Source: Rhodohalobacter halophilus (GTDB lineage: Bacteria; Bacteroidota; Rhodothermia; Balneolales; Balneolaceae). From it: a stretch of 64,000 bases of DNA. The stretch covers positions 1 to 64,000 of the forward strand of contig NZ_MDWE01000011.1 in NCBI RefSeq assembly GCF_001715195.1, read 5' to 3'. Below are positions 1 through 64,000 of this stretch, piece by piece. The notes beneath the pieces are model-generated. The model worked only from the letters and a program-made list of their open reading frames with translations, was not told where the DNA came from and did no database searches. The position numbers and the translations under genes were made by a program. Every line of letters starts with the position of its first letter. Position 1 is the first letter of the stretch.

Positions 1-197
1 GTAACTTTGTATCCACGCTTAGCCAAGGTGATGGAGTGACGGCCACGTCCGCAGCCGAGATCGAGAATGGTGGGATAATCAGAAACAGGAAGTTCTTTAC
101 AGATCAGGTCAGCGACCACTGCGGCTTCAGAGAGATCGCGGTTTGAATATATTTTTTCATACAGAGGGCTGTCGAACCACTCTTTGAACCAACTCAT
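1..197 (-). CDS. SAM-dependent methyltransferase, N-terminal fragment
   Basis: The first 65 or so residues of a class I methyltransferase are visible; the rest lies beyond the window edge. It starts at the ATG complementary to 195-197 (MSWFKEWFDSPLYEK) and carries a typical SAM-binding motif I, DLGCGRGRHS, at about residues 46-55. The substrate cannot be told from this fragment. It is divergent from pyrF with a 94-base gap, so the gap probably holds promoters for both directions. Confidence 0.8.
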   Translation of the reverse strand, partial: MSWFKEWFDSPLYEKIYSNRDLSEAAVVADLICKELPVSDYPTILDLGCGRGRHSITLAKRGYKV

Positions 198-291
198 ACA
201 GGGGAATTTAGGCTGATTTGTCAGATTTGAATACGGTCTCAATCTTAGCCTTTTAATTGCTATCTTCCAAAACTCAAATAAGAAATGAATT

Positions 292-1131
292 ATGACATTT
301 ACAGAAAAGCTACAGCGGGCGGTTCGCTCATCCGGTTCTCTTGTTTGTGTGGGGCTGGACCCTGATCCACAACGAATTCCTCAGCCCCTGAAAAATCAAT
401 ACAGCAACAAAGCAGAGCTGATTTTTGAATTTTGCAGAAGAGTGGTAGAAGCGACAAAGGTTGATGCCTGTGCATACAAACCGAACATCGCTTTTTTTGA
501 AGCACTCGGTTCTGAAGGCTGGCAGGCATTTGAAAAGCTGCTCAATTCAATCCCTTCCAACAGAATTGTAATTGCCGATGTCAAAAGGGGGGATATCGGA
601 AATACTTCGAAAAAATATTGTGAAACCTATTTTGATCGATACGCAGTGGATGCTGTTACCTTAAATCCATTGATGGGGCTTGAAACACTGGAGCCTTTTT
701 TGGAAAGTGATGAGCACGCTATTTTTGCTTTAACGATGACATCGAACCCCGGGGCAGCAGACTTTCTGCAGCAGCGATTCCAGGGCAGGATGTCATTGGG
801 TGAATATATTGCCGAAGCGCTGTCAAAAAAGCAGAAGAGTGTACCGGCTCCTATCGGAATGGTTGTTGGGGCAACTCAGGCAGAAGCTGCAAAACCGGTC
901 ATTCGTGCATTTCCAGATTCTCACCTGCTGATCCCCGGAGTGGGAGCACAGGGAGGATCCATCGATGAACTTGCGCAAACGCTGTTAAATCATAGGGGGA
1001 TTCCTGTGATCAACTCATCCAGGGGCATTATCTATGCCGGTGGAGATGCCGAAAACTGGATAGAACATGTTGCCGGAGCTGCAACTAAATTGAAAGAATC
1101 ACTTCGACAAATTACTGACAGATATGTCTAA
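292..1131 (+). CDS. pyrF: Orotidine 5'-phosphate decarboxylase (type 2)
   Basis: Cytoplasmic enzyme that decarboxylates OMP to UMP, the last step of de novo pyrimidine synthesis. The 279-residue length suits the longer type 2 subfamily (about 270-280 residues, against about 230 for the E. coli type). The catalytic Asp-Lys-Asp signature is seen as ADVKRGDIGNT at residues 95-105, and GLDPDP near the N-terminus is the expected first strand. The 3' end overlaps the rnhA start by 8 bases, which suggests co-transcription and translational coupling. No other pyr gene is in the window. Confidence 0.95.
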   Translation: MTFTEKLQRAVRSSGSLVCVGLDPDPQRIPQPLKNQYSNKAELIFEFCRRVVEATKVDACAYKPNIAFFEALGSEGWQAFEKLLNSIPSNRIVIADVKRGDIGNTSKKYCETYFDRYAVDAVTLNPLMGLETLEPFLESDEHAIFALTMTSNPGAADFLQQRFQGRMSLGEYIAEALSKKQKSVPAPIGMVVGATQAEAAKPVIRAFPDSHLLIPGVGAQGGSIDELAQTLLNHRGIPVINSSRGIIYAGGDAENWIEHVAGAATKLKESLRQITDRYV

Positions 1132-1573
1132 AAAATTACCTGAAGTCATTCTCTATACTGACGGCGCGTGCAGCGGAAACCCTGGGCCGGGAGGCTGGGG
1201 AGCTCTACTCATCTGGGATGGAAAAGAGAAAGAGTTAAGCAACGGTGAACCGGAAACAACCAACAACCGGATGGAGATGCGTGCGGTTATCGAAGGGTTG
1301 AAGGCGTTGAACCGGAGCTGCCATGTAAAAATTCATAGCGACAGTGCATTGATTATCAACGCATTTACAAAAGGATGGATTGAAAACTGGCAGCGAAAGG
1401 GGTGGAAAAAATCAAATAATAAACCGGTCGAAAACAGAGATCTGTGGGAAGAGATGCTGGAAGCCGCAAAGCGCCATAAAGTGAGCTGGATTAAAGTAAA
1501 AGGGCATTCGGATAATGAGTTGAATAACCGTGTGGATGCTCTGGCGGTTGCCGAATCGCAAAAGTATTTGTGA
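1124..1573 (+). CDS. rnhA: Ribonuclease HI
   Basis: Endonuclease that cuts the RNA strand of RNA-DNA hybrids (primer and R-loop removal). At 149 residues it is the usual size of single-domain RNase HI. The four acidic catalytic residues are in place: Asp13 in YTDGACSGNPG, Glu51 in NNRMEMRA, Asp73 in HSDSALI and Asp138 in NNRVDALA, with the metal-site-adjacent His128 in KGHSD. The start ATG lies inside the pyrF stop region (8-base overlap), so the two genes probably form one transcript with the following transporter. Confidence 0.96.
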   Translation: MSKKLPEVILYTDGACSGNPGPGGWGALLIWDGKEKELSNGEPETTNNRMEMRAVIEGLKALNRSCHVKIHSDSALIINAFTKGWIENWQRKGWKKSNNKPVENRDLWEEMLEAAKRHKVSWIKVKGHSDNELNNRVDALAVAESQKYL

Positions 1574-1600
1574 GAACATCAAATAAAAAGATTAGCCGGT

Positions 1601-2950
1601 ATGCGAAGAGCCAGAAAAGAGACACCCCGTGCATCCAATAAAGAGATTTTTGGATGGGCAATGTTCGATTTTGCCAACCAGGCTTATACGCTTTTGATTA
1701 TCACAGTAATTTTTCCTGTGCTGTTTACGACCGTCATTGTGGGGGATGCCGAGAATGATTTCCGGATGGGGAATTTACTTTGGAGTGTAGCCCTGGCTGT
1801 GAGTTATTTTCTGGTTGTATTGTCTGGGCCGGTTTTTGGCGCAATCATGGACTACTCTGCTTTAAAAAAGAAATTTCTCTTTTATAGCTATCTGCTGACA
1901 ATCTTTTCTACAGCTCTTCTCTATTTTGTTGAACCAGGTTTGGTTGTGCTGGGGGTAATATTAATAATCGTGTCAAACTTTGCATACTCCATCGGTGAGA
2001 ACTTCATCGCTTCCTTTCTGCCGAGTCTTGGACCTCCAAGTGATCTGGGTAAAATGTCGGGTTTCGGCTGGTCACTTGGTTATTTAGGAGGATTGGTTGC
2101 AGCCGGTTTTGTCATTGTTTTTCTGGGTGATGCCACAGCTGAAAATTTTGAACGAATACGGTGGGTTGGACCTTATGCGGCTCTCTTTTTTATGGTAACC
2201 GCCATCCCAACGTTTTTATGGGTGAAGGAACCCGGAGCCAGAAAAGAGCTGCCGGCTGATGAAACGTTTGTTTCAATGGGTTTTAAAAGATTGGGCGATA
2301 CATTAAGGGAGGTCAGTCAATTTAGAGATCTGGCTATCTTTTTGATCTCTGTCTTCTTTGCAATGGCAGGAATCTATATCGTAATATCATTTGCATTTAT
2401 TTACGGAGATCAGGTGGTAAAGTGGGATGAAACCGTGCGGGTGTTGATGTTTATTGTGGTACAGATTACTGCAGCGATCGGGGCGTTTTCATTTGGCTTT
2501 TTACAAGATAAAATCGGAGCCAAAACTACCTATAACTTAACACTGGTTTTATGGTTTTTAGGCGTTTTGGGTATCTGGGCAGTAACAGACCTTACAGACT
2601 GGATCAATCTTACATTCGGCACCGACTACGAAGCTCAATATGTTTTCCTATATATCGGGATTGTGGCAGGTTTGAGCCTTGGATCGAGTCAGTCTGCAAG
2701 CAGGGCATTGGTCGGATTATTCAGCCCGGAACAGAAATCTGCGGAGTTTTTTGGTTTCTGGGGGTTATCGAACAAAATTGCCGGAGTGTTTGGAATCATT
2801 GGTCTGGGACTTTTACAGGCAGAATTTGGTCTTCAACGATCGGTACTGTTTTGTGCTGTGCTCTTTTTGATTGCTGTATTGGTAGCCCTTTTTGTAGATG
2901 AAAAGCGCGGAGAAAAGGCCGCAGACTGGTATCACAATAACCGGGAGTAA
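1601..2950 (+). CDS. MFS transporter, UMF1 (Atg22-like) family
   Basis: Integral membrane protein of 449 residues with about 12 hydrophobic segments. The opening EIFGWAMFDFANQAYTLLI is characteristic of the UMF1/Atg22 family (PF11700). Eukaryotic Atg22 members export amino acids from vacuoles; substrates of bacterial members are mostly unknown, so I assign none. A second family feature is the GLSLGSSQSASRALVG stretch in the C-terminal half. It follows rnhA by 27 bases and may be the last gene of pyrF-rnhA-MFS. Confidence 0.85.
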   Translation: MRRARKETPRASNKEIFGWAMFDFANQAYTLLIITVIFPVLFTTVIVGDAENDFRMGNLLWSVALAVSYFLVVLSGPVFGAIMDYSALKKKFLFYSYLLTIFSTALLYFVEPGLVVLGVILIIVSNFAYSIGENFIASFLPSLGPPSDLGKMSGFGWSLGYLGGLVAAGFVIVFLGDATAENFERIRWVGPYAALFFMVTAIPTFLWVKEPGARKELPADETFVSMGFKRLGDTLREVSQFRDLAIFLISVFFAMAGIYIVISFAFIYGDQVVKWDETVRVLMFIVVQITAAIGAFSFGFLQDKIGAKTTYNLTLVLWFLGVLGIWAVTDLTDWINLTFGTDYEAQYVFLYIGIVAGLSLGSSQSASRALVGLFSPEQKSAEFFGFWGLSNKIAGVFGIIGLGLLQAEFGLQRSVLFCAVLFLIAVLVALFVDEKRGEKAADWYHNNRE

Positions 2951-3122
2951 TCTTTACAAAGATTGGGATTCTGATTTTTGAAGAGAAAAAAAGAAAAAAA
3001 AGTAGCTTTTTGTAGCTAATATGTTAAATTAGGCGAATTAAAGTACAGGGATGGGAAATTCTATGTACTGAAGAATGATGGGAGACCCATCAGAATAATT
3101 ACTAACTAAATGGAATATTGAT

Positions 3123-3299
3123 ATGAGCAGAATGGACGAAATTAAAAACCTGACAGCTGAACTGGAAGGAGACCTCGATAAGTTCTACAACAAAGGAAAC
3201 AAAGCTGCAGGTACTCGTGCCCGTAAACAACTGCAGGACCTGAAGAAGCTCTCTCAGGAAATCAGACTTGAGATTCAGGATATCAAAAACAAAGGATAA
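3123..3299 (+). CDS. Histone H1-like Hc1 family protein (58 aa)
   Basis: Short gene beginning ATGAGCAGAATG and ending GGATAA; the product is 58 residues, starts MSRMDEIKNLTAELEGD and ends DIKNKG. It resembles the short Hc1-like (histone H1-like) proteins of Bacteroidota, which carry the same FYNKGNKAAGTRARK centre followed by a Leu/Lys-rich helix. Such proteins are thought to bind DNA as nucleoid components; direct function here is inferred. It is a stand-alone gene with 172 bases upstream and a strong hairpin terminator 18 bases after the stop, which suits a highly expressed monocistronic gene. Confidence 0.82.
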   Translation: MSRMDEIKNLTAELEGDLDKFYNKGNKAAGTRARKQLQDLKKLSQEIRLEIQDIKNKG

Positions 3300-3317
3300 T
3301 TATCCCTGTTTGATTTT

Positions 3318-3350
3318 AAGCTGCCTCGCTATGTGGGGCAGCTTTTTTTG
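3318..3350 (+). terminator. Rho-independent terminator of the Hc1-like gene
   Basis: Perfect 8-bp stem AAGCTGCC (3318-3325) with GGCAGCTT (3337-3344), continuing into a run of seven T (3343-3349). It lies 18 bases after the stop of the small Hc1-like gene and before the PH-domain genes, so it isolates that gene's transcript. Confidence 0.85.
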
Positions 3351-3430
3351 TTTTGACAGGTAGTACCGATCTTTTACACCTTCTGCTGTCATCTATGTTC
3401 TCTTTCATGTAGTTTTAGGCCGATTTAAGA

Positions 3431-3919
3431 ATGCAGGCTATGAAAAAAACACCTTTCCATAAATTACCTCCGCGTGCCATACGGGTCTGGCAGTGGTCAA
3501 ATGCACTCGGCAATCTCTTTTTTTTGGGAATTCCGGTTGTTTACTATGCAGTGTTTGGTATGAACACGTTCCACTTTTGGATCTTAGCCGTCTCAACAGT
3601 CCTCATTCTTTCGTTTTGGATTTTATCATTTACCCTGATGCCAACCCTGATCTGGAAAAACTGGAGATATGCCGTTGACTCCGATGAAATAGATTTAAAG
3701 AGGGGGGTGATTGTTAAGAACAGGACTTTAATCCCGCTAAGTCGCGTTCAGCATGTAGATACTCGGCAGGGTCCTATTTTGAGGTGGTATAAACTGGCCA
3801 CTGTTACGATCTCAACAGCGGCAACGACTCACGAAATACCGGCACTGGACGAAGTGTTGGCCGACAGAGTTCGTGATCAGATTTCAAAATATGCACGGCT
3901 GGCCGAGGAAGATGTTTGA
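3431..3919 (+). CDS. PH domain (bPH2/DUF304) membrane protein, YdbS-like
   Basis: 162-residue protein with two hydrophobic segments (about residues 22-42 and 46-68) followed by a bacterial PH-like domain of the bPH2/DUF304 type. The core strand pattern SRVQHVDTRQGPILRWYKLATVTI is the family hallmark (B. subtilis YdbS). The ATG at 3431 is used; an internal ATG at 3440 is an equally possible start. The 3' end overlaps the next gene, a YdbT-like protein, by 8 bases (ATGTTTGA), the classic YdbS-YdbT pairing. The role in other species is poorly known; YdbS/YdbT have been linked to resistance to certain peptide antibiotics. Confidence 0.85.
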   Translation: MQAMKKTPFHKLPPRAIRVWQWSNALGNLFFLGIPVVYYAVFGMNTFHFWILAVSTVLILSFWILSFTLMPTLIWKNWRYAVDSDEIDLKRGVIVKNRTLIPLSRVQHVDTRQGPILRWYKLATVTISTAATTHEIPALDEVLADRVRDQISKYARLAEEDV

Positions 3920-5417
3920 ATTTCAGCGTCAACATCCTGTAGCCACAATCAGCAGAGCATTTAGCCTGATTAAAGGCAACTTTGTAACCATTATCGTTTT
4001 TCTTGTGGTTGGTGCGAGGAGTGAAAGCTTTCCATTTCTTTGGTGGATTGGCGGCGGCTTCGTTTTTTTGTTGATACTGGGAGTGGCAAACTGGTGGCGG
4101 TTTCAGTTTAGAATAGAGGATGGGGAACTCCATATACGAAGTGGAATTTTTGTCCGAAAGAATCTCTACCTGTCAAAGGATCGGATTCAGGTAATCGATA
4201 TAACAGCAGGCATTATACAGAGGTTATTTGGCCTGGTCAGGGTTGATATCCAAACAGCCGGCTCAACCTCTAGAGAGGCGGCTATAGAGGCTACAACGAT
4301 AGAAACCGCCCGGGAGATTAATCGATTGTTGAGGGGGAATGGCAGTGAGCAGATCGAAGGGGAGTCAGCAGAGTCTGAAGCAGAAGTAAACGATGTAAAT
4401 AAAGAGTTTAAGCTGCCGCCGAAAGAGCTTTTAATCGCTGCTTCCACATCGGGCAGTTTTGGGATTGCGCTCTCAATTTTAGCTACGGTATTTTCTCAGA
4501 TCGAACCGCTCATCAGTGAGTCTGAGTTATTTGAATATCTGTTTGAACGGTTGCCGGCTCAGACCGACGCCATATTTTTTATTACAGTTATTGTGATTTT
4601 TGTGGTTTTTGCGTGGCTCTTGTCATTTTTCAGTACGCTGTTCAGTTATGGTAATTTCACCCTTTCGGTAAAAAATGATGAGTTGGTAATTACACGTGGA
4701 GTTTTTGAGAAAAAGAGGGTAACGGTTCCTTACAACCGGATACAGGCAATTCATGTAACGGAAGGTATGATACGGCAACCGCTTGGGTATGCTTCGGTAC
4801 ACCTGGAAAGTGCCGGTTATGGGGATGAAACCGGTACGGGCTCTATTGTTCTTTATCCTTTAATAAAAAAGAGTGAGATTCTGAGTTTTTTAAACAGTGT
4901 CGTTCCATCCTGCCGAAATCAGATGCCGGGTGAGAAACTCCCTGTTCGCTCCCTACGCCGCTACATTTTACGGTCTACATTTCTGATCACCGCCGTGATT
5001 GCTCCCCTCTATTTCTGGTTGGAGCTGAATAACTGGATTTGGCTGATTCCGGCTCTTGCCATGTTGTGGGGGTGGCTCAAATTTAAGGATACTGCCATCG
5101 GGTGGAGGCGTGATGCATATATAATCAGAAGCCGGCAACTGTCAAAAACAACAGCATTTGTAAACAGAAACAGGGTGCAGGATATTTCTCTGAGTCAAAG
5201 TCCGTTTCAGAAATTTCGAAAGCTTTGTACGCTAACGGTTCATGTAGCTTCGGGCGACAGAGGAAAAACATTTTCTGTAAGAGATCTTGAACTTGAAACC
5301 GGAAAGAAGCTATTGAAGCTCATTAAAATAGAAAAAGGTCCGGGAGAGCTTCCCGAACCTTTTGAGTCGTCAACTAGAAAAACTGAATTGCCCGGATGGA
5401 ATCAAGCCGCAAATTGA
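3912..5417 (+). CDS. PH domain (bPH2/DUF304) membrane protein, YdbT-like
   Basis: Large partner of the preceding gene. I choose the ATG at 3912 (MFEFQRQHPVATISRAF), which overlaps the YdbS-like stop by 8 bases; an upstream in-frame ATG at 3873 would give a 13-residue extension that does not resemble the family. The product is 501 residues with three copies of a pair of membrane segments followed by a bPH2 domain; repeat cores read SKDRIQVIDIT, PYNRIQAIHVTEG and NRNRVQDISLS. It is a membrane protein of unknown biochemical role, expected to work with YdbS. Its last 16 bases overlap a convergent receiver-domain gene. Confidence 0.85.
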   Translation: MFEFQRQHPVATISRAFSLIKGNFVTIIVFLVVGARSESFPFLWWIGGGFVFLLILGVANWWRFQFRIEDGELHIRSGIFVRKNLYLSKDRIQVIDITAGIIQRLFGLVRVDIQTAGSTSREAAIEATTIETAREINRLLRGNGSEQIEGESAESEAEVNDVNKEFKLPPKELLIAASTSGSFGIALSILATVFSQIEPLISESELFEYLFERLPAQTDAIFFITVIVIFVVFAWLLSFFSTLFSYGNFTLSVKNDELVITRGVFEKKRVTVPYNRIQAIHVTEGMIRQPLGYASVHLESAGYGDETGTGSIVLYPLIKKSEILSFLNSVVPSCRNQMPGEKLPVRSLRRYILRSTFLITAVIAPLYFWLELNNWIWLIPALAMLWGWLKFKDTAIGWRRDAYIIRSRQLSKTTAFVNRNRVQDISLSQSPFQKFRKLCTLTVHVASGDRGKTFSVRDLELETGKKLLKLIKIEKGPGELPEPFESSTRKTELPGWNQAAN

Positions 5418-5770
5418 ACGGTTTGAATCGCTTCTTGCAGATGGCTTACTTTTACCGGCTTAAGAAGGTATGCGGAATTTTCGATTGATGATGCTTCTCT
5501 TCTGATTTTTGCATCATTTTGAGCCGTGATGTAGACCACAGGAACAGTGGATTGATTCCTGATCGCTTTCATTGCCTCAATTCCCGATACATCATCGGCC
5601 AATAAAATATCCATGATTACAAGGTCGGGTTTATGACTTTGCACGATTTCAATAGCGTGTCGGCCGCCGGGGCATGTCGCAAGTACTTCGTAACCCATTG
5701 AGGTTGCCATTTTTCGCAGTACGATCGTGAGCAAGCGATCGTCCTCAACTATGACTACTTTTTTATTCAT
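5402..5770 (-). CDS. Single-domain response regulator (receiver only)
   Basis: A 122-residue CheY-like receiver domain with no output domain. The acidic pocket is at VEDD (residues 8-11), the phospho-acceptor Asp is in DLVIMDILL (about residue 55), the conserved Thr is in YITAQND and the Lys in LLKPVKV. No kinase gene is adjacent, so it is an orphan that probably relays phosphate or binds a partner. The 3' end overlaps the convergent ydbT-like gene by 16 bases. Confidence 0.9.
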   Translation of the reverse strand: MNKKVVIVEDDRLLTIVLRKMATSMGYEVLATCPGGRHAIEIVQSHKPDLVIMDILLADDVSGIEAMKAIRNQSTVPVVYITAQNDAKIRREASSIENSAYLLKPVKVSHLQEAIQTVQFAA

Positions 5771-5878
5771 AACGGTTCTATAGAGTGAAATTTTGATTAT
5801 TAAAAATATACCGCTTATGAGTGTTCACTTCAGTTAGCATTATTTAAGCAAATTCCCCGGGTATGAGAATTTATTAAT

Positions 5879-5907
5879 AGTGAAGGTGCATTGGCTGCAC
5901 CTTCACT
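5879..5907 (-). terminator. Terminator-like hairpin after gcvP
   Basis: Perfect 12-bp inverted repeat AGTGAAGGTGCA (5879-5890) and TGCACCTTCACT (5896-5907) with a 5-base loop, ten bases beyond the gcvP stop. On the minus strand it is followed only by an A/T-rich stretch (ATTAATAAATT) rather than a clean U-run, so it may be a weak terminator or a 3'-end stabiliser. Confidence 0.65.
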
Positions 5908-5916
5908 GCTATATGC

Positions 5917-8826
5917 TTATACAGAAGCGGGTTCCTGGCCTTCACTGTACGCCTCAAGCGGCAGGCAGGCACAGACAAGGTTTCGGTCGCCGTACGCATC
6001 ATCCACGCGACTAACGGCCGGCCAGAATTTATTAAAGCGTAAATGCGGCAGCGGAAACACGGCCTGCTCCCGGCTGTATGGATGTTTCCACTCATCTGAT
6101 GTGATGACTCTCATCGTGTGCGGGGCATTTTTCAGAAGATTATCGTCCCGGTCTGCATTGCCCTCCTCAATATCGCGAATCTCATTTCTGATTCCGATCA
6201 TAGCTTCACAGAATCGATCCAGCTCCTCTTTCGACTCACTTTCGGTCGGTTCAATCATCAAAGTGCCCGGTACGGGGAACGACATGGTTGGAGCGTGAAA
6301 GCCGTAATCCATCAGCCTTTTGGCCACATCCGGCGCGTCGATACCGGCACTCTGTTTAAATCCGCGAACGTCGATAATAAACTCGTGTGCTGCCCGCCCA
6401 TTTTTGCCTGTGTAAAGAACCGGAAAGTGATCTTTCAATCTGTCTTTCAGGTAGTTGGCATTAAGTATTGCAGCTTCGGTTGCCTTTGTGAGTCCATCGC
6501 TGCCCATCATCCGAATGTAGGCGTGTGAAATGGTTAGAATACTAGCACTTCCCCATGCAGCCGCGGCAACAGATGGTATGGCTTTGTCCGTCCCGGTTTG
6601 AACAACGTCATGACCGGGCAGAAACGGAGTTAATTTCTCAACAACTCCAATCGGTCCCATCCCCGGGCCTCCCCCGCCGTGCGGTATGGTAAAAGTTTTG
6701 TGCAGATTGAGGTGGCATACATCAGCTCCAATAGTGGCGGGTGATGTGTATCCAACCTGGGCATTCATGTTTGCTCCGTCCATGTAAACCAAACCGCCGT
6801 GATTGTGAATTACTTCACATATCTCGCGGATATCTTCTTCGAAAACTCCGTGTGTGGAAGGATATGTAACCATCAAAGCTGAAAGGCGATCACTATACTT
6901 TTCTGCTTTTTCACGAAGATCATCCAGGTCGATATTTCCATTTTCGTCACATTTAGTAACTACCACTTCCATACCTGCCATCACAGCGCTGGCCGGATTT
7001 GTGCCATGAGCTGATGATGGTACAATCGTGATATTTCTTTGGTAATCTCCGTTGGCCTGATGGTAGGCTCGAATCGTCATCAGGCCGGCATATTCGCCCT
7101 GGGCACCGGAATTTGGCTGAAGAGAAATTGCATCAAACCCGGTGATCTCTGCCAGCCACTCTTCCAGTTCATCAAAAAGTTGATGGTAGCCTTGTGCCTG
7201 ATCAAAAGGTACAAATGGGTGGATTTTGCCAAATTCAGGCCAGGTGAGCGGAATCATCTCTGCAGTGGCATTGAGCTTCATCGTGCAGGATCCGAGTGAA
7301 ATCATCGAGTGTGTTAGATCCAGGTCACGATTTTCCAGCTCCTTGAGATAGCGGAGCATTTCGTGTTCGGAGTGGTACTGGTTAAACACCGGATGATCCA
7401 GATACTCGGAGGTGCGTGTGAGATTGTCTGGGAAATCCACTTCTACATCTTCAGCCGCTTTGTTCAGATCAAATGTCAGATCTTTTCCAACAGCTTCGGC
7501 AAAAATTTCAAGAACTTCCCGGGCATCCTCAAGATGTTTCGTTTCATCAAAGGAGATTCCAATCATCCCTTCGGCATACCGGAAATTGATTTTCCGTTCA
7601 ACAGCCAGCTTTTTCACTTTCGCGACCATGGACTCGTCAACATCCGTAAGGGTAATTGTGTCGAAGAAATATTCGTTGGATATCGAAAACCCGAGATCAT
7701 TCAATCCTTGCGCGGTCAGTTTTGTTAAACCGTGAATTTTAGAGGCAATTTTCTTCAACCCTTTTGGACCGTGGTACACTGCATAGAAGCCAGCAATAAC
7801 GGCCAGAAGTACCTGTGCGGTACAGATATTTGAAGTGGCTTTCTCCCGCCGAATATGTTGTTCACGTGTTTGCAGTGCCATTCGGTAGGCTACATTGCCT
7901 TCTGTATCTTGGGAGATTCCGATAATTCTGCCCGGTATCTGGCGCTTGAACTCTTCGCGTGTTGCAAAGTATGCGGCATGCGGACCGCCATAACCCATCG
8001 GGATGCCAAAACGCTGTGTGGAGCCCACAACAACATCTGCTCCCATTTCGCCGGGTGGTGTGAGCAGAGTAAGCGCCATCAGATCGGCAGCTACGGCAAC
8101 ATATACACTGTTTTCATGGGCTGCTTCTATCAGTGATGTATAATCCTTCACCGATCCAAATGTGTCGGGATACTGTAAAATCATTGCAAACAGTTCACCA
8201 TCAGTAACATCCAGCTCATCAGGTTTCCCAACCTTAAGGGTGATATCGAGAGGCTCCATTCTGTTTTTTAGCACAGAAAGAGTTTGTGGGTGACAATTTT
8301 CATCCACAAAAAGGGTGTTGGCTGTTTTTCTCTTCTTCCCTTTTCGTCTGCCGTGGAGCATAGACGCAGCTTCGGCGGCAGCGGTTCCTTCATCCAGGAG
8401 AGAAGCGTTTGCAAGCTCCATTCCGGTCAAATCTGAAACCATTGTCTGGAAGTTAATCAGTGCCTCGAGACGGCCTTGTGCAATCTCTGCCTGATAAGGG
8501 GTATAGGCAGTGTACCAGCCCGGATTTTCCATTACATTCCGAAGGATCACATGCGGCAGAACGGTGTCGTAATACCCCATTCCGATGTACGATTTAAAAA
8601 TCTTGTTCTTTCCTGCGGTCTCTTTGATGTGTTCGATGTAGTCCACTTCGCTGAGCGGATCGGGCAGGTTGAGCGGATTACTGAGCCTGATACCCTCGGG
8701 AATGGTCTCTTCGATCAGTTGCTTAATGGATGATGCACCAACAGTTTGCAGCATCTCTTCGATTTGAGCGTTGTCCGGTCCGATATGTCGGTCTGCAAAC
8801 CGCTCCTTATCAAATGAAATCTTCAT
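5917..8826 (-). CDS. gcvP: Glycine dehydrogenase (decarboxylating), P-protein
   Basis: P-protein of the glycine cleavage system: the PLP enzyme decarboxylates glycine and passes the aminomethyl group to lipoyl H-protein. At 969 residues it is the fused single-chain form (N- and C-halves correspond to GcvPA and GcvPB). The PLP lysine is Lys710 in [18 protein letters not shown], a diagnostic motif. N-terminal DRHIGP and [16 protein letters not shown] are also family hallmarks. gcvT and gcvH are not in the window, so the system is split in this genome. I looked upstream for a tandem glycine riboswitch and saw none. Confidence 0.97.
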
Positions 8827-9040
8827 GAATGGGATTACGTTTTGAGCTGTTATTCGTTCAGGAGATCTAACAAAAATGGGGGTAATTCGGTTCAGAAACC
8901 GGTTGAATAAACCAATGCCAAACGTTAAAGCTCCAATACTTTTTTCATTCTACAAGATACGATTTTTTCATGGCGATAGCATACCATTTATCTTCTCAAA
9001 AATTAGAATGAGCATAAGTCTTGAACTGAAAAAATTTATT

Positions 9041-9056
9041 TTTAGCCTTGCCTAAA
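9041..9056 (+). promoter_or_regulatory. Candidate DtxR/MntR-type operator upstream of ZIP transporter
   Basis: TTTAGCCTTGCCTAAA is a near-perfect dyad (7-bp arms with one mismatch around TT), 36 bases before the ATG of the ZIP transporter. It resembles the TTAGG-CCTAA palindromes bound by DtxR-family metal regulators such as IdeR and MntR. An A/T-rich TATACTTTTA follows immediately (9061-9070) and could be part of the promoter, so binding would be expected to repress. The regulator identity and metal are inference. Confidence 0.5.
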
Positions 9057-9092
9057 TATTTATACTTTTAAAATAAAAATTCAGTTGATTGT

Positions 9093-9923
9093 ATGGAATG
9101 GATACCGGAATGGTTCTTTGATTTAAACCCGATGATTCAGGCGCTGATTGGGGGCCTGTTTACCTGGGGGATGACGGCTCTTGGTGCAGCGGTGGTTTTC
9201 ACAACAAAAAATGTGGGACAGAAGCTACTTGACAGTATGCTTGGATTTGCTGCAGGAGTAATGATTGCAGCGAGTGTTTGGTCGCTAATTATTCCGTCTA
9301 TTGAAATGACAGAGTCGATGGGAGGGATTGGTTGGATGCCGGCCGCAATTGGGTTTTTAGCGGGGGGTGTTTTTCTAAGAGTTTGCGATGCTTACCTCCC
9401 TCATCTTCATATTGGTCTTCCTCGGGCAGATGCAGAAGGGATGGATACGAGCTGGCGCAGATCTACGCTTTTGGTCCTGGCCATCACCCTTCACAACATT
9501 CCTGAAGGGTTAGCAATTGGTGTACTTTTTGGCGCTGCAGCAACCGGAATTGATCCGACAGGAACGGCAACCATTGCCGGGGCCATTGTGCTTGCAATAG
9601 GTATAGGGATTCAAAATTTGCCTGAGGGAACCGCAGTTTCTGTACCACTCAGAAGAGAAGGTGTTGGGGTAGGGAAGAGTTTTTTCTATGGCCAGATCTC
9701 AGGTTTTGTGGAGCCCATCTTTGCAGTTCTGGGTGCGCTGGCCGTAATTTTCGTTCAGCCAATTTTGCCGTTTGCACTCGCCTTTGCTGCCGGAGCAATG
9801 ATCTATGTTGTAGTTGAAGAGCTGATCCCCGAGTCTCAACATCACGGAAATACCGATCTGGCAACCCTGGCAACAATGATTGGCTTTGTGATTATGATGA
9901 CACTGGATGTGGCTTTGGGTTAA
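9093..9923 (+). CDS. ZIP family divalent metal transporter
   Basis: 276-residue inner-membrane protein with about eight hydrophobic segments. The paired metal-site motifs of ZIP transporters are clear: HNIPEGLAIGV in the fourth segment and QNLPEGTAVSV in the fifth, as in the GufA/ZupT group. It moves Zn, Fe or Mn into the cytoplasm; specificity cannot be read from sequence, although the DtxR/MntR-like box upstream favours iron or manganese control. It is transcribed divergently from gcvP with a 266-base gap. The stop TAA overlaps the stop of the convergent DUF2459 gene. Confidence 0.92.
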   Translation: MEWIPEWFFDLNPMIQALIGGLFTWGMTALGAAVVFTTKNVGQKLLDSMLGFAAGVMIAASVWSLIIPSIEMTESMGGIGWMPAAIGFLAGGVFLRVCDAYLPHLHIGLPRADAEGMDTSWRRSTLLVLAITLHNIPEGLAIGVLFGAAATGIDPTGTATIAGAIVLAIGIGIQNLPEGTAVSVPLRREGVGVGKSFFYGQISGFVEPIFAVLGALAVIFVQPILPFALAFAAGAMIYVVVEELIPESQHHGNTDLATLATMIGFVIMMTLDVALG

Positions 9924-10564
9924 TTCGGTTGAATCTCCCGCCCATCTTTTTTTGCCTGGCTGATCACATTTCCCGACGTAAAGGCATAAAAGGGTGAGAT
10001 CGGGTAGCCGGTTGAGCGTAATGCCTTTGCCGTCCACCGATTAGAAGTTCTGGGAAGAAAGTAGTACCGGTTTGCCTCAAAGAAGGCCGAGTTTTGATAG
10101 AGCCCGTTACTATAAAAGATTAGATGTTCACCGTTTACTTTTAAGCTTTTGTCGATAAATTCACCAAGCTTCCTTGCACCTTCAGGGGTGATGTGAACTT
10201 CTACGATTTTACTTGATGGAAAATAGCGTTCCACGTTACGGTCAAATCCCACAATGTGTACAACACTTTTAGTGGGAAGAAGTGCTGCACGGGTCAAGAC
10301 TCCAAAACCTGCATCGGGGTTACTGTAGTATCGGGCGTCTCCCCATCCAAACATCAAGTTGTTTGCTTCAGGCAGTTCGGCATGTTTTGGCAGAAAATCG
10401 ACAATAAAATTTGCCTCAATTGCAATTCCGGCGTGCCACCCATGACTTACAATATATACGGGGATATTGCGATGGTCCGGATTTTCCGGATAGATCTCTT
10501 TGACCGGTTTTAAACAGCCCGTGAGAAGTGCGGCCAGTATTAAATGAGTGAAAAGACGTCTCAT
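9920..10564 (-). CDS. DUF2459 (TIGR02117-like) lipoprotein
   Basis: 214-residue protein with a lipoprotein signal (hydrophobic residues 5-15, lipobox LLTGC, Cys17), so probably anchored to an envelope membrane. The body matches DUF2459: IYIVSHGWHAGI-type strand with conserved His, FGWGDARYY, and a C-terminal TSNRWTAKALRSTGYPI segment. In relatives I recall, this last motif reads TCNTW; here the cysteine position is Ser. Function is unknown, but the region resembles papain/NlpC-like folds. It is the last gene of a four-gene minus-strand run with the amidotransferase, amidoligase and penicillin acylase (42-base gap). Confidence 0.8.
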   Translation of the reverse strand: MRRLFTHLILAALLTGCLKPVKEIYPENPDHRNIPVYIVSHGWHAGIAIEANFIVDFLPKHAELPEANNLMFGWGDARYYSNPDAGFGVLTRAALLPTKSVVHIVGFDRNVERYFPSSKIVEVHITPEGARKLGEFIDKSLKVNGEHLIFYSNGLYQNSAFFEANRYYFLPRTSNRWTAKALRSTGYPISPFYAFTSGNVISQAKKDGREIQPN

Positions 10565-10606
10565 ACATTTTGAGTTCGGTTGTGTGAAATAACGCCCTCA
10601 AACCGG

Positions 10607-11398
10607 TTACCGTACATTTTTAGCGGCTGCGGTTTTTACAAGTGTTTTAAAAATATTCCTTTGACGTTTGATCTGAATCAGATACTCAGGGTGCCACTGA
10701 ACACCAATGACAAAAGGGTAGTGTCGGTGTTCGAGCCCTTGTATAACATGATTGTGAAGTTCTTTTGCCACCAGGTCAACATTATGACCTGGGTCTTTGA
10801 TTGCCTGATTGTGGAGGGCATTCACGTTACATATATCAGTGCCTAAAATTTCGGCCAGTTTTGAATTAGGTGAAATTTGAACCCGTTTTTTTGGGAAAAT
10901 GGTTGCGATTTGCGGGCGTTCAGTGTAAAAACCGCTGATATCCTGATGGAGTGTTCCAAGAAAATGGACATTCATTAACTGCATTCCCCGGCAAATACCC
11001 AGAACAGGCTTTTTTTGATGTAGTGCACCTTCTAAAAGTTGCAACTCAAGTTTGTCTCGTTTAATGTCGATCGGGGCTGTTTTGGTAGAACGAAAATATC
11101 GGCTGACCCAATAAACCGGGAAAAAGATAATCGACAGAATCCATTCAAAAACGGTTCGTTTGTCTTTCGCTAACGTCGCTTTTTCAATTCGCTCCTCCCC
11201 ATATCGTCGGGGCTCTACATCTGCTCCGCCACCAAGGATGAGTCCATCCAATTGATCAATTTCTGATGGATTTTGTGGCTGAATCCGGAGAGGCTTTCCT
11301 CCAGCCAGCCAAACAGATAGAGCCGTGAAGAACCATGCGGCACCTCCACCGTGGTTTGGACCTGTAACGCCGATAACGGGCCTCTGTTTACCGAACAT
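10607..11398 (-). CDS. Class I glutamine amidotransferase-like (peptidase C26, PuuD-like)
   Basis: 263-residue GATase-1 domain protein of the gamma-glutamyl hydrolase (C26) group. The nucleophile elbow GICRGMQLMN carries Cys136, and His236/Glu238 are in GVQWHPEYL, completing the triad. ILGGGADVEP is the oxyanion-side motif. An unusual hydrophobic insertion, ILSIIFFPVYWVSRYF (about 88-103), lies between the family's FE helix and the nucleophile strand and could tether it to the membrane. The start overlaps the amidoligase gene by 11 bases. A role in cleaving or forming gamma-glutamyl amides with its neighbour is inferred. Confidence 0.88.
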   Translation of the reverse strand: MFGKQRPVIGVTGPNHGGGAAWFFTALSVWLAGGKPLRIQPQNPSEIDQLDGLILGGGADVEPRRYGEERIEKATLAKDKRTVFEWILSIIFFPVYWVSRYFRSTKTAPIDIKRDKLELQLLEGALHQKKPVLGICRGMQLMNVHFLGTLHQDISGFYTERPQIATIFPKKRVQISPNSKLAEILGTDICNVNALHNQAIKDPGHNVDLVAKELHNHVIQGLEHRHYPFVIGVQWHPEYLIQIKRQRNIFKTLVKTAAAKNVR

Positions 11399-12395
11399 TG
11401 TTCACCCAACGATCCATTAATTTAATCCATTTTTGATCAAAACCGATCAGCGTGTTCCGTTTCATTCGAAGCCAGGCACGGGAGTACTGGTCAAGAGATG
11501 TTTCATCATGGGCCAGCTCTTCAACCAGAACCCATCGATTCCATTCATCCGCCAGTGCCCAGTTTTCGTCCTCCAAAGAGCAGTTTGGAAGACGATAATG
11601 ATAAGTGGGTCGGGAAGAGGTTAGCTCTTCTTCAATTAAAGAGTTTGTGAGCCCTTCATTTAAATGCATAAACAGAGGGAGTAGGTCCAGCGGACGATTT
11701 CTCGAGTTGTCATATTTGAAGTAGTCGCGAATCAGTAACTCCAAATCCGGGCGGTAGTCGGGTTGAAGTATGTGTTGAATGTACTCCTCCTCATAAGCAT
11801 TGATAAACGGGGTAAGACGTCGGCTAATGTTAATTTTCGCATCTTTTCGAATCCACCCATCTAATAGTACATACGCACGCATAAACTTCAGAATGCTACC
11901 TGCAGACAGGTTGGGAGCCTCCGGATTGATATGCAGACCGAACGCATAGAGAAATGAACTGCCTGTACCTTTTACATGATTTTTTCTGAGCTCGTTCACC
12001 AGCCGATTTAGTTCACTCATTTTTGATAAGGGAATTGGCGGTGTGATAATTTCAAACGGAACGACAGAGGCTGCAGCTTCTTTCAAGGAATCTTCAATAG
12101 ACTCTTTTTTCTTGAACTGATCGAGGTTTATTCCAATTTTACGGAGCAGCTTCTCATACTTTTTCTCGCGTAAGAGCTGCGCATCCAGCTCAAGGACAAA
12201 AGTGCCCAAATTACTGTTTTGGATCTCAAATTTGTACGTAGAAATTTTCTGAAATTCACCGTTGTAGAGTTTTTTCACAATTTCAGCGGCAATCTCCATG
12301 GAGATACCTGTAAACTCAAACTCAAATCCCGTTTTGCGTTCATCTCCATTGGGATTAAATCTGTTTGGGGGAGTATGAAATTTTTTGCTGTTCAT
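11388..12395 (-). CDS. Putative amidoligase (Amidoligase_2, GS-like fold)
   Basis: 335-residue cytoplasmic protein. The N-terminal TGFEFEFTG (residues 22-30) matches the GxExE metal-binding opening of the Amidoligase_2 family (PF12224). A second acidic motif VPFEIITPPI followed by FGLHINPEAP corresponds to the family's E..SPPL and GxHxH-like strands. These are glutamine-synthetase-like enzymes predicted to make amide bonds using ATP; products are largely unknown. The 11-base overlap with the amidotransferase gene downstream repeats the amidoligase-amidotransferase pairing known from comparative genomics. Only 29 bases separate it from penicillin acylase upstream. Confidence 0.82.
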   Translation of the reverse strand: MNSKKFHTPPNRFNPNGDERKTGFEFEFTGISMEIAAEIVKKLYNGEFQKISTYKFEIQNSNLGTFVLELDAQLLREKKYEKLLRKIGINLDQFKKKESIEDSLKEAAASVVPFEIITPPIPLSKMSELNRLVNELRKNHVKGTGSSFLYAFGLHINPEAPNLSAGSILKFMRAYVLLDGWIRKDAKINISRRLTPFINAYEEEYIQHILQPDYRPDLELLIRDYFKYDNSRNRPLDLLPLFMHLNEGLTNSLIEEELTSSRPTYHYRLPNCSLEDENWALADEWNRWVLVEELAHDETSLDQYSRAWLRMKRNTLIGFDQKWIKLMDRWVNNVR

Positions 12396-12424
12396 TCAGT
12401 AAAGTAAGCAAAGTTGCGAACAAA

Positions 12425-14863
12425 TTAATTCGCTGTTAGCCGCAGAATCAACGGAATTGAGCTCATTTCAGAGGGTTTTTCCCGCATAAAGTTGAGTTCG
12501 AATAGCTCCCCTTCAATCCACGGATCCACGAACAGGTCGTAATCTTTTGAGCCGGGATTTCCACTCTGTCCTCCGGGGTAAACTCCATATCCGCGAACGC
12601 CGTTTGGATCGAGCTCAACAACCATACGCCAGGAGGGCCCATGACTTCCCCAAATTGCATTCACGGATTCATTGCTTCCGTCAGTATAGATATTGTAAAT
12701 GCCAAGGCCGGGAATTTGACCGAGATGATTGAGGTTCGTGTTATTATAGAATCCCCACTTCCATTCTGATTCTACAACTCCAAACTGTTCTCGAAGATTG
12801 TTCAATGCTTTTTCAAATGCAGGATTAACATGGTCAGAAAAAATTTCAATGTTCTCCGTATCAGGATCATCGAACCAGGGAGACTCGGGGTTATTAATGA
12901 TGAGATCAACTGTCACGTCACGGTCGGGTCTTCTCATTGGAATTTCAGTTCGGAATTTACTGCTCCAGATACTTCTGTAAAGTTCTTTCCACCACTCTCT
13001 GAAAATGGTTGGGGCAATCAGGTCTCCAAGATTTTGATAATCCCACTCATTGAGCTCATTTGAAAGATTCAGGTCGGCTTCATCCAGTCTATTTACATCT
13101 AAGGCGCTAAGCATGGCAGGCAGAACACGTTCAGCATGATAGCTGTAGGAGTCCATTAGCAGATCACTGAAATCCTGAACAGTAATGTTTTCCATTTCAG
13201 AAAGCCGGTCATTAATCCGGCGGCCACGTTCAAACGGTGCAAATGATTCACCCAAATAGTATGGATAATCCTCTGAGGTGGGATATTGATTTGCAGCACT
13301 TAAATATCCCCGTTCCGGATTCAATGCATATGGATTGTGTTCATATGGAATATAGACTGACCAATCATATTGAGAATCGGAACCGTCGCTTACGGTCCTG
13401 CCCTGGAACTCCCATTTGAGAGGGAATTTACCGCCGGTTTGAATGGCAATATTTCCATCCGTCCCGGCATAATTCATATTTTGGGCGGGAGCTTTATAGG
13501 TTTCGAAAGCCTCCCTGAAATCTTGATAACCCTCTCCCCGATTCAATTTATAAAATGTAAGAAGCTCGTTGGATGGTTCATGCCCAATCCATGTAAGTGC
13601 ATGATCTCGCTGAATGGTATTGGAAACGGGTGTCTCTTCCCGGGATTCGTACACCGGCCCATGATGTGTGAATAGGATTGTATCCTGAACGACACTACCC
13701 GATTTAGATCGGATTTCTTCGATACGCTCTTCAGTTGGGAGCCACTCTCCATCATGGAGGTAATGAGTTCTATCATCATCACGGAAAGTTATTTCGTACC
13801 AGTCCATTACATCAGCCCCGGTATTTGTGGAGCCCCACGCAATGTGTTCATTAAATCCGACTATTACGGTTGGCGTACCTTGCAGACTTACGCCATAGAC
13901 GTTTTGGCTGGGAGTATGGAGCTGAACCTCATACCAAATGGAAGGCATACTCATATTCAAATGCATATCGTTGGAGAGAATCGGGTACCCACCTTCTGTT
14001 TTACTCCCATCCACTACCCAGTTGTTGCTTCCGTTGAAGGGGTGTGGCTGCCAAAGCTCAATCTGTTCTGCATAAGAGGGTTGGTGGAGCACCTCCGGCT
14101 GAGGGACAGTTTTAGGTTCAAAATTCCACTCTGTTTCTTCCGGTACGATCGGGTCCATCAGTTCCGGCCGTTTACTTAAAAAATCATTTACAAAATCCTC
14201 TCCGAGATGAGCCATTGTATTACTGGTTTGCACGTCCTCTGATCGTGCGGCAAGCATCTGGGTCATATATTTCAGTAGCAGGGCTGTATTAATCGGTTTC
14301 CACTCAGCCGGTTTAACGTTTAAAATTTTGTACTCGATCGGATAACGATCATAACTGAGCGACTGAATGTAGGTATTCACTCCGTCCGCATAGGCGTTGA
14401 CCGCATTGGATACAATCGGATCAGAGCTGATCTCTTCCATAGCCCGCTCAGCTCCATAAACCATGCCGAGCCTTCGCTGATTTTTGTCATATTCGATTAG
14501 ATCATCACCCAGCCACTCAGCCAGATACCCACCGGCAGCCCGGATTTGTAACTCCATCTGAAATAGCCGGTCGCGTGCGGTTACATATCCCTGGGTGAAG
14601 TAGAGATCGTATTCGTTTTGGGCGAAGATGTGCGGAACCCCTCGCTCGTCATAAAACACATCAACATTATCCGATAAATGCTCTGATGTAAGGTTGATTT
14701 CCCCTTGAAGTGCCGTTGTTTCTGCATTCCCCCAAAAACCACTTTTGGGATGAAAAAATGAACCTGCAGGCGGGAGTGGGCCCAGTGGGTTTACGTAGAG
14801 ATAAAGAGTGGCAATGAATAGGAGTGAAAAAAGTAGTGCCGAAATTTTTGGATTCAGACTCAT
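12425..14863 (-). CDS. Penicillin acylase family protein (Ntn hydrolase)
   Basis: 812-residue amidohydrolase of the S45 family, with a hydrophobic N-terminal anchor (residues 7-24) placing it in the periplasm. The alpha-chain start VYDERGVPHIFAQN-like region (about 69-83) is typical. The autocatalytic nucleophile is predicted as Ser279 in NGSNNW, where the precursor is cleaved into alpha and beta chains; SNDMHLNMSMPSIWYE follows as in relatives. Family members hydrolyse N-acyl amides (beta-lactam side chains, acyl-homoserine lactones, cyclic lipopeptides), and the natural substrate here is unknown. It is probably the first gene of the run leading into the amidoligase. Confidence 0.92.
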   Translation of the reverse strand: MSLNPKISALLFSLLFIATLYLYVNPLGPLPPAGSFFHPKSGFWGNAETTALQGEINLTSEHLSDNVDVFYDERGVPHIFAQNEYDLYFTQGYVTARDRLFQMELQIRAAGGYLAEWLGDDLIEYDKNQRRLGMVYGAERAMEEISSDPIVSNAVNAYADGVNTYIQSLSYDRYPIEYKILNVKPAEWKPINTALLLKYMTQMLAARSEDVQTSNTMAHLGEDFVNDFLSKRPELMDPIVPEETEWNFEPKTVPQPEVLHQPSYAEQIELWQPHPFNGSNNWVVDGSKTEGGYPILSNDMHLNMSMPSIWYEVQLHTPSQNVYGVSLQGTPTVIVGFNEHIAWGSTNTGADVMDWYEITFRDDDRTHYLHDGEWLPTEERIEEIRSKSGSVVQDTILFTHHGPVYESREETPVSNTIQRDHALTWIGHEPSNELLTFYKLNRGEGYQDFREAFETYKAPAQNMNYAGTDGNIAIQTGGKFPLKWEFQGRTVSDGSDSQYDWSVYIPYEHNPYALNPERGYLSAANQYPTSEDYPYYLGESFAPFERGRRINDRLSEMENITVQDFSDLLMDSYSYHAERVLPAMLSALDVNRLDEADLNLSNELNEWDYQNLGDLIAPTIFREWWKELYRSIWSSKFRTEIPMRRPDRDVTVDLIINNPESPWFDDPDTENIEIFSDHVNPAFEKALNNLREQFGVVESEWKWGFYNNTNLNHLGQIPGLGIYNIYTDGSNESVNAIWGSHGPSWRMVVELDPNGVRGYGVYPGGQSGNPGSKDYDLFVDPWIEGELFELNFMREKPSEMSSIPLILRLTAN

Positions 14864-14945
14864 CAGATTGTTTTTGAATTAGACAAGTCAACGTTACCAA
14901 AATTGCCCGAGACGGAAAAGTCTACTTATTCACCCTTTTCAACAA

Positions 14946-15716
14946 TTAAAAAGAGAGTACAATCCCGTTCTTTAGCTCATAGGTCAGTTTAGGTACATCA
15001 ATGACGGGCTCAACGTCATAAGTCATCGTAAAGTTTACCCTGAACGTGAGCGAACGGCTCATGCGGATATTCAGCTGATTTTCTGAGGTAGCCCTGGGTT
15101 TGAAGAATCTGTCGGGGCGCGCCTGGTAATAACCGATCATTGTAAGAGAGGTTTGTTCGTTAAGATCTCCCCGGATGACCAGATTACTTGTACTTTTAAG
15201 GAGTTCGTTCTGAACACTCACCTCATTATTGAGCCCCCAGTCTTCGTATTCATACATCAAGCCGGTAGAAAAATGACCGCGGAGATGGTCTCTGCTGAGG
15301 AACGTATATCGAACCCCGGCGCCGCCAAGTGCGCGATTCTGCAATCCCAGGTTGTTGTTGTACTGATACTGAGTGAAGATTTCGGGAGAGAGAGTTTTTT
15401 CGCGTTGGAAGGTAGCTCGCAGGTGAACATATCCATTACTGACCAGAGAGTTGCCATCTACGTTTACCAAGTCGATACTGCTGAGCATCAGGTAGCTGTG
15501 CCGGTCGGAAAAGTAGGAGGCGTTGGCTTGGCCACCCACTTTGATGACCCGGTCGTTGTATTTATTCAATGAGAAGTCGGTGCCCAGTTCACCGGTCCAC
15601 CCGTTACTGTTTCCGTCGGCACGGTTTCTCTCAACATTTAATACCTGTGAAGATGCGAGCTCTGCGGTGAAAAGGAGAGCCACAAATAGCGTCAGGGATT
15701 TTAGTAGTAGATTCAT
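14946..15716 (-). CDS. Secreted beta-barrel protein, DUF481-like
   Basis: I take the ATG at 15714-15716, which gives a clean signal peptide (MNLLLKSLTLFVALLFTAEL, cleavage near ASSQ); a longer frame to 15788 adds 24 residues with no signal character. The 256-residue product has alternating amphipathic strands, ends in aromatic-hydrophobic LSF, and has DUF481-like features such as GGAGVRYTFL and YEYEDWG. An outer-membrane barrel is likely. Function is unknown. It lies between the DDAH-type gene and penicillin acylase on the same strand with gaps of 113 and 82 bases, so co-transcription is possible but not evident. Confidence 0.72.
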   Translation of the reverse strand: MNLLLKSLTLFVALLFTAELASSQVLNVERNRADGNSNGWTGELGTDFSLNKYNDRVIKVGGQANASYFSDRHSYLMLSSIDLVNVDGNSLVSNGYVHLRATFQREKTLSPEIFTQYQYNNNLGLQNRALGGAGVRYTFLSRDHLRGHFSTGLMYEYEDWGLNNEVSVQNELLKSTSNLVIRGDLNEQTSLTMIGYYQARPDRFFKPRATSENQLNIRMSRSLTFRVNFTMTYDVEPVIDVPKLTYELKNGIVLSF

Positions 15717-15829
15717 GTAAAACGGTTGATTGTAGATATTAAAAAAGTGCACAGCATGTACTCCGGAATAGTAGAGAGATGTGTGCACTTAACGTAAAAT
15801 TTTATTCAAAGAGTTTTTTAAAATCGGAA

Positions 15830-16735
15830 TTACCAGAGAAGCATTTTCATGCAAAAAACACTTCCGCCGCTCTTGATGTACTCAAACGTGCTGTATTCGT
15901 GTACAGAAAACCCTGCATCACGCAACTTTTGATTCACATCGGTGCAGCCTTGCTGAATCAGTACGTTTTTCCCGTCCGGGCAGGTAGCGTTGACAGCAAA
16001 AAGTTTTTCAGCTTCGTACTGTGTAGCTTCAATTACGTTGTCAAAAAGTTTGTAAATCATCTCCAGCCCTTCTTCCTGAAAAGCGTCAGGATAGATTAGT
16101 ACGCTATTTTCATTCAGCATGGCCATGCAGGTGTCGAGATGATAAAATTTATCATCCGTCAACTCCAATGCCACAACGGGTGTATTCAGTTTGTCGGATA
16201 TCTGGTCATACGCCTTGAGGGATGAACGGAATCCATACCCGCCCCAAAGCAGACGCTTTTTAAAATGCCAAAGTGCATCACCCATGCCTTCAAAATCGTC
16301 TACTTCTGAGCTATCCAGGTAATCAATTTCATATCCCATCTGACGATAAAACTTTTCAATGTGAGGAACTTCATCCTTTCGCTCGGCGGAGTGCATGATA
16401 CTCATGAGAACTTTCTTTTTCCCATTTTCATCAATAAAAGGAAGGCTCTGATTCGCGCAGAACACCATGTCGGGTAAACCCTGAACCCCATCCAGTTTGT
16501 GAACAGTAAACCCAAGTTCCTCATAGCCATCCACCAAGTGCTCCCATTCATTCTGAGCCTGCATCTTATCCACTCGTCCCACGTGATCTTTCATATGCGG
16601 GTTGATGACATACTCAACATCAAAATAGGTAGGTTTAACGGTTAGCACCTGTTTTGGCGCCGGCATGGACGGGATATCAGAAAGAGTAAAATCGATTTGT
16701 GCCGCAGAAGTGTATATTTTTTTCATAGGAGTCAT
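15830..16735 (-). CDS. Arginine deiminase/DDAH-type amidinohydrolase (COG1834-like)
   Basis: 301-residue pentein-fold enzyme. Motifs in order: PDMVFCANQ, FEGMGDALW, GGYGFRSS, FYHLDTCMAML (catalytic His) and SGGSVFCMKM with the nucleophile Cys295 near the C-terminus. Relatives hydrolyse arginine or dimethylarginine guanidino groups to citrulline; the exact substrate is not readable. In many relatives the acidic motif reads FEGEGD; here Glu is replaced by Met. Start could be Met1 or Met4 (MKKIYTSA); the second fits the family better. It is divergent from the DUF58 gene. Confidence 0.85.
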   Translation of the reverse strand: MTPMKKIYTSAAQIDFTLSDIPSMPAPKQVLTVKPTYFDVEYVINPHMKDHVGRVDKMQAQNEWEHLVDGYEELGFTVHKLDGVQGLPDMVFCANQSLPFIDENGKKKVLMSIMHSAERKDEVPHIEKFYRQMGYEIDYLDSSEVDDFEGMGDALWHFKKRLLWGGYGFRSSLKAYDQISDKLNTPVVALELTDDKFYHLDTCMAMLNENSVLIYPDAFQEEGLEMIYKLFDNVIEATQYEAEKLFAVNATCPDGKNVLIQQGCTDVNQKLRDAGFSVHEYSTFEYIKSGGSVFCMKMLLW

Positions 16736-16899
16736 TTATTGGATGATTTCTCTCAGTTAGACCTGAGTGAATAACCGGTCAGGGTTTGTTCACGTACATA
16801 AGAGCTTATAAGGTTAAGAAATTTACCTGCCATCTTCCACAGCGCCTGTTTAGAAAATTCTGTTTTTGACGATAATGGTGAAAAAGGATAGGTTCCCAC

Positions 16900-17817
16900 A
16901 TGCTACTAAATCCAGATCTGTTATCGCAGCTTGCCCCGCTCGAGTTGAAAGCCCGAAGAATTGTTGAAGGGTTTATATCCGGTCTTCATAAAAGTCCGTA
17001 TCACGGATTTAGTGTGGAGTTTGCCGAACATAAACCCTATAACCAGGGAGACGATTTTAAACACATTGACTGGAAGGTGTATGGAAAAACCGAACGGTTT
17101 TATGTGAAAAAATATGAGGCGGAAACCAATCTCCGGGCTCATGTTGTACTGGATATCAGCAGCTCTATGAATTACAAATATTTTGCTGATTGGAGTAAAC
17201 TCACCTATTCCGTCCACTATGCGGCAGCCTTGATGCACATGATGAATCGACAGCGTGATGCGTGTGGTTTGGTTCTTTTTGATGATCAGGTTCACGAGAT
17301 GATTCCTCCAAAGTCTTCCTACACTCACTTGAGAATGCTTTTCAATCGATTGAAGAAAGTGATGGAGGATAATCCGGGGGCTGAAGAGGTCAGGCGATCG
17401 GCATCTGCGGATGCACTCAACCAGTTAGCAGAAAACCTTAAGCGGAGAAGCCTGGTTGTAATAATTACCGACCTTTTTGAAAACGTGAAGGGTCACGATG
17501 AACTGATTTCGTCTTTACGTCATTTGCGGCATAAGCGGCACGAAGTGTTGTTGTTTAATGTGTTGGAGCATAAGAGTGAACGTGATCTCGATTTCCCGGA
17601 TGGGCAATATCTGTTTGAAGATATGGAGACCGGCCGGCAGCTCGAGATGAATCCGGCGCAGTTTAGAAACTCCTATCAACAAAAAGTTGAGGAGTACACA
17701 CGAAAGTTTAAGATAGCTTGCAGCGAGGCAGGCGTGGATTTTGAGGAGATCGATACGCAAAAACCGTTTGATCTTGCTCTTCTGGCCTATCTGAACAAGC
17801 GAAAACGGTTGGCCTGA
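16900..17817 (+). CDS. DUF58 domain protein (vWA-like)
   Basis: 305-residue cytoplasmic protein of the DUF58 family. The signature PYNQGDDFKHIDWKVYGK (residues 47-64) is present, followed by a von Willebrand A-like domain with a MIDAS-type DISSSMNY motif and ITDLFENV later. Such proteins usually sit beside MoxR AAA+ ATPases and take part in protein complex assembly; no MoxR gene is adjacent here, so its partner must be elsewhere. Its stop TGA directly abuts the stop of the convergent SDR gene (TGATCA at 17815-17820). Confidence 0.9.
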   Translation: MLLNPDLLSQLAPLELKARRIVEGFISGLHKSPYHGFSVEFAEHKPYNQGDDFKHIDWKVYGKTERFYVKKYEAETNLRAHVVLDISSSMNYKYFADWSKLTYSVHYAAALMHMMNRQRDACGLVLFDDQVHEMIPPKSSYTHLRMLFNRLKKVMEDNPGAEEVRRSASADALNQLAENLKRRSLVVIITDLFENVKGHDELISSLRHLRHKRHEVLLFNVLEHKSERDLDFPDGQYLFEDMETGRQLEMNPAQFRNSYQQKVEEYTRKFKIACSEAGVDFEEIDTQKPFDLALLAYLNKRKRLA

Positions 17818-18612
17818 TCAGGTGACACGAACGCGTTTCAGTAGTTTGCTGAACAAGCCCGGAACAAATCGTTTCAGGTAAACACCCATCAATTCAGCTC
17901 CGCCAAGATAGATCTCATCTTTCCCGGCGGCTAATTTCGGAATCAGCTTTTTGGCAAATTCCTCCGGAGGCATGGCGTTTTTCTGCCCTTTCCCCATCTT
18001 ATTAAATTTTTCACCCGACCCGGTCAGTGCATTGATGGTTACGTCTGTTTTTACATAACCGGGACAAACCAAGCTGACATTAACATTGTGTTCATATAGC
18101 TCCTGACGCAGCGAATCAAAATAGCCGTGCAGAGCATGTTTGGAAGCCGCATAGGTAGAGCGGAATTTTGTGCCAAACTTTCCCATCACACTGCTGATGA
18201 CCACAATGTGGCCTGATTTCTGTTTAATCATCTCGGGAAGAAGTGCTTTGGTTAGGCCAACGGTGCCGAAAAAGTTGACCTCCATCACCTTTCGAACGGT
18301 AGACATTTCAGTATCGACGGCGTAGGATCGCTGACTGACACCACCATTGTTGATGAGCATATCAACATGGCCATACATGGCGAGTGCCTCAACTGCCTTT
18401 GCTTCCATTTGATCTGCCTCAGCTAAGTCCAACGGTAAAATCTTGACACTCTCCTCGTGGTTTGAGCAGTTTTCCTTCACTCTTTCGAGCTCCCCGGTGC
18501 GCCTTGCCGAGAGAATTAAATGTGCTCCTTTCTTGTTAAACTCATACGCTAAAGCTTCACCAATTCCGGATGAAGCTCCGGTAATCCAAATAACTTTTTT
18601 CCGAAGTCCCAT
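17818..18612 (-). CDS. Short-chain dehydrogenase/reductase (DHRS7B-like)
   Basis: 264-residue Rossmann-fold oxidoreductase. The cofactor motif TGASSGIG is at residues 11-18, NNGG at 88-91, and the catalytic Ser-Tyr-Lys are at Ser140/141, Tyr154 and Lys158 (YAASK). The C-terminal region with VCPGYVKTDVTINALTG is typical of the classical SDRs grouped with DHRS7B. Arg38/Arg39 after the second strand favour NADP. The substrate is unknown. The gene is divergent from the response regulator with 152 bases between. Confidence 0.88.
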   Translation of the reverse strand: MGLRKKVIWITGASSGIGEALAYEFNKKGAHLILSARRTGELERVKENCSNHEESVKILPLDLAEADQMEAKAVEALAMYGHVDMLINNGGVSQRSYAVDTEMSTVRKVMEVNFFGTVGLTKALLPEMIKQKSGHIVVISSVMGKFGTKFRSTYAASKHALHGYFDSLRQELYEHNVNVSLVCPGYVKTDVTINALTGSGEKFNKMGKGQKNAMPPEEFAKKLIPKLAAGKDEIYLGGAELMGVYLKRFVPGLFSKLLKRVRVT

Positions 18613-18764
18613 TTTAAAAAAATTGATTCTATTTGTATAGAATATAGCCGATTCAAGGGCAACTCTAAATCAATTTGTGAAAGTCCGGGATGATATTCTG
18701 AATCTGATGCTGAATCTCTTATTTTAAGATAGTCTTAACCCGAAAAAGTATCGATCTGAAAAAC

Positions 18765-19460
18765 ATGCAGCCAAAACAGACAATTCTACTTGTAGAAGAT
18801 GAGGTGGAGCCGGCAGAGATGCTCGCTAACTATCTTGAAATGAATAACTTTAACGTTTTGATGGCGCATGAGGGAAAAAAGGCACTGGAGCTGATAGAGA
18901 AACATGCGAGCGATATTCACCTGGCGGTGCTTGATATTATGGTGCCTCATGTTGACGGTAAAGAGATCTGCAGTGTGATCCGTAAACATCCGGTGATGAG
19001 TGACATTCCGGTCATTTTTCTTACTGCAAAGGATAAAGAGAAGGATGAGATAGAGGGGTTGGAGCTGGGAGCCGATGATTATATTTCCAAACCGGCAAGT
19101 TTAAAGCTCGTGAAAGCTCATATAGAATCACTTCTGCGGCGACAACAGCCACAAACCAGCAAGTGGATACAGTATGGCGACCTTTTTCTGGATACAAGTG
19201 GAAAGGATCTCTATTACAAGGAGAGTCGGATTGAGCTGACATCCACCGAATACGCCATTGCAGAGATGTTTTTTCAAAACCCGAAACGTGTCTACTCCCG
19301 GCAGGAGATTCTGGAACACATTGGCGGTGATGATCGATTCGTATTTGACAGGACTGTGGATGTTCACATCAAAAACCTCAGACTTAAGCTTGGGGAAGCT
19401 TCAGATATGATTAAGACCTACCGGGGACTGGGTTACGGCATGAACCGGGATCTGTTATAG
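18765..19460 (+). CDS. OmpR-family response regulator
   Basis: 231 residues: a receiver domain (1-120; acidic pocket Glu11/Asp12, phospho-acceptor Asp57, Thr88, Lys109) and an OmpR/PhoB winged-helix DNA-binding domain (about 135-230, ending in KTYRGLGYGM). It regulates transcription in response to the kinase encoded one base downstream (stop at 19460, kinase ATG at 19462). Target genes are unknown; the convergent aquaporin gene is a neighbour but there is no site evidence linking it. Confidence 0.93.
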   Translation: MQPKQTILLVEDEVEPAEMLANYLEMNNFNVLMAHEGKKALELIEKHASDIHLAVLDIMVPHVDGKEICSVIRKHPVMSDIPVIFLTAKDKEKDEIEGLELGADDYISKPASLKLVKAHIESLLRRQQPQTSKWIQYGDLFLDTSGKDLYYKESRIELTSTEYAIAEMFFQNPKRVYSRQEILEHIGGDDRFVFDRTVDVHIKNLRLKLGEASDMIKTYRGLGYGMNRDLL

Positions 19461-19461
19461 T

Positions 19462-20856
19462 ATGAGTATACGTTCAAAACTTGCCTGGACATTCATTCTG
19501 CTACTGATTTTTGGTATTACGGCTATCAGCAGCTACTCCATTCTGTTTATCAGAAATTATCTTCTCACCGAAGGAGAGCTTCAAATTATAAACGATACCG
19601 AGTGGCTGTCCATCACCATTCAAAACTTACGGATTGATGGAGATTTTGAAACCAACCTGAATGAAGCCGCACGGACCTCGGGGTACAAAATTGCCGTGTA
19701 TGATCAGGATGGGGAGCTATTTGCTGAGGTGCCATACCATTCGGAGCGTACGGCACCTGGCCAGATCGATGGAATGACGTCATCTTTCGAACAGTCGGAA
19801 CGGGGAGTTTTGCTCCAAAACAGATCGGATAGCGATGAGTTACGGGCATTCTATGAGGTTCAGAACTCTCAAAATCCTATACGATATCTTCTGATCAGTA
19901 TTGAAAAAGATCAGATATATGAACCCATAAAAACAATTCGGTGGATTATATACACGGGGATGTTCATCTCCATATTTCTGGTGATATCTGTGAGTATTTT
20001 GTTTTCGCGATACATTGCCAGTCCCATTTTACAGCTCGAATCTGCCGCCCGCGACATTGCGGAGGGGAATGTGGACCGAACACTGAATTTGGATCGGAAG
20101 GATGAGTTTGGGCAGTTGGCGAAATCACTGAATCGAATGGCGGAGCGGTTTAGGTCGGATAATGAAGAGATGAAAAAACTGTATGAAAAACAGAGTCAGT
20201 TTTTCGCCGACATCACGCACGAAATTCGCAACCCGCTTCACACAATTTCGGGTTCGCTTGAGATGCTGGAGCTGAACAGTTTAACGGATGAACAGAGAGA
20301 GCACTACCTCAAAACGGCTGCGCGGCAGGCAGAGAGAATTAACCGGCTTTTTGTTGATTTAAAAACTCTTCAGCACTACGATTCTGACTCACATTTTATT
20401 GAGAAACAGAATTTTGATATCAAGGAAATTGTCACTCAGGTGGTGAGTATATATCGAGTAAAAGCGAAGGAGAAGGGAATTGAGATCAAATACGAAGGGG
20501 ATTCTGCCAGAGTTTATGCAGATCCCAATAAGATAGAGCAGGTACTTGAAAACTTGATTTCGAACGCGGTTAAGTATACAAACAGGGGCAAAATTAAGGT
20601 GCGTGTAGAAAAAGGCAGCGATGATTGCAGTGTTTTTATAGATGACACCGGGATTGGAATTTCAAACGAGCATCTCGACAGGCTTTTTGATCGATTTTAC
20701 AGAACAGACAAGGCTCGCTCAAGGGATAAGGGGGGCACCGGTTTGGGGCTTGCAGTAGTAAAGAGCATTCTGAGTGCACACGGCACTGATATTCAAGTAA
20801 ATAGCACTCCCGGTAAAGGCTCTTCGTTTTGGTTTACCCTACCGGCTTCGGGCTGA
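19462..20856 (+). CDS. Sensor histidine kinase with HAMP domain
   Basis: 464-residue membrane kinase: first transmembrane segment about 9-30, a periplasmic sensor region of about 130 residues without a recognised fold, second segment about 162-182, HAMP (183-235), HisKA with His253 in ADITHEIRNPLH, and HATPase with N box (LENLISNAVKYT), G1 (DDTGIGIS) and G2 (GGTGLGL). It pairs with the OmpR-type regulator immediately upstream. The 3' end overlaps the convergent aquaporin gene by 18 bases. Confidence 0.94.
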   Translation: MSIRSKLAWTFILLLIFGITAISSYSILFIRNYLLTEGELQIINDTEWLSITIQNLRIDGDFETNLNEAARTSGYKIAVYDQDGELFAEVPYHSERTAPGQIDGMTSSFEQSERGVLLQNRSDSDELRAFYEVQNSQNPIRYLLISIEKDQIYEPIKTIRWIIYTGMFISIFLVISVSILFSRYIASPILQLESAARDIAEGNVDRTLNLDRKDEFGQLAKSLNRMAERFRSDNEEMKKLYEKQSQFFADITHEIRNPLHTISGSLEMLELNSLTDEQREHYLKTAARQAERINRLFVDLKTLQHYDSDSHFIEKQNFDIKEIVTQVVSIYRVKAKEKGIEIKYEGDSARVYADPNKIEQVLENLISNAVKYTNRGKIKVRVEKGSDDCSVFIDDTGIGISNEHLDRLFDRFYRTDKARSRDKGGTGLGLAVVKSILSAHGTDIQVNSTPGKGSSFWFTLPASG

Positions 20857-21459
20857 CAACAGCCGGTGAACATACGAAGCTGTGAGCCCGCCAATTAACG
20901 GACTGAAAAGATAGAAGGGCAGGTTGATGTAGAAACTGCCGTTGTTTAAAAAGTCAGCTGAGGCATATCCAATGCTCAATGCGGGATTCAGGCCTATTCC
21001 CGAATAAATTTCTGAAAAGAGATAACAAGCACCGAGAGTTCCGCCTACCATCAAACCATATACCGGATTTTTTCTATTCTTGTTTGGATAGATGAACTTT
21101 AAAAAGGTGAGTACAAAAATAAATGAGAAGAAAAACTCTACAGCGGCAAACTGTAGAAGTCCGGTGCCGGAAGCGGGTTCGGTGAGGAATGTGGATCCGT
21201 TCAGCCACCAAATAAAGCCGGCTGCTGCTATCGCCCCGGTAATTTGAAAAGTGAAATATGGAAACAGTTTACTTGTTGGGATTTCGTCAGAAGCCCAGGA
21301 GGCAAGGGTTACGGCAGGATTAAAATGCGCCCCGGAGTGGTCTGCTCCAATGTAAACCAAGGCAGCAAGTAATAGACCAATTGCCAATAAGTTACCGGAA
21401 ATCCCTAAAGCTGTTACCAATAAAAAAGTACCGAAAAACTCGATAGAATATTTGAGCAT
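20839..21459 (-). CDS. Aquaporin/glycerol-facilitator family channel (MIP)
   Basis: 206-residue membrane channel with six hydrophobic spans and two half-helices. The first NPA box is at residues 47-49 (GAHFNPAVTLASW) and the second at 158-160 (GIGLNPALSIG). In typical aquaporins the second box is followed by Arg, which forms the selectivity filter; here the residue is Leu161. That departs from both water and glycerol channels, so solute specificity is open. It is shorter than E. coli AqpZ (231 residues). The upstream 319-base gap separates it from the divergent heme operon. Confidence 0.88.
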   Translation of the reverse strand: MLKYSIEFFGTFLLVTALGISGNLLAIGLLLAALVYIGADHSGAHFNPAVTLASWASDEIPTSKLFPYFTFQITGAIAAAGFIWWLNGSTFLTEPASGTGLLQFAAVEFFFSFIFVLTFLKFIYPNKNRKNPVYGLMVGGTLGACYLFSEIYSGIGLNPALSIGYASADFLNNGSFYINLPFYLFSPLIGGLTASYVHRLLSARSR

Positions 21460-21612
21460 GCAGAAAGGTTAATTATCTCTACGCCCGAATCTACTTGAAC
21501 TATTACCAAGTATGCAAATAAAATGCTCTTATTTTTGAACGATTAAGGTCAGAACTTGTAAAAATTTCACGCAATCTCGCTTTACTTTAGTTTCCACACA
21601 GAAAATCAATTA

Positions 21613-21620
21613 TATGTTTG
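21613..21620 (+). promoter_or_regulatory. Candidate -7 promoter element (TAnnTTTG type) for the heme operon
   Basis: TATGTTTG fits the TAnnTTTG -7 consensus described for the primary sigma factor of Bacteroidota. A TTTC-like -33 element lies about 18 bases upstream, a weak match. If real, transcription would begin near 21626, leaving a leader of about 150 bases before hemH that includes the inverted repeat at 21659-21677. Confidence 0.3.
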
Positions 21621-21658
21621 TAAGTAAATATATCGCAGTTATTTACAAAGGGGTTTTA

Positions 21659-21677
21659 ATTTAGATGGGATCTAAAT
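21659..21677 (+). repeat. Perfect inverted repeat in the hemH leader
   Basis: ATTTAGAT-GGG-ATCTAAAT: 8-bp perfect arms around a 3-base centre, about 100 bases before the hemH start. It could be an operator for a dimeric regulator or a small RNA hairpin; no U-run follows, so it is not a terminator. Which regulator might bind is unknown. Confidence 0.6.
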
Positions 21678-21778
21678 GTGAATTGGAGAAGATTATCGTA
21701 TAGAGCTCTTCACGATCGCTTCACAAAAAAAGGGTTAATTTCCCGACTGTAAAACCCCAAAAATAGATCTCTTGAATC

Positions 21779-22900
21779 ATGCGTATTGGCGTAGTTTTGA
21801 TGAACCTGGGCGGGCCGACCCATGAAAATAATGTTCGAACATTTTTAAAAAATCTCTTCAGTGACGAGGATATCATCAAGCTGGGGGGTGGGACAACTCA
21901 AAACATTTTTGCAAATGTTATTTCGAAGTTTCGTGCCCCGTCTGTCGCTGAGGACTACAAGGAGATCAACGGATGCCCAAAAGGGTGTACGGGAAACAAA
22001 CACTGCTTCAACCGGCAGAATAAGGAGGTTTCTACCTGCTGTTCCCCGATCAACGGATTGACGGAGAGTCAGCGTCGTGGTCTGGAAAAGATGTTCAAAA
22101 AGATACTTCCGGAGCATGAGGTTAAAGTTTACACCTGTATGCGCTACTGGCTTCCATTTGCAGATCAGATCATGGATGACATGGTGGAGGATGGAATAAC
22201 GCACACGGTATTAATGCCTCTCTACCCTCAGTTTTCCTGGACAACCACCGGTAGCAGTTTCAGGGACTGGGAGAATTGGATTCAGAAGAAATTTCCTAAC
22301 GGTGATAAGCCGTGGAAAGAGTTTCATGTGAAGAACTATTACAAGAACGAGGAGTATTTGAGTGCCATTAACGATCGAATTGATGAGGCACTATCTGAGC
22401 TGGATGAAGAGACTCGCGAAAAGACGCACTTTATTTTTAGTGCGCATGGAACACCACTGCTCGAGGTAAGAAGCGGCGATCCTTATACGGTTGAAATAAA
22501 AGAGACGATGGAGGCTGTGATGGAGCGGCGAGAGGATAAAAACTCCTACTGGCTTGGTTTTCAGTCAAAAGTTGGGCCTCAAAAATGGACGCAACCCAAT
22601 ACGGAAGAGTTGGTGATGCGTCATATTGAGTATGGTATTAAAAACTTCCTGATGATTCCGATCGCTTTTGTAACGGATCACATTGAAACACTTTATGAGT
22701 TGGGTGTTGAATTGGTTGAGGATCTGGAAGAGGAAGGGTACGAAATTGAAAACATCAAGGTGATGAAGGGGCTGAATGATCACCCCGGATTTATTAAGGC
22801 GTTGGCAGAAGAGACGTTAAATGTACTGAAGCATGAAATTCCGGCCGATGCTGTAGAATGGGATAACACTGAAGCGAAAAAGAAAGCAGCAACAACATAA
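21779..22900 (+). CDS. hemH: Ferrochelatase with Cys-rich insertion
   Basis: 373-residue enzyme that inserts Fe2+ into protoporphyrin IX. Family landmarks are LMNLGGPTHENNV (8-20), the catalytic-His motif FSAHGTPL and PIAFVTDHIETLYEL. The usual GG-SPI loop is interrupted after residue 64 by about 22 residues containing Cys66, Cys70, Cys76, Cys87 and Cys88. An internal Cys-rich segment binding a [2Fe-2S] cluster is known for one class of bacterial ferrochelatases, so a cluster here is likely but inferred. It is the first gene of the hem operon; hemA starts 5 bases after the stop. Confidence 0.94.
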   Translation: MRIGVVLMNLGGPTHENNVRTFLKNLFSDEDIIKLGGGTTQNIFANVISKFRAPSVAEDYKEINGCPKGCTGNKHCFNRQNKEVSTCCSPINGLTESQRRGLEKMFKKILPEHEVKVYTCMRYWLPFADQIMDDMVEDGITHTVLMPLYPQFSWTTTGSSFRDWENWIQKKFPNGDKPWKEFHVKNYYKNEEYLSAINDRIDEALSELDEETREKTHFIFSAHGTPLLEVRSGDPYTVEIKETMEAVMERREDKNSYWLGFQSKVGPQKWTQPNTEELVMRHIEYGIKNFLMIPIAFVTDHIETLYELGVELVEDLEEEGYEIENIKVMKGLNDHPGFIKALAEETLNVLKHEIPADAVEWDNTEAKKKAATT

Positions 22901-22905
22901 TTAGG

Positions 22906-24168
22906 ATGGTTCATCCAACGATACAGGATTTTGTAGTTATTGGGATCAATCACTGGGATGCACCGGTTGAAGTTCGGGAGAAGTTCAGCCTGAGTGATGA
23001 AGGGAAAGATCTGTTGATTCAGGGTGCCCGGCGTGAAGGGATTAACAGCCTCTTTCTGGTTTCTACGTGTAATCGCACGGAGATCTTTGCCCAGAATGTA
23101 TCCACCCGGGAACTGATTCGCCTCCTGACCAATTATTCGAATGGAACTCTGGATGAGTTTCATCGATATGGGTTTGAACACGAAGGTGAGCGTGCAGTTC
23201 AGCATTTGTTTAAAGTGGCAACCGGACTGGATTCACAGATACTGGGTGACCTACAGATTGTAAAACAGGTAAAAGAGGGATACGAATATGCCGCCCGGCA
23301 GGAGATGGTATCGGGCGAATTTCATCGGCTGATGCAGCATGTGTTCCGGGCTCATAAGCGATCCAGAAATGAGACCTCCCTGGGGCAAGGCGCTGCCACA
23401 GTTGCCTATGCGGCCGTGCAATTCGCAATGCGAACCTTTGATAATTTGGCCAATAAAAATATTCTGTTGGTTGGGACCGGGAAAATTGGAAAAGTAACCT
23501 GTAAAAATCTGGTCAATCTCGGTGCAAGTAAATTAACGTTGATCAACCGCACCCGCGACCGTGCAGAGTTTGTGGCTGATAAGTTCAATCTTGAGGTTGC
23601 CGATATGGCAAATTTACCCGAGCAAATTGCTGAAGCCGATCTTGTAATTGTGGCAACCGGTTCAACCGAACCTGTAATTCGCCCCGAACACATGCAGCCG
23701 TCGATGGAGAACCCGAAATTTAAGGTGATGCTCGATCTGTCTGTTCCTCGAAATATTGACCCAAATGTGGCTACTCTCGATTTTGTGGATGTTGCCAATA
23801 TGGATATGCTTGGTGATGTGACTGACGAAGCGTATAAAAAAAGGGAGCAGCAGGTGCCGGCGGTAAAAAAAATTATCAGTGAAGAGTTTTCTGACTATCA
23901 GCTTTGGCTGAATGAACAGCGGGTTGTACCTACGATCAAAGCGTTAACACAGAAGTTTGAATCGATCCGGGGGGATGAATTGGAGTTTTTCCGGAACAAG
24001 ATTGAGACGGATGATTTTGATAAAATTGAGAATATGACTCGCCGGATAGTGAATAAAATTGCTGCTTACAGTATAGAGCACCTGAGGGATCATCACGACT
24101 CCGAAGAGGTGGCCGAGATGGTGAAAGAGATGTTTAAACTCGAAGCCCGGAACGGAAATCATGAGTAA
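22906..24168 (+). CDS. hemA: Glutamyl-tRNA reductase
   Basis: 420-residue NADPH enzyme that reduces Glu-tRNA(Glu) to glutamate-1-semialdehyde, the committed step of C5-pathway tetrapyrrole synthesis. The catalytic Cys lies in LVSTCNRTEIF, followed by the GLDSQILGDLQIVKQVK segment, an NADP-binding LLVGTGKIG motif and a C-terminal dimerisation helix region. The 3' end overlaps hemC by 8 bases. Its presence shows the C5 rather than the Shemin route. hemL and hemB, also needed, are outside the window. Confidence 0.97.
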   Translation: MVHPTIQDFVVIGINHWDAPVEVREKFSLSDEGKDLLIQGARREGINSLFLVSTCNRTEIFAQNVSTRELIRLLTNYSNGTLDEFHRYGFEHEGERAVQHLFKVATGLDSQILGDLQIVKQVKEGYEYAARQEMVSGEFHRLMQHVFRAHKRSRNETSLGQGAATVAYAAVQFAMRTFDNLANKNILLVGTGKIGKVTCKNLVNLGASKLTLINRTRDRAEFVADKFNLEVADMANLPEQIAEADLVIVATGSTEPVIRPEHMQPSMENPKFKVMLDLSVPRNIDPNVATLDFVDVANMDMLGDVTDEAYKKREQQVPAVKKIISEEFSDYQLWLNEQRVVPTIKALTQKFESIRGDELEFFRNKIETDDFDKIENMTRRIVNKIAAYSIEHLRDHHDSEEVAEMVKEMFKLEARNGNHE

Positions 24169-25078
24169 ACAGATCATTCGTATTGGCACCCGCGACAGTG
24201 AGCTGGCCACATGGCAAGCCAAACTTGTTGAGACGGAACTTAAAATCCTTGGATTTGATGCAGAGCTTGTTTTTGTAAAATCGGAGGGGGATCTTGATCT
24301 TACAACTCCACTTACCGAAATGGGCGGGAAAGGAGTTTTTACCAAAGCCCTGGATGACGCACTTCTCGAGGGAAGAATTGACCTCGCCGTACACTCCTAC
24401 AAAGATCTGCCAACGGAAAACCCACTGCCGCTGAAAATCAGTGCGGTGATGGAGAGGGAGGATCCCAGGGATGCGCTTGTGGCTCCCAAAGGAGGAGCAA
24501 TTTTAAAAGATGAAGGTATTGGCGCGGTAGTGGCAACCAGTTCGAACCGGCGCCGTGCACAGTGGCTGCATCGTTATCCAAATCATGAAATTACAAATAT
24601 ACGCGGGAACGTGAATACCCGGCTTCGGAAAGTGAAAGAAAATGGCTGGGATGGAGCAATTTTTGCTGCAGCCGGGCTGAAACGAATCGGACTAGATCAT
24701 CATATCTCTCAATATCTTGATTGGATGGTGCCGGCCCCGGCCCAGGGTGCAATGGCCGTGATGATTCGTGAGGATGACGATCAAATGTATAAAATTACAT
24801 CAAAGCTGAATCACGAACAGACGGCTATTTGTACATCTATAGAGCGCGAACTCTTAAACGAAATGGAAGCCGGTTGCAGTGCACCTGTCGGGGCATATGC
24901 CGAAATAGATGGAAATCAGCTCCATCTCGCTGCCGTTGCACTTACTGTAGATGGAAAAACACAATTTGATATAGAGCTGTCTTCCGGCGTTGATGAGAGC
25001 GAAGGGCTAGGCAGAGAAGCCGCCCGTAAGCTGCTCGAAATGGGGGCAGCTGACATCGTATCTGATCTGCGTTCCTGA
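24161..25078 (+). CDS. hemC: Hydroxymethylbilane synthase (porphobilinogen deaminase)
   Basis: 305-residue enzyme that condenses four porphobilinogen molecules into hydroxymethylbilane. Landmarks: IGTRDSELATWQA at the N-terminus, the LPTENP and AVHSYKDLP loop, SSNRRRAQ, NIRGNVNTRLRK, and the dipyrromethane-cofactor cysteine in EAGCSAPVGAYA (about residue 243). Length is normal for the family. It starts within the last codons of hemA (8-base overlap) and is followed by hemD after 18 bases. Confidence 0.97.
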   Translation: MSKQIIRIGTRDSELATWQAKLVETELKILGFDAELVFVKSEGDLDLTTPLTEMGGKGVFTKALDDALLEGRIDLAVHSYKDLPTENPLPLKISAVMEREDPRDALVAPKGGAILKDEGIGAVVATSSNRRRAQWLHRYPNHEITNIRGNVNTRLRKVKENGWDGAIFAAAGLKRIGLDHHISQYLDWMVPAPAQGAMAVMIREDDDQMYKITSKLNHEQTAICTSIERELLNEMEAGCSAPVGAYAEIDGNQLHLAAVALTVDGKTQFDIELSSGVDESEGLGREAARKLLEMGAADIVSDLRS

Positions 25079-25096
25079 ATTCAATCCATTGAACCT

Positions 25097-25852
25097 ATGC
25101 CTACCGCCGGAAGTCATAAAATTTTGGTCACCCGGGATTTGTCAGATGATCAGATAACCCTTGCCGAAGAAGTTGGCCTGAAAGTAGTGATTGAGCCGGC
25201 CATCGATTTTGAATTCCGAACCGACTGGAGTTCGGTGGTAGCCACAATTGACGAGTCGGCCAACCCGATTTTTGCATTCACTAGCCAAAATGGAGTAACC
25301 GGCCTGAAAAAACTGCTCAGCCGGGGATACCAGCTTCCAAAAGAATCGGTTATTTATGCAGTGGGCGGAAAAACAGCAGAAGCTTTGAGTGAGCTGGGTT
25401 TTACAGCGATTATACCTGAACTGCAGTATGGAGAGCATTTAGGCCGAAAAATTGCAGAAGATGTTCAAGCTGCTGACATCAAGGATGTGACGGTTATTCA
25501 TTTTTGCGGAAATCGACGGCGTGAAGAGATGCGGCAGGTTCTGGAGAATTCCGGAGTAAAGGTAAAAGATATTGTAGTGTACAACACAATTCTAAACAAC
25601 ATGGATATTAACCTTGATGGCGTTGAAGGAATCCTCTTCTACAGCCCAAGTGCAGTGGAGGCATTTCGGAAAAGCGGAGGTTTTAGGGGAAAGAATTTGC
25701 CGGAACTGTTTGCCATTGGTCAGACAACAGGTCAGGAACTGAGTATTGAATCGGGCCGAAACGTGCATATTTCACCGGAGCCCGATACCGAACAATTATT
25801 GAAATTTACTGCCCGGATATTGAGCGAGAGTTCACACAGCGAAAAGGCATAG
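25097..25852 (+). CDS. hemD: Uroporphyrinogen-III synthase
   Basis: 251-residue HemD-fold protein that closes hydroxymethylbilane to uroporphyrinogen III with inversion of ring D. The family is poorly conserved; support comes from ILVTR at the start, FTSQNGV, the FFYSPSAVEAF-like block (LFYSPSAVEAFRK) and AIGQTTGQEL near the C-terminus. Position between hemC and hemE makes the assignment firm. The start at 25097 gives a short leader MPTAGSHK before the first strand. Confidence 0.92.
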   Translation: MPTAGSHKILVTRDLSDDQITLAEEVGLKVVIEPAIDFEFRTDWSSVVATIDESANPIFAFTSQNGVTGLKKLLSRGYQLPKESVIYAVGGKTAEALSELGFTAIIPELQYGEHLGRKIAEDVQAADIKDVTVIHFCGNRRREEMRQVLENSGVKVKDIVVYNTILNNMDINLDGVEGILFYSPSAVEAFRKSGGFRGKNLPELFAIGQTTGQELSIESGRNVHISPEPDTEQLLKFTARILSESSHSEKA

Positions 25853-25880
25853 AAATTGAATAACATTAGATTAAACGATT

Positions 25881-26924
25881 ATGACGAGTAATTTTCCGGA
25901 ATTAAAAAATGATCTGTTTCTGAGGGCCCTGCGGGGTGAAGAGGTGGAACGGCCACCTGTCTGGATGATGCGACAGGCCGGGCGCTACCTTCCGCAATAC
26001 ATGAAACTTCGTAAGAAATATACCTTCTTTGAACGTGTTGAGACTCCTGAATTGGCTTGTGAAATTACTATCCAGCCAATCGATGAGTTGGAGCCGGATG
26101 CGGCTATTATCTTTTCAGACATTCTCACGGTACCGCAGGCGCTGAACATTGATGTGCAAATGGTGCCGGGTAAGGGGCCTGTGATGGGGAATCCAATCCG
26201 GACGGAAGATGACGCCTTTGCAATTCTGGCAGAAGATGTGCCACAAAAACTGAGCCATGTTATGGATGCCATCACCCTGACCCGAAAAGAGTTGAATGGC
26301 CGGGTTCCGTTGATCGGTTTTGCGGGAGCTCCCTGGACACTCTTTTGCTATATGGTTCAGGGCGAAGGTTCAAAAAACTTTGATAAAGCAAAGTCGTTTC
26401 TCTACCAGCACCCGGATGCATCGCGGCATGTGATGAAGGAGTTGACAAAAGCAACGATAGACTATCTGCAGGCACAAGTGAAAGCAGGTGCACAGGCCGT
26501 ACAGGTGTTTGACTCGTGGGCAGGCCTTCTCAGTCCTGATGATTTTAACGAGTGGGCACTGCCTTACCTGATGGAGATCACCCAGTCAATTAAAGATGTA
26601 CCGGTGATTCTGTTTGCAAAAGGTTCATGGTATGCTCTTGAGCGGTTGAGCTATAAGAGCGGTGCGGCCGCACTTGGACTCGACTGGACCATAGCTCCGG
26701 AATTTGCCCGCGAAATAACAAGAAATCAGATCACTCTTCAGGGTAATTTTGATCCGACACATTTGTTGGCGCCAATCCCCGAAATTGAGAAGAAGACCAA
26801 GCGAATGATTGACCGGTTTGGCACGCAGAGGTATATCGCCAATCTCGGGCATGGAATTTTGCCTCATGTGCCTGTAGATCATGCACGTGCATTTGTTGAT
26901 AGTGTCAAAAATTACTCACAATAG
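25881..26924 (+). CDS. hemE: Uroporphyrinogen decarboxylase
   Basis: 347-residue cofactor-free enzyme converting uroporphyrinogen III to coproporphyrinogen III. The signature PPVWMMRQAGRYLPQY (residues 21-36) is complete, the catalytic Asp is in IIFSDILT, and GFAGAPWTLFCYMVQG is the second signature. Near the C-terminus GNFDPTHLLAP and NLGHGILPHVPVDHA are as in other HemE proteins. It lies 28 bases after hemD and 24 bases before hemF. Confidence 0.98.
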   Translation: MTSNFPELKNDLFLRALRGEEVERPPVWMMRQAGRYLPQYMKLRKKYTFFERVETPELACEITIQPIDELEPDAAIIFSDILTVPQALNIDVQMVPGKGPVMGNPIRTEDDAFAILAEDVPQKLSHVMDAITLTRKELNGRVPLIGFAGAPWTLFCYMVQGEGSKNFDKAKSFLYQHPDASRHVMKELTKATIDYLQAQVKAGAQAVQVFDSWAGLLSPDDFNEWALPYLMEITQSIKDVPVILFAKGSWYALERLSYKSGAAALGLDWTIAPEFAREITRNQITLQGNFDPTHLLAPIPEIEKKTKRMIDRFGTQRYIANLGHGILPHVPVDHARAFVDSVKNYSQ

Positions 26925-26948
26925 TTTCATTCATAAGTACCCATTCCA

Positions 26949-27869
26949 ATGTCATCCATCAGAAAAGAATTTACCGGCTACATTGAAAATCTTCAGGATG
27001 AGATCTGCACGGCACTGGAAGAAATAGATGGTGTAGCTGCGTTCCGGGAAGATTTGTGGGAACGGGACGGAGGCGGCGGCGGACGAACCCGGGTTATCGA
27101 AAAGGGAGATGTTTTTGAAAAAGGCGGGGTAAATATTTCAACGGTTTACGGTGAACTGCCCGGTCCTATAAAAAAGCATTTTGATGTAGAACACGGCTGG
27201 TTCTGGGCCGGTGGGATTTCTCTGGTTATCCATCCCAAAAACCCCATGGTTCCAACCGTTCATGCCAACTTTCGATATTTTGAGCTCTATGATGATCCGG
27301 AAATGAAAACTCGCAAAGATGGATGGTTTGGTGGTGGTGCTGATCTTACACCGTATTATCTGTGGCCGGAGGATGCAGCCCATTTTCACAAGGTCTTCAA
27401 AGAAGCATGCGACCGGCACGGGGAGGATTTATATCCAAAGTTTAAGAAACAGTGCGACGAATATTTTTATAATTCTCATCGCGGGGAAGCGCGCGGAATC
27501 GGGGGGCTCTTTTTCGATTACTTGAGGGAGGATGATCAGCGCTCAATTTCTGAATGGCAGCAGTTTACCCAGGATGTTGGGTCAGTATTCATAGAGTCAT
27601 ATCTGCCAATCGTAAAAGATCGTATTCAGGAACCCTACAACCGTGCACAGCGATATTGGCAGGAGGTTCGCAGGGGACGGTATGTGGAGTTTAACTTGAT
27701 TCACGACCGGGGAACACTTTTTGGTTTAAAAACAAATGGCCGGATCGAATCTATCCTGATGAGTTTACCGCCACAAGTTCGCTGGGATTACGATTTTGAA
27801 CCAAGAGACGGTTCGCGCGAAGCGGAGCTGATCGATGTGCTCAAAAACCCACGGGACTGGGTAAAATAA
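26949..27869 (+). CDS. hemF: Oxygen-dependent coproporphyrinogen III oxidase
   Basis: 306-residue aerobic enzyme that oxidises coproporphyrinogen III to protoporphyrinogen IX using O2. Family motifs are FREDLWERDGGGGGRTRV (31-48), VHANFRYFE, WFGGGADLTPYY and the C-terminal VEFNLIHDRGTLFGLKTNGR with SLPPQVRW. Its presence rather than hemN fits an aerobic organism. It is the last gene of the hem operon; the hairpin just beyond it has its U-run on the opposite strand. Confidence 0.98.
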   Translation: MSSIRKEFTGYIENLQDEICTALEEIDGVAAFREDLWERDGGGGGRTRVIEKGDVFEKGGVNISTVYGELPGPIKKHFDVEHGWFWAGGISLVIHPKNPMVPTVHANFRYFELYDDPEMKTRKDGWFGGGADLTPYYLWPEDAAHFHKVFKEACDRHGEDLYPKFKKQCDEYFYNSHRGEARGIGGLFFDYLREDDQRSISEWQQFTQDVGSVFIESYLPIVKDRIQEPYNRAQRYWQEVRRGRYVEFNLIHDRGTLFGLKTNGRIESILMSLPPQVRWDYDFEPRDGSREAELIDVLKNPRDWVK

Positions 27870-27896
27870 AAAAGGGCCCTTCATCTCTGAAGGGCC
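27868..27896 (-). terminator. Rho-independent terminator for the SnoaL-like gene (may also stop hemF)
   Basis: Perfect 9-bp stem GGCCCTTCA (27875-27883) and TGAAGGGCC (27888-27896) with a 4-base loop. On the minus strand it is followed by TTTTTT (complement of 27868-27873), so it ends transcripts from the gene at 27919-28281. On the plus strand no U-run follows, so termination of the hem operon would be weaker. Confidence 0.8.
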
Positions 27897-27918
27897 TGGA
27901 GTGAAACTCAGTAAATGA

Positions 27919-28281
27919 TTATCCTTGCTGAGTACCATAAAATCGCTCTTTCACAATTTTTCCATTTTCCCACTGCTGTGTGGCAACCTGTTCAATTTTC
28001 ATTCTACCGCCCTCTTTAAAAGTGACATCCATCCAGCTTTCCACTGCGGTTGTCTCTTCGTCTTCATTGGATGTAATGGCCACAACACCGGCTCCATGAA
28101 AATCTTCTACACTGGCAAAGAATTCATTCTCACGGTCGCGATTTTTATCTTTACCTTCCACGGCTGTTCCATCTTCTAAAATCATGGTCACATCTTCGTC
28201 GTAATACTTTTCAAAAGCTTCGAGAGCGGTTCCGTTTTGTACGTGATTGTAGACGTCTTTAATTTTTTCTTTTACACTCAT
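27919..28281 (-). CDS. SnoaL-like/NTF2-fold protein
   Basis: 120-residue single-domain protein of the NTF2 superfamily, SnoaL-like group. Seen: an N-terminal helix block with TALEAFEKYYDEDVTMILEDG, then alternating strands ending VATQQWENGKIVKERFYG. These small cone-shaped domains can be enzymes or ligand-binding proteins; no substrate is indicated. It is transcribed towards hemF and has its own terminator just downstream, so it appears monocistronic. Confidence 0.8.
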   Translation of the reverse strand: MSVKEKIKDVYNHVQNGTALEAFEKYYDEDVTMILEDGTAVEGKDKNRDRENEFFASVEDFHGAGVVAITSNEDEETTAVESWMDVTFKEGGRMKIEQVATQQWENGKIVKERFYGTQQG

Positions 28282-28396
28282 GGCAGTCTGTTTTTGTTTA
28301 ATATGAAATTATTTACACCTAAATAACACGAGTGTTGCCGATAGCGTTTGGAGAAGTACCGGGTAATTGGAAGAAAATCTTTAAGAGTTGTTAAAA

Positions 28397-29128
28397 CTAT
28401 TTCCGGTTTTTTAAAAAAGAGTTCACACGGTTAATGTGTTCTTCACTCTCCCAGAATTTGCTGAATGGTTTCAGCTCTTTAGTAATATCCCTCTTCTTTT
28501 CGCCTTTCATGTATTCGATAAATGGTCGGTCGTTCAGGGTCAATCTTTTTATCAGTTTGTCCAGCCCTGTTTTGTAGGAATCTGAGGGAAATACATCTTG
28601 AATTAAACCAGCGGTAAAGGCTGTTTCTGCGTCTATTACTTTTTGAGAAGCAAGCCAGTAGTCGGCCAGCTCCCGGCCTACACAATCACTTAATCGTGTG
28701 AGCCCGCCCCATCCAGGCGGGAGGTAGAACTTGCCCTGTGTGAATCCGAAGGTTGCAGATTCATGAGCAATTCTAAAATCGAAGCTGAGCATAGTTTCCC
28801 AGCCGCCCCCATAAGCATGACCGTTTACGGCAGCCAGTGTCCAGCAGTTCAGGTTTTCGATGCGATCAAGAATAGATAACATTCGATCCGACATCTTTCG
28901 GGCGCCTTCTGCGCTCTTAATTTGGTGAAATTCGCGAAGATCACCGCCGGATATGAATCGATTCTCTTTGCCGGTGAGAACAAACAACCGCAAACTGGAG
29001 TCCTGTTCAGCCTCAGTAAGAAGCTCTTCAAGACGATCCATGACTTCAAAGTTGATGGCGTTCATCGCACCGGGTCGATCAATAACGGCCTTCAGTACAA
29101 ATTTTTCTCTGGATACGTGGATGGGCAT
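28397..29128 (-). CDS. Enoyl-CoA hydratase/isomerase (crotonase) family protein
   Basis: 243-residue crotonase-fold protein. The oxyanion-hole motifs are RFISGGDLREF (about 62-72) and GHAYGGGWETML (about 104-115), and the FTQGKFYLPPGWGGL strand follows. Of the two catalytic Glu of true hydratases, the second (FxExxxGlxP) is not obvious here, FTQGKFYLPPGWGG taking that place, so the reaction may be isomerisation, hydrolysis or decarboxylation of a CoA ester. It follows cutA by two bases and is likely co-transcribed with it. Confidence 0.85.
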   Translation of the reverse strand: MPIHVSREKFVLKAVIDRPGAMNAINFEVMDRLEELLTEAEQDSSLRLFVLTGKENRFISGGDLREFHQIKSAEGARKMSDRMLSILDRIENLNCWTLAAVNGHAYGGGWETMLSFDFRIAHESATFGFTQGKFYLPPGWGGLTRLSDCVGRELADYWLASQKVIDAETAFTAGLIQDVFPSDSYKTGLDKLIKRLTLNDRPFIEYMKGEKKRDITKELKPFSKFWESEEHINRVNSFLKNRK

Positions 29129-29130
29129 GT

Positions 29131-29493
29131 TCAGGAGTTTTTCAGCTTCTCTTCAGAAGTGAGGGGCGGCCGGACCGAATTTACAAGCCAATCGAGGTAG
29201 TCGCTGTTGCCTTCCTGTTCAGAAATATTGAACGTTATGACACATGGAACCTCGTAGGAGTGAAGCTCTTTCACTCTTTTGGTGAGCGGGCTTACATTGC
29301 TATAAGAAGTTTTAGCAATCAGAATGGTCTCTTTTTCAGAAACCACTTCATCCTTCCAGCGATAAATTGATTCCATCCCATCCATAATGTTAACACAAGC
29401 GGCGAGTTTTTCCTCAACGAGTTTCTGGCCGATTATTTGGGCTTCCTGTTTATCTTTCGTGGTGATGTAAACAACGCGTAAATTTCTAAACAT
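29131..29493 (-). CDS. cutA: Divalent-cation tolerance protein CutA
   Basis: 120-residue CutA1 family protein; these form trimers with a ferredoxin-like fold. Diagnostic features are VYITTKDKQEAQIIGQKLVEEKLAACVNI-type N-terminus (CVNI strand at 34-37), SIYRWKDEV and LHSYEVPCVITF. E. coli CutA was linked to copper tolerance, but its cellular function is unsettled. The gene is first in a probable two-gene unit with the crotonase-family gene. Confidence 0.93.
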   Translation of the reverse strand: MFRNLRVVYITTKDKQEAQIIGQKLVEEKLAACVNIMDGMESIYRWKDEVVSEKETILIAKTSYSNVSPLTKRVKELHSYEVPCVITFNISEQEGNSDYLDWLVNSVRPPLTSEEKLKNS

Positions 29494-29596
29494 AACTCAA
29501 TAATTGAATGAGGACTGTTTTTGATGAAAACTACGAAAAAGAGAGGAATCAATAACAAACAGATCCGGTAAATAAAATGTGTGGTGTTTGGTTGAA

Positions 29597-29625
29597 TTGA
29601 GAATAAAAAAACCTTAACTTATTAG
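29597..29625 (+). promoter_or_regulatory. Candidate promoter of tRNA-Leu
   Basis: TTGAGA (29597-29602), a 17-base spacer and TATTAG (29620-29625) resemble -35/-10 elements 31 bases before the tRNA 5' end. The match is partial (5/6 and 4/6 to the general consensus) and the phylum's preferred elements differ, so this is only a candidate. Confidence 0.35.
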
Positions 29626-29656
29626 GCTCTGATTCTCAAGTAGAAATCAGGTTGTT

Positions 29657-29740
<84 letters not shown>

Positions 29741-29777
29741 CTCCAATCTTACACAATTATCTGATAATTAAATTTTA

Positions 29778-31082
29778 TTGAAAGTGGACATTTCTGTTCA
29801 GGATATCACATCCGTAGATAAGGAGATCATCGTAAAGGCAACAAGGGACGATCTCTCTGATAAATTCGACAAAGCTTACAAAAAGTATCAAAAACAGATC
29901 CAGATGCCCGGATTTCGTCCGGGACACGTTCCTCTCGGCCTTGTGAAGAAGCGTTTTGGCAAGGAGATTGAAATGGAGGAGATCAATTCATACGTTCAGG
30001 AAGTGTATGAGAAGGAGATTGTGCCTGAACATGAGCCTGTGGGTGAGACCAAGATGCTCGACCTGAACTGGGAGAATGATGAACTGGAAGTAAAGTTCAA
30101 GGTGGGTAAAAAACCTGAGTTTGAACTGACCGATCTCGAAAAAGTTGAAGTGGACAAAATGGTTCATGATGTAACGGACGAAGAAGTTGAAGAGGAGATT
30201 GAACGAACTCTTGAGCGTTCCGGAAACTGGAAAGAGATTGACGAAGAGATTACGGAAGAGTGCCGGGTTACTGTTGACGCAGTTTCACTGGATGAGGATG
30301 GAAATCCAATTGAAGGTGAAAAGGATGAGGATCAGAAATTGGATCTTCGCCAGGATGGTGCCAAGGAGTTTCGGGATAATCTTGTCGGCAAGAAAAAAGG
30401 CGATGTTGTAAAGATGGAGCTTGGAGAAGGTGACGAACTTGACCGGTTCGAAATGCACATCAAAAACGTTGAGCTGATGGAAAAAGCTGAATTGACTGAT
30501 GAGTTTGTTAAAGAGCAGTCTAACGGCGAAGCTAAAAACGTCGATGAGTTTAAGAGCTTCATTAAGAGCAAAATGCAGGATTACTACGATCAATCTGCGC
30601 AGGATATGTTTAAGCAGGATGTGATTGATGTGCTTACAGAAGCGCACGAAATTGATGTGCCGGAAGTGATGCAGGATCAAATTCTCGACTCTTATGTTGA
30701 GTACGCAAAGCAGCAGTCCGGCGGGCAGTTACCACCCGACTTCGATTTCAGCGAATACAAAGAGAATATGCGTGAGCAGGCAGTTCGTGAGGGTAAATGG
30801 GCATTTATCAGCGAAAAATTGCAGGACAAATTTGATGATATCGAAATCAAACCGGAAGACATCGATGATTTTATAGGTGTAGAAGCTGCGAAATATGGAA
30901 TGTCAGCCGATCAGCTGAAGGGTTATTATGCGCAGAATCCAAACCAGCTTGAGAGCCTGCGAACCAGCATTCGCGAGAACAAAGTTTTTGATAAATTGAA
31001 TGATGTCGTTACTATTAACGAACTCTCAAAAGACGATTTTAGTAAGAAGAGAGAAGAAAAACAGAAAAACGACGATCAATAA
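29778..31082 (+). CDS. tig: Trigger factor (ribosome-associated chaperone/PPIase)
   Basis: 434-residue ribosome-bound chaperone. The N-terminal ribosome-binding signature is seen as MPGFRPGHVPLGLVKKRFG (about 43-61, G-F-R-x-G-x-x-P), followed by a PPIase region (about 150-240) and a long, highly charged helical C-terminal domain. The predicted start is TTG at 29778 (MKVDISVQDITSVDK); no ATG lies in a suitable place, and a GTG at 29784 is the only near alternative. It is 15 bases upstream of clpP, forming the common tig-clpP-clpX order. Confidence 0.94.
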   Translation: MKVDISVQDITSVDKEIIVKATRDDLSDKFDKAYKKYQKQIQMPGFRPGHVPLGLVKKRFGKEIEMEEINSYVQEVYEKEIVPEHEPVGETKMLDLNWENDELEVKFKVGKKPEFELTDLEKVEVDKMVHDVTDEEVEEEIERTLERSGNWKEIDEEITEECRVTVDAVSLDEDGNPIEGEKDEDQKLDLRQDGAKEFRDNLVGKKKGDVVKMELGEGDELDRFEMHIKNVELMEKAELTDEFVKEQSNGEAKNVDEFKSFIKSKMQDYYDQSAQDMFKQDVIDVLTEAHEIDVPEVMQDQILDSYVEYAKQQSGGQLPPDFDFSEYKENMREQAVREGKWAFISEKLQDKFDDIEIKPEDIDDFIGVEAAKYGMSADQLKGYYAQNPNQLESLRTSIRENKVFDKLNDVVTINELSKDDFSKKREEKQKNDDQ

Positions 31083-31097
31083 ACAGACGGTTCAGTC

Positions 31098-31748
31098 ATG
31101 AATATCAAGCAACCCCTTTTTGAGTTTCCCAAAATGAGTGAAGTAGAACCGGTTCAGGCCAACCTGATCCCAATGGTTGTGGAGACAACCAACCGCGGGG
31201 AACGTGCCTACGACATCTACTCACGCCTGCTGAAAGACAGAATTATTATTCTGGGAACGCCTATCAATGATGCTGTGGCGAGCTCAATTGTAGCTCAGCT
31301 TCTATTCCTGGAGTCTCAGGATCCTGAAAAGGATATTAACCTCTACATCAACAGCCCGGGTGGAGTTGTATCTGCCGGAATGGCCATTTATGACACCATG
31401 CAGTATATCAAATGCGATGTTGCCACAACTTGTGTGGGAATGGCAGCCTCGATGGGGGCAGTATTGCTGACTGCCGGTGCCGATGGAAAACGAAATGCAC
31501 TTCCGCACTCACGTATTATGATTCACCAGCCGTTGGGCGGAGTTCAGGGACAGGCCAGTGATATTGAGATTGAAGCTCAGGAGATTCTTCGGTTGAAGAA
31601 GGAGTTGAGCGGTATTCTTGCACATCACTCTGGTAAATCTGTTGAACAAATCATTGAAGACTCTGACCGTAACAAGTGGATGACATCTGACGAGGCGAAA
31701 GAGTATGGCCTTGTGGATCGTGTAATGCGGCGTGAAGAGAAGAAGTAG
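31098..31748 (+). CDS. clpP: ATP-dependent Clp protease proteolytic subunit
   Basis: 216-residue serine protease that forms the tetradecameric barrel of ClpXP. Catalytic Ser118 is in [11 protein letters not shown] and His143 in [12 protein letters not shown]; the Asp lies in the EDSDRNKW segment near residue 190. The N-terminal [18 protein letters not shown] is somewhat longer than in E. coli and contains the expected propeptide or axial-loop region. It lies between tig and clpX with 15- and 34-base spacers. Confidence 0.97.
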
Positions 31749-31782
31749 TAGAAGATTTTATTAATAAGTAAAAGTAGCGGCC

Positions 31783-33033
31783 ATGAGTAAGAAAAATAAG
31801 GAACAGGTTACCTGCTCTTTCTGTGGCAGGTCGAATCAGGAAGTAAATTCAATGGTTGCGGGTCCGGATGTTTACATCTGTAACTACTGCGTTGAAGATG
31901 CATCCAGTATTATTGAGAGTGATTTGGCCGCCCTCAACAAACGAAGAGAGAAGAAGTACAAACCGCTGCTCAAGCCGCTGGAGATAAAGTCAAAACTGGA
32001 CGACTACGTAATTGGGCAGGAAGATGCAAAAAAAGCACTTTCTGTGGCAGTTTACAACCACTACAAGCGAATTTCTGCCGGCACCGACTCAGACTACGAC
32101 GACACGCGGATTGAGAAAAGCAATATCTGTATGCTTGGGCCAACCGGTTCGGGTAAAACACTTCTTGCAAGAACGCTGGCCGATGTGATTGACGTGCCCT
32201 TTACCATTGCGGATGCGACGGTTCTAACGGAAGCCGGCTATGTTGGTGAGGATGTGGAGAGTATTCTCAGCAACCTGCTGCAGGCTGCCGATTACGATGT
32301 TGAACGCGCCAAACGGGGAATCGTCTATATCGACGAAATTGATAAAGTATCCCGAAAAAGTGACAATCCTTCGATTACGAGAGATGTGTCGGGTGAAGGG
32401 GTACAGCAGGCGCTGTTGAAAATTTTAGAGGGTACTACGGCGAACATCCCACCCAAAGGCGGTCGTAAACATCCGGAACAGAGTTTTATTCAGCTTGATA
32501 CAGCCGATATTCTCTTTATCTGTGGAGGTGCATTCAGTGGACTCGAAGAGATTATCTCTCGCCGTCTTTCTACAAGCTCAATGGGTTTTCAGTCAGAAGA
32601 TCAGATTAAGGTAGACAAGGATGATCCGAAAATCTTCACAAAGATTGAACCTGAAGATCTTCAGAAGTTTGGCCTGATTCCGGAACTGATTGGCCGTTTG
32701 CCAATTATCTGTGGATTGGAAGAGCTTTCTGATGATGCGATGATCGAAATTTTGCTCAAGCCGAAAAACGCCATCACAAAGCAGTACAAAAAACTGTTCA
32801 ACATGGAAGATGTGGAACTGGTTTTTGAAGATGATGCACTTCAGGCAATTGTTGAACGCGCCAGAGAGCGAAAAACCGGTGCCCGTGGACTCCGCTCCAT
32901 TCTCGAAGATGCCATGCTGGATGTCATGTTTACTTTGCCATCAATGAAGAACGTAAAGAGGTGTGTAATCACCCGCGAAACGATCGAAAAGAAGGCTCCT
33001 CCGGTGTTTGAAAAGCAGAAAGCTTCAGCTTAG
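31783..33033 (+). CDS. clpX: Clp protease ATPase subunit ClpX
   Basis: 416-residue AAA+ unfoldase that feeds substrates to ClpP. The N-terminal zinc-binding domain has Cys11, Cys14, Cys33 and Cys36; Walker A GPTGSGKT is at 119-126 and Walker B VYIDEIDK follows. The pore-loop region and the sensor-2 GARGLRS motif (in [15 protein letters not shown]) are intact. ClpP-docking loop IGF-like residues are seen as [10 protein letters not shown]. It is the third gene of the tig-clpP-clpX unit. Confidence 0.98.
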
Positions 33034-33111
33034 GTATTTTTCTCCCGCTATTCACGTTAGATTGGGAGCATACTTTTTTGGATATTAGACCAAACAATAC
33101 CAAATGCTTCC

Positions 33112-34404
33112 ATGCGAAAATTGCTTCCGTTAAACAGGCTTAAAATTATTCTGGTCATACTCCTGATTGTATTGGCGGGGGTCTCTTTTTTCTACAACCA
33201 GTTTCTCCTTAACAAGCTGATGGAGCAGGAGCGAACCAGTATTGAGCTATGGGTTAAAGCCTTTGAATTCTACAACCTGCCATCTCACCAGCGAGCCAGT
33301 CGCGATCTGAATTTTGTAGCCAATGAATTAAGGGCTTATGAAGAGGTGCCCGACAGTCTCTCCCGGATGATATTGGAAGCAGAGGCAAATGAATCGACAG
33401 CAGGCTTTTTATTCAGTGAAATTATTCAGCCCGACCTGTTCAACATCCCTGTAATTGTAGTAGATGAACCCAACTTTATTGTCTATGCCAGGAATCTGGA
33501 TGATCCCGACATTTCAGTTGCAGAATTTATCGATAAGTACTCGGTCAGTACGCCTCCTATCCCCATTACCTTTGGCGAAGAGCCCCGTATTCGTCGTCAA
33601 TATGCCTACTATGGGGAGAGTCCAACTATCCAGTATCTGAGGTACTTCCCTTATATCCAGTTTGGTATTCTGCTTCTGTTAATGGGAATGGGATTCACTA
33701 CATATAGAAGTATAACAAGGTCTGAACAGTCCAACCTTTGGGTCGGTATGGCTAAAGAAGCGGCGCATCAACTTGGAACCCCGCTCTCAAGCATGTACGG
33801 TTGGCTTCAGCTGCTCAAGGACCGCCACCAGGAGGATGAACAGACTCTGTCTATTGCCTATGAAATTGAGAAGGATGTGAGTCGTTTAAAGGGGATTGCT
33901 GAACGTTTTAACAAGATTGGCTCTCAGCCTGAGCTGAAAAGGGTCAGCATTGATCCTATTATTGATGAGGTGATTGCCTATATGGAGAAACGACTTCCAC
34001 AGCTCGGTAAAAATATTGAGGTGAGAAAATCAATAGATACTAATGCCAAAGCGAATTTAAATCCGGAGATTTTTCAATGGGCAATTGAAAATCTGATCAA
34101 GAATGCGATGGATGCGATAAAGTCGAGTTCAGAAAATGCCTATGTTTCGATTGCAGTTACGCAGGATGGTTCTCAACTGTACATTGACATTGAAGATTCG
34201 GGAACAGGAATTGACAAAAAGAATCTGAGCGATGTTTTTAAACCGGGCTTCAGTACAAAAAAGAGAGGGTGGGGGCTCGGATTAAGTCTCACAAAAAGAA
34301 TTATAGAGGATTACCACAATGGGAAGGTGTTTGTACTGAACTCCGAGGTTAACAAGGGAACCACAATCCGGATAGTCATTCCGGTTTCTGAAAGTCAGTC
34401 TTGA
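33112..34404 (+). CDS. Sensor histidine kinase (Bacteroidota-type H-box)
   Basis: 430-residue membrane kinase: transmembrane segments about 10-28 and 181-197 enclose an extracytoplasmic region of about 150 residues. His219 lies in MAKEAAHQLGTPLSSMYGW, an H-box form common in Bacteroidota kinases. The ATPase domain shows NLIKNAMDAI, DSGTGIDKKN and RGWGLGLSL. No response regulator is adjacent. It follows clpX by 78 bases and its last 10 bases overlap the convergent sigma-factor gene. Confidence 0.92.
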   Translation: MRKLLPLNRLKIILVILLIVLAGVSFFYNQFLLNKLMEQERTSIELWVKAFEFYNLPSHQRASRDLNFVANELRAYEEVPDSLSRMILEAEANESTAGFLFSEIIQPDLFNIPVIVVDEPNFIVYARNLDDPDISVAEFIDKYSVSTPPIPITFGEEPRIRRQYAYYGESPTIQYLRYFPYIQFGILLLLMGMGFTTYRSITRSEQSNLWVGMAKEAAHQLGTPLSSMYGWLQLLKDRHQEDEQTLSIAYEIEKDVSRLKGIAERFNKIGSQPELKRVSIDPIIDEVIAYMEKRLPQLGKNIEVRKSIDTNAKANLNPEIFQWAIENLIKNAMDAIKSSSENAYVSIAVTQDGSQLYIDIEDSGTGIDKKNLSDVFKPGFSTKKRGWGLGLSLTKRIIEDYHNGKVFVLNSEVNKGTTIRIVIPVSESQS

Positions 34405-34997
34405 GTGTATCCTTTCTTGGTGGCGTAATCCATTAGCTGTGCTTTCAGCAGATTTCTTCCCCTGTGAAGTCTTGATCGAATGGTTCCGATCGGAACATCT
34501 AGCATATTGGCAATCTCTTCGTAAGTAAAATCTTCCACATCACAGAGAAGCACAACTGTTCTGAAATCTTCCGGAATCTCATCCAGGGCGTTGGAGATAT
34601 CATCGTCGATAAGCTCACGGAACATTTTATCTTCCATATCGGACGTTTCCGTCCGTTCTGCCCGTATCGATTCGTAAAATGAAGCCACCTCATCGTAATC
34701 AACTTCCTGAGGTTTTTTCGATTTCTTTCGGTAATTATTGATGTAGGAATTTTTCAGAATACGGAAAAGCCAGGCCTTTGCATTCGTGCCTTTTTCGTAG
34801 CTGTCGAAAAACCTGTAGGCCTTAACGATTGTATCTTGAACAAGGTCTTCAGCGTCATTTGGATCGGAGGTGAGCCTCAAACCAAAATTATATAAAGCAT
34901 CCAGATGAGGGATAATCTCCTCATTGAAATCTTCTTGTTTTCTAATTTCTTCTTTTGAAAGTGACGCCATCCCTTCCTCGTCAGAGCGAGTCTGCAT
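34395..34997 (-). CDS. ECF RNA polymerase sigma factor (RpoE-like)
   Basis: 200-residue group 4 sigma factor. Region 2 is visible as LYNFGLRLTSDPNDAEDLVQDTIVKAYRFFDSYEKGTNAKAWLFRI-type sequence (about 35-80) and region 4 as FRTVVLLCDVEDFTYEEIANMLDVPIGTIRSRLHRGR-type sequence (about 140-180). No anti-sigma gene is adjacent. The start ATG at 34997 gives MQTRSDEEGMASL; a second ATG ten codons in (MASLSKEE) is possible. It could be the envelope-stress or general-stress ECF factor, but this is not decided by sequence. Confidence 0.93.
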   Translation of the reverse strand: MQTRSDEEGMASLSKEEIRKQEDFNEEIIPHLDALYNFGLRLTSDPNDAEDLVQDTIVKAYRFFDSYEKGTNAKAWLFRILKNSYINNYRKKSKKPQEVDYDEVASFYESIRAERTETSDMEDKMFRELIDDDISNALDEIPEDFRTVVLLCDVEDFTYEEIANMLDVPIGTIRSRLHRGRNLLKAQLMDYATKKGYTQD

Positions 34998-35154
34998 TTA
35001 TAAGATTAATTGTAATTCTATCCGAGTAATCCAAACCCCAGATATTTACTGCTTCTTTAGAGAACTAATGTATTTTCTTTCAACGTCTTTTTCCAATTGA
35101 AAGAATTGATCGATCCTGTAGAATATATTTAAGACGCGTTGGTATGAATAGGTC

Positions 35155-35877
35155 TTACATATTAAGTACTACAATCAGATCATATATAGCATGAGTCCAA
35201 GCTGCCATCCCAAATCCTCTAATAACATAAATAAGATTTAGCGCTAAGCCAAACAAAAACCGAAATAAAAATGTGCTCAGAACCAATGAATCGGCATATT
35301 CACCTATGTAATGAACACCGCTAAATATCAATGCCGCAAGGACTACAGAAGTAGCAACAGCCATGTTTTTTCCCTTTAAAAAAAAGCGAAAAATATAGAT
35401 CAGCAGGCTTACCAGAATCACCCTGAAAAATAGTTCTTCGTATAAACCGGCGCCAAGCGACAGCGCAATCAGTTGAAGTTTGCTAAAATTAGCAGGCAGC
35501 CCATTAGCGGACTGCAGCAGTAAAAAATCTACAATATTTGAAATAACAAGGGCTGCGAAAACCGCATAAACAGAAGCTTCGCAAATCATTATGAGGAAAT
35601 AACTCCTTCGGACGCTTTGCAGTTCCCTTTTTTTTCGATATAGAATGATCCCGCCAATCAGTGCGGCAATAATCAGTGTGGCTGATATAGCATCCCATCC
35701 AAGGTAGAGGAACAGAGACTTGAACCAGATATCAACGGAGATACGTGCCGGTGCTCCTGTCGGTTGGGAGATGAGTATCAATACCTCATAAAGCAGCAGA
35801 AGAGGAAGTGAGATGAGATAGCTGTAGAGTAAGCCGCCGGTCTGCTTAAAGTAATTCTCCATAGGTAGATATCGCAC
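35155..35877 (-). CDS. CPBP family intramembrane metalloprotease
   Basis: 240-residue polytopic membrane protein of the CAAX-protease/bacteriocin-processing family (Abi/CPBP). The motif EELFFR has Glu147-Glu148 and Arg152, followed by GVHY (His189) and a C-terminal THAIYDL (His229, Asp233). These match the EExxxR, FxxxH and HxxxN/D-type active-site motifs. Natural substrates are unknown. The start may be Met1 or Met6 (MENYF). It lies downstream of the LysM/RlpA gene on the same strand with a 21-base gap, so co-transcription is likely. Confidence 0.88.
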   Translation of the reverse strand: MRYLPMENYFKQTGGLLYSYLISLPLLLLYEVLILISQPTGAPARISVDIWFKSLFLYLGWDAISATLIIAALIGGIILYRKKRELQSVRRSYFLIMICEASVYAVFAALVISNIVDFLLLQSANGLPANFSKLQLIALSLGAGLYEELFFRVILVSLLIYIFRFFLKGKNMAVATSVVLAALIFSGVHYIGEYADSLVLSTFLFRFLFGLALNLIYVIRGFGMAAWTHAIYDLIVVLNM

Positions 35878-35898
35878 ACCCCGATTGTGCAGTGTGTT

Positions 35899-37068
35899 TT
35901 ATTGGTCTAGGTAGATTGTTACTCTCGCCTGTTCAATCGAGCTGAATTCCAGCAAATTGTACGCGGCATTCGAGAGTTTGAGACCATCTCCGGAGTGTCG
36001 GTCATTCACTTTTACAAAAATTCCATTTCCGTTGGATGAATTCTCAATAAAAATAACCCTTCCAAGAGCAATATTGGGGTGGGCAGCGGTAAGCTGATCA
36101 GGATTGTACAGCTCGCCGCTGGTTGTTGGGCTTGCGACATCATTTTGGGAATACCTAAAAACTGAAACACTGCCAAGATTCTCCAGGTCTGAGCCGGACC
36201 GGTATGGGTTGTCAAAACTTCTTGTTGGCGGAAGCAGAACCGTTAATCGCTGGCCGGCTGATATTTGATTCATGCTGAGTCCCGGATTTAATGCAAAGAG
36301 TTCACCTTCACTCATCTGAAACTTGTTGAGTAGCGTTCGGCCGTTTTCACCCGATTGTACACGATATTGAACAAACCGCCCCTGCGGTGTGGATTCTTCC
36401 GACCCTTCAGCCACGGAAGGTGCCGATGGCTGATCAGACGGTACTGTAAGTCGCTGACCAACCCGAAGCATATCGGTTTCCAGGTTGTTTAGCTCTTTTA
36501 ATTCGTTGACAGACAGACCATGCTGATTTGCAATTCTGTAAAGAGAGTCCCCGCTGCGCACAATATAATAGGTGTTTAGGCCTCCCTCTCTCTGCCGAAC
36601 AATCGACTCTCTCTGCTCCGGCTCTTCAGCGGCTTCAGGTTCTATGGCTTCCTGTTCTTGCTGGTTGTTGATCGGCCTGAAGATTCTCAACTCCATTCCT
36701 GTTGAAAGGTTAGGATTCTCAAGATTATTCCACTGCTGTATTTCGGCAATCGTTACGTTATATCTTCGAGAGATAGAAAAAAGAGTTTCACCCGGTTCAA
36801 CCGTGTGAGTAATTTGGTTTTCAGTTTCGGGTGCAGTGATGCGTAAGGTTTGACCAACTGAGAGATTGTCGCTGTCAAGATTATTCCATTGACGTAGGTC
36901 ACTAACGGCAAGTTCGTATTGGCGGGCAATGCTGAAAAGAGTTTCACCGGCCTGTACAGTATGAGTTTCCGGTTGCTGCTGTGCTAATGATGATTGAGGG
37001 GTTGCGAACAGCAACAGGGTCATTAATGGAAATATGATTAGAATAATCGAGCGAACGTTAATCTTCAT
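35899..37068 (-). CDS. LysM-repeat protein with C-terminal RlpA-like double-psi barrel
   Basis: I use the ATG at 37066-37068 (MKINVRSIILIIF), which gives a clean signal peptide ending near SLAQQ; a longer frame adds 28 residues over the TPR gene. The 389-residue product has two LysM repeats (HTVQAGETLFSIARQY and HTVEPGETLFSISRRY), a third (YYIVRSGDSLYRIANQH), a degenerate fourth, and an RlpA-like barrel at the C-terminus with TSGELY, TAAHP and VNDRH (equivalent to the RlpA catalytic Asp region). It is a secreted peptidoglycan-binding, possibly lytic transglycosylase, protein. Its start overlaps the TPR gene end by 11 bases. Confidence 0.88.
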   Translation of the reverse strand: MKINVRSIILIIFPLMTLLLFATPQSSLAQQQPETHTVQAGETLFSIARQYELAVSDLRQWNNLDSDNLSVGQTLRITAPETENQITHTVEPGETLFSISRRYNVTIAEIQQWNNLENPNLSTGMELRIFRPINNQQEQEAIEPEAAEEPEQRESIVRQREGGLNTYYIVRSGDSLYRIANQHGLSVNELKELNNLETDMLRVGQRLTVPSDQPSAPSVAEGSEESTPQGRFVQYRVQSGENGRTLLNKFQMSEGELFALNPGLSMNQISAGQRLTVLLPPTRSFDNPYRSGSDLENLGSVSVFRYSQNDVASPTTSGELYNPDQLTAAHPNIALGRVIFIENSSNGNGIFVKVNDRHSGDGLKLSNAAYNLLEFSSIEQARVTIYLDQ

Positions 37069-37399
37069 AGTCAGTTTCGATCTTAAGGTTTTCCAGTGCT
37101 TCGGACAGTTCCAGTTCTGTACGTCTGTTTTTCTGATCTTTGGCCAGTTCAATGCCTCTGTTAAATAACTCTCCGGCCTGTTGATGATTGCCCATCCGTT
37201 GATATAGTTTTCCTAAATGATAGTAAACGCCCAGGTAGTCGGAATCTTGCTTTAAAATAGATTCAAATAAAACCACAGCTTTAGTTACCTGATCCCGCTT
37301 CAGGAGTTCCAGTGCAAGTGCAAACTTGGAGAAGGAGTCGTTCGGATTCTTCTTCAGGTTAAAAGCGAGTCGTTTAATTTTATCATTGGGATTGCTCAT
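37058..37399 (-). CDS. Small tetratricopeptide-repeat protein
   Basis: 113-residue protein, nearly all helical, with about two to three TPR-like units (FSKFALALELLKRDQ, YLGVYYHLGKLYQRMG, HQQAGELFNRGIELAKDQ). No signal peptide, so cytoplasmic. Its start ATG (37397-37399) overlaps the aroC stop by 4 bases and its end overlaps the LysM gene by 11, so it lies inside a tightly coupled aroC-TPR-LysM/RlpA-CPBP unit. A role as a scaffold is inferred only. Confidence 0.82.
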   Translation of the reverse strand: MSNPNDKIKRLAFNLKKNPNDSFSKFALALELLKRDQVTKAVVLFESILKQDSDYLGVYYHLGKLYQRMGNHQQAGELFNRGIELAKDQKNRRTELELSEALENLKIETDYED

Positions 37400-38580
37400 G
37401 CAGTCTCAGATTGATATCGTTTTTTAATCTCATTCATTGAGTCTCCGCCAAACTTTTCAAGAATTGCATTGGCAAGCACAGGTGCAATGACGCTTTCTGC
37501 TACCACGACCGCACGGGGAAGTGCGCAAACATCAGATCGTTCATACCGGGTGTCCTGTATCTCTTTGGTTACCAAGTCAGCAGTTTTGAGCGGTTTGATC
37601 ATGGTAGGAATGGGTTTCATGACTCCACGAATAATGAGTGGCATCCCCGTCGTCATTCCTCCTTCGATGCCGCCTGCACGATTTGTACGCCGGGCGAAAG
37701 TGTTATTATCATGAACGATCTCATCGTGTACTTCATGCCCGCGGCTTCTGCCGGCTTCAAAGCCCAACCCTATTTCAACTCCTTTCATAGCCTGCGTACT
37801 TACAATTGCCTGGGCAAGCTGTCCGTCAATTTTTCGATCCCAGTGTACATAGCTGCCGAGGCCAGCGGGCAGACCCGTTACAATAATTTCGTAAATACCC
37901 CCGAGAGAGGTGCCCTCTTTCCTGCGGAGTTTAATCTCTTCGCGCATCTCGGCACTCAGTTTCTCGTTGAGGCATCGAACATCCGACTGATCGGCAGATT
38001 TATAGACTTTTTCAGCACCTTCATCAGCCAGCGGGTCTGCAATTTCCCGTACTTTATCCCAGCCCTCGTAACCTACTGAGCCAATTTGGATAACATGACC
38101 TCCGATCTCAATACCGAGCTCTTTCAAGAATGCCCGGGCAACGGAGCAGCAGGCAACCCTCATGGCGGTTTCACGGGCACTGGATCTTTCAATAACCGGG
38201 CGAATATCATCAAAATCATACTTTTGCACACCAACAAGGTCTGCATGACCGGGGCGCGGAAGGGTAATGCGTTCCACATCACCGCGTTCACCGGATTTTG
38301 CCATTACTTTGGGCCAGTTGCTGTCATCTTTTTCGAATGCCCGATTTACCATCGAAAGCGCAATCGGGGCGCCGGTTGTTTTACCAAACCTCACACCGGA
38401 CTGGATAATTGCCCGGTCTTTCTCAAATGCCATTCGGCCGCCCCGTCCATACCCCTTTTGGCGGCGAACAAGGTGCTGCTCTATAAATTCTTCGGATAAT
38501 TGGAGTCCGGCCGGAGCTCCTTCTAATATTCCAGTCAATCCTGGGCCGTGAGATTCGCCTGCTGTAAAATATCGAAACAT
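37396..38580 (-). CDS. aroC: Chorismate synthase
   Basis: 394-residue FMN-dependent enzyme producing chorismate from EPSP, the last shikimate step. Diagnostic motifs: GESHGPGLTGILEGAPAGL (8-26), RSSARETAMRVA and GIEGGMTTGMPL. The gene sits far from the other shikimate gene in the window (aroQ at 49.9 kb), so the pathway is scattered. It leads a minus-strand unit whose downstream genes are not aromatic biosynthesis genes. Confidence 0.97.
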   Translation of the reverse strand: MFRYFTAGESHGPGLTGILEGAPAGLQLSEEFIEQHLVRRQKGYGRGGRMAFEKDRAIIQSGVRFGKTTGAPIALSMVNRAFEKDDSNWPKVMAKSGERGDVERITLPRPGHADLVGVQKYDFDDIRPVIERSSARETAMRVACCSVARAFLKELGIEIGGHVIQIGSVGYEGWDKVREIADPLADEGAEKVYKSADQSDVRCLNEKLSAEMREEIKLRRKEGTSLGGIYEIIVTGLPAGLGSYVHWDRKIDGQLAQAIVSTQAMKGVEIGLGFEAGRSRGHEVHDEIVHDNNTFARRTNRAGGIEGGMTTGMPLIIRGVMKPIPTMIKPLKTADLVTKEIQDTRYERSDVCALPRAVVVAESVIAPVLANAILEKFGGDSMNEIKKRYQSETA

Positions 38581-38811
38581 GGTGTAATGGGATTATAGAT
38601 GTTACTTCTGACAGAAGATAATGGATTTAAGGTCTAAGTTCTCAATAATGCCTAGGAATTCTCAGGAGAGCATTCACGCTTCCATTACAGAAATTGCAAG
38701 AGATGAATTAACAACACATTTGGAGTAAAAGTTTTGTAATATTGTAGACTTTAAACCGGAATAAAATATGCAAGAAATCCGGTGATGTTTTTAATCATCT
38801 GATACAATTAA

Positions 38812-39549
38812 ATGCACTATCTCAACGAACTTGGAAAATATAGTTCACTGCTTTATCAGGCACTGAGATCATCTACGGAGTTTTCGACCTACCGCAAAAA
38901 CCTTTTTCAGGAACTTGTGAAAATCGGTTATGATTCTGTACCTATCATCATGCTGACCGGAGTTTTTACCGGTTCTGTGATGACTTTACAGTCTGCTTAT
39001 CAGTTGCAATCGGCATTTATTCCCATTTCAACGATTGGTGCCATTACCTCCGAGTCGATTTTGATCGAGCTTGCTGCTGTAATCTCCAGTCTGGTACTTG
39101 CGGGAAAGGTTGGGGCTAGAGTTGCAACTGAGCTGGGAACGATGCGTGTAAGTGAACAGATTGATGCGTTGGAATCAATGGGATTTAATTCGGTCTCATT
39201 TTTGGTTGTGCCCAGAGTTTTGGCCGGCATCCTTATGTTTCCGGTTCTCTACATCGTAGCCAGTGTATTTGGAATTGGTGGAGGCGTTGCAGCCGGTTTC
39301 TTTTCCGGACAGGTTCCCCCGGCCGATTTTCTTCAGGGAGCAAGGATGTATTTTTATCCCTGGAATGTGATTTTCGGTTTCACAAAAATGATTGTTTTTG
39401 GGTATATCATCACCTCTGTGGCGTGTTATAAAGGATATTTTGCACGAGGCGGCGCAGAGGGTGTGGGTAAGAGTACTACGGACGCCACAGTGCTTGGCTG
39501 TATACTCGTTCTTTTAGCCGACTTTGTATTAGCAGCCCTATTACTATGA
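38812..39549 (+). CDS. MlaE-type ABC transporter permease
   Basis: 245-residue inner-membrane permease of the MlaE/YrbE family, which partners MCE proteins to move phospholipids or other lipids between membranes. Seen: LTGVFTGSVMTLQSAYQL, AAVISSLVLAGKVGARVATELGTMRVSEQIDALESMG, and the long C-terminal hydrophobic region. Its stop overlaps the ATPase start by 4 bases (ATGA). No MlaB or MlaC gene follows in the cluster. Confidence 0.93.
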   Translation: MHYLNELGKYSSLLYQALRSSTEFSTYRKNLFQELVKIGYDSVPIIMLTGVFTGSVMTLQSAYQLQSAFIPISTIGAITSESILIELAAVISSLVLAGKVGARVATELGTMRVSEQIDALESMGFNSVSFLVVPRVLAGILMFPVLYIVASVFGIGGGVAAGFFSGQVPPADFLQGARMYFYPWNVIFGFTKMIVFGYIITSVACYKGYFARGGAEGVGKSTTDATVLGCILVLLADFVLAALLL

Positions 39550-40283
39550 TCGAAATTAAAAATCTTACAAAATCTTTTGGCGACCTGCTGGTATGGGAGG
39601 ATGTGTCGCTGACTATTAATGATGGTGAGACGATAGCCATTATAGGCAGGTCGGGCTGCGGTAAATCGGTTCTTTTAAAGCATATCAATGCACTGCTTGT
39701 GCCCGATAGCGGAGAGGTACTGATCGACGGGAAGAATATTTTTGATCAGGACTATGTAGATCAGCGAAAAATGCGCCAAAAATTTGGAGTGCTTTTTCAG
39801 GGTTCCGCCCTGTTCGACTCCATAAACACATTTGAGAATGTAGCCTTCCCGCTTCGTTATTTTACCAATCAAAGTGAGGAAGAGATTCGAGATAATGTGA
39901 TGCAATCACTTCAGTATGTAAATCTTGAGGAAGCGGCTGATAAGGAGACATCGGAGCTGTCCGGTGGTATGCGAAAACGAGTAGGGCTAGCAAGGGCCAT
40001 TGTTCTGAAACCAGAATACATTATGTATGATGAACCTACATCCGGGCTGGATCCCAAAACCGCAGATGAAATAAATGAGCTAATTAACGGTATGGCTGAT
40101 GCCCTGGATATTACATCAATTGTGGTAACACACGACATGCATAGCGTGCTGGAAGTTGCAGATAAGGTCGCCTTTTTGGATCAGCAAAAGCTAAGCTGGT
40201 TTGGTTCGGTAAATGAGATGAAATCGAGCGACCATGAAGAGCTTCTCAGTTTCATCAAAGCCAGCGAGTATCAAATTATTTGA
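39546..40283 (+). CDS. MlaF-type ABC transporter ATP-binding protein
   Basis: 245-residue ABC ATPase. Walker A GRSGCGKS is at 34-41, the signature SGGMRKRVGLARA and Walker B YIMYDEPTSGLDP are followed by the switch His in VVTHDMHS. The SGGMRKR signature is the form usual for MlaF-type ATPases. It overlaps the permease gene by 4 bases and is followed by the MCE protein gene whose ATG lies 26 bases past the stop, giving an MlaE-F-D order. Confidence 0.93.
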   Translation: MIEIKNLTKSFGDLLVWEDVSLTINDGETIAIIGRSGCGKSVLLKHINALLVPDSGEVLIDGKNIFDQDYVDQRKMRQKFGVLFQGSALFDSINTFENVAFPLRYFTNQSEEEIRDNVMQSLQYVNLEEAADKETSELSGGMRKRVGLARAIVLKPEYIMYDEPTSGLDPKTADEINELINGMADALDITSIVVTHDMHSVLEVADKVAFLDQQKLSWFGSVNEMKSSDHEELLSFIKASEYQII

Positions 40284-40308
40284 TAATGAAAGTAAAATTG
40301 ACACAGAT

Positions 40309-41232
40309 ATGAAGAATGAAGCAAAAATTGGAATAACGGTTTTACTGGCGATACTTGTTGCCATTGTAGGATTCCGTTTTATGAGGGATGTACCCATTTT
40401 TCGCCAAACCCTTGAAGTATCAGCTGTATTTGACCGCGGCGATGGAATCAATCGCGGTAGCTTGGTAAATCTGAAAGGAGTAAAGGTTGGATCCGTCAGC
40501 CGTGTGAATCTTACACCTGATAATAGGGTAAGAGTAACCATGCAGCTGAATGAGGATTTAAGAATTCCAGTCAACTCGGAAGCGCACCTTACCTCACTGG
40601 GGATTGTAGAGGGGAAATCGATCGTGCTGCACCTCGGCGATTCAGAAAATATTGTTCAGTATGGCGGTGAAATTGAGGGGGTTTATATAGAAGGGGTTAC
40701 GGAAGTTCTTGGAAGTAAAGGGGAGGAGCTTGCGGGGGATGTATCTGCGTCTCTGTCTCAATTAAATCAATTTTTGCAGCAACTGAATAAAACACTGGAT
40801 GATGATACGCGCCAGTCTGTAGATCAGACGTTGAAAAATGCAGATTCCGCAATGCAAACTATCGCTGAGACACTGGAGAAAAATAAACAGGATATTGACC
40901 AAGCAATCTCTTCAGCAAGTCGAACGATGATGCAGCTCGACACGCTCGCTACCGATAACCGTCCGCGGGTGGACAGCCTGCTTGCTTCGCTTGAGGAGAA
41001 TGTAAATGAGCTGCATAAAGTAAGGACCGAACTGGAAACAGCTTCGGTGAATCTGAATCAAATTCTGGAGAAGATAAACAGCGGGGAAGGAACCATGGGC
41101 CGCCTGGTGAACGACCCTTCACTGTATGAGAACCTTGATCAGCTGTCAAAGGAGATGAATGAACTTGTGAAGGGAATTAATGAAGATCCCGGGCGTTATC
41201 TGAAACATATGAGCATCATCGAAATTTTTTAA
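40309..41232 (+). CDS. MlaD/MCE-domain protein
   Basis: I take the ATG at 40309 (MKNEAKIGITVLLAIL), giving a 307-residue product with one N-terminal membrane segment (about 7-26); a longer frame from 40234 would overlap the ATPase gene. The MCE domain is about 35-115, with FDRGDGINRGSLVNLKGVKVGSV and the ISFSLGIVEGKSI-like strand. A long coiled-coil region (about 140-275, many Gln/Asn/Leu heptads) could form a periplasmic needle or tube. It is the substrate-binding part of the lipid transporter encoded upstream. Confidence 0.9.
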   Translation: MKNEAKIGITVLLAILVAIVGFRFMRDVPIFRQTLEVSAVFDRGDGINRGSLVNLKGVKVGSVSRVNLTPDNRVRVTMQLNEDLRIPVNSEAHLTSLGIVEGKSIVLHLGDSENIVQYGGEIEGVYIEGVTEVLGSKGEELAGDVSASLSQLNQFLQQLNKTLDDDTRQSVDQTLKNADSAMQTIAETLEKNKQDIDQAISSASRTMMQLDTLATDNRPRVDSLLASLEENVNELHKVRTELETASVNLNQILEKINSGEGTMGRLVNDPSLYENLDQLSKEMNELVKGINEDPGRYLKHMSIIEIF

Positions 41233-41360
41233 AGACTACGGTTTGAATTCATATTACAATCGGTGCATTAAATTGCGGTTCGCGATGTGTTGTCGTATAT
41301 TTTCAGGCTCAAAAAAATTGTCACATATAATTCTAAACTGAAGATTCAGAGGTTTGTCTC

Positions 41361-43133
41361 ATGGGTGTAATGGAAAAAATGAGAAATAGTACCGCATCAA
41401 TTTTGTGGATACTGATATTCTCGTTTGGTGTATTGTGGGTATTGGCCGACACGCAGGTATTTGATGCAGTTGGCGCCGGCCCAAGAAATTTAGGAACGGT
41501 AAATGGCGATGAAATTTCACTGGAGGAGTACAATCAGCGTGTAAGCTTTTACACTGATCAATTCGCCCAGCAATCAGGTCGTTCAATGTCACCCGAAATG
41601 CGGGCTATGTACGAAAACCAGGCTTGGGAAGATCTGGTTGCCGCTCGTCTGATTGAACAAAAAATAAATGAACTTGGAATTACTGTAACCGACAGAGAGC
41701 TGATGGATATGGTTACCGGTGATAATCCGGCTCCTTTTATTCGTCAACAATTTCAGCAGGAGGACGGGACGATAGATCGTATTGCTCTTAGAGCTGCAAT
41801 TGAAGCACCTGAAAACAGTGAGATCTGGATTATGATTGAGCAGCAGCTACGTGAAAACCGACGCCAGGAGAAGTTGAATAACTTTATCTCCTCCGGTATG
41901 AAGGTAAGCTCTTTGGATATTCGAAATGAATATATTCGTTCAAATTCCTTTGCAGATATTGAATTTGTCCGTTTCCCATTCAGTGATATTTCAAACGATG
42001 AAATTGTAGTGACAGATGATGAACTGCGTCAGTTTTATCGCAACAACTCCTCCCGTTATCAGCGTAGTGAAACCTACCGTTTTCGATTTGTGAGCTGGGA
42101 TAAAACCCCAACAGCAGAAGATACAACCAACACGGTTCGCGAGATTGAAGATCTACGCACAGCATTTGCCGAATCAACTAACGACTCTCTTTTTGTTCTG
42201 AGATATCAGTCAGCTGTGCCCTTCCGTGGGTCCTATGTGGCAGTTGAAGATCTTCGGGAAGAGTATGCTCCCGTTATCGATCTGGACATTGGTGAAGTAT
42301 CGGATGTTGTGATGGTTAACGGAGATCCGCATGTGTTCAAAAAGGTTGACCAGCGCGGAAATGAAATTAAATTTGCCGTTCTCTCCTACAATGTGGAAGC
42401 CGACCCGATCGGGACGATTGACAGACTTGCAGAAGCAGCTGAAGAGTTTCAATTCTACGCAAACGCAGACGGTTTTGAAGAGGAAGCAGCACAAAGAGGT
42501 CTGGAAGTTCGTCAGGCAACGGCCACGAAAGACAATCCGTTTATACCCGGTTTAGGTGCGTCGCAACAGACCTTACAGGCTCTTGAAGGATTACGAGCTA
42601 ACCGTATTTCAGACCCAATTGAGCTGGATAATCAATTTATTGTAGTTCAACTGCTGGAAAGAACACCGGAGGGAACCCGCCCGTTTGAAGAGGTGCGATC
42701 GCAGGTTGAGAATGCTGTTCGAACAGAGAAAAGAAAAGCACAGATGACCGGCAGAGTGAGAGAACTTTTACAAAGCAACAGTGATCTGGAAGCTATTGCC
42801 GCCGCAGCAGAACGGGAGATTCAGAGTGCTGAAGGTGTGCGAATGGGCGGATCGACAATTCCCGGGGCCGGTCGTGAACTTCGCGTAATCGGTGCCATCT
42901 TTGAAATGGAAGAAGGGCAAACTTCCGGTGTTATTGAAGGAGATAATGCGGTGTTTGTAATCCGGGCAATTGGAATAGACCGGGCCGATCCTATGAATAT
43001 GTCATCTGCTGAACGTACTGAAATTCGAAACCGACTGGAACAGGAGCGCTTTATGGCATTCAATCAGGTGTTTATTGAGCGCTTGAAAGAGGGGGCCAGT
43101 ATCCGCGATAATCGAAGCCAGATTCTTCGATAA
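41361..43133 (+). CDS. PpiD/SurA-like periplasmic folding factor
   Basis: 590-residue membrane-anchored protein: N-terminal segment SILWILIFSFGVLWVLAD (about 14-31) then a SurA-N-like domain with NGDEISLEEYNQRV and ITVTDRELMDMV. The later regions resemble PpiD parvulin-like domains, e.g. TDDELRQFYRNNSSRYQ and PGLGASQQTLQAL...GEVSDVV pattern, but the canonical parvulin active site is not clearly present. It likely helps fold outer-membrane proteins. It is separate from the MCE operon (128-base gap) and followed by a strong terminator. Confidence 0.85.
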   Translation: MGVMEKMRNSTASILWILIFSFGVLWVLADTQVFDAVGAGPRNLGTVNGDEISLEEYNQRVSFYTDQFAQQSGRSMSPEMRAMYENQAWEDLVAARLIEQKINELGITVTDRELMDMVTGDNPAPFIRQQFQQEDGTIDRIALRAAIEAPENSEIWIMIEQQLRENRRQEKLNNFISSGMKVSSLDIRNEYIRSNSFADIEFVRFPFSDISNDEIVVTDDELRQFYRNNSSRYQRSETYRFRFVSWDKTPTAEDTTNTVREIEDLRTAFAESTNDSLFVLRYQSAVPFRGSYVAVEDLREEYAPVIDLDIGEVSDVVMVNGDPHVFKKVDQRGNEIKFAVLSYNVEADPIGTIDRLAEAAEEFQFYANADGFEEEAAQRGLEVRQATATKDNPFIPGLGASQQTLQALEGLRANRISDPIELDNQFIVVQLLERTPEGTRPFEEVRSQVENAVRTEKRKAQMTGRVRELLQSNSDLEAIAAAAEREIQSAEGVRMGGSTIPGAGRELRVIGAIFEMEEGQTSGVIEGDNAVFVIRAIGIDRADPMNMSSAERTEIRNRLEQERFMAFNQVFIERLKEGASIRDNRSQILR

Positions 43134-43157
43134 ACGCTTTTTCAGTTAATTTTTTAG

Positions 43158-43189
43158 AAGGGTAAGAGAATTTCTCTTACCCTTTTTTT
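43158..43189 (+). terminator. Rho-independent terminator of the PpiD-like gene
   Basis: AAGGGTAAGAG (43158-43168) and CTCTTACCCTT (43174-43184) form an 11-bp stem with a 5-base loop, followed by TTTTT. It lies 24 bases after the stop and before ribD, so ribD has its own promoter. Confidence 0.9.
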
Positions 43190-43233
43190 ATTGGTAATTT
43201 ATTACTTCTACCTAAGAAGAAACGATTTGTCTC

Positions 43234-44352
43234 ATGTCCGATCAGAATGACAATGTATGGATGCAGCGCGCCCTAAGTTTAGCGGTGAAAGGACTGGGTT
43301 ATGTTTCTCCGAACCCTATGGTCGGGTGTGTTATTGTATCCAAAGAAGGGGATGTGATCGGTGAGGGGTATCACGAGCGCTATGGAAAAGCACACGCTGA
43401 GGTGAATGCAGTTCGATCCGTAAAGGATGAATCGAAACTGAAGGATGCGACTGTCTATGTAACACTTGAACCATGTTCGCATCAGGGGAAGACTCCGCCT
43501 TGTGCACCCATGCTAGCGAAACTACCCATTGAGCGGGTTGTTGTAGCCATGAAAGATCCAAACCCTGAGGTGAATGGAGGTGGACTGGATATATTAAGAG
43601 AGAATGGCATACAAGTTGAAACCGGGATACTGAAGAATGAAGCAGAGAAATTAAATGAGAAATGGATTCACGCCCTGGAAACATCCATGCCATTTGTTAC
43701 GCTTAAGATTGCACAAACTGCTGATGGCTATGTGGCAGCTCCCAATGGAGACTCTTCCTGGATTTCCTGTAAAGAGTCGAGGCAGATGGTTCACCGATGG
43801 AGAAGTGAGGATGATGCCGTTATGGTTGGGCGGAACACAGCATTGTATGATAATCCTCAGCTAACTGTACGGCATGTAGAAGGTCGCCAGCCAAAACGAA
43901 TAGTATTAGACGGCCCATACGAGCTGCCAAAAAACCTGAATCTTTTTTCAGATTCATTTGAAGAGAAGACAATTATCATCACTCACAACAAGAAGAAGGC
44001 AGAAGAGGATGTTGATCCGATGCTGAAGATGCTGAAATCCAATTATTTCAGAGGGCAAGTGGTTGTTACGGGAATAGAAGATGGACATATAGATCTTCGA
44101 GAAGCCTTTTCGAGATTGTATAAAATGGGTATACATTCTGTATTGGTTGAGGGAGGTCAACAGCTCTCCAGTGCCCTGATGAAGCAAAATCTCGTTGATC
44201 GATTGCAGCTCTTTATCGCTCCAAAATTGTTGGGAGGGGGATCTAAATCATTGATTGACCTCGGAATCAATAGAATGGAAGATATTCGTGAATTTAGAAG
44301 TTACAGCTGGCAGAAGTCCGGTTGTGACATGTTATTAACAGCAAATATATAG
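43234..44352 (+). CDS. ribD: Bifunctional diaminohydroxyphosphoribosylaminopyrimidine deaminase/reductase
   Basis: 372-residue riboflavin-pathway enzyme. The N-terminal deaminase domain has the zinc ligands in HAEVNAV (His54, Glu56) and PCSHQGKTPPCAPM (Cys81, Cys90). The C-terminal reductase (about 150-372) shows KIAQTADGYVA, GRNTALYDNPQLTVR and VLVEGGQQLSSAL. It carries out deamination then side-chain reduction of the GTP-derived pyrimidine. ribE starts 4 bases after the stop, so the two are co-transcribed. Confidence 0.96.
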   Translation: MSDQNDNVWMQRALSLAVKGLGYVSPNPMVGCVIVSKEGDVIGEGYHERYGKAHAEVNAVRSVKDESKLKDATVYVTLEPCSHQGKTPPCAPMLAKLPIERVVVAMKDPNPEVNGGGLDILRENGIQVETGILKNEAEKLNEKWIHALETSMPFVTLKIAQTADGYVAAPNGDSSWISCKESRQMVHRWRSEDDAVMVGRNTALYDNPQLTVRHVEGRQPKRIVLDGPYELPKNLNLFSDSFEEKTIIITHNKKKAEEDVDPMLKMLKSNYFRGQVVVTGIEDGHIDLREAFSRLYKMGIHSVLVEGGQQLSSALMKQNLVDRLQLFIAPKLLGGGSKSLIDLGINRMEDIREFRSYSWQKSGCDMLLTANI

Positions 44353-44356
44353 ATTT

Positions 44357-44953
44357 ATGTTTACAGGAATCGTTTCAGAAGTTGGAAATATAACAGAACT
44401 TAAAAAAATAAGAGGCGGCCAGGAAATTGCTATTGAATGTTCATTTGCGAATGATGTACACGTAGATGAGAGTATCGCGATAAATGGTGTATGCCATACC
44501 GTAGTATCACACAATGAAAAAGCATTTCATGTTCAAAGTGTTGAAGAGACACTTCGAAAAACAAATTTAGGCGACCTGGACGAAGGGAGTTCTGTTAACC
44601 TGGAACGGTCTTTAACGCTTGATAAAGCAGTTGAGGGGCACATTGTTCAGGGACATGTTGATACAACCGGCACAATTAAAAAAATTGAGAAAGATGGTGC
44701 TGATCTGCTGTTGACGATTGAATACCCTGAAGAGCACAGAGACTACATAGTTGGCAGAGGGAGTATTTCGTTAGATGGAATAAGCCTAACCATTGCCAGG
44801 AATGAGGGCAATCAGTTTACTGTGGCAATTATCCCTTATACATGGGAAGAGACAAACCTCAAAGGTAGAAAGGTTGGTGATAGAGTGAACCTGGAGTTCG
44901 ATATCTTTGGAAAATATATTGTCCAGTATCTTCGAAATCGTGAAAACAGTTAA
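44357..44953 (+). CDS. ribE: Riboflavin synthase alpha subunit
   Basis: 198-residue dismutase that forms riboflavin from two 6,7-dimethyl-8-ribityllumazines. Two lumazine-binding repeats are seen, each with the hallmark: MFTGIVSEVG at the start and GHIVQGHVDTTG at the second domain, with SISLDGISLTIA. Size is normal for the family. Symbol usage varies (ribE or ribC). The stop is 12 bases from the stop of the convergent lptD. Confidence 0.96.
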   Translation: MFTGIVSEVGNITELKKIRGGQEIAIECSFANDVHVDESIAINGVCHTVVSHNEKAFHVQSVEETLRKTNLGDLDEGSSVNLERSLTLDKAVEGHIVQGHVDTTGTIKKIEKDGADLLLTIEYPEEHRDYIVGRGSISLDGISLTIARNEGNQFTVAIIPYTWEETNLKGRKVGDRVNLEFDIFGKYIVQYLRNRENS

Positions 44954-44965
44954 CGGCTTGTGTCA

Positions 44966-47722
44966 TTAAAATCGCGGATTTCGGCCGCTTGGAGATGAGC
45001 TTCTCTCCAGATTATTCAACAGTGGGAGCTTCTGGAAAAGCCCCTGAATTTGTGAACTGGATAGTGAGAGCCGGAAAAAGTAGTACTGAAAGTCTCCGAA
45101 CGGATTGAACTGAAAGGAGAGATTCCAGCAAATCATATCTCTTTGCAGGCTGAACTGTGATGGGGTTAACTCTTTTTCGATGAAATCGTAACCGATGCGC
45201 GTACTCACTCTCCATTTTGGTGTCAGATTAAACTGAATGTTATTGGCATTCAGAACCGCACTCTTTCTGGCGTCTTGGCCAAATTGATAGGTCCAGCGAT
45301 AGCTAAAATCCAGGCCAACACTCCAGGGCGTATCTGCTCGCTGAACAGGCTGCATATTAAACCGCTGATCAACAGGACTGAAGAAGGTTTGGTCCAGCGG
45401 GTCGTAAGGGCGATAGGGCGGTGTTGTTATTCTCGGCCCCCTGCTCCCCCCGCTAAAGCTGGTAGAGAGATTAAGACTGTAGCTTAACGGCTGCAGGAAT
45501 TTGTTTGAGTCTTCCCAGATGAATGTGTTAATCTCGCGGCCGGTTTCATTCCGGGTGTACATAGAATAGGAAGCATTAGCCGAAATTCTTAAACCATCCA
45601 CTACACGTGAGGAGAGCGACATATTTACCCGCTGAAAGTTTAGACTGTCGGCGGCAAAATTGTATCCGGAATTCACAGACAAGTTATCGATCAGCCGAAG
45701 GTTATTGGAACGAACCTCCCCGGTAGAGTCTCGTTTAACCTGCTTAGTTTCAAAAATATTGGTAATCCCGAACGACATGGTCATCTGTTCACCTCGGCCG
45801 GGGCCGGAAAAGATCTCATCCTCAAAAATGGAGTACTCCTGTGTATTGCCCAATGAATCTGATTGAACTTCCCGATAAACTCCCCACATCGGGTCGGAGA
45901 AGTCCGGGCTGTAGCTAAAACTCACATTTGGGCGAACGGTATGGCGAAGCCCTTCAAAATTTCCCACATTCATTTGCGAGATTCCGTAAAAGGTTGTGCT
46001 AAAGTTTAAACTGGTTGAAAAATCCCTTGCGGAAGCAAACCCTCTCACCCGATTGGTCTCAATTTGATTCTCATCGTCATTCCACTCTTTTCTGATAGAT
46101 GACGGGAACCAGTATTCGTTTAAGTTAAAGTTGGCACTTACGTTCAGGAATTGGCTGGGGATGAGCTGCCCGGCAGATATCCCGACCCGCTGAATAAATC
46201 CCAATTGCAGGTGATCGTCGTTTCCTGTTGCCTCTCTGTACTTTGATGGGTCGAGCAGGGCATCAAACCAATTTATTTCGGCTGAATCTGCATCGATTGG
46301 TGTAAAGTTAAACTCCGACTTAAAATTGTTCCGATAGTTTACCGTAATTCTTTCATACCATTTCTCATCCTGTAGTCCGGGTTGATCTGACTTAAAAGGA
46401 GAGAACTGACGGGCAGAAAAGGTGAATTCCGGACCGGTCAATCGGGTTTGATTATTGGTAAATTGCTGATTCAGATTGGCTGTTGTACTGAAATTGAATG
46501 CTCCCTCCGGATGGCTGTATCGGTAGGAAATACGAGATGTGGAACTGGTGCTTGCTCTGTCGTTCGGGTCAAAAGAGTTTCTCTGGAAATAGTTGGACGT
46601 CCGTAAATTGATGTTTGCCGTTAAATTTGCATATGGCGAAAGCTGCTGGTCATGTGAGATCGATAACCGCTTATTGATCGTTTCAGAAAACCCGGGGTCC
46701 GTAGGTTCAAGCCCCTGTTCTCTTGAATAACCGAGAACAATATTGCCATTGAACTGGCCGGTGCTTCTGTACTGCATTCTGGACTCATTGAAAAAAGTGC
46801 CCGAGGTGAAGAGATCAAAAGATGTTTGAGCTGTGATATAGTCATTAAAATATTGAAACCACCCCAGATTCTGCAGGCCTATTCCTCGTGTGGATGTGTT
46901 TTGGTAGACATAGGTAGGTTCCAAAAGTCCGGAACGGCGGCTCTCGATTCCCGCAGGCACATACCCGAATGGAAAAACCAGAGGGTAGGGGATGTCGAGG
47001 ATGAAGAGCCTAGCGTTGGTAAAGAAGACCTCTTCCTCATCCACCACTTTCATCCGATCGGCCTGTATGTAATAGTACATGTGGTCGGGCGGACAGGTTG
47101 AGTAAATGCCCTCTTCGATAAAAACCTCATTACGGGAGACATTTTTGACTTTTGTTCCAATTAAATAGCCATCATCCATCTGAAGTTCAGCCACCTCAAA
47201 TTTGCCCTTCTCCGTTTCGTAATTAAAAAGAATTCGGGTGCTTCGCATTTCATCATCCTGCCTGCGCAGAATAGGGTACGATAGAGTGTCGTTGGGTGTA
47301 TCAGTTCTCGCCTCAACCTGATTCATATTCAGGTTGAGTTCAATAGTGCCGGCGCTTAATTCGCCATTTGTATGTTTTACATTACTCGAGCCGTAGAGAT
47401 TTGCAATACGCTGATTCCTGAAATTAAACGTCAGTGAATCCCTAGCCTGAAAGTTCACGGCATCGGGTGCCGATTTTCTGTCGGCTTGTCTGGTTTGAGG
47501 GGTTTGGGGTGTTTGTTCTTGAATCTGTTCAGGGGGAGGAATCGTATCAATTTCTGTAGATCGTAAAGTATCTTGAAGTGCCGATGGGATGGTGTCTCTA
47601 GCAGCCGGACGCAGTGAGTCGCTTACAACCTGTGCAGATGCACTGCTCCACACGGTAAGTCCGAGCAGGCAGAAAAGTACCAAAAGATATGATTTACGAT
47701 TTCTGAAAAGGCGATTTTGCAT
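44966..47722 (-). CDS. lptD: LPS-assembly protein LptD (OstA-like)
   Basis: 918-residue outer-membrane protein that inserts lipopolysaccharide into the outer leaflet. A signal peptide (about 1-30, ending ASAQ) is followed by a low-complexity Pro/Gln/Thr stretch (about 45-85) and an OstA-like N-terminal domain (LTFNFRNQRIANLYGSSNVKHTNGEL...). The rest is a large C-terminal barrel with repeated amphipathic strands. The divergence from proteobacterial LptD is usual for Bacteroidota; no LptE gene is adjacent. Confidence 0.85.
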   Translation of the reverse strand: MQNRLFRNRKSYLLVLFCLLGLTVWSSASAQVVSDSLRPAARDTIPSALQDTLRSTEIDTIPPPEQIQEQTPQTPQTRQADRKSAPDAVNFQARDSLTFNFRNQRIANLYGSSNVKHTNGELSAGTIELNLNMNQVEARTDTPNDTLSYPILRRQDDEMRSTRILFNYETEKGKFEVAELQMDDGYLIGTKVKNVSRNEVFIEEGIYSTCPPDHMYYYIQADRMKVVDEEEVFFTNARLFILDIPYPLVFPFGYVPAGIESRRSGLLEPTYVYQNTSTRGIGLQNLGWFQYFNDYITAQTSFDLFTSGTFFNESRMQYRSTGQFNGNIVLGYSREQGLEPTDPGFSETINKRLSISHDQQLSPYANLTANINLRTSNYFQRNSFDPNDRASTSSTSRISYRYSHPEGAFNFSTTANLNQQFTNNQTRLTGPEFTFSARQFSPFKSDQPGLQDEKWYERITVNYRNNFKSEFNFTPIDADSAEINWFDALLDPSKYREATGNDDHLQLGFIQRVGISAGQLIPSQFLNVSANFNLNEYWFPSSIRKEWNDDENQIETNRVRGFASARDFSTSLNFSTTFYGISQMNVGNFEGLRHTVRPNVSFSYSPDFSDPMWGVYREVQSDSLGNTQEYSIFEDEIFSGPGRGEQMTMSFGITNIFETKQVKRDSTGEVRSNNLRLIDNLSVNSGYNFAADSLNFQRVNMSLSSRVVDGLRISANASYSMYTRNETGREINTFIWEDSNKFLQPLSYSLNLSTSFSGGSRGPRITTPPYRPYDPLDQTFFSPVDQRFNMQPVQRADTPWSVGLDFSYRWTYQFGQDARKSAVLNANNIQFNLTPKWRVSTRIGYDFIEKELTPSQFSLQRDMICWNLSFQFNPFGDFQYYFFRLSLSSSQIQGLFQKLPLLNNLERSSSPSGRNPRF

Positions 47723-47735
47723 GCATAAAGTCTAA

Positions 47736-48686
47736 TCAACAGAGTTCTTCGAACGCAAGGCTTGCAGCTCCAAGCAGGGCTGCATCATTACCCAACGATT
47801 CATAAACAATTTCAAAACCTTCGCGAAACGGAGGCATAAGGTATTTTTTGGCGGTTTCTTCTGCAGGACCGAGAATCCACTTACCTGCTTTGGCAACACC
47901 GCCACTCACCACAATCTTATTGATGTCGAGAATGTGCACGTAGTTAACAATAGCATACCCCAGTTTTTCACCGGCTTGCCGTAAAATGTCAATACCAAGC
48001 TCATTTCCGGTTTCTGCTGCATCATACAGGTCAGCGGGCTCAAGCTTATCAAAATTTTTGTGGAATTTTGAATAGAGGGGGTTATCCGGATTTTGCCGGA
48101 TGGTATCGGCGGCAAAACGGCTTAAAAACCGTTGGCCAAGGTAAGCTTCAATGCCACCACGAGTGTTGCTGTTTGAGAGCGGGCCGTGGTAGTTGATAAT
48201 CACATGACCAAGTTCGCCGGCCATTCCGTGTACACCGCGATAGATTTTCTGATCAATAATAATTCCACCGCCAACTCCCGTTCCAAGCGTGACCATTATA
48301 AAACTTCCAAACGATTCACCGGCACCAAAAAAAGCCGACCCAAGTGCTGCGAGGTTAGCATCATTTTCGATTACGCAGTTATAGCCGGTTCGTTTTTTAA
48401 TTTCGCCGGCCACGTTTTCAACTTTCCATCCGGTAAGATTGGGTGGATTTTTTACGGTTTTGCGATCGAGGCTGACCATCCCCGGCAGTCCCATGCCAAT
48501 TCCGATCGGTTCTACATCATGCTCCTCGAGTAGTTTTTTAACGGCCATGGCAACGCGATCAAATACATGCTCTTTACCTAAGTCTGCTTGTGTTGGAATG
48601 GAAGTTGTTTCAATAAAGCCCGTCTTTTGATCAACCAGGGCCGCCTTGATGTTGGTGCCGCCCAGATCAATACCGATCGATATCAT
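47736..48686 (-). CDS. ROK family sugar kinase/regulator-like protein
   Basis: 316-residue protein. ATP-binding motif IGIDLGGTNIKAALVD is at the N-terminus, catalytic Asp109 in ENDANLAALG and GTGVGGGIIID follow; GELGHVII contains the zinc His161. The following CxCGxxGCxE zinc motif of most ROK proteins is absent: the stretch GPLSNSNTRGGIEAYLG has no cysteine. No helix-turn-helix domain precedes it, so it is a kinase (glucokinase-like) rather than a repressor. It lies 13 bases from lptD in the same direction. Confidence 0.88.
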   Translation of the reverse strand: MISIGIDLGGTNIKAALVDQKTGFIETTSIPTQADLGKEHVFDRVAMAVKKLLEEHDVEPIGIGMGLPGMVSLDRKTVKNPPNLTGWKVENVAGEIKKRTGYNCVIENDANLAALGSAFFGAGESFGSFIMVTLGTGVGGGIIIDQKIYRGVHGMAGELGHVIINYHGPLSNSNTRGGIEAYLGQRFLSRFAADTIRQNPDNPLYSKFHKNFDKLEPADLYDAAETGNELGIDILRQAGEKLGYAIVNYVHILDINKIVVSGGVAKAGKWILGPAEETAKKYLMPPFREGFEIVYESLGNDAALLGAASLAFEELC

Positions 48687-48748
48687 AGAATCTCATTTTA
48701 AATGGATAGGAAAGCCCGAAAATAGTGAAAAATGAGCAAAGGATTGGA

Positions 48749-49054
48749 TTAATCGTCCGATTTTATGCGGTAAACTTTTTCGTCGGGTTTTCTCATGCCA
48801 TACTCCTCTCGGGCGATTTTTTCCAGCAGGTCCGGATTATTTTCAAGCTCTTGGATTTTCTCTTCAAGTTCACGGGTTTGCTGTTGTAGCTCGTCCGTTT
48901 TCTGAATCAGTTCATCCTTTTTAAAGTTGAGGTCAACCCGTGTATAAAGGCTGTAGGTATCGATAAAGAGAAACCAGATGGCGATAAAAGCAATCAGTGC
49001 TCCTATCAGGTAGGAGCGTTTCCAGCGAAGTGGATTAAACTTTTGGGTGTCCAT
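48749..49054 (-). CDS. FtsB/DivIC-like septum formation initiator
   Basis: 101-residue bitopic protein with one membrane segment (about 16-33) and a coiled coil (about 40-80, with leucine/glutamine heptads ending LENNPDLLEKIAREEYGMRKPDEKV). This is the DivIC/FtsB pattern; the family helps assemble FtsL-FtsQ in the divisome. The ending EYGMRKPDEKVY is typical. It is upstream of the ROK gene on the same strand with a 62-base gap. Confidence 0.88.
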   Translation of the reverse strand: MDTQKFNPLRWKRSYLIGALIAFIAIWFLFIDTYSLYTRVDLNFKKDELIQKTDELQQQTRELEEKIQELENNPDLLEKIAREEYGMRKPDEKVYRIKSDD

Positions 49055-49160
49055 AGCATCAGATGATTATTCACTCGAAATTAGGTTAAATATCCGACTG
49101 ATACAAAAGATTGAAGATTACATCCGATAATTGTTGAACATCAGTGGAAGAAATGAGTGC

Positions 49161-49200
49161 AAAAAAATAACCCCAGCCGGGTATCAGCCGACTGAGGTTA
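49161..49200 (-). terminator. Rho-independent terminator of tRNA-Lys
   Basis: On the minus strand the arms at 49188-49200 and 49168-49180 pair at 11 of 13 positions and are followed by seven U (complement of 49161-49167). It ends the tRNA-Lys transcript about 47 bases beyond the tRNA 3' end. Confidence 0.85.
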
Positions 49201-49246
49201 ATCAAGAGAGAGTCATTAAAAATGTGAGTAACTCATAAAAGAGTCG

Positions 49247-49319
49247 TGAATCGGGAGGGGCTCGAACCCTCGACCCACGGCTTAAAAGGCCGTTGCTCTA
49301 CCAACTGAGCTACCGATTC
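49247..49319 (-). tRNA. tRNA-Lys (UUU anticodon)
   Basis: 73-base cloverleaf on the minus strand. Acceptor GAATCGG pairs with CCGATTC, D-arm has GCTC...GAGC with GTTGGTAGA, anticodon stem ACGGC/GCCGT encloses CTTTTAA with anticodon TTT, and T-arm GAGGGTTCGAGCCCCTC is intact. The discriminator is A; no CCA is encoded. A terminator follows. Confidence 0.97.
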
Positions 49320-49462
49320 AGCAAATGTTTCAAGACTCAAAAGATAAGGATTCGATAGAGAAAAAATCAAACCTATTTCAGAAGTTTTTCAAAAAATGTT
49401 TTCGATAACAGTAAGCTTGTAAGTAACCTGAGAACTACTCTTAATTTGTGGTATGAAGTTGT

Positions 49463-49470
49463 TACATTTG
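49463..49470 (+). promoter_or_regulatory. Candidate -7 element upstream of the HIT gene
   Basis: TACATTTG fits the TAnnTTTG form of Bacteroidota promoters, 49 bases before the HIT-family ATG. A TTTG lies at 49445-49448 but the spacing is shorter than the usual -33/-7 distance, so only the -7 element is supported. Confidence 0.3.
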
Positions 49471-49519
49471 TATAAACTGAACATGAAGTTATTCTCAATC
49501 GTTTAAATTTACTTTTGTC

Positions 49520-49918
49520 ATGGCTACGATCTTTACAAAGATAATCAACGGAGAAATTCCGTGTCATAAAATTGCGGAGAACGAATCGCACATTGCTTTT
49601 CTTGATATCAACCCGATTGCGGAAGGGCATACATTAGTAGTCCCCAAAAAAGAGATCGACTATGTTTTTGACCTGCCTGATGACCTTTTGGGTGAGACGA
49701 TGGTTTTTGCGAAAAAAGTGGCTGCAGGTTTGGACAACGCAGTGAAACCGATCAGAACAGGAGTGATTGTAGAAGGGCTGGAAGTACCTCACGCTCATAT
49801 CCACCTGGTGCCGATCTATAAAGAGAGCCAGGAAGTTTCTTTGAAACGAAAAGTGAATGTTTCGGAAAAGAGAATGAAAGAGCTGGCTGAGTTGATTTCA
49901 AAAACTGTGGAGATTTGA
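49520..49918 (+). CDS. HIT family nucleotide hydrolase/transferase
   Basis: 132-residue HIT-domain protein of the HINT/Fhit superfamily, acting on nucleotide alpha-phosphates. The HxHxHxx active site is seen at residues 91-97 as HAHIHLV. N-terminal TIFTKIINGEIPCHKIAE is typical of HINT-type members. It is followed by aroQ after 3 bases; a metabolic link is not apparent. Confidence 0.93.
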   Translation: MATIFTKIINGEIPCHKIAENESHIAFLDINPIAEGHTLVVPKKEIDYVFDLPDDLLGETMVFAKKVAAGLDNAVKPIRTGVIVEGLEVPHAHIHLVPIYKESQEVSLKRKVNVSEKRMKELAELISKTVEI

Positions 49919-49921
49919 GGG

Positions 49922-50356
49922 ATGGAATTTCTTGTGTTGAATGGGCCAAATCTAAATCTTCTCGGAAAACGCGATCCGGGTGTATATGGATCAGAAACAC
50001 TCTCCGATATTGAGCAGAGACTAAAGGAAAGCTTTCCCGAAATTGAGTTTAAGTTTGTTCAAAGTAATCACGAAGGAGAGCTGATCGATGCCATACAGAA
50101 GGCAAGAAATGGAACTGTTGACGCACTGATTGCAAACTGGGGCGGATTTACCCACTCTTCGGTTGCCATTCACGATGCACTGGAACTTCTTGAGATTCCC
50201 AAAGTGGAAGTACACCTGTCGAACATTCATGCACGAGAGGAGTTTCGTGAGCGATCCATTACCGGAAAAGCGATGAATGGAATCATTACCGGGTTTGGTG
50301 TGGACAGCTATCTTTTGGGTGTGGAAGCGGCGTTGAAAATTCTCGCAAAAAAATAA
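49922..50356 (+). CDS. aroQ: Type II 3-dehydroquinate dehydratase
   Basis: 144-residue dodecameric shikimate-pathway enzyme. Signatures are LNGPNLNLLGKRDPGVYG (7-24, with the catalytic Tyr at 23), QSNHEGELID and ANWGGFTHSSVAIHDAL, followed by VEVHLSNIHAREEFRERS. It starts 3 bases after the HIT gene and 3 bases before the flippase GTG, so all three are one transcriptional unit. Confidence 0.97.
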   Translation: MEFLVLNGPNLNLLGKRDPGVYGSETLSDIEQRLKESFPEIEFKFVQSNHEGELIDAIQKARNGTVDALIANWGGFTHSSVAIHDALELLEIPKVEVHLSNIHAREEFRERSITGKAMNGIITGFGVDSYLLGVEAALKILAKK

Positions 50357-50359
50357 CCC

Positions 50360-51841
50360 GTGCAGAAACTTAAGGAACTCTTTTCCGATACTCTTATCTA
50401 CGGCATCAGCAGTGTGCTGGCGCGGTTTATCAACTATCTGCTGGTTCCGCTTCACACCGGGGTTTTTAATACGGCGCAGTATGGGGTGATCGGTTTGGTG
50501 TACGCGGCCATCGCTTTTCTGAATGTGGTGTTTACGTTTGGAATGGAGTCAGCCTATCTGCGCTATGCTGAAAATCGAAAAGAGGCTGCTTCGGTTTTTA
50601 AAACGCTTCAAACCGGGCTTCTGATTTTTGCTTCTCTTCTCTGTTTGGTTCTATACCTCTCCATGCCGGCTCTTATGCCGATGTTGAATTTGGGAGAAGA
50701 GACGTCCGTCATCTTTTTGATGATGCTCGGAATTCTCTGGTTTGATACGCTTTCGATTGTGCCCATGGCCGAACTTCGACTGACCCGAAGAGCCTATCTG
50801 TTTGCGGTTTTGAAGACGCTGAATGTGCTGATCAATCTGGCTCTTAACTTCTATTTGATACTATCGCTGGGTTGGGGAATTGAGGCGGTCTTTTTCGCGA
50901 ATTTAGCCGGCTCGTTCATCATGACCGTTTTGGTCTGGATGTTTACCGCAGATCTGTTGAAGGGTTCGTTCAGCAAGAAGTGGATGAGCACCGCATTTGA
51001 GTTTGGCTGGCCGTTTGTGCCTTCTGGGATTGGGTTCGTAGTCAATGAGATGCTGGATCGCTTTCTGCTCAATAGTATGGATCCTGCCAACGCAGAGCGG
51101 CTTTATGGTGTAGGGACAACACCGGAAGATATTGTCGGGATCTACAATGCCTGTTATAAGCTCGCCGTATTTATGCTCCTGCTCGTTCAGATGTACCGGA
51201 TGGCATGGCAGCCGTTTTTTATGCGTCACGCCAAGGATGGGGAGTCGCGCGAGCTGTTTGGTCAGGCGTTTATCTGGTACAACGCGTTTTCGGCACTGCT
51301 CTTTCTGGGAGTGGCACTATTGAAAGAGCAGATCGTAGCGATTCCCATTCCCGGCACCGAAGCTACGTTGATCGACAGCGCCTACTGGGGCGGGCTGGAG
51401 ATTGTGCCGTTCCTTCTCTTGGCATACTGGTTTCACGGCTGGTATATCAACTTTTCATCCGGGGTATTTATCAAGGAGAAAACCCGGGTATTTTATAAAA
51501 TCACTCTGATGGGTGCGGCGATTACAATTATTGCCAACCTGATTTTGATTCCCTACTTCGGGATGACCGGCTCTGCGGTGGCTACACTGCTCAGCTACGG
51601 GGCGATGGCGGTCACACTCGGAGTCTACAGCAAAAAGGTGATGGATGTACCATATCGCCTACCGGAGAGTTTTGGGTTGATGGCGGTAATGGCGGCACTG
51701 GTTTTTGCTGAACCGATTGTCATGGATCTAATCAACAATGGGTGGCTGCTTTCGAAGGCACTCATTGCCATAGTTGGGACGGTGGTTATAGTTATTTATA
51801 TGAAAGCACTGCTCCCGAGCTCTAAAACGGATTCTTTGTAA
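50360..51841 (+). CDS. Polysaccharide/lipid flippase, Wzx/MATE-like
   Basis: 493-residue membrane protein with 12-14 hydrophobic segments of the MVF/MATE superfamily, related to Wzx O-unit flippases. The start is GTG at 50360 (MQKLKELFSDTLIYGIS), directly after the aroQ stop. The first segment SDTLIYGISSVLARFINYLLVPLHTGVF is the Polysacc_synt pattern. It probably moves a polyprenyl-linked glycan or lipid across the inner membrane; no glycosyltransferase cluster is nearby. Confidence 0.88.
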   Translation: MQKLKELFSDTLIYGISSVLARFINYLLVPLHTGVFNTAQYGVIGLVYAAIAFLNVVFTFGMESAYLRYAENRKEAASVFKTLQTGLLIFASLLCLVLYLSMPALMPMLNLGEETSVIFLMMLGILWFDTLSIVPMAELRLTRRAYLFAVLKTLNVLINLALNFYLILSLGWGIEAVFFANLAGSFIMTVLVWMFTADLLKGSFSKKWMSTAFEFGWPFVPSGIGFVVNEMLDRFLLNSMDPANAERLYGVGTTPEDIVGIYNACYKLAVFMLLLVQMYRMAWQPFFMRHAKDGESRELFGQAFIWYNAFSALLFLGVALLKEQIVAIPIPGTEATLIDSAYWGGLEIVPFLLLAYWFHGWYINFSSGVFIKEKTRVFYKITLMGAAITIIANLILIPYFGMTGSAVATLLSYGAMAVTLGVYSKKVMDVPYRLPESFGLMAVMAALVFAEPIVMDLINNGWLLSKALIAIVGTVVIVIYMKALLPSSKTDSL

Positions 51842-51880
51842 GGAATCACAATTTACAGTTCCATATAAGTGCAGAGTTAT

Positions 51881-52373
51881 TTTCTCGCAGATTTTCGCGA
51901 ATTCTACCGCAGATGTTTCGCAGATAATAAAAAAAATCAAGCTGAGATAATGCACGAAAATGAACTTTCATATGAAATTAGGGGAGCAGCTTTTAAGGTA
52001 CATTCCACTTTGGGGCCGGGATTGCTGGAGTCTGTTTATGAAACTGCATTGGCTCATGAATTAAGGAAACAAGAAATCGAGGTTTGAACTCAGGTCGCAT
52101 TACCGATTGTATATGATGATATAAAAATGGAGCACGGATTTAGGTTGGATTTATTGGTGAATAAAAAAGTGATAGTAGAAATAAAGTCAGTAGATGCTCT
52201 GCTTGATGTTCACCATAAACAGTTACTCACCTATCTGAAGTTAAATCAGCTAAAACTTGGCCTTTTAATAAATTTTAATTCTACTAATTTGAATAAATCA
52301 ATGACGCGCATTGTAAATAATCTGTAACTTTTGCGCGAATCAGCGAAAATAATCTGCGCTTATCTGCGAGAAA
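51881..52373. mobile_element. Small inverted-repeat-bounded unit carrying a GxxExxY gene
   Basis: Bounded by perfect 12-bp inverted repeats TTTCTCGCAGAT at 51881-51892 and its complement at 52362-52373. CGCAGAT occurs three times before the gene (51886-51892, 51908-51914, 51919-51925) and twice in reverse after it (52352-52358, 52362-52368). The unit is about 493 bases, lies between two unrelated operons (flippase and recN) and contains only the GxxExxY gene. That suggests a small mobile or former mobile element; no target-site duplication was found. Confidence 0.5.
51950..52327 (+). pseudogene. GxxExxY family protein (PD-(D/E)XK-like) with in-frame TGA
   Basis: From ATG at 51950 the frame encodes MHENELSYEIRGAAFKV and the signature GLLESVYE (GxxExxY), runs to TGA at 52085-52087, then continues in the same frame (TQVALPIVYDD... 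FRLDLLVNKKVIVEIKSVD) to TAA at 52325-52327. The full frame is 125 codons, about the family's usual size, with the nuclease-like D...ExK motif in the second half. The stop is a single in-frame nonsense codon rather than a frameshift, and a sense codon one base different (TGG or CGA) would restore it. The family's function is unknown. Confidence 0.85.
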
Positions 52374-52452
52374 CGGATATGATGATCCGGCCGACTTATT
52401 TTTTATTTTAAACAGTTGGATTTAGCTATTGTAAATCAAAATTCTGAAAGAA

Positions 52453-54159
52453 ATGATCAAATCCCTCTACATCAAAGATTTTGCACTGATTGACGAACTG
52501 GATGTTCAGTTTGAGAAAGGGCTCAATATCATGACCGGTCAGACCGGCGCGGGTAAATCGATTATTATTGGCGCGCTGAATATGATTTTGGGTGAGCGGG
52601 CGGATACGGAAGTCATTCGTCAGGGAGCCCAAAAGGCGATCGCTGAAGCCACTATTTTTGTCGGGGAGAATGAACAACTTTTTGAACTTTTGGAAGAGAG
52701 TGCAGTGGAAGTGTCGAAGGAGCTTATCCTGAGGCGTGAAATTCGTCAGACCGGAAGTCGCGCCTTTATCAACGATACGCCGGTTAATATCTCGGTTCTG
52801 AAAGAGGTGGGAGATCAGCTTGTGGACCTGCACGGTCAGCACGATCATCAGATGTTATTGAAAGAGGAGAATCATCAGGGGGTGATTGATCAGTTTGATT
52901 CGGTTCAACCGGTACTGAAAGCGTATCGAACCGAGTATAAGAAAATGTCGGATCTGCAGAAGGAGCTTCGGGATTTGAAACGCCGGGAGCAGGATCTGAA
53001 TGAAAAGATGGAGCTCTATCAGTTTCAGGTGAAGGAACTGGAGGCTGCCGAACTGGACGCTCACGAAGAGGAGGAGCTGGAGGCGGAGATGAACCTTCTG
53101 GATAATGCGGAGGATCTCGATCAAAAGGCGGCGGCTATTGCCGAGATTGGCAGCGGAGACGATATCAGCTTGATGGAGCTGCTCAATACCATCAAGATGC
53201 ACCTGGAGGATATGAGCCGGATTGAGCCGGAGTTTCAAACCTACCTGGAGGAGGTGACCACCGCCCGTATCAGCATTCAGGAGGCCGTTCAGTTTGCCGA
53301 GAGATATCGTGAAGGGATTGAGTTTAATCCGAAACGATTGGAGACTCTGCGGCAGCGGCAATCAGAGTTAAATCGGCTTCAGAAGAAGTATCAGCGCGAT
53401 ATTCCGGAATTGATCAAGTATTACAATGAGATCAAGGCTGAGCTGAATGTTGCCGAAAATTTTGATCTGGAGATTGAGCGGATTGAGAAGAAAATTGCAG
53501 ATCATGCAGAGGTGTTAAAAGAGAAAGCGATGGATTTGCATAAGATCAGAGTTCAGGTTGGCAGCCAACTTTCGGCCGATATTGCTGATGCTCTCAAAAA
53601 TCTGGGTATCGAACACGGCCGTTTTCAGGTGAGCGTGGAATGGATGACATCAGCATCCGGCTGGCTGAAAGTTGACGGAACTGCGGTTGAGTGTACACCT
53701 GACGGCTGTGATGAGGTGACGTTCTACATTTCAACAAACAAGGGAGAGTCGCCAAAACCGTTGGCTAAGATAGCATCGGGTGGTGAGATCAGCAGGGTGA
53801 TGCTGTCGCTGAAGTCGATTCTGGCGAAGGAGCACCACCTGCCTGTGATGATTTTTGATGAGATCGATACGGGAATCAGCGGGCACATCTCTGAGAAAGT
53901 AGGCCGCGAGATGCGGAAACTGTCTGAGTATTGCCAGATTGTGGCGATCACGCATCAGCCGCAGATTGCGAGTCAGGCGCACAAGCACTACAAGGTGGAA
54001 AAGGTGGAAGAGCGGGAGAGAACGATCACGAAAATTGTATCTCTTTCTGAAGAAGAGCATATCCGCGAAGTGGCCGGATTGATGAGCGGTGAGGAGATAA
54101 CAGACTCGGCACTCAGCAGTGCGAAAGAACTGATTGAAAGGAGCGGGATGAGGAATTGA
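52453..54159 (+). CDS. recN: DNA repair protein RecN
   Basis: 568-residue SMC-like ATPase for double-strand break repair. Walker A GQTGAGKS is at 29-36, a long coiled coil spans about 150-380, and the C-terminal lobe has the signature ASGGEISRVMLSLK and Walker B VMIFDEIDTGISG. N-terminal SLYIKDFALIDELDVQFEKGLNIMTG matches RecN. No LexA-like box was recognised upstream. It is 126 bases after the broken GxxExxY gene. Confidence 0.95.
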   Translation: MIKSLYIKDFALIDELDVQFEKGLNIMTGQTGAGKSIIIGALNMILGERADTEVIRQGAQKAIAEATIFVGENEQLFELLEESAVEVSKELILRREIRQTGSRAFINDTPVNISVLKEVGDQLVDLHGQHDHQMLLKEENHQGVIDQFDSVQPVLKAYRTEYKKMSDLQKELRDLKRREQDLNEKMELYQFQVKELEAAELDAHEEEELEAEMNLLDNAEDLDQKAAAIAEIGSGDDISLMELLNTIKMHLEDMSRIEPEFQTYLEEVTTARISIQEAVQFAERYREGIEFNPKRLETLRQRQSELNRLQKKYQRDIPELIKYYNEIKAELNVAENFDLEIERIEKKIADHAEVLKEKAMDLHKIRVQVGSQLSADIADALKNLGIEHGRFQVSVEWMTSASGWLKVDGTAVECTPDGCDEVTFYISTNKGESPKPLAKIASGGEISRVMLSLKSILAKEHHLPVMIFDEIDTGISGHISEKVGREMRKLSEYCQIVAITHQPQIASQAHKHYKVEKVEERERTITKIVSLSEEEHIREVAGLMSGEEITDSALSSAKELIERSGMRN

Positions 54160-54194
54160 TATTTTGAAAAGTGAAAAGGAAAACGTGTAAGATT

Positions 54195-55130
54195 ATGGAT
54201 GGCAGATTTGCTTTAAAAATAATCATTGGCTTAGCATTAGTACTCATATTTTCAGGGCTATTTTGTGAGGCTAATTCTCAAAACCATCCAAGTATTTCTG
54301 CAATTGGAGAGTTTCGATATGGACTATCTGAATCTTTGATTGAGGATGCTGACGGATTAGAAGAGTTGCAGGTTTTAAAATCGGACGATGGGACAGTACG
54401 TAAGTTCTACTTGTTAGATGAAGAGTCAGGAACGTACGTTGGTTTCACTTTTCCGCCTTTTAGAAATGAATATGCACATGGAGTTCAGCTAACAGGCTAC
54501 GATGAAAGAGAAGAGTTGTTCGGGGGGCTGAAACTTGGGATGAATAAGGAAGATGTTTTTGAACGTATTGGTACTGCTTCAGATTCAAGTTTGGTAGAGG
54601 TAACCGGAGGTACATTTTACAGTTTTGAGGGTAGAAATTACTCTATTGAATTAGACAGCGAGGGTAGGCTTTACAGCGTTGCTTTTCATGGCATAGATAG
54701 CTACCTGATTGAACAGGGCTGGCCAAGGAATTGGTTTAGATATCAAATCAATACAATTGAGAATGTAACTTCAACCAATTTGACGGATGTATCTAATACA
54801 GATCCAACAATATTTGCGAATATAGATCCATTTCGGCCAAGAGTAGAGTTTACCGGTCGAGTTCGTGAAATGCCTGAAGAGAGGAAATCAATGATCGATA
54901 TATGGTTAACACAGCTTGGTCATCAGGAGGAGGTGAAAAACTTATTTCAAAATGAGTTTGAAGTGAGGGAAAATGGAGTTGAGTACTGGGTTGCAATTCA
55001 AAATTCACTACTGCAGCCTCTTATTGAGGAGACAAATGAGGGATTATATCCCACGGACCTATTCTTGAATATTGTAGGTGAAATAGATAGTGAGCCGGTC
55101 TTAGTATGTAATGAGTTTGTCGTTTTGTAA
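54195..55130 (+). CDS. Secreted hypothetical protein with SmpA/OmlA-like segment
   Basis: I take the ATG at 54195 (MDGRFALKIIIGLALVLIF), with a hydrophobic signal peptide ending near SGLFCEANSQ; a GTG start at 54171 adds eight residues and is less likely. The mature 280-residue protein is rich in Glu/Asp/Tyr and has no family I recognise. A stretch GLKLGMNKEDVFERIG (about 112-127) resembles the SmpA/OmlA-type LGMTxxxVxxxLG repeat. Weak codon bias and an A/T-rich sequence compared with recN are seen. Function unknown. Confidence 0.72.
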   Translation: MDGRFALKIIIGLALVLIFSGLFCEANSQNHPSISAIGEFRYGLSESLIEDADGLEELQVLKSDDGTVRKFYLLDEESGTYVGFTFPPFRNEYAHGVQLTGYDEREELFGGLKLGMNKEDVFERIGTASDSSLVEVTGGTFYSFEGRNYSIELDSEGRLYSVAFHGIDSYLIEQGWPRNWFRYQINTIENVTSTNLTDVSNTDPTIFANIDPFRPRVEFTGRVREMPEERKSMIDIWLTQLGHQEEVKNLFQNEFEVRENGVEYWVAIQNSLLQPLIEETNEGLYPTDLFLNIVGEIDSEPVLVCNEFVVL

Positions 55131-55213
55131 TTGAAGCACCGATTCGAAAGAATGATCTTGTAAACTTTGTGCTACTTCAGTTTTTGAGACTTCGTGGCAT
55201 TTAATACTAAACC

Positions 55214-55786
55214 ATGATTCGACTGACTATTTTATCTATTCTGCTCTTTTTTGTTGCATCGTCATTACAGGCACAGCAAGTATTGGTTGTGTACCATTCT
55301 GAGACCGGCAACACCGAACGGATGGCTCAGTCTGTTGCTGAGGGAGCTCGCTCTCTTGAGGGAGTTGAGGTTCTGTTGTTGTCAGTGGACGAGGTTTCGG
55401 CAGACCAACTTGTCGAAGCGGGTGCCATTATCGTAGGAAGCCCGGTCTACAATGCTAATATTTCTCCTGAAATATCAGCGTTTATCGCATCCTGGCCGTT
55501 TGAAGGTCAGCCGTTAAAAGATAAAATTGGGGCGGCTTTTGTGACGGCCGGAGGAATATCAGCAGGAGAGGAGATCGTTCAGATGAACATTCTGCAGAGT
55601 ATGCTGGTGTTCGGAATGCTTGTAGTGGGCGGACCTGAGTGGACACAGCCGTTCGGGGCGTCTGCCGTTACGGGTGAACCGCCGTTTAGCACAAAAGAAA
55701 CGGGCAGTATTGAACCCCATTTTTTGGAAAAAGGGTTTTCTTTGGGGCAGCGGGTAGCCGAATTAACGGTAAAAATGGATTTATGA
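55214..55786 (+). CDS. Exported flavodoxin-like/NAD(P)H:quinone oxidoreductase-type protein
   Basis: 190-residue protein with a clear signal peptide (MIRLTILSILLFFVASSLQA, cleavage near QQ) followed by a flavodoxin fold: FMN-phosphate loop HSETGNTERMA (about 29-39), GSPVYNANISPE and AFVTAGGISAGEE. The fold is that of WrbA/flavodoxin proteins, which are normally cytoplasmic; export is unusual and would place a flavin protein in the periplasm. Partners are unknown. It is in a group of exported proteins (54.2-57.7 kb). Confidence 0.85.
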   Translation: MIRLTILSILLFFVASSLQAQQVLVVYHSETGNTERMAQSVAEGARSLEGVEVLLLSVDEVSADQLVEAGAIIVGSPVYNANISPEISAFIASWPFEGQPLKDKIGAAFVTAGGISAGEEIVQMNILQSMLVFGMLVVGGPEWTQPFGASAVTGEPPFSTKETGSIEPHFLEKGFSLGQRVAELTVKMDL

Positions 55787-55882
55787 TTTAATGAAGGAAT
55801 ATTCTGCTATTGCGGAGCGGGAATTTTTGTTTTAAGGATTCTTTTACCAAATTGAAGTGTCTGTTAATTCAATACTACCGTT

Positions 55883-57676
55883 ATGAAAACATCCATCTTG
55901 TCGATTGTGTTATTACTCAGTTCAGTATACAGCACATTTGCCCAGCAACAATATCCGACGGATCGGCAATACTCTGTTCCGTTTGATAACCAGCCCTTTT
56001 TCTTTCAGCCTTCTCAGGTATCACCCTATCAAATGGGGGTGTTTAGTGATGTAATCGGGCAGTTTTCGGATCACCCGCTATCTGAGATCAATAGAAATCC
56101 GGCAAACCTAAATCAACTCAACGAGAGAAGTTACCTTTACGCGGACTTTAAAACCCTTCCCGATGAAACCCTGAAAAGTTACTACTCCGGATGTGTGAAC
56201 TGTATAACACCGGCTTGGATCATCACGCCTACTGAGGAGAACCGAACGATCAGAGAACCATTTTTATTGGCCGCTTATTTTATGAATCCGATTGAAAATT
56301 CCGGCTGGAGGCTTGGACTGACTTATCAACTCATGAGTATGAGTGAATCGTTCTATCAAATCAGGTCAAATCCCTATACATATTATGATAATCAACTGGC
56401 TACAGGATCCGCACTGCCGTCACCATCGCCATATGACGGTAAACGCGATCAGTACCGGATACAAGGTCATTTCCCCTCATTCTATACAGGATATGAATTT
56501 TCGGAAGATCTAAGTATCGGACTTAAAGTGGGATATAATTACTATTCCGGGAACGGCAATCATGTGTCAGAAAATTTTGGCAATATTTCAGACATTGCAA
56601 TCCCTCCACAAGCGAATGAGTTCTCTCGTCAGCGGGATGTGATTTACAGCCATTGGGATTTTTCAGCCGGAATCAATGCAGGGTTAAGTGACCGATCAAC
56701 TGTGGGGGTCAGTATTGGATATCTTACAGGAGCATTTGACCAGAAAGGAAGTGAGATTTACAACCAGGCTTATGAAAATTATGACCTGAACGGGGATGAC
56801 TTCTACTATACGAATTTTAGTGACTGGTTTGAACGGGGAGGTTTTGAACGGAACGGCCAAACGCTTTATGCTACCGCCGATTATACGTTCGGTCGAGATG
56901 AAAACAGTATCTACAGGCTGAATTATCGGGTAAGTTTCTCTGATCAGGATTTTGATTTTGGGTCGTCGGGCTACCGCTTTAGTGAATCTGAAAACTATTT
57001 TGAAAATAATGAGGGTGAACTTCAATTTTGGATCTCTGAAAATGAACAGTCAACTTTGAACAGCGGAGCGGGCAGCTCTGAGTTATGGCAGCACCGGTTT
57101 AGTGCTTCATACAGTAGGAAATTGTCAAATAATTTTCAGCTCAAATCAGGTTTTCAGATAAACTTTGACCTTGATAAAGAGTCTTATACCGATCTTCAAC
57201 AGAGGCTAAATAGCAATTACACCTATCGTGAAGAGGATGGTGAGCCCACGAACGACCAGCTCTACTCATCAGATAACCGAACCTTAAACATCACTCAACC
57301 CGCAAATTATCGGTTTACTGGACAACTGCCTATAATTTTCGGGAGATCTTTTGGCCAGCACATTTATGCAGAACTGGGTGTGATGGGCTATTACCGAAGT
57401 GAGATCAGAAAAGTGAATCAGGTTGTAGAGTATGATAACCGTTATGAAGTGATTGAAAATGGTGAAGTTGAGATTGGTGTAAACCAAAATCAATATGTAG
57501 ATGAACTTCGCCGGCATCATAGCTCAACGATGCTGAATGCATTCAGCTCAATCACATTTCTGCCAAACGATCAGCTTCGGATTCGATTGATGACCTATTC
57601 CGACCGTCGTGAAATCAACCGGATCAGCAGTGTCGATGCCATTCGATTTCAGATTTCAGCCGAAATTGGATTTTAA
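55883..57676 (+). CDS. Outer-membrane beta-barrel protein, function unknown
   Basis: 597-residue protein with a signal peptide (about 1-20, ending STFAQ) and many amphipathic strands rich in Tyr, Ser, Asn and Asp, e.g. LSIGLKVGYNYYSG, STVGVSIGYLTG and RLNYRVSFSDQDFDFG. The final residues FQISAEIGF (terminal Phe) are a barrel-insertion signature. Homology to a named porin is not recognised. It may be an OmpP1/FadL-like or conserved Bacteroidota outer-membrane protein. Confidence 0.75.
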   Translation: MKTSILSIVLLLSSVYSTFAQQQYPTDRQYSVPFDNQPFFFQPSQVSPYQMGVFSDVIGQFSDHPLSEINRNPANLNQLNERSYLYADFKTLPDETLKSYYSGCVNCITPAWIITPTEENRTIREPFLLAAYFMNPIENSGWRLGLTYQLMSMSESFYQIRSNPYTYYDNQLATGSALPSPSPYDGKRDQYRIQGHFPSFYTGYEFSEDLSIGLKVGYNYYSGNGNHVSENFGNISDIAIPPQANEFSRQRDVIYSHWDFSAGINAGLSDRSTVGVSIGYLTGAFDQKGSEIYNQAYENYDLNGDDFYYTNFSDWFERGGFERNGQTLYATADYTFGRDENSIYRLNYRVSFSDQDFDFGSSGYRFSESENYFENNEGELQFWISENEQSTLNSGAGSSELWQHRFSASYSRKLSNNFQLKSGFQINFDLDKESYTDLQQRLNSNYTYREEDGEPTNDQLYSSDNRTLNITQPANYRFTGQLPIIFGRSFGQHIYAELGVMGYYRSEIRKVNQVVEYDNRYEVIENGEVEIGVNQNQYVDELRRHHSSTMLNAFSSITFLPNDQLRIRLMTYSDRREINRISSVDAIRFQISAEIGF

Positions 57677-57718
57677 CAACCCTTTAATAGATTCCAAATC
57701 CTTGAAGGTTCGACCCTG

Positions 57719-58573
57719 TCAATTCACCGGAATCAAAAGAAGCGCATTGGCCACGCCGCGTTCACCGCTGTGGTCAAATTGCCCATTATCACTGGGGAAA
57801 CTGACCACTCCGTAATCTTGAAGCCACATTGTGGTCGACCCGCCTCCATCAAGGTTGAGTGCGGAGTGTGCCCCGAGTGAAGCCATCAGTTCGGCCAGTT
57901 CCGGTATCGACATCCCGTGCGCCTCGCCCGACCGCCCGTCGACGGTAACTAGCAGTAGGTGATCATTTTCCGTAATACCCACGGCAGTTCTCGGATGACG
58001 GTTTTGATTGAACGGATCGTTGTTAAACGACCGGGTCTCACCATCCAGAATCAATAGAGGCCCGGAGCTTAGAAGGGTTTGAGCATCGGTCGCAAGCCAG
58101 CTCCCGTCCGGACGTTCGACGATATAGGCAGAGCCGTTGCTGTCTATCCCGATTCCACCGTTTTCGGAGTAGAGCCGACGGTTTACCGCTCCCTGTGCCA
58201 GGATTTCTCCATCCACCCTGAAAAAAACGACCGAACCGCCTCTCTGCACATCAAAAAATGATCCGTTAATAGCAGCAACGGCTCCGTTTGTTTCAGCAAA
58301 TTCACTGGTTTTGATCAGAATTGAATCAGACCAGACAAATTCAGGCACAACACCGGCCGCATTCATATCCACACGAATAACGTTGATGCTCTGTGTGGAA
58401 CCAAATAGATCATCCCCGTGATATGTTTCCCAATAGATCCCATCTGATATGACTTCTGTACTCCACGAGCGCGTGTCTGCCGGCAGGGGATGACGATCTT
58501 GTGCATGCAGATCCTGCAGAGAGATGGCTGAAAGTATGAATAGGACGAGAAGGGAGTGGCGAAATGTTTTCAT
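57719..58573 (-). CDS. Phosphodiester glycosidase (NAGPA-like) family protein
   Basis: I use the ATG at 58571-58573 (MKTFRHSLLVLFILSAISL), which gives a signal peptide ending near LHAQ; the longer frame to 58678 runs over the REP-like repeat and is rejected. The 284-residue product has the PF09992 pattern: AAINGSFFDVQRGG, SSGPLLILDGE, TAVGITENDHLLLVTVDGRSG and SALNLDGGGSTTMW, the last being the family hallmark. Family members cleave phosphodiester-linked sugars. The substrate is unknown. The gap to mnmE holds the REP-like element. Confidence 0.88.
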   Translation of the reverse strand: MKTFRHSLLVLFILSAISLQDLHAQDRHPLPADTRSWSTEVISDGIYWETYHGDDLFGSTQSINVIRVDMNAAGVVPEFVWSDSILIKTSEFAETNGAVAAINGSFFDVQRGGSVVFFRVDGEILAQGAVNRRLYSENGGIGIDSNGSAYIVERPDGSWLATDAQTLLSSGPLLILDGETRSFNNDPFNQNRHPRTAVGITENDHLLLVTVDGRSGEAHGMSIPELAELMASLGAHSALNLDGGGSTTMWLQDYGVVSFPSDNGQFDHSGERGVANALLLIPVN

Positions 58574-58590
58574 ACATGTTTGTTGTTTGA

Positions 58591-58667
58591 ACCGCAGAAT
58601 GTCCAATATTGAATAACGAATGACGAAGTTTGAAAACTTCGAAATTCGGTGTTCGCTATTCTGCGGT
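58591..58667. repeat. REP-like nested palindrome
   Basis: Outer perfect 10-bp inverted repeat ACCGCAGAAT (58591-58600) and ATTCTGCGGT (58658-58667) surrounds an inner 8-bp pair CGAAGTTT (58624-58631) and AAACTTCG (58634-58641). The whole could fold as a two-tier cruciform or hairpin. Such TTCTGCGG-flanked, ATTC/GAAT-rich intergenic units are a dispersed repeat type I associate with Bacteroidota-like genomes. It is intergenic between mnmE and the phosphodiester glycosidase gene. Confidence 0.7.
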
Positions 58668-58684
58668 CCGACATTCATTTTTAA

Positions 58685-60061
58685 TTATTTCCCAATACAA
58701 AAACGCGAGAAAATCGAGTCTAAAACGTGTTCATTTGTGATCTCCCCGGTAATGGTTCCCAGCTCTTTGAGTGCGGATCGCAGATCGATGGAGAGAAAAT
58801 CGCCGGTCATACCCTGGTCGAGTGCCTGAATAGCTCGCTGCACGTTTTCCCTCGCTTTTTGCAGAGCGTCGCGATGACGTGAAGATGTGACCAGCAGGCT
58901 GGAGGTGTCGTAATCTTTGTTTTCAAGTGCCCGCTGTTTCATCAGTTTCTTGAGGTCATCGATGTTCTGCTCTTCCAGCGCGGAGATTTTCAGATCATAA
59001 TCGATTCGCTCCTCATGTGAAGAGTCTTCCAGGTCAAGCTTGGTACCAATTAACAAAAATGGTGTCGAAACAGCCCGCTTTTGAAATCTGGTAATTTCTT
59101 CACGCTCTTCCGAATCGAGCGGCAGCGAGAGATCCTTCAGGTAGACCACCAGATCGGCCTGTTCAAATGCTTTTTGAGACCGTTTTACTCCTTCGGCTTC
59201 AATCACATCTTCTGTCTCACGAAGGCCGGCCGTGTCGATCAGCTTGAACAACAGCCCCTCGTAGCTCCAGTCGGCATCAATCGTGTCGCGTGTGGTGCCG
59301 GCAATTTCAGTCACAATCGCGCGGTCGCTCCCGACCAGTGTATTCAACAGAGTTGATTTTCCCGCATTAGGCCGACCGATAAAAACCGTTTTCACCCCAT
59401 CTTTCACAAGCCGGCCGGTTTCGTAGGTATCGAGCAGGCGCCCAATCTCTTCATCTACATCCACAAGCAGTTTCCGAAGCTGTTCTTTATTGGCAAACTC
59501 CACATCTTCCTCAATAAAATCGAGTTCCAGTTCCACCATGGCCGTGGCATCAATAATCTGCTGACGAAACTCCTTGATATGCTTGCCCAAACGTCCTTCA
59601 AGCTGCTGATGTGCCGCATCCACCGCCTTGATGCTCTTGGCGTGGATCAGATCGGCAACGGCTTCGGCCTGATCCAGGTCCAGTTTACCGTTCAGAAATG
59701 CCCGCTGCGTAAACTCTCCCGGTTCAGCCGAACGAACACCTTGCTCTAATATGGTTTCCAGGACAGCCTGTGTTACCAGCACTCCGCCGTGACACGAAAT
59801 TTCAACCGTATCTTCACCCGTGTACGATTTGGGTGATCGGAAAACCGTAGCCAACACCTCATCCACAACCCGGTCATCTTTTTTGATGATTTTTCCAAAA
59901 TGCACCGTATGGGAATCTGCCTTTGTGAGTTCCTTTCCCTTGAAGCAGCTCTGAACTTTTTCAATCGCACCTCTACCGGAGACGCGGATCACGGCAATTC
60001 CCCCTTCTCCCACGGGAGTGGCGATGGCGGCAATGGGTGGTTGTTGGTTGATTTCAGACAT
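58685..60061 (-). CDS. mnmE: tRNA modification GTPase MnmE
   Basis: 458-residue GTPase that works with MnmG to place the cmnm5/nm5 group on U34 of certain tRNAs. N-terminal AIATPVGEGGIAVIRVSG is the folate-binding start; G domain motifs are GRPNAGKSTL, GTTRDT, DTAG and GTKLD, and the C-terminal FCIGK has the essential cysteine. Length is normal. mnmG is not in the window. It follows pdxH by 14 bases in a minus-strand unit with the M28 peptidase. Confidence 0.97.
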   Translation of the reverse strand: MSEINQQPPIAAIATPVGEGGIAVIRVSGRGAIEKVQSCFKGKELTKADSHTVHFGKIIKKDDRVVDEVLATVFRSPKSYTGEDTVEISCHGGVLVTQAVLETILEQGVRSAEPGEFTQRAFLNGKLDLDQAEAVADLIHAKSIKAVDAAHQQLEGRLGKHIKEFRQQIIDATAMVELELDFIEEDVEFANKEQLRKLLVDVDEEIGRLLDTYETGRLVKDGVKTVFIGRPNAGKSTLLNTLVGSDRAIVTEIAGTTRDTIDADWSYEGLLFKLIDTAGLRETEDVIEAEGVKRSQKAFEQADLVVYLKDLSLPLDSEEREEITRFQKRAVSTPFLLIGTKLDLEDSSHEERIDYDLKISALEEQNIDDLKKLMKQRALENKDYDTSSLLVTSSRHRDALQKARENVQRAIQALDQGMTGDFLSIDLRSALKELGTITGEITNEHVLDSIFSRFCIGK

Positions 60062-60075
60062 AGATTAAAATGCTT

Positions 60076-60780
60076 TTAGGGTGATAATCTTGAAATCTTC
60101 CATTCCTGACCTTCCTTTTCGTAACATATCCGATCGTGCAGACGGTTCAGCCTACCCTGCCAGAATTCAATCCGTATTGGTTTTACAAGAAAACCACCCC
60201 AATTTTCCGGCCTTGGAATCGGTCCGCCGCCAAATTTCTTCTCCATCTCTTTTAGGCGATTTTCGAGAGCTTCTCTGGATTCAACAACATCACTTTGAGG
60301 TGAAGCCAAAGCACTGAGCTGACTGGCAGCCGGTCGCTTGCTAAAGTATGCATCCGACTGCTCTTCCGGTACTTTCTCCGTTACTCCTTCAATATGAATT
60401 TGCCTCATCAGTTCAGGCCAATAAAACGTAATGGAAACATAGGGGTTCTCGAGAATCTGCCGGCCTTTCCGGCTGCGGTAGTTGGTATAGAAAACAAATC
60501 CGTTTTCATCAAATCCTTTCAGCAAAACGGTTCGGCTGGATGGCTTTCCGTCTTGATCCGCCGTTGCCACGATCATCGCGTTGGGATCGGTAATAATCTT
60601 ATCTACAGCTTCATCAAACCAGGCAGAAAATTGTTCAATTGGGTCCTCACTGACGTGCTCTTCCAGCAATGGTTTTCCGGTATACTCGCGACGCAACATC
60701 TCCACGGCCTGCCTGGCAGCAGTCTTTGGTTTTGATATCTCATCTCTGCCGGGAATCCATCTTTTAAAAAAGCTGAACAT
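60076..60780 (-). CDS. pdxH: Pyridoxamine 5'-phosphate oxidase
   Basis: 234-residue FMN enzyme making PLP from PMP or PNP. Family motifs are PNAMIVATADQDGKPSSRTVLLKGFDENGFVFYTNYRSRKGRQ-type core (about 67-110), VEKVPEEQSDAYFSKRP and the C-terminal EFWQGRLNRLHDR with IRLSP-like ending ISRLSP. It sits between the M28 peptidase and mnmE with 12- and 14-base gaps, so the three genes share a transcript. PLP would serve enzymes such as gcvP in this window. Confidence 0.95.
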   Translation of the reverse strand: MFSFFKRWIPGRDEISKPKTAARQAVEMLRREYTGKPLLEEHVSEDPIEQFSAWFDEAVDKIITDPNAMIVATADQDGKPSSRTVLLKGFDENGFVFYTNYRSRKGRQILENPYVSITFYWPELMRQIHIEGVTEKVPEEQSDAYFSKRPAASQLSALASPQSDVVESREALENRLKEMEKKFGGGPIPRPENWGGFLVKPIRIEFWQGRLNRLHDRICYEKEGQEWKISRLSP

Positions 60781-60792
60781 AGTCTAAAAGTG

Positions 60793-61779
60793 TTATTCTG
60801 CGGGTTCGGCTTCCATCTCTTCGGAAGCTTCAGCTACTTCATCCAAACGTGTGTCCAGATCCTCAATTACGCCGATTATTGTTTCAACCGCATTCAGATA
60901 AAATTCCGGATTTGTATTTTCGTAGGTATCCGTTGGCGCATGGTAGTGAGGGTGATCTTCAACACCGAAATAGACAAACGGAATGCCTTTCATGTGAAAT
61001 GGTCCGTGATCGGAAGCCATCGTCCAGTCTTGCGGCCATTCGTCTGAGTCGTACCCGAACAAAACACTGATCGGAGCATCGGCTGTAGATTCCTCAATGA
61101 TCGGCTTCAAAAATGGATAGTGGTAGGTTCCCACCGCGTAGAGTTCGTTATCAAAATTATTGCTGATCATATCCATGTTCACGTTCATCACTATCTGCTC
61201 GAGCGGTACAACCGGATTGTCAACAAAATATCGGGCACCGCCAAGGCCCTGCTCTTCGGCATCCAGCGCAATAAAAATAATGCTGTTTTCCGGCTGAACG
61301 TTTGTGAAGTAGCGAGCTGCTGCCATTAAACCGCCAGTGCCTGAAGCGTTATCATCCGCGCCGTTATAGATCTCTCCATCCCGAACCCCGAGGTGGTCGT
61401 AGTGAGCCGTTACAACAATGTGCCGATCCGGATTCACGCTGCCTTCTACATAGCCGATCAGGTTTACTGCATCCACAAATTCCTCTTCAGATCTGGGGCT
61501 CGAATGATCAAACAGGTGGCGGTAGCTTTCACCAAATTTTTGCAGGCCAAGGCTTTCAAATCTCTCTTCGATATAGACCTGTGCCATCCGGTTTCCTTCG
61601 GTATTGGTTTTACGTCCTTCCAGTTCGTCCGATGCCAGATACTCCAGATCAGATAAAGCCTGTTCTGAATCGACGATATTGAATGGTTCAGGCTGCTTAT
61701 CTACTCGGTTGCAGGAAACGAAAAGTACCAGCAGTAATACCGGTAAAAAATAACGTGAAGTTTTGAGTGTTCTATTCAT
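60793..61779 (-). CDS. M28 family aminopeptidase, lipoprotein
   Basis: 328-residue metallopeptidase exported as a lipoprotein: signal peptide with lipobox LFVSC (Cys at about 23). The zinc ligands fit the M28 pattern: His in TAHYDHLG, Asp in NGADDNASGTG, Glu pair in DAEEQGLGG, and a later Asp/His. The C-terminal about 15 residues are acidic. It lies first in a minus-strand unit (M28-pdxH-mnmE). Likely an envelope aminopeptidase; substrates unknown. Confidence 0.9.
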   Translation of the reverse strand: MNRTLKTSRYFLPVLLLVLFVSCNRVDKQPEPFNIVDSEQALSDLEYLASDELEGRKTNTEGNRMAQVYIEERFESLGLQKFGESYRHLFDHSSPRSEEEFVDAVNLIGYVEGSVNPDRHIVVTAHYDHLGVRDGEIYNGADDNASGTGGLMAAARYFTNVQPENSIIFIALDAEEQGLGGARYFVDNPVVPLEQIVMNVNMDMISNNFDNELYAVGTYHYPFLKPIIEESTADAPISVLFGYDSDEWPQDWTMASDHGPFHMKGIPFVYFGVEDHPHYHAPTDTYENTNPEFYLNAVETIIGVIEDLDTRLDEVAEASEEMEAEPAE

Positions 61780-61955
61780 AAATTTGATTGGTTTTGAAAG
61801 AAGTTGATATATGAAAATATGGTATTTTAACTAATATTAAGAAGGAGATTGGTTTTGTAACCAAAAATTTCACCCACCGTACATTTAATCATCTTTAGAG
61901 CTACCATTGATCGCTCAGATGAATCGGGTCGTCCACTTCATGAATTACAACCGGT

Positions 61956-62654
61956 ATGAACAGAGATAGAAAAAACCTTAAAAACAATCTGAGAAGTTCG
62001 GGTCCGGACTCGCTGGATGATTATCTGAATCGGGCTGAAGAGCGCGCCTCCATGAAAGAGGAAGAGCCGGAGCTACCCAAACCCAAAAGAAATTATTTAG
62101 CCATTTTGGTCTTTTTAGTTGTAGGATTTTTTCTGGTGAGAGGTGTGTCTAACTTTTCCTTCAATCCCTTCTCATCCTTTTTCCAAACTGTATCCATAGC
62201 CCAACCCAGTGAAGATCTTTTAAACCGAATGAACAACCGAATGGTGGAGATGGGATATACAGGTTTGAGCCATGACGAACTCCGCGATTTACGTAGCAAA
62301 GGGGTCACCGCCACCTATATATCAAATGTCCGGGGTCTTGGTTTTACCGAATTGACCCTTGATGAAGCAGTGAGCCTGGCTCAGGCCGATGCGTCATCAG
62401 CATTTATCGCCATGATGCTTGAACTGGGTTACGAGCCCACTGTAGAAGATCTTGTTAACCTCAGGCGCGCCGGAGTAACCGCGTTCTATACCAGTAATAT
62501 TCACGATTTAGGTTATCGCGATGTTACCATGGAGCAGCTTATTCGAATGCAGAGGATCGGAGTAACAACTTCTTTGATTGAGCGCCTGCAAGCAGAGAGC
62601 GGAGAGGATATCCCATTAGAGGAGATTATTCGCTACCGGATTAGTAATCAGTAG
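61956..62654 (+). CDS. Membrane-anchored protein with four 28-29 residue repeats
   Basis: 232 residues: charged N-terminus (1-45), one membrane segment (about 47-62), then four tandem units at about 100-128, 129-157, 158-185 and 186-214. The unit pattern is GY-x-x-ThrSer-x-Asp/Glu-Leu-x-x-Leu-Arg-x-x-Gly-Val-Thr-x-x-Tyr-x-Ser-Asn. Similar GVTxxY repeats occur in the extracytoplasmic parts of BlaR1/M56-type proteins of Bacteroidota. Function is unknown. It is convergent with ppdK, with a shared hairpin between. Confidence 0.75.
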   Translation: MNRDRKNLKNNLRSSGPDSLDDYLNRAEERASMKEEEPELPKPKRNYLAILVFLVVGFFLVRGVSNFSFNPFSSFFQTVSIAQPSEDLLNRMNNRMVEMGYTGLSHDELRDLRSKGVTATYISNVRGLGFTELTLDEAVSLAQADASSAFIAMMLELGYEPTVEDLVNLRRAGVTAFYTSNIHDLGYRDVTMEQLIRMQRIGVTTSLIERLQAESGEDIPLEEIIRYRISNQ

Positions 62655-62691
62655 CAGTTTCTTTTGATTGATTTTAAACCGCATTAAGATA

Positions 62692-62726
62692 AAATCGACA
62701 GTCACTTTAAAAGTGACTGTCGATTT
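62692..62726. terminator. Bidirectional terminator between the repeat protein and ppdK
   Basis: AAATCGACAGTCACTTT (62692-62708) and its exact complement (62710-62726) form a 17-bp perfect inverted repeat. Both strands have short T-rich tails (TTTGATTT downstream; TTTTATC upstream on the minus strand), so it can end transcripts arriving from either side. Confidence 0.8.
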
Positions 62727-62741
62727 GATTTATAGCTGTTA

Positions 62742-64000
62742 TTACTCCAGCGCTGCCTGAGCGGCTGCAAGGCGCGCCACCGGCACACGGAACGGAGAGC
62801 AGGATACGTAATTCAATCCTTGCTTGTAGCAGAAAGCCACACTTTTCGGCTCCCCACCATGTTCACCGCAAATTCCAATTTTAAGATCCGGGTTTTCCTC
62901 GCGGCCTTTTTGGGTTGCGAGTTCTACAAGGCGACCAACACCCTCCGTATCCAGTACCTGGAATGGATCGTGTTGCAGAATGCCCTCTTCAAGGTAGATT
63001 TTTAGAAATTTACCGGCATCATCCCGGCTGTATCCAAATGTCATTTGTGTGAGGTCGTTGGTTCCGAATGAGAAGAATTCCGCCTCCTTCGCAATCTGAT
63101 CGGCCACAAGAGTTGCACGCGGGATCTCAATCATGGTGCCCACTTTATACTCAACGCTATCACCTGTTTGTTCAAAAACCTCTTTGGCTACATCATCGAT
63201 TACCATCTTCTGGCTATGGAACTCCTGCGGGGTTCCAATCAACGGAACCATGATTTCCGGCAGTACAGCAACTCCCTCCTGTTTCAGTTCAACGGCAGCT
63301 TCAAGAATGGCCCTTGACTGCATTTCGGTGATCGCCGGGTAGGTGATCCCCAAACGGCATCCGCGATGACCAAGCATAGGGTTGAACTCCTTGAGCGATC
63401 GGACGATATCGGCAAACTTCTGAGGATCGATCCCCAGGTTATCTGCTACTTCTTTCTGTTCATCAGTTCCCTCGGGTAGAAATTCATGAAGTGGCGGATC
63501 GAGCAGGCGTATGGTTACCGGCAAGCCTCCCATCACCTTAAAGATTTTCCGGAAGTCTGACTTTTGGTAAGGCAGAAGAGTCATCAGAGCTTTCCGGCGC
63601 TCTTCATCCGTTTCAGAGATGATCATTTTACGAATTGCTGAGATTCGCTTCTCACCAAAAAACATATGTTCGGTTCGGCAAAGCCCGATTCCTTCAGCTC
63701 CAAATTCCCGGGCTCTTGCTGAATCTTCCGGACTGTCGGCATTTGCCCTAACCCCCATATTCCTGTACTCATCCACCCAGTTCATAAAGGTGTAATAATC
63801 ATCATCCATTTCAGGTTTTACAACTTCATGTTTTCCATCGATTACTGCACCGAGGGTTCCATCAATGGAAATCCAGTCACCTTCTTTAATAGTTTTAGAC
63901 CCGTTGGTGAACTGTTTTTTCTTATAATTGATCACAATATCACCGCAACCTGCAACACACGGTTTTCCCCATCCGCGGGCAACAACGGCTGCGTGGCTGG
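62742..64000 (-). CDS. ppdK: Pyruvate, phosphate dikinase, C-terminal part
   Basis: C-terminal 420 or so residues of PPDK; the N-terminal ATP-grasp part is beyond the window. At the edge the swivel-domain catalytic-His motif [18 protein letters not shown] is seen, and the TIM-barrel PEP/pyruvate domain follows with [64 protein letters not shown] and ICGEHGG. PPDK interconverts pyruvate + ATP + Pi and PEP + AMP + PPi. No stop or frameshift is seen in the visible part. Confidence 0.96.

Follow-up and report, generated by a model that had tools for sequence, protein, structure and literature searches.

A cysteine-rich insert between the propionate-6 residues of Balneolales ferrochelatases: a putative third location for a [2Fe-2S] cluster

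Introduction

One of the persistent questions about ferrochelatases, open since 1994 according to a 2021 survey of the family, is why so many of them carry a [2Fe-2S] cluster (PMC8529089). In that survey the ligand cysteines, recognised by the motif CX(1,11)CX(1,11)C, lie in one of two locations, either within a segment of 22-34 residues inserted inside the chain or at the C-terminus, and the insertion was recorded in 43 of 46 Bacteroidetes sequences as well as in some Betaproteobacteria (PMC8529089). The window considered here, a stretch of 64,000 nucleotides from Rhodohalobacter halophilus (contig NZ_MDWE01000011.1, positions 1 to 64,000), encodes a ferrochelatase with a short segment rich in cysteines, and an earlier note made from the sequence alone viewed this protein as another member of the group with an internal cluster. 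The locus raises the question of whether this segment is the described insertion, and, if it is something else, what its cysteines might bind. The explanation that we favour, with somewhat better than even confidence, is that of a Balneolales ferrochelatase with a loop insert between its two propionate-6 residues and a putative [2Fe-2S] cluster at a third location.

The ferrochelatase and its heme locus

The open reading frame at positions 21,779-22,900 of the window (forward strand, as are the residue positions given below) encodes a protein of 373 amino acids that is assigned to hemH by the Pfam profile Ferrochelatase (PF00762; E 2.9e-89, 299.6 bits against a cut-off of 27), by TIGR00109 (E 2.6e-78, 263.7 against a cut-off of 124.6) and by its AlphaFold2 model. 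The model, computed from the window protein and 47 of the 52 distinct relatives among 53 related loci, has a mean pLDDT of 86.1 and a pTM of 0.86, and it superposes on human ferrochelatase with a Z score of 40.0 and an rmsd of 1.8 over 325 aligned residues; searches with Foldseek and VIA-align 2 ranked ferrochelatases ahead of other folds of the chelatase kind and were uninformative on the insert. A genome-wide profile search gave hemH as the sole PF00762 match, with no second ferrochelatase in the source genome.

Alignment with PDB sequences places the residues of the active site, and the active-site lip of the window protein aligns with that of the human enzyme. With human residues numbered as the PDB chain plus 64, which is consistent with the S197C entry 4mk4, the equivalents are Arg52 (21,932-21,934) for human Arg115, Tyr60 (21,956-21,958) for Tyr123, Ser89 (22,043-22,045) for Ser130, His223 (22,445-22,447) for the catalytic His263 and Glu303 (22,685-22,687) for Glu343. 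In the human enzyme Ser130 and Tyr123 are described as hydrogen-bonded to propionate 6 of the porphyrin, and Arg115 as forming a salt bridge with propionate 7 (PMC9133952). The genomic context is that of a protoporphyrin (PpfC) ferrochelatase: HemY is present (over its cut-off, E 1.7e-94), ChdC is absent (no PF06778 match in the source genome, in a search whose control was positive in seven of 14 genomes) and HemJ likewise gave no match in this genome, a combination that fits the protoporphyrin pathway. Judged by its sequence, the window protein is an intact ferrochelatase of the protoporphyrin type, from the order Balneolales.

The gene heads a series of heme genes, comprising hemA (glutamyl-tRNA reductase, 22,906-24,168, TIGR01035 over cut-off), hemC (hydroxymethylbilane synthase, 24,161-25,078, TIGR00212 over cut-off), hemD (uroporphyrinogen-III synthase, 25,097-25,852, PF02602 with E 3.1e-32), hemE (uroporphyrinogen decarboxylase, 25,881-26,924, TIGR01464 over cut-off) and hemF (oxygen-dependent coproporphyrinogen oxidase, 26,949-27,869, NF003727 over cut-off), all on the forward strand. 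The series had been called an aerobic heme operon, and the gene order with its oxygen-dependent hemF bears this out in part; the genome also encodes the oxygen-independent hemN, however, so that the pathway is not purely aerobic. At every locus with the loop insert that was compared hemA lies directly downstream of hemH, except at one (L010) whose sequence ends too soon. Upstream, an SDR gene and paired genes for a response regulator and a histidine kinase (17,818-20,856) precede hemH in an order conserved at many related loci, and an aquaporin-like (MIP) reading frame of 206 amino acids (20,839-21,459), whose profile match begins only at position 42, overlaps the histidine kinase gene at its end and is found in only some of the relatives. 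The best-matching locus, titled Chitinophagaceae, has the same gene order and a ferrochelatase 88-89% identical to that of the window, and probably comes from a mislabelled genome.

A cysteine-rich insert between two propionate-binding residues

The segment in question extends from residue 66 to residue 88 (21,974-22,042) and contains Cys66, Cys70, Cys76, Cys87 and Cys88 in the spacing CX3CX5CX10CC. Its extent can be measured from the landmarks on either side, as Tyr60, on the N-terminal side, and Ser89, which immediately follows Cys88, have 28 residues between them in the window protein, where human ferrochelatase has 6, a difference of 22 residues. The insert sits exactly between the equivalents of the two propionate-6 residues, and the earlier note was right about its size, its cysteines and its nearness to the porphyrin site. 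It is also where the structure model is weakest, with block means of 61-70 over residues 61-90; only the C-terminal tail scores lower.

The conservation of the insert was followed through 221 aligned rows, made up of the window, three sets of 53, 30 and 56 loci, 80 regions chosen among further matches and one plasmid record. The 53 loci come from named genomes, mostly metagenome genomes of Balneolaceae, with Fodinibius/Aliifodinibius and Rhodohalobacter sulfatireducens among the named strains. The loop insert is present in 89 rows (class A), including the window itself and a copy from its own genome, and some genomes are present in two of the collections; counted over residues 3-345, these rows represent 65 distinct proteins, and outside the insert they are 58-92% identical to the window protein. 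The number of residues between Tyr60 and Ser89 is 28 in all 89 and ranges from 6 to 15 in the 131 other rows, the fragment L046 being excluded. All five cysteines are invariant in the 89 rows, so that the conservation in close relatives on which the note's proposal depended is upheld. Many of the adjoining insert residues vary (positions 68, 71, 73, 75, 77, 80, 83 and 86 among them), and the contrast with the five fixed cysteines shows that the insert is neither a chance feature nor a fault of assembly; an assembly or sequencing artefact is ruled out by its occurrence in 89 rows and 65 distinct proteins. A sixth cysteine, Cys120, is present in only 62 of the 89 rows. The active-site equivalents Arg52, His223 and Glu303 are Arg, His and Glu in each of the 89, and Tyr60 and Ser89 are Tyr and Ser in every row that carries a motif of any of the three kinds described below.

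Comparison with the described cluster sites

Ferrochelatases with the internal [2Fe-2S] insertion, from Bacteroidetes, Myxococcus xanthus and others, share with the window protein the core, a cysteine-rich insert of similar size and a CC pair, and the window insert conforms to the published motif, with C66-X3-C70-X5-C76 inside 22 residues, at the lower end of the published range of 22-34 (PMC8529089). In the alignment, however, 47 rows (class B, defined by three or more cysteines within a segment at least 30 residues long that surrounds the site) carry their insertion, of 19-23 extra residues, at position 235, which lies 12 residues beyond the catalytic His. Most of these rows come from other families in the phylum; for many rows class and order were assigned from kinship codes and resemblance to named rows. 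The corresponding place in the window protein, Pro235-Tyr236 (22,481-22,486), has no insertion.

That position 235 is the described internal site is most likely, although this is deduced from insertion-bearing proteins other than the M. xanthus enzyme. The betaproteobacterial ferrochelatase of Caballeronia (L285) also has its insertion at position 235, and an alphaproteobacterial one (L220) has a CXC there, matching the legend of Fig. 3C of the survey, in which the CXC group is located where other enzymes carry the insertion (PMC8529089). Alignment with internal-insertion ferrochelatases, which the earlier note had proposed as a check, thus brings out a difference that it had missed: the window insert lies at 66-88 and theirs at 235, some 170 residues away, with conserved landmarks on both sides. 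The alignment with the 47 class B rows and the Caballeronia enzyme rules out that the window insert occupies the described internal site, and places it at what would be a third motif location in the ferrochelatase family.

The C-terminal location can be set aside as well. C-terminal [2Fe-2S] ferrochelatases, such as those of human, Caulobacter, Rhodothermus and Salinibacter, were recognised by three cysteines in the tail and one internal cysteine, as in the human protein, where Cys196 is the internal ligand. The tail of the window protein has no cysteine and the place of Cys196 is taken by Trp154 (22,238-22,240), which rules out a motif of this type; among the 89 insert-bearing rows this residue is Trp in 84, Tyr in three and Phe in two.

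The 221 rows divide into 89 with the loop insert, 47 with the insertion at position 235, 26 with the C-terminal motif (class C) and 59 with none (class N), and by the classification rule used no row carries two motifs. Class N includes the fragment L046, L220 and tails from the window's own class with one to four cysteines whose spacing misses the rule. Strict exclusivity is nevertheless put in doubt by a cysteine pair at positions 237-238, present without an insertion in all 26 class C rows and in 15 of the 59 class N rows, and in no row of class A (0 of 89) or class B; it may perhaps contribute another ligand to the C-terminal cluster. The pair sets a feature of the C-terminal type beside the site of the internal insertion, as expected from the survey's suggestion that the places for clusters adjoin one another, while the loop insert stays apart. 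Three second ferrochelatase copies from one family of the same class (L163, L164 and L176, f12) have tails with one or two cysteines, as if a C-terminal motif were decaying. Nine further rows (L265, L267-L273 and L275, of families f21, f24, f37 and f50) are divergent PF00762 paralogues with an altered propionate loop and an active-site text of the HGT type.

Phylogenetic placement

Could the window insert still belong to the described class, moved along the chain or misaligned, and share one origin with it? The similarity in length (22 residues here, and 19-23 extra ones across the 47 class B rows), the CC pair, which is shared with 38 of them, and the common phylum would favour such a history. 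The arrangement of the cysteines points the other way, as the commonest spacings in class B are CX2CX2CCX9C and CX5CCX9CX4C (11 of 47 rows each) and not CX3CX5CX10CC; nine of its rows have no CC pair and one has only three cysteines. The separation of the two sites by some 170 residues with conserved landmarks on both sides also speaks against it, as does the position of human His341 (22,679-22,681), which is Cys throughout the 47 class B rows but His in all 89 of class A and all 26 of class C.

Trees bear on the same question. In a main tree of 111 representatives, from which the columns of the insert, of position 235 and of the tail were removed, the 16 class A rows form one group with a support of 100, and all 37 class B rows, together with two class N rows, lie across a branch supported at 100 from them. 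L220 was flagged as a long branch in this tree; a more careful tree of 41 rows without it agrees, with supports of 100/100 for class A and 100/100 for class B, its rows (8 of the 16 A, 13 of the 37 B, 8 of the 16 C and 12 N) having been picked by hand and its groups named after the first tree. A clade of A and B forced on this hand-picked subset was rejected by the AU test, if mildly (p 0.038), and the mildness leaves something in favour of common descent. Taken with the alignment, we regard one common origin of the two inserts as very improbable. The window ferrochelatase, tested in this way for membership of the insertion-bearing class B, belongs instead to a different subfamily.

Nearest to class A are motif-less rows, some of them Ignavibacteriae by title, grouped with it at a support of 87 in the main tree; in the 41-row tree the eight class A rows group with six of the class N rows at 96/90. 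These motif-less ferrochelatases, whose loop has no insert, make up the subfamily closest to the window, and two of them, also Ignavibacteriae by title, are 47% and 45% identical to its protein (L053 and L054). C-terminal rows from the window's class fall with it on the same broad side of the tree, and differ in having tail cysteines and the pair at 237-238. The trees are unrooted, and whether inserts were gained or lost along these branches is a matter of interpretation.

Distribution of the insert

A degenerate pattern of 39 bases for residues 66-78, confirmed on the window, where it matches once (mean 0.00 in 100 shuffles), was run on 394 sampled genomes of the phylum. It matched 29 of them, 27 among the 52 Balneolales (all 10 genomes of the genus, 10 of the 35 from the rest of the family and all seven from the rest of the order) and two among the 342 others. 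Both matches outside the order (genomes G185 and G192) contain in-frame stop codons (TAA and TGA) and were dismissed as chance. One genome (G016) has an additional match away from its ferrochelatase, and a reversed control pattern matched once, in genome G399. Among the genomes sampled the insert is restricted to Balneolales.

Sampling beyond the phylum was thin, consisting of two plasmid records and four viral contigs. A plasmid search with 62 residues spanning the insert produced two matches, both meaningless (E 4 and 7); full-length searches returned 144 and 128 plasmid records, all below 60% identity and some of them chromosome-sized, of which L220 and L285 were taken up here. The scan of viral contigs yielded four loci, with the insert seen in none. 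It was likewise not seen in 22 added sequences from outside Balneolales, several of which are divergent and unsurely aligned and three of which (L230, L274 and L276) have no loop residues. Among the matches listed in the open literature there is no account of a ferrochelatase insert at this loop, nor of a Balneolota ferrochelatase. The string 'Balneol' does not occur in the main text of the 2021 survey, though Balneolota may be among its 46 Bacteroidetes sequences (PMC8529089).

What the cysteines may bind

The best reading of the insert is that four of its cysteines bind a [2Fe-2S] cluster. It follows from the five invariant cysteines, the CC pair, the size within 22-34 residues and the fit to the published motif, and we take it as probable on family precedent and conservation. 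With regard to the claim of another member of the cluster-bearing group, the protein is probably an iron-sulfur ferrochelatase, but one that differs from the described internal-insertion type in chain position and in subfamily. A point against the cluster is that five invariant cysteines are one more than a [2Fe-2S] site needs.

The same conservation of cysteines would result if the insert bound zinc or served as a thiol switch. A structural zinc site, with four cysteines as ligands and one to spare, would stiffen the active-site loop without any redox role, and a short loop that holds five cysteines along with invariant Gly69, Gly72, Asn78 and Ser85 (65 distinct proteins) and a near-invariant Arg79 (64 of 65) would suit a zinc knuckle equally well. 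The CC pair, however, matches the precedent of the [2Fe-2S] ferrochelatases, and those tested with comparable cysteine-rich insertions or tails bound [2Fe-2S] (PMC8529089), so that zinc seems unlikely to us.

Somewhat less likely again is a reading with no metal centre in the insert, be it a redox switch of the thiol/disulfide kind or a CP motif that binds heme and mediates product inhibition. A CC pair and spare cysteines would be in keeping with a thiol switch, yet such a switch would hardly need five invariant cysteines. CP motifs can bind heme, and Cys66-Pro67 forms a CP dipeptide in 56 of the 65 distinct proteins; in the other nine residue 67 is Thr although Cys66 is kept, which argues against this reading.

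On our reading a cysteine-rich insert of 22 residues evolved inside a loop of six residues flanked by the two propionate-6 residues, and, if it holds a cluster, four of its five cysteines would be the ligands, with at least one member of the CC pair probably among them; in a characterised enzyme both members of the pair are said to be ligands (PMC8529089). As the insert ends at the propionate-binding serine, the state of the cluster might affect porphyrin binding directly, and its loss or assembly could, more tentatively, couple heme output to iron-sulfur status. Such functional claims are weakened by the observation that bacterial enzymes which lose their cluster through Cys-to-Ser changes are reported to keep their activity (PMC8529089), so that in them, at least, the cluster is unlikely to be essential. 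The role of an iron/redox sensor, which the earlier note had offered, is speculation. A bolder version, in which the propionate-6 clamp holds a third, independently evolved [2Fe-2S] site whose state gates the porphyrin pocket, and in which Balneolaceae have swapped one design for another, is possible but on the doubtful side.

A probable exchange of heme loci within Balneolaceae

Some Balneolaceae have the position-235 design instead, with 12 rows from five genera (g4, g5, g8, g21 and g23), two of which (L057 and L159) represent one gene. In the main tree the five representatives of these rows form a group supported at 100 on the class B side. At five of the loci (L234-L237 and L239) hemH precedes hemA-C-D-E, from which it is separated by some 1.3-1.4 kb, and in the three loci where this gap was read a protoporphyrinogen oxidase gene (TIGR00562 over cut-off) occupies it. 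Their hemA sequences form a group of their own, at 100, apart from the hemA of loop-insert loci in a tree of 24 rows, two long rows of which were flagged. Three loci from genus g4 (L232, L233 and L240) have no other hem gene of the set within the stretch. We read this as the replacement of one heme locus by another within the family, the direction being inferred, and the replacing locus was probably transferred from Bacteroidia.

Eight other Balneolaceae genomes (G032, G101, G119, G174, G186, G190, G221 and G237), 98-99% complete, have no match for ferrochelatase and none for hemE, which was found in four other genomes of the same hemE search. They are probably heme auxotrophs.

Implications

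If the putative assignment is correct, clusters have been placed on ferrochelatase at three separate chain positions in evolution. A third location, in another subfamily and beside the porphyrin-binding residues, would argue that the cluster has been selected repeatedly, and this would limit the explanations that can be offered for its presence. The position of the insert allows the relation between cluster state and porphyrin binding to be tested directly, and the occurrence of two designs within Balneolaceae provides matched pairs for genetics and biochemistry, so that the function of the cluster would become testable by exchanging natural designs in one background.
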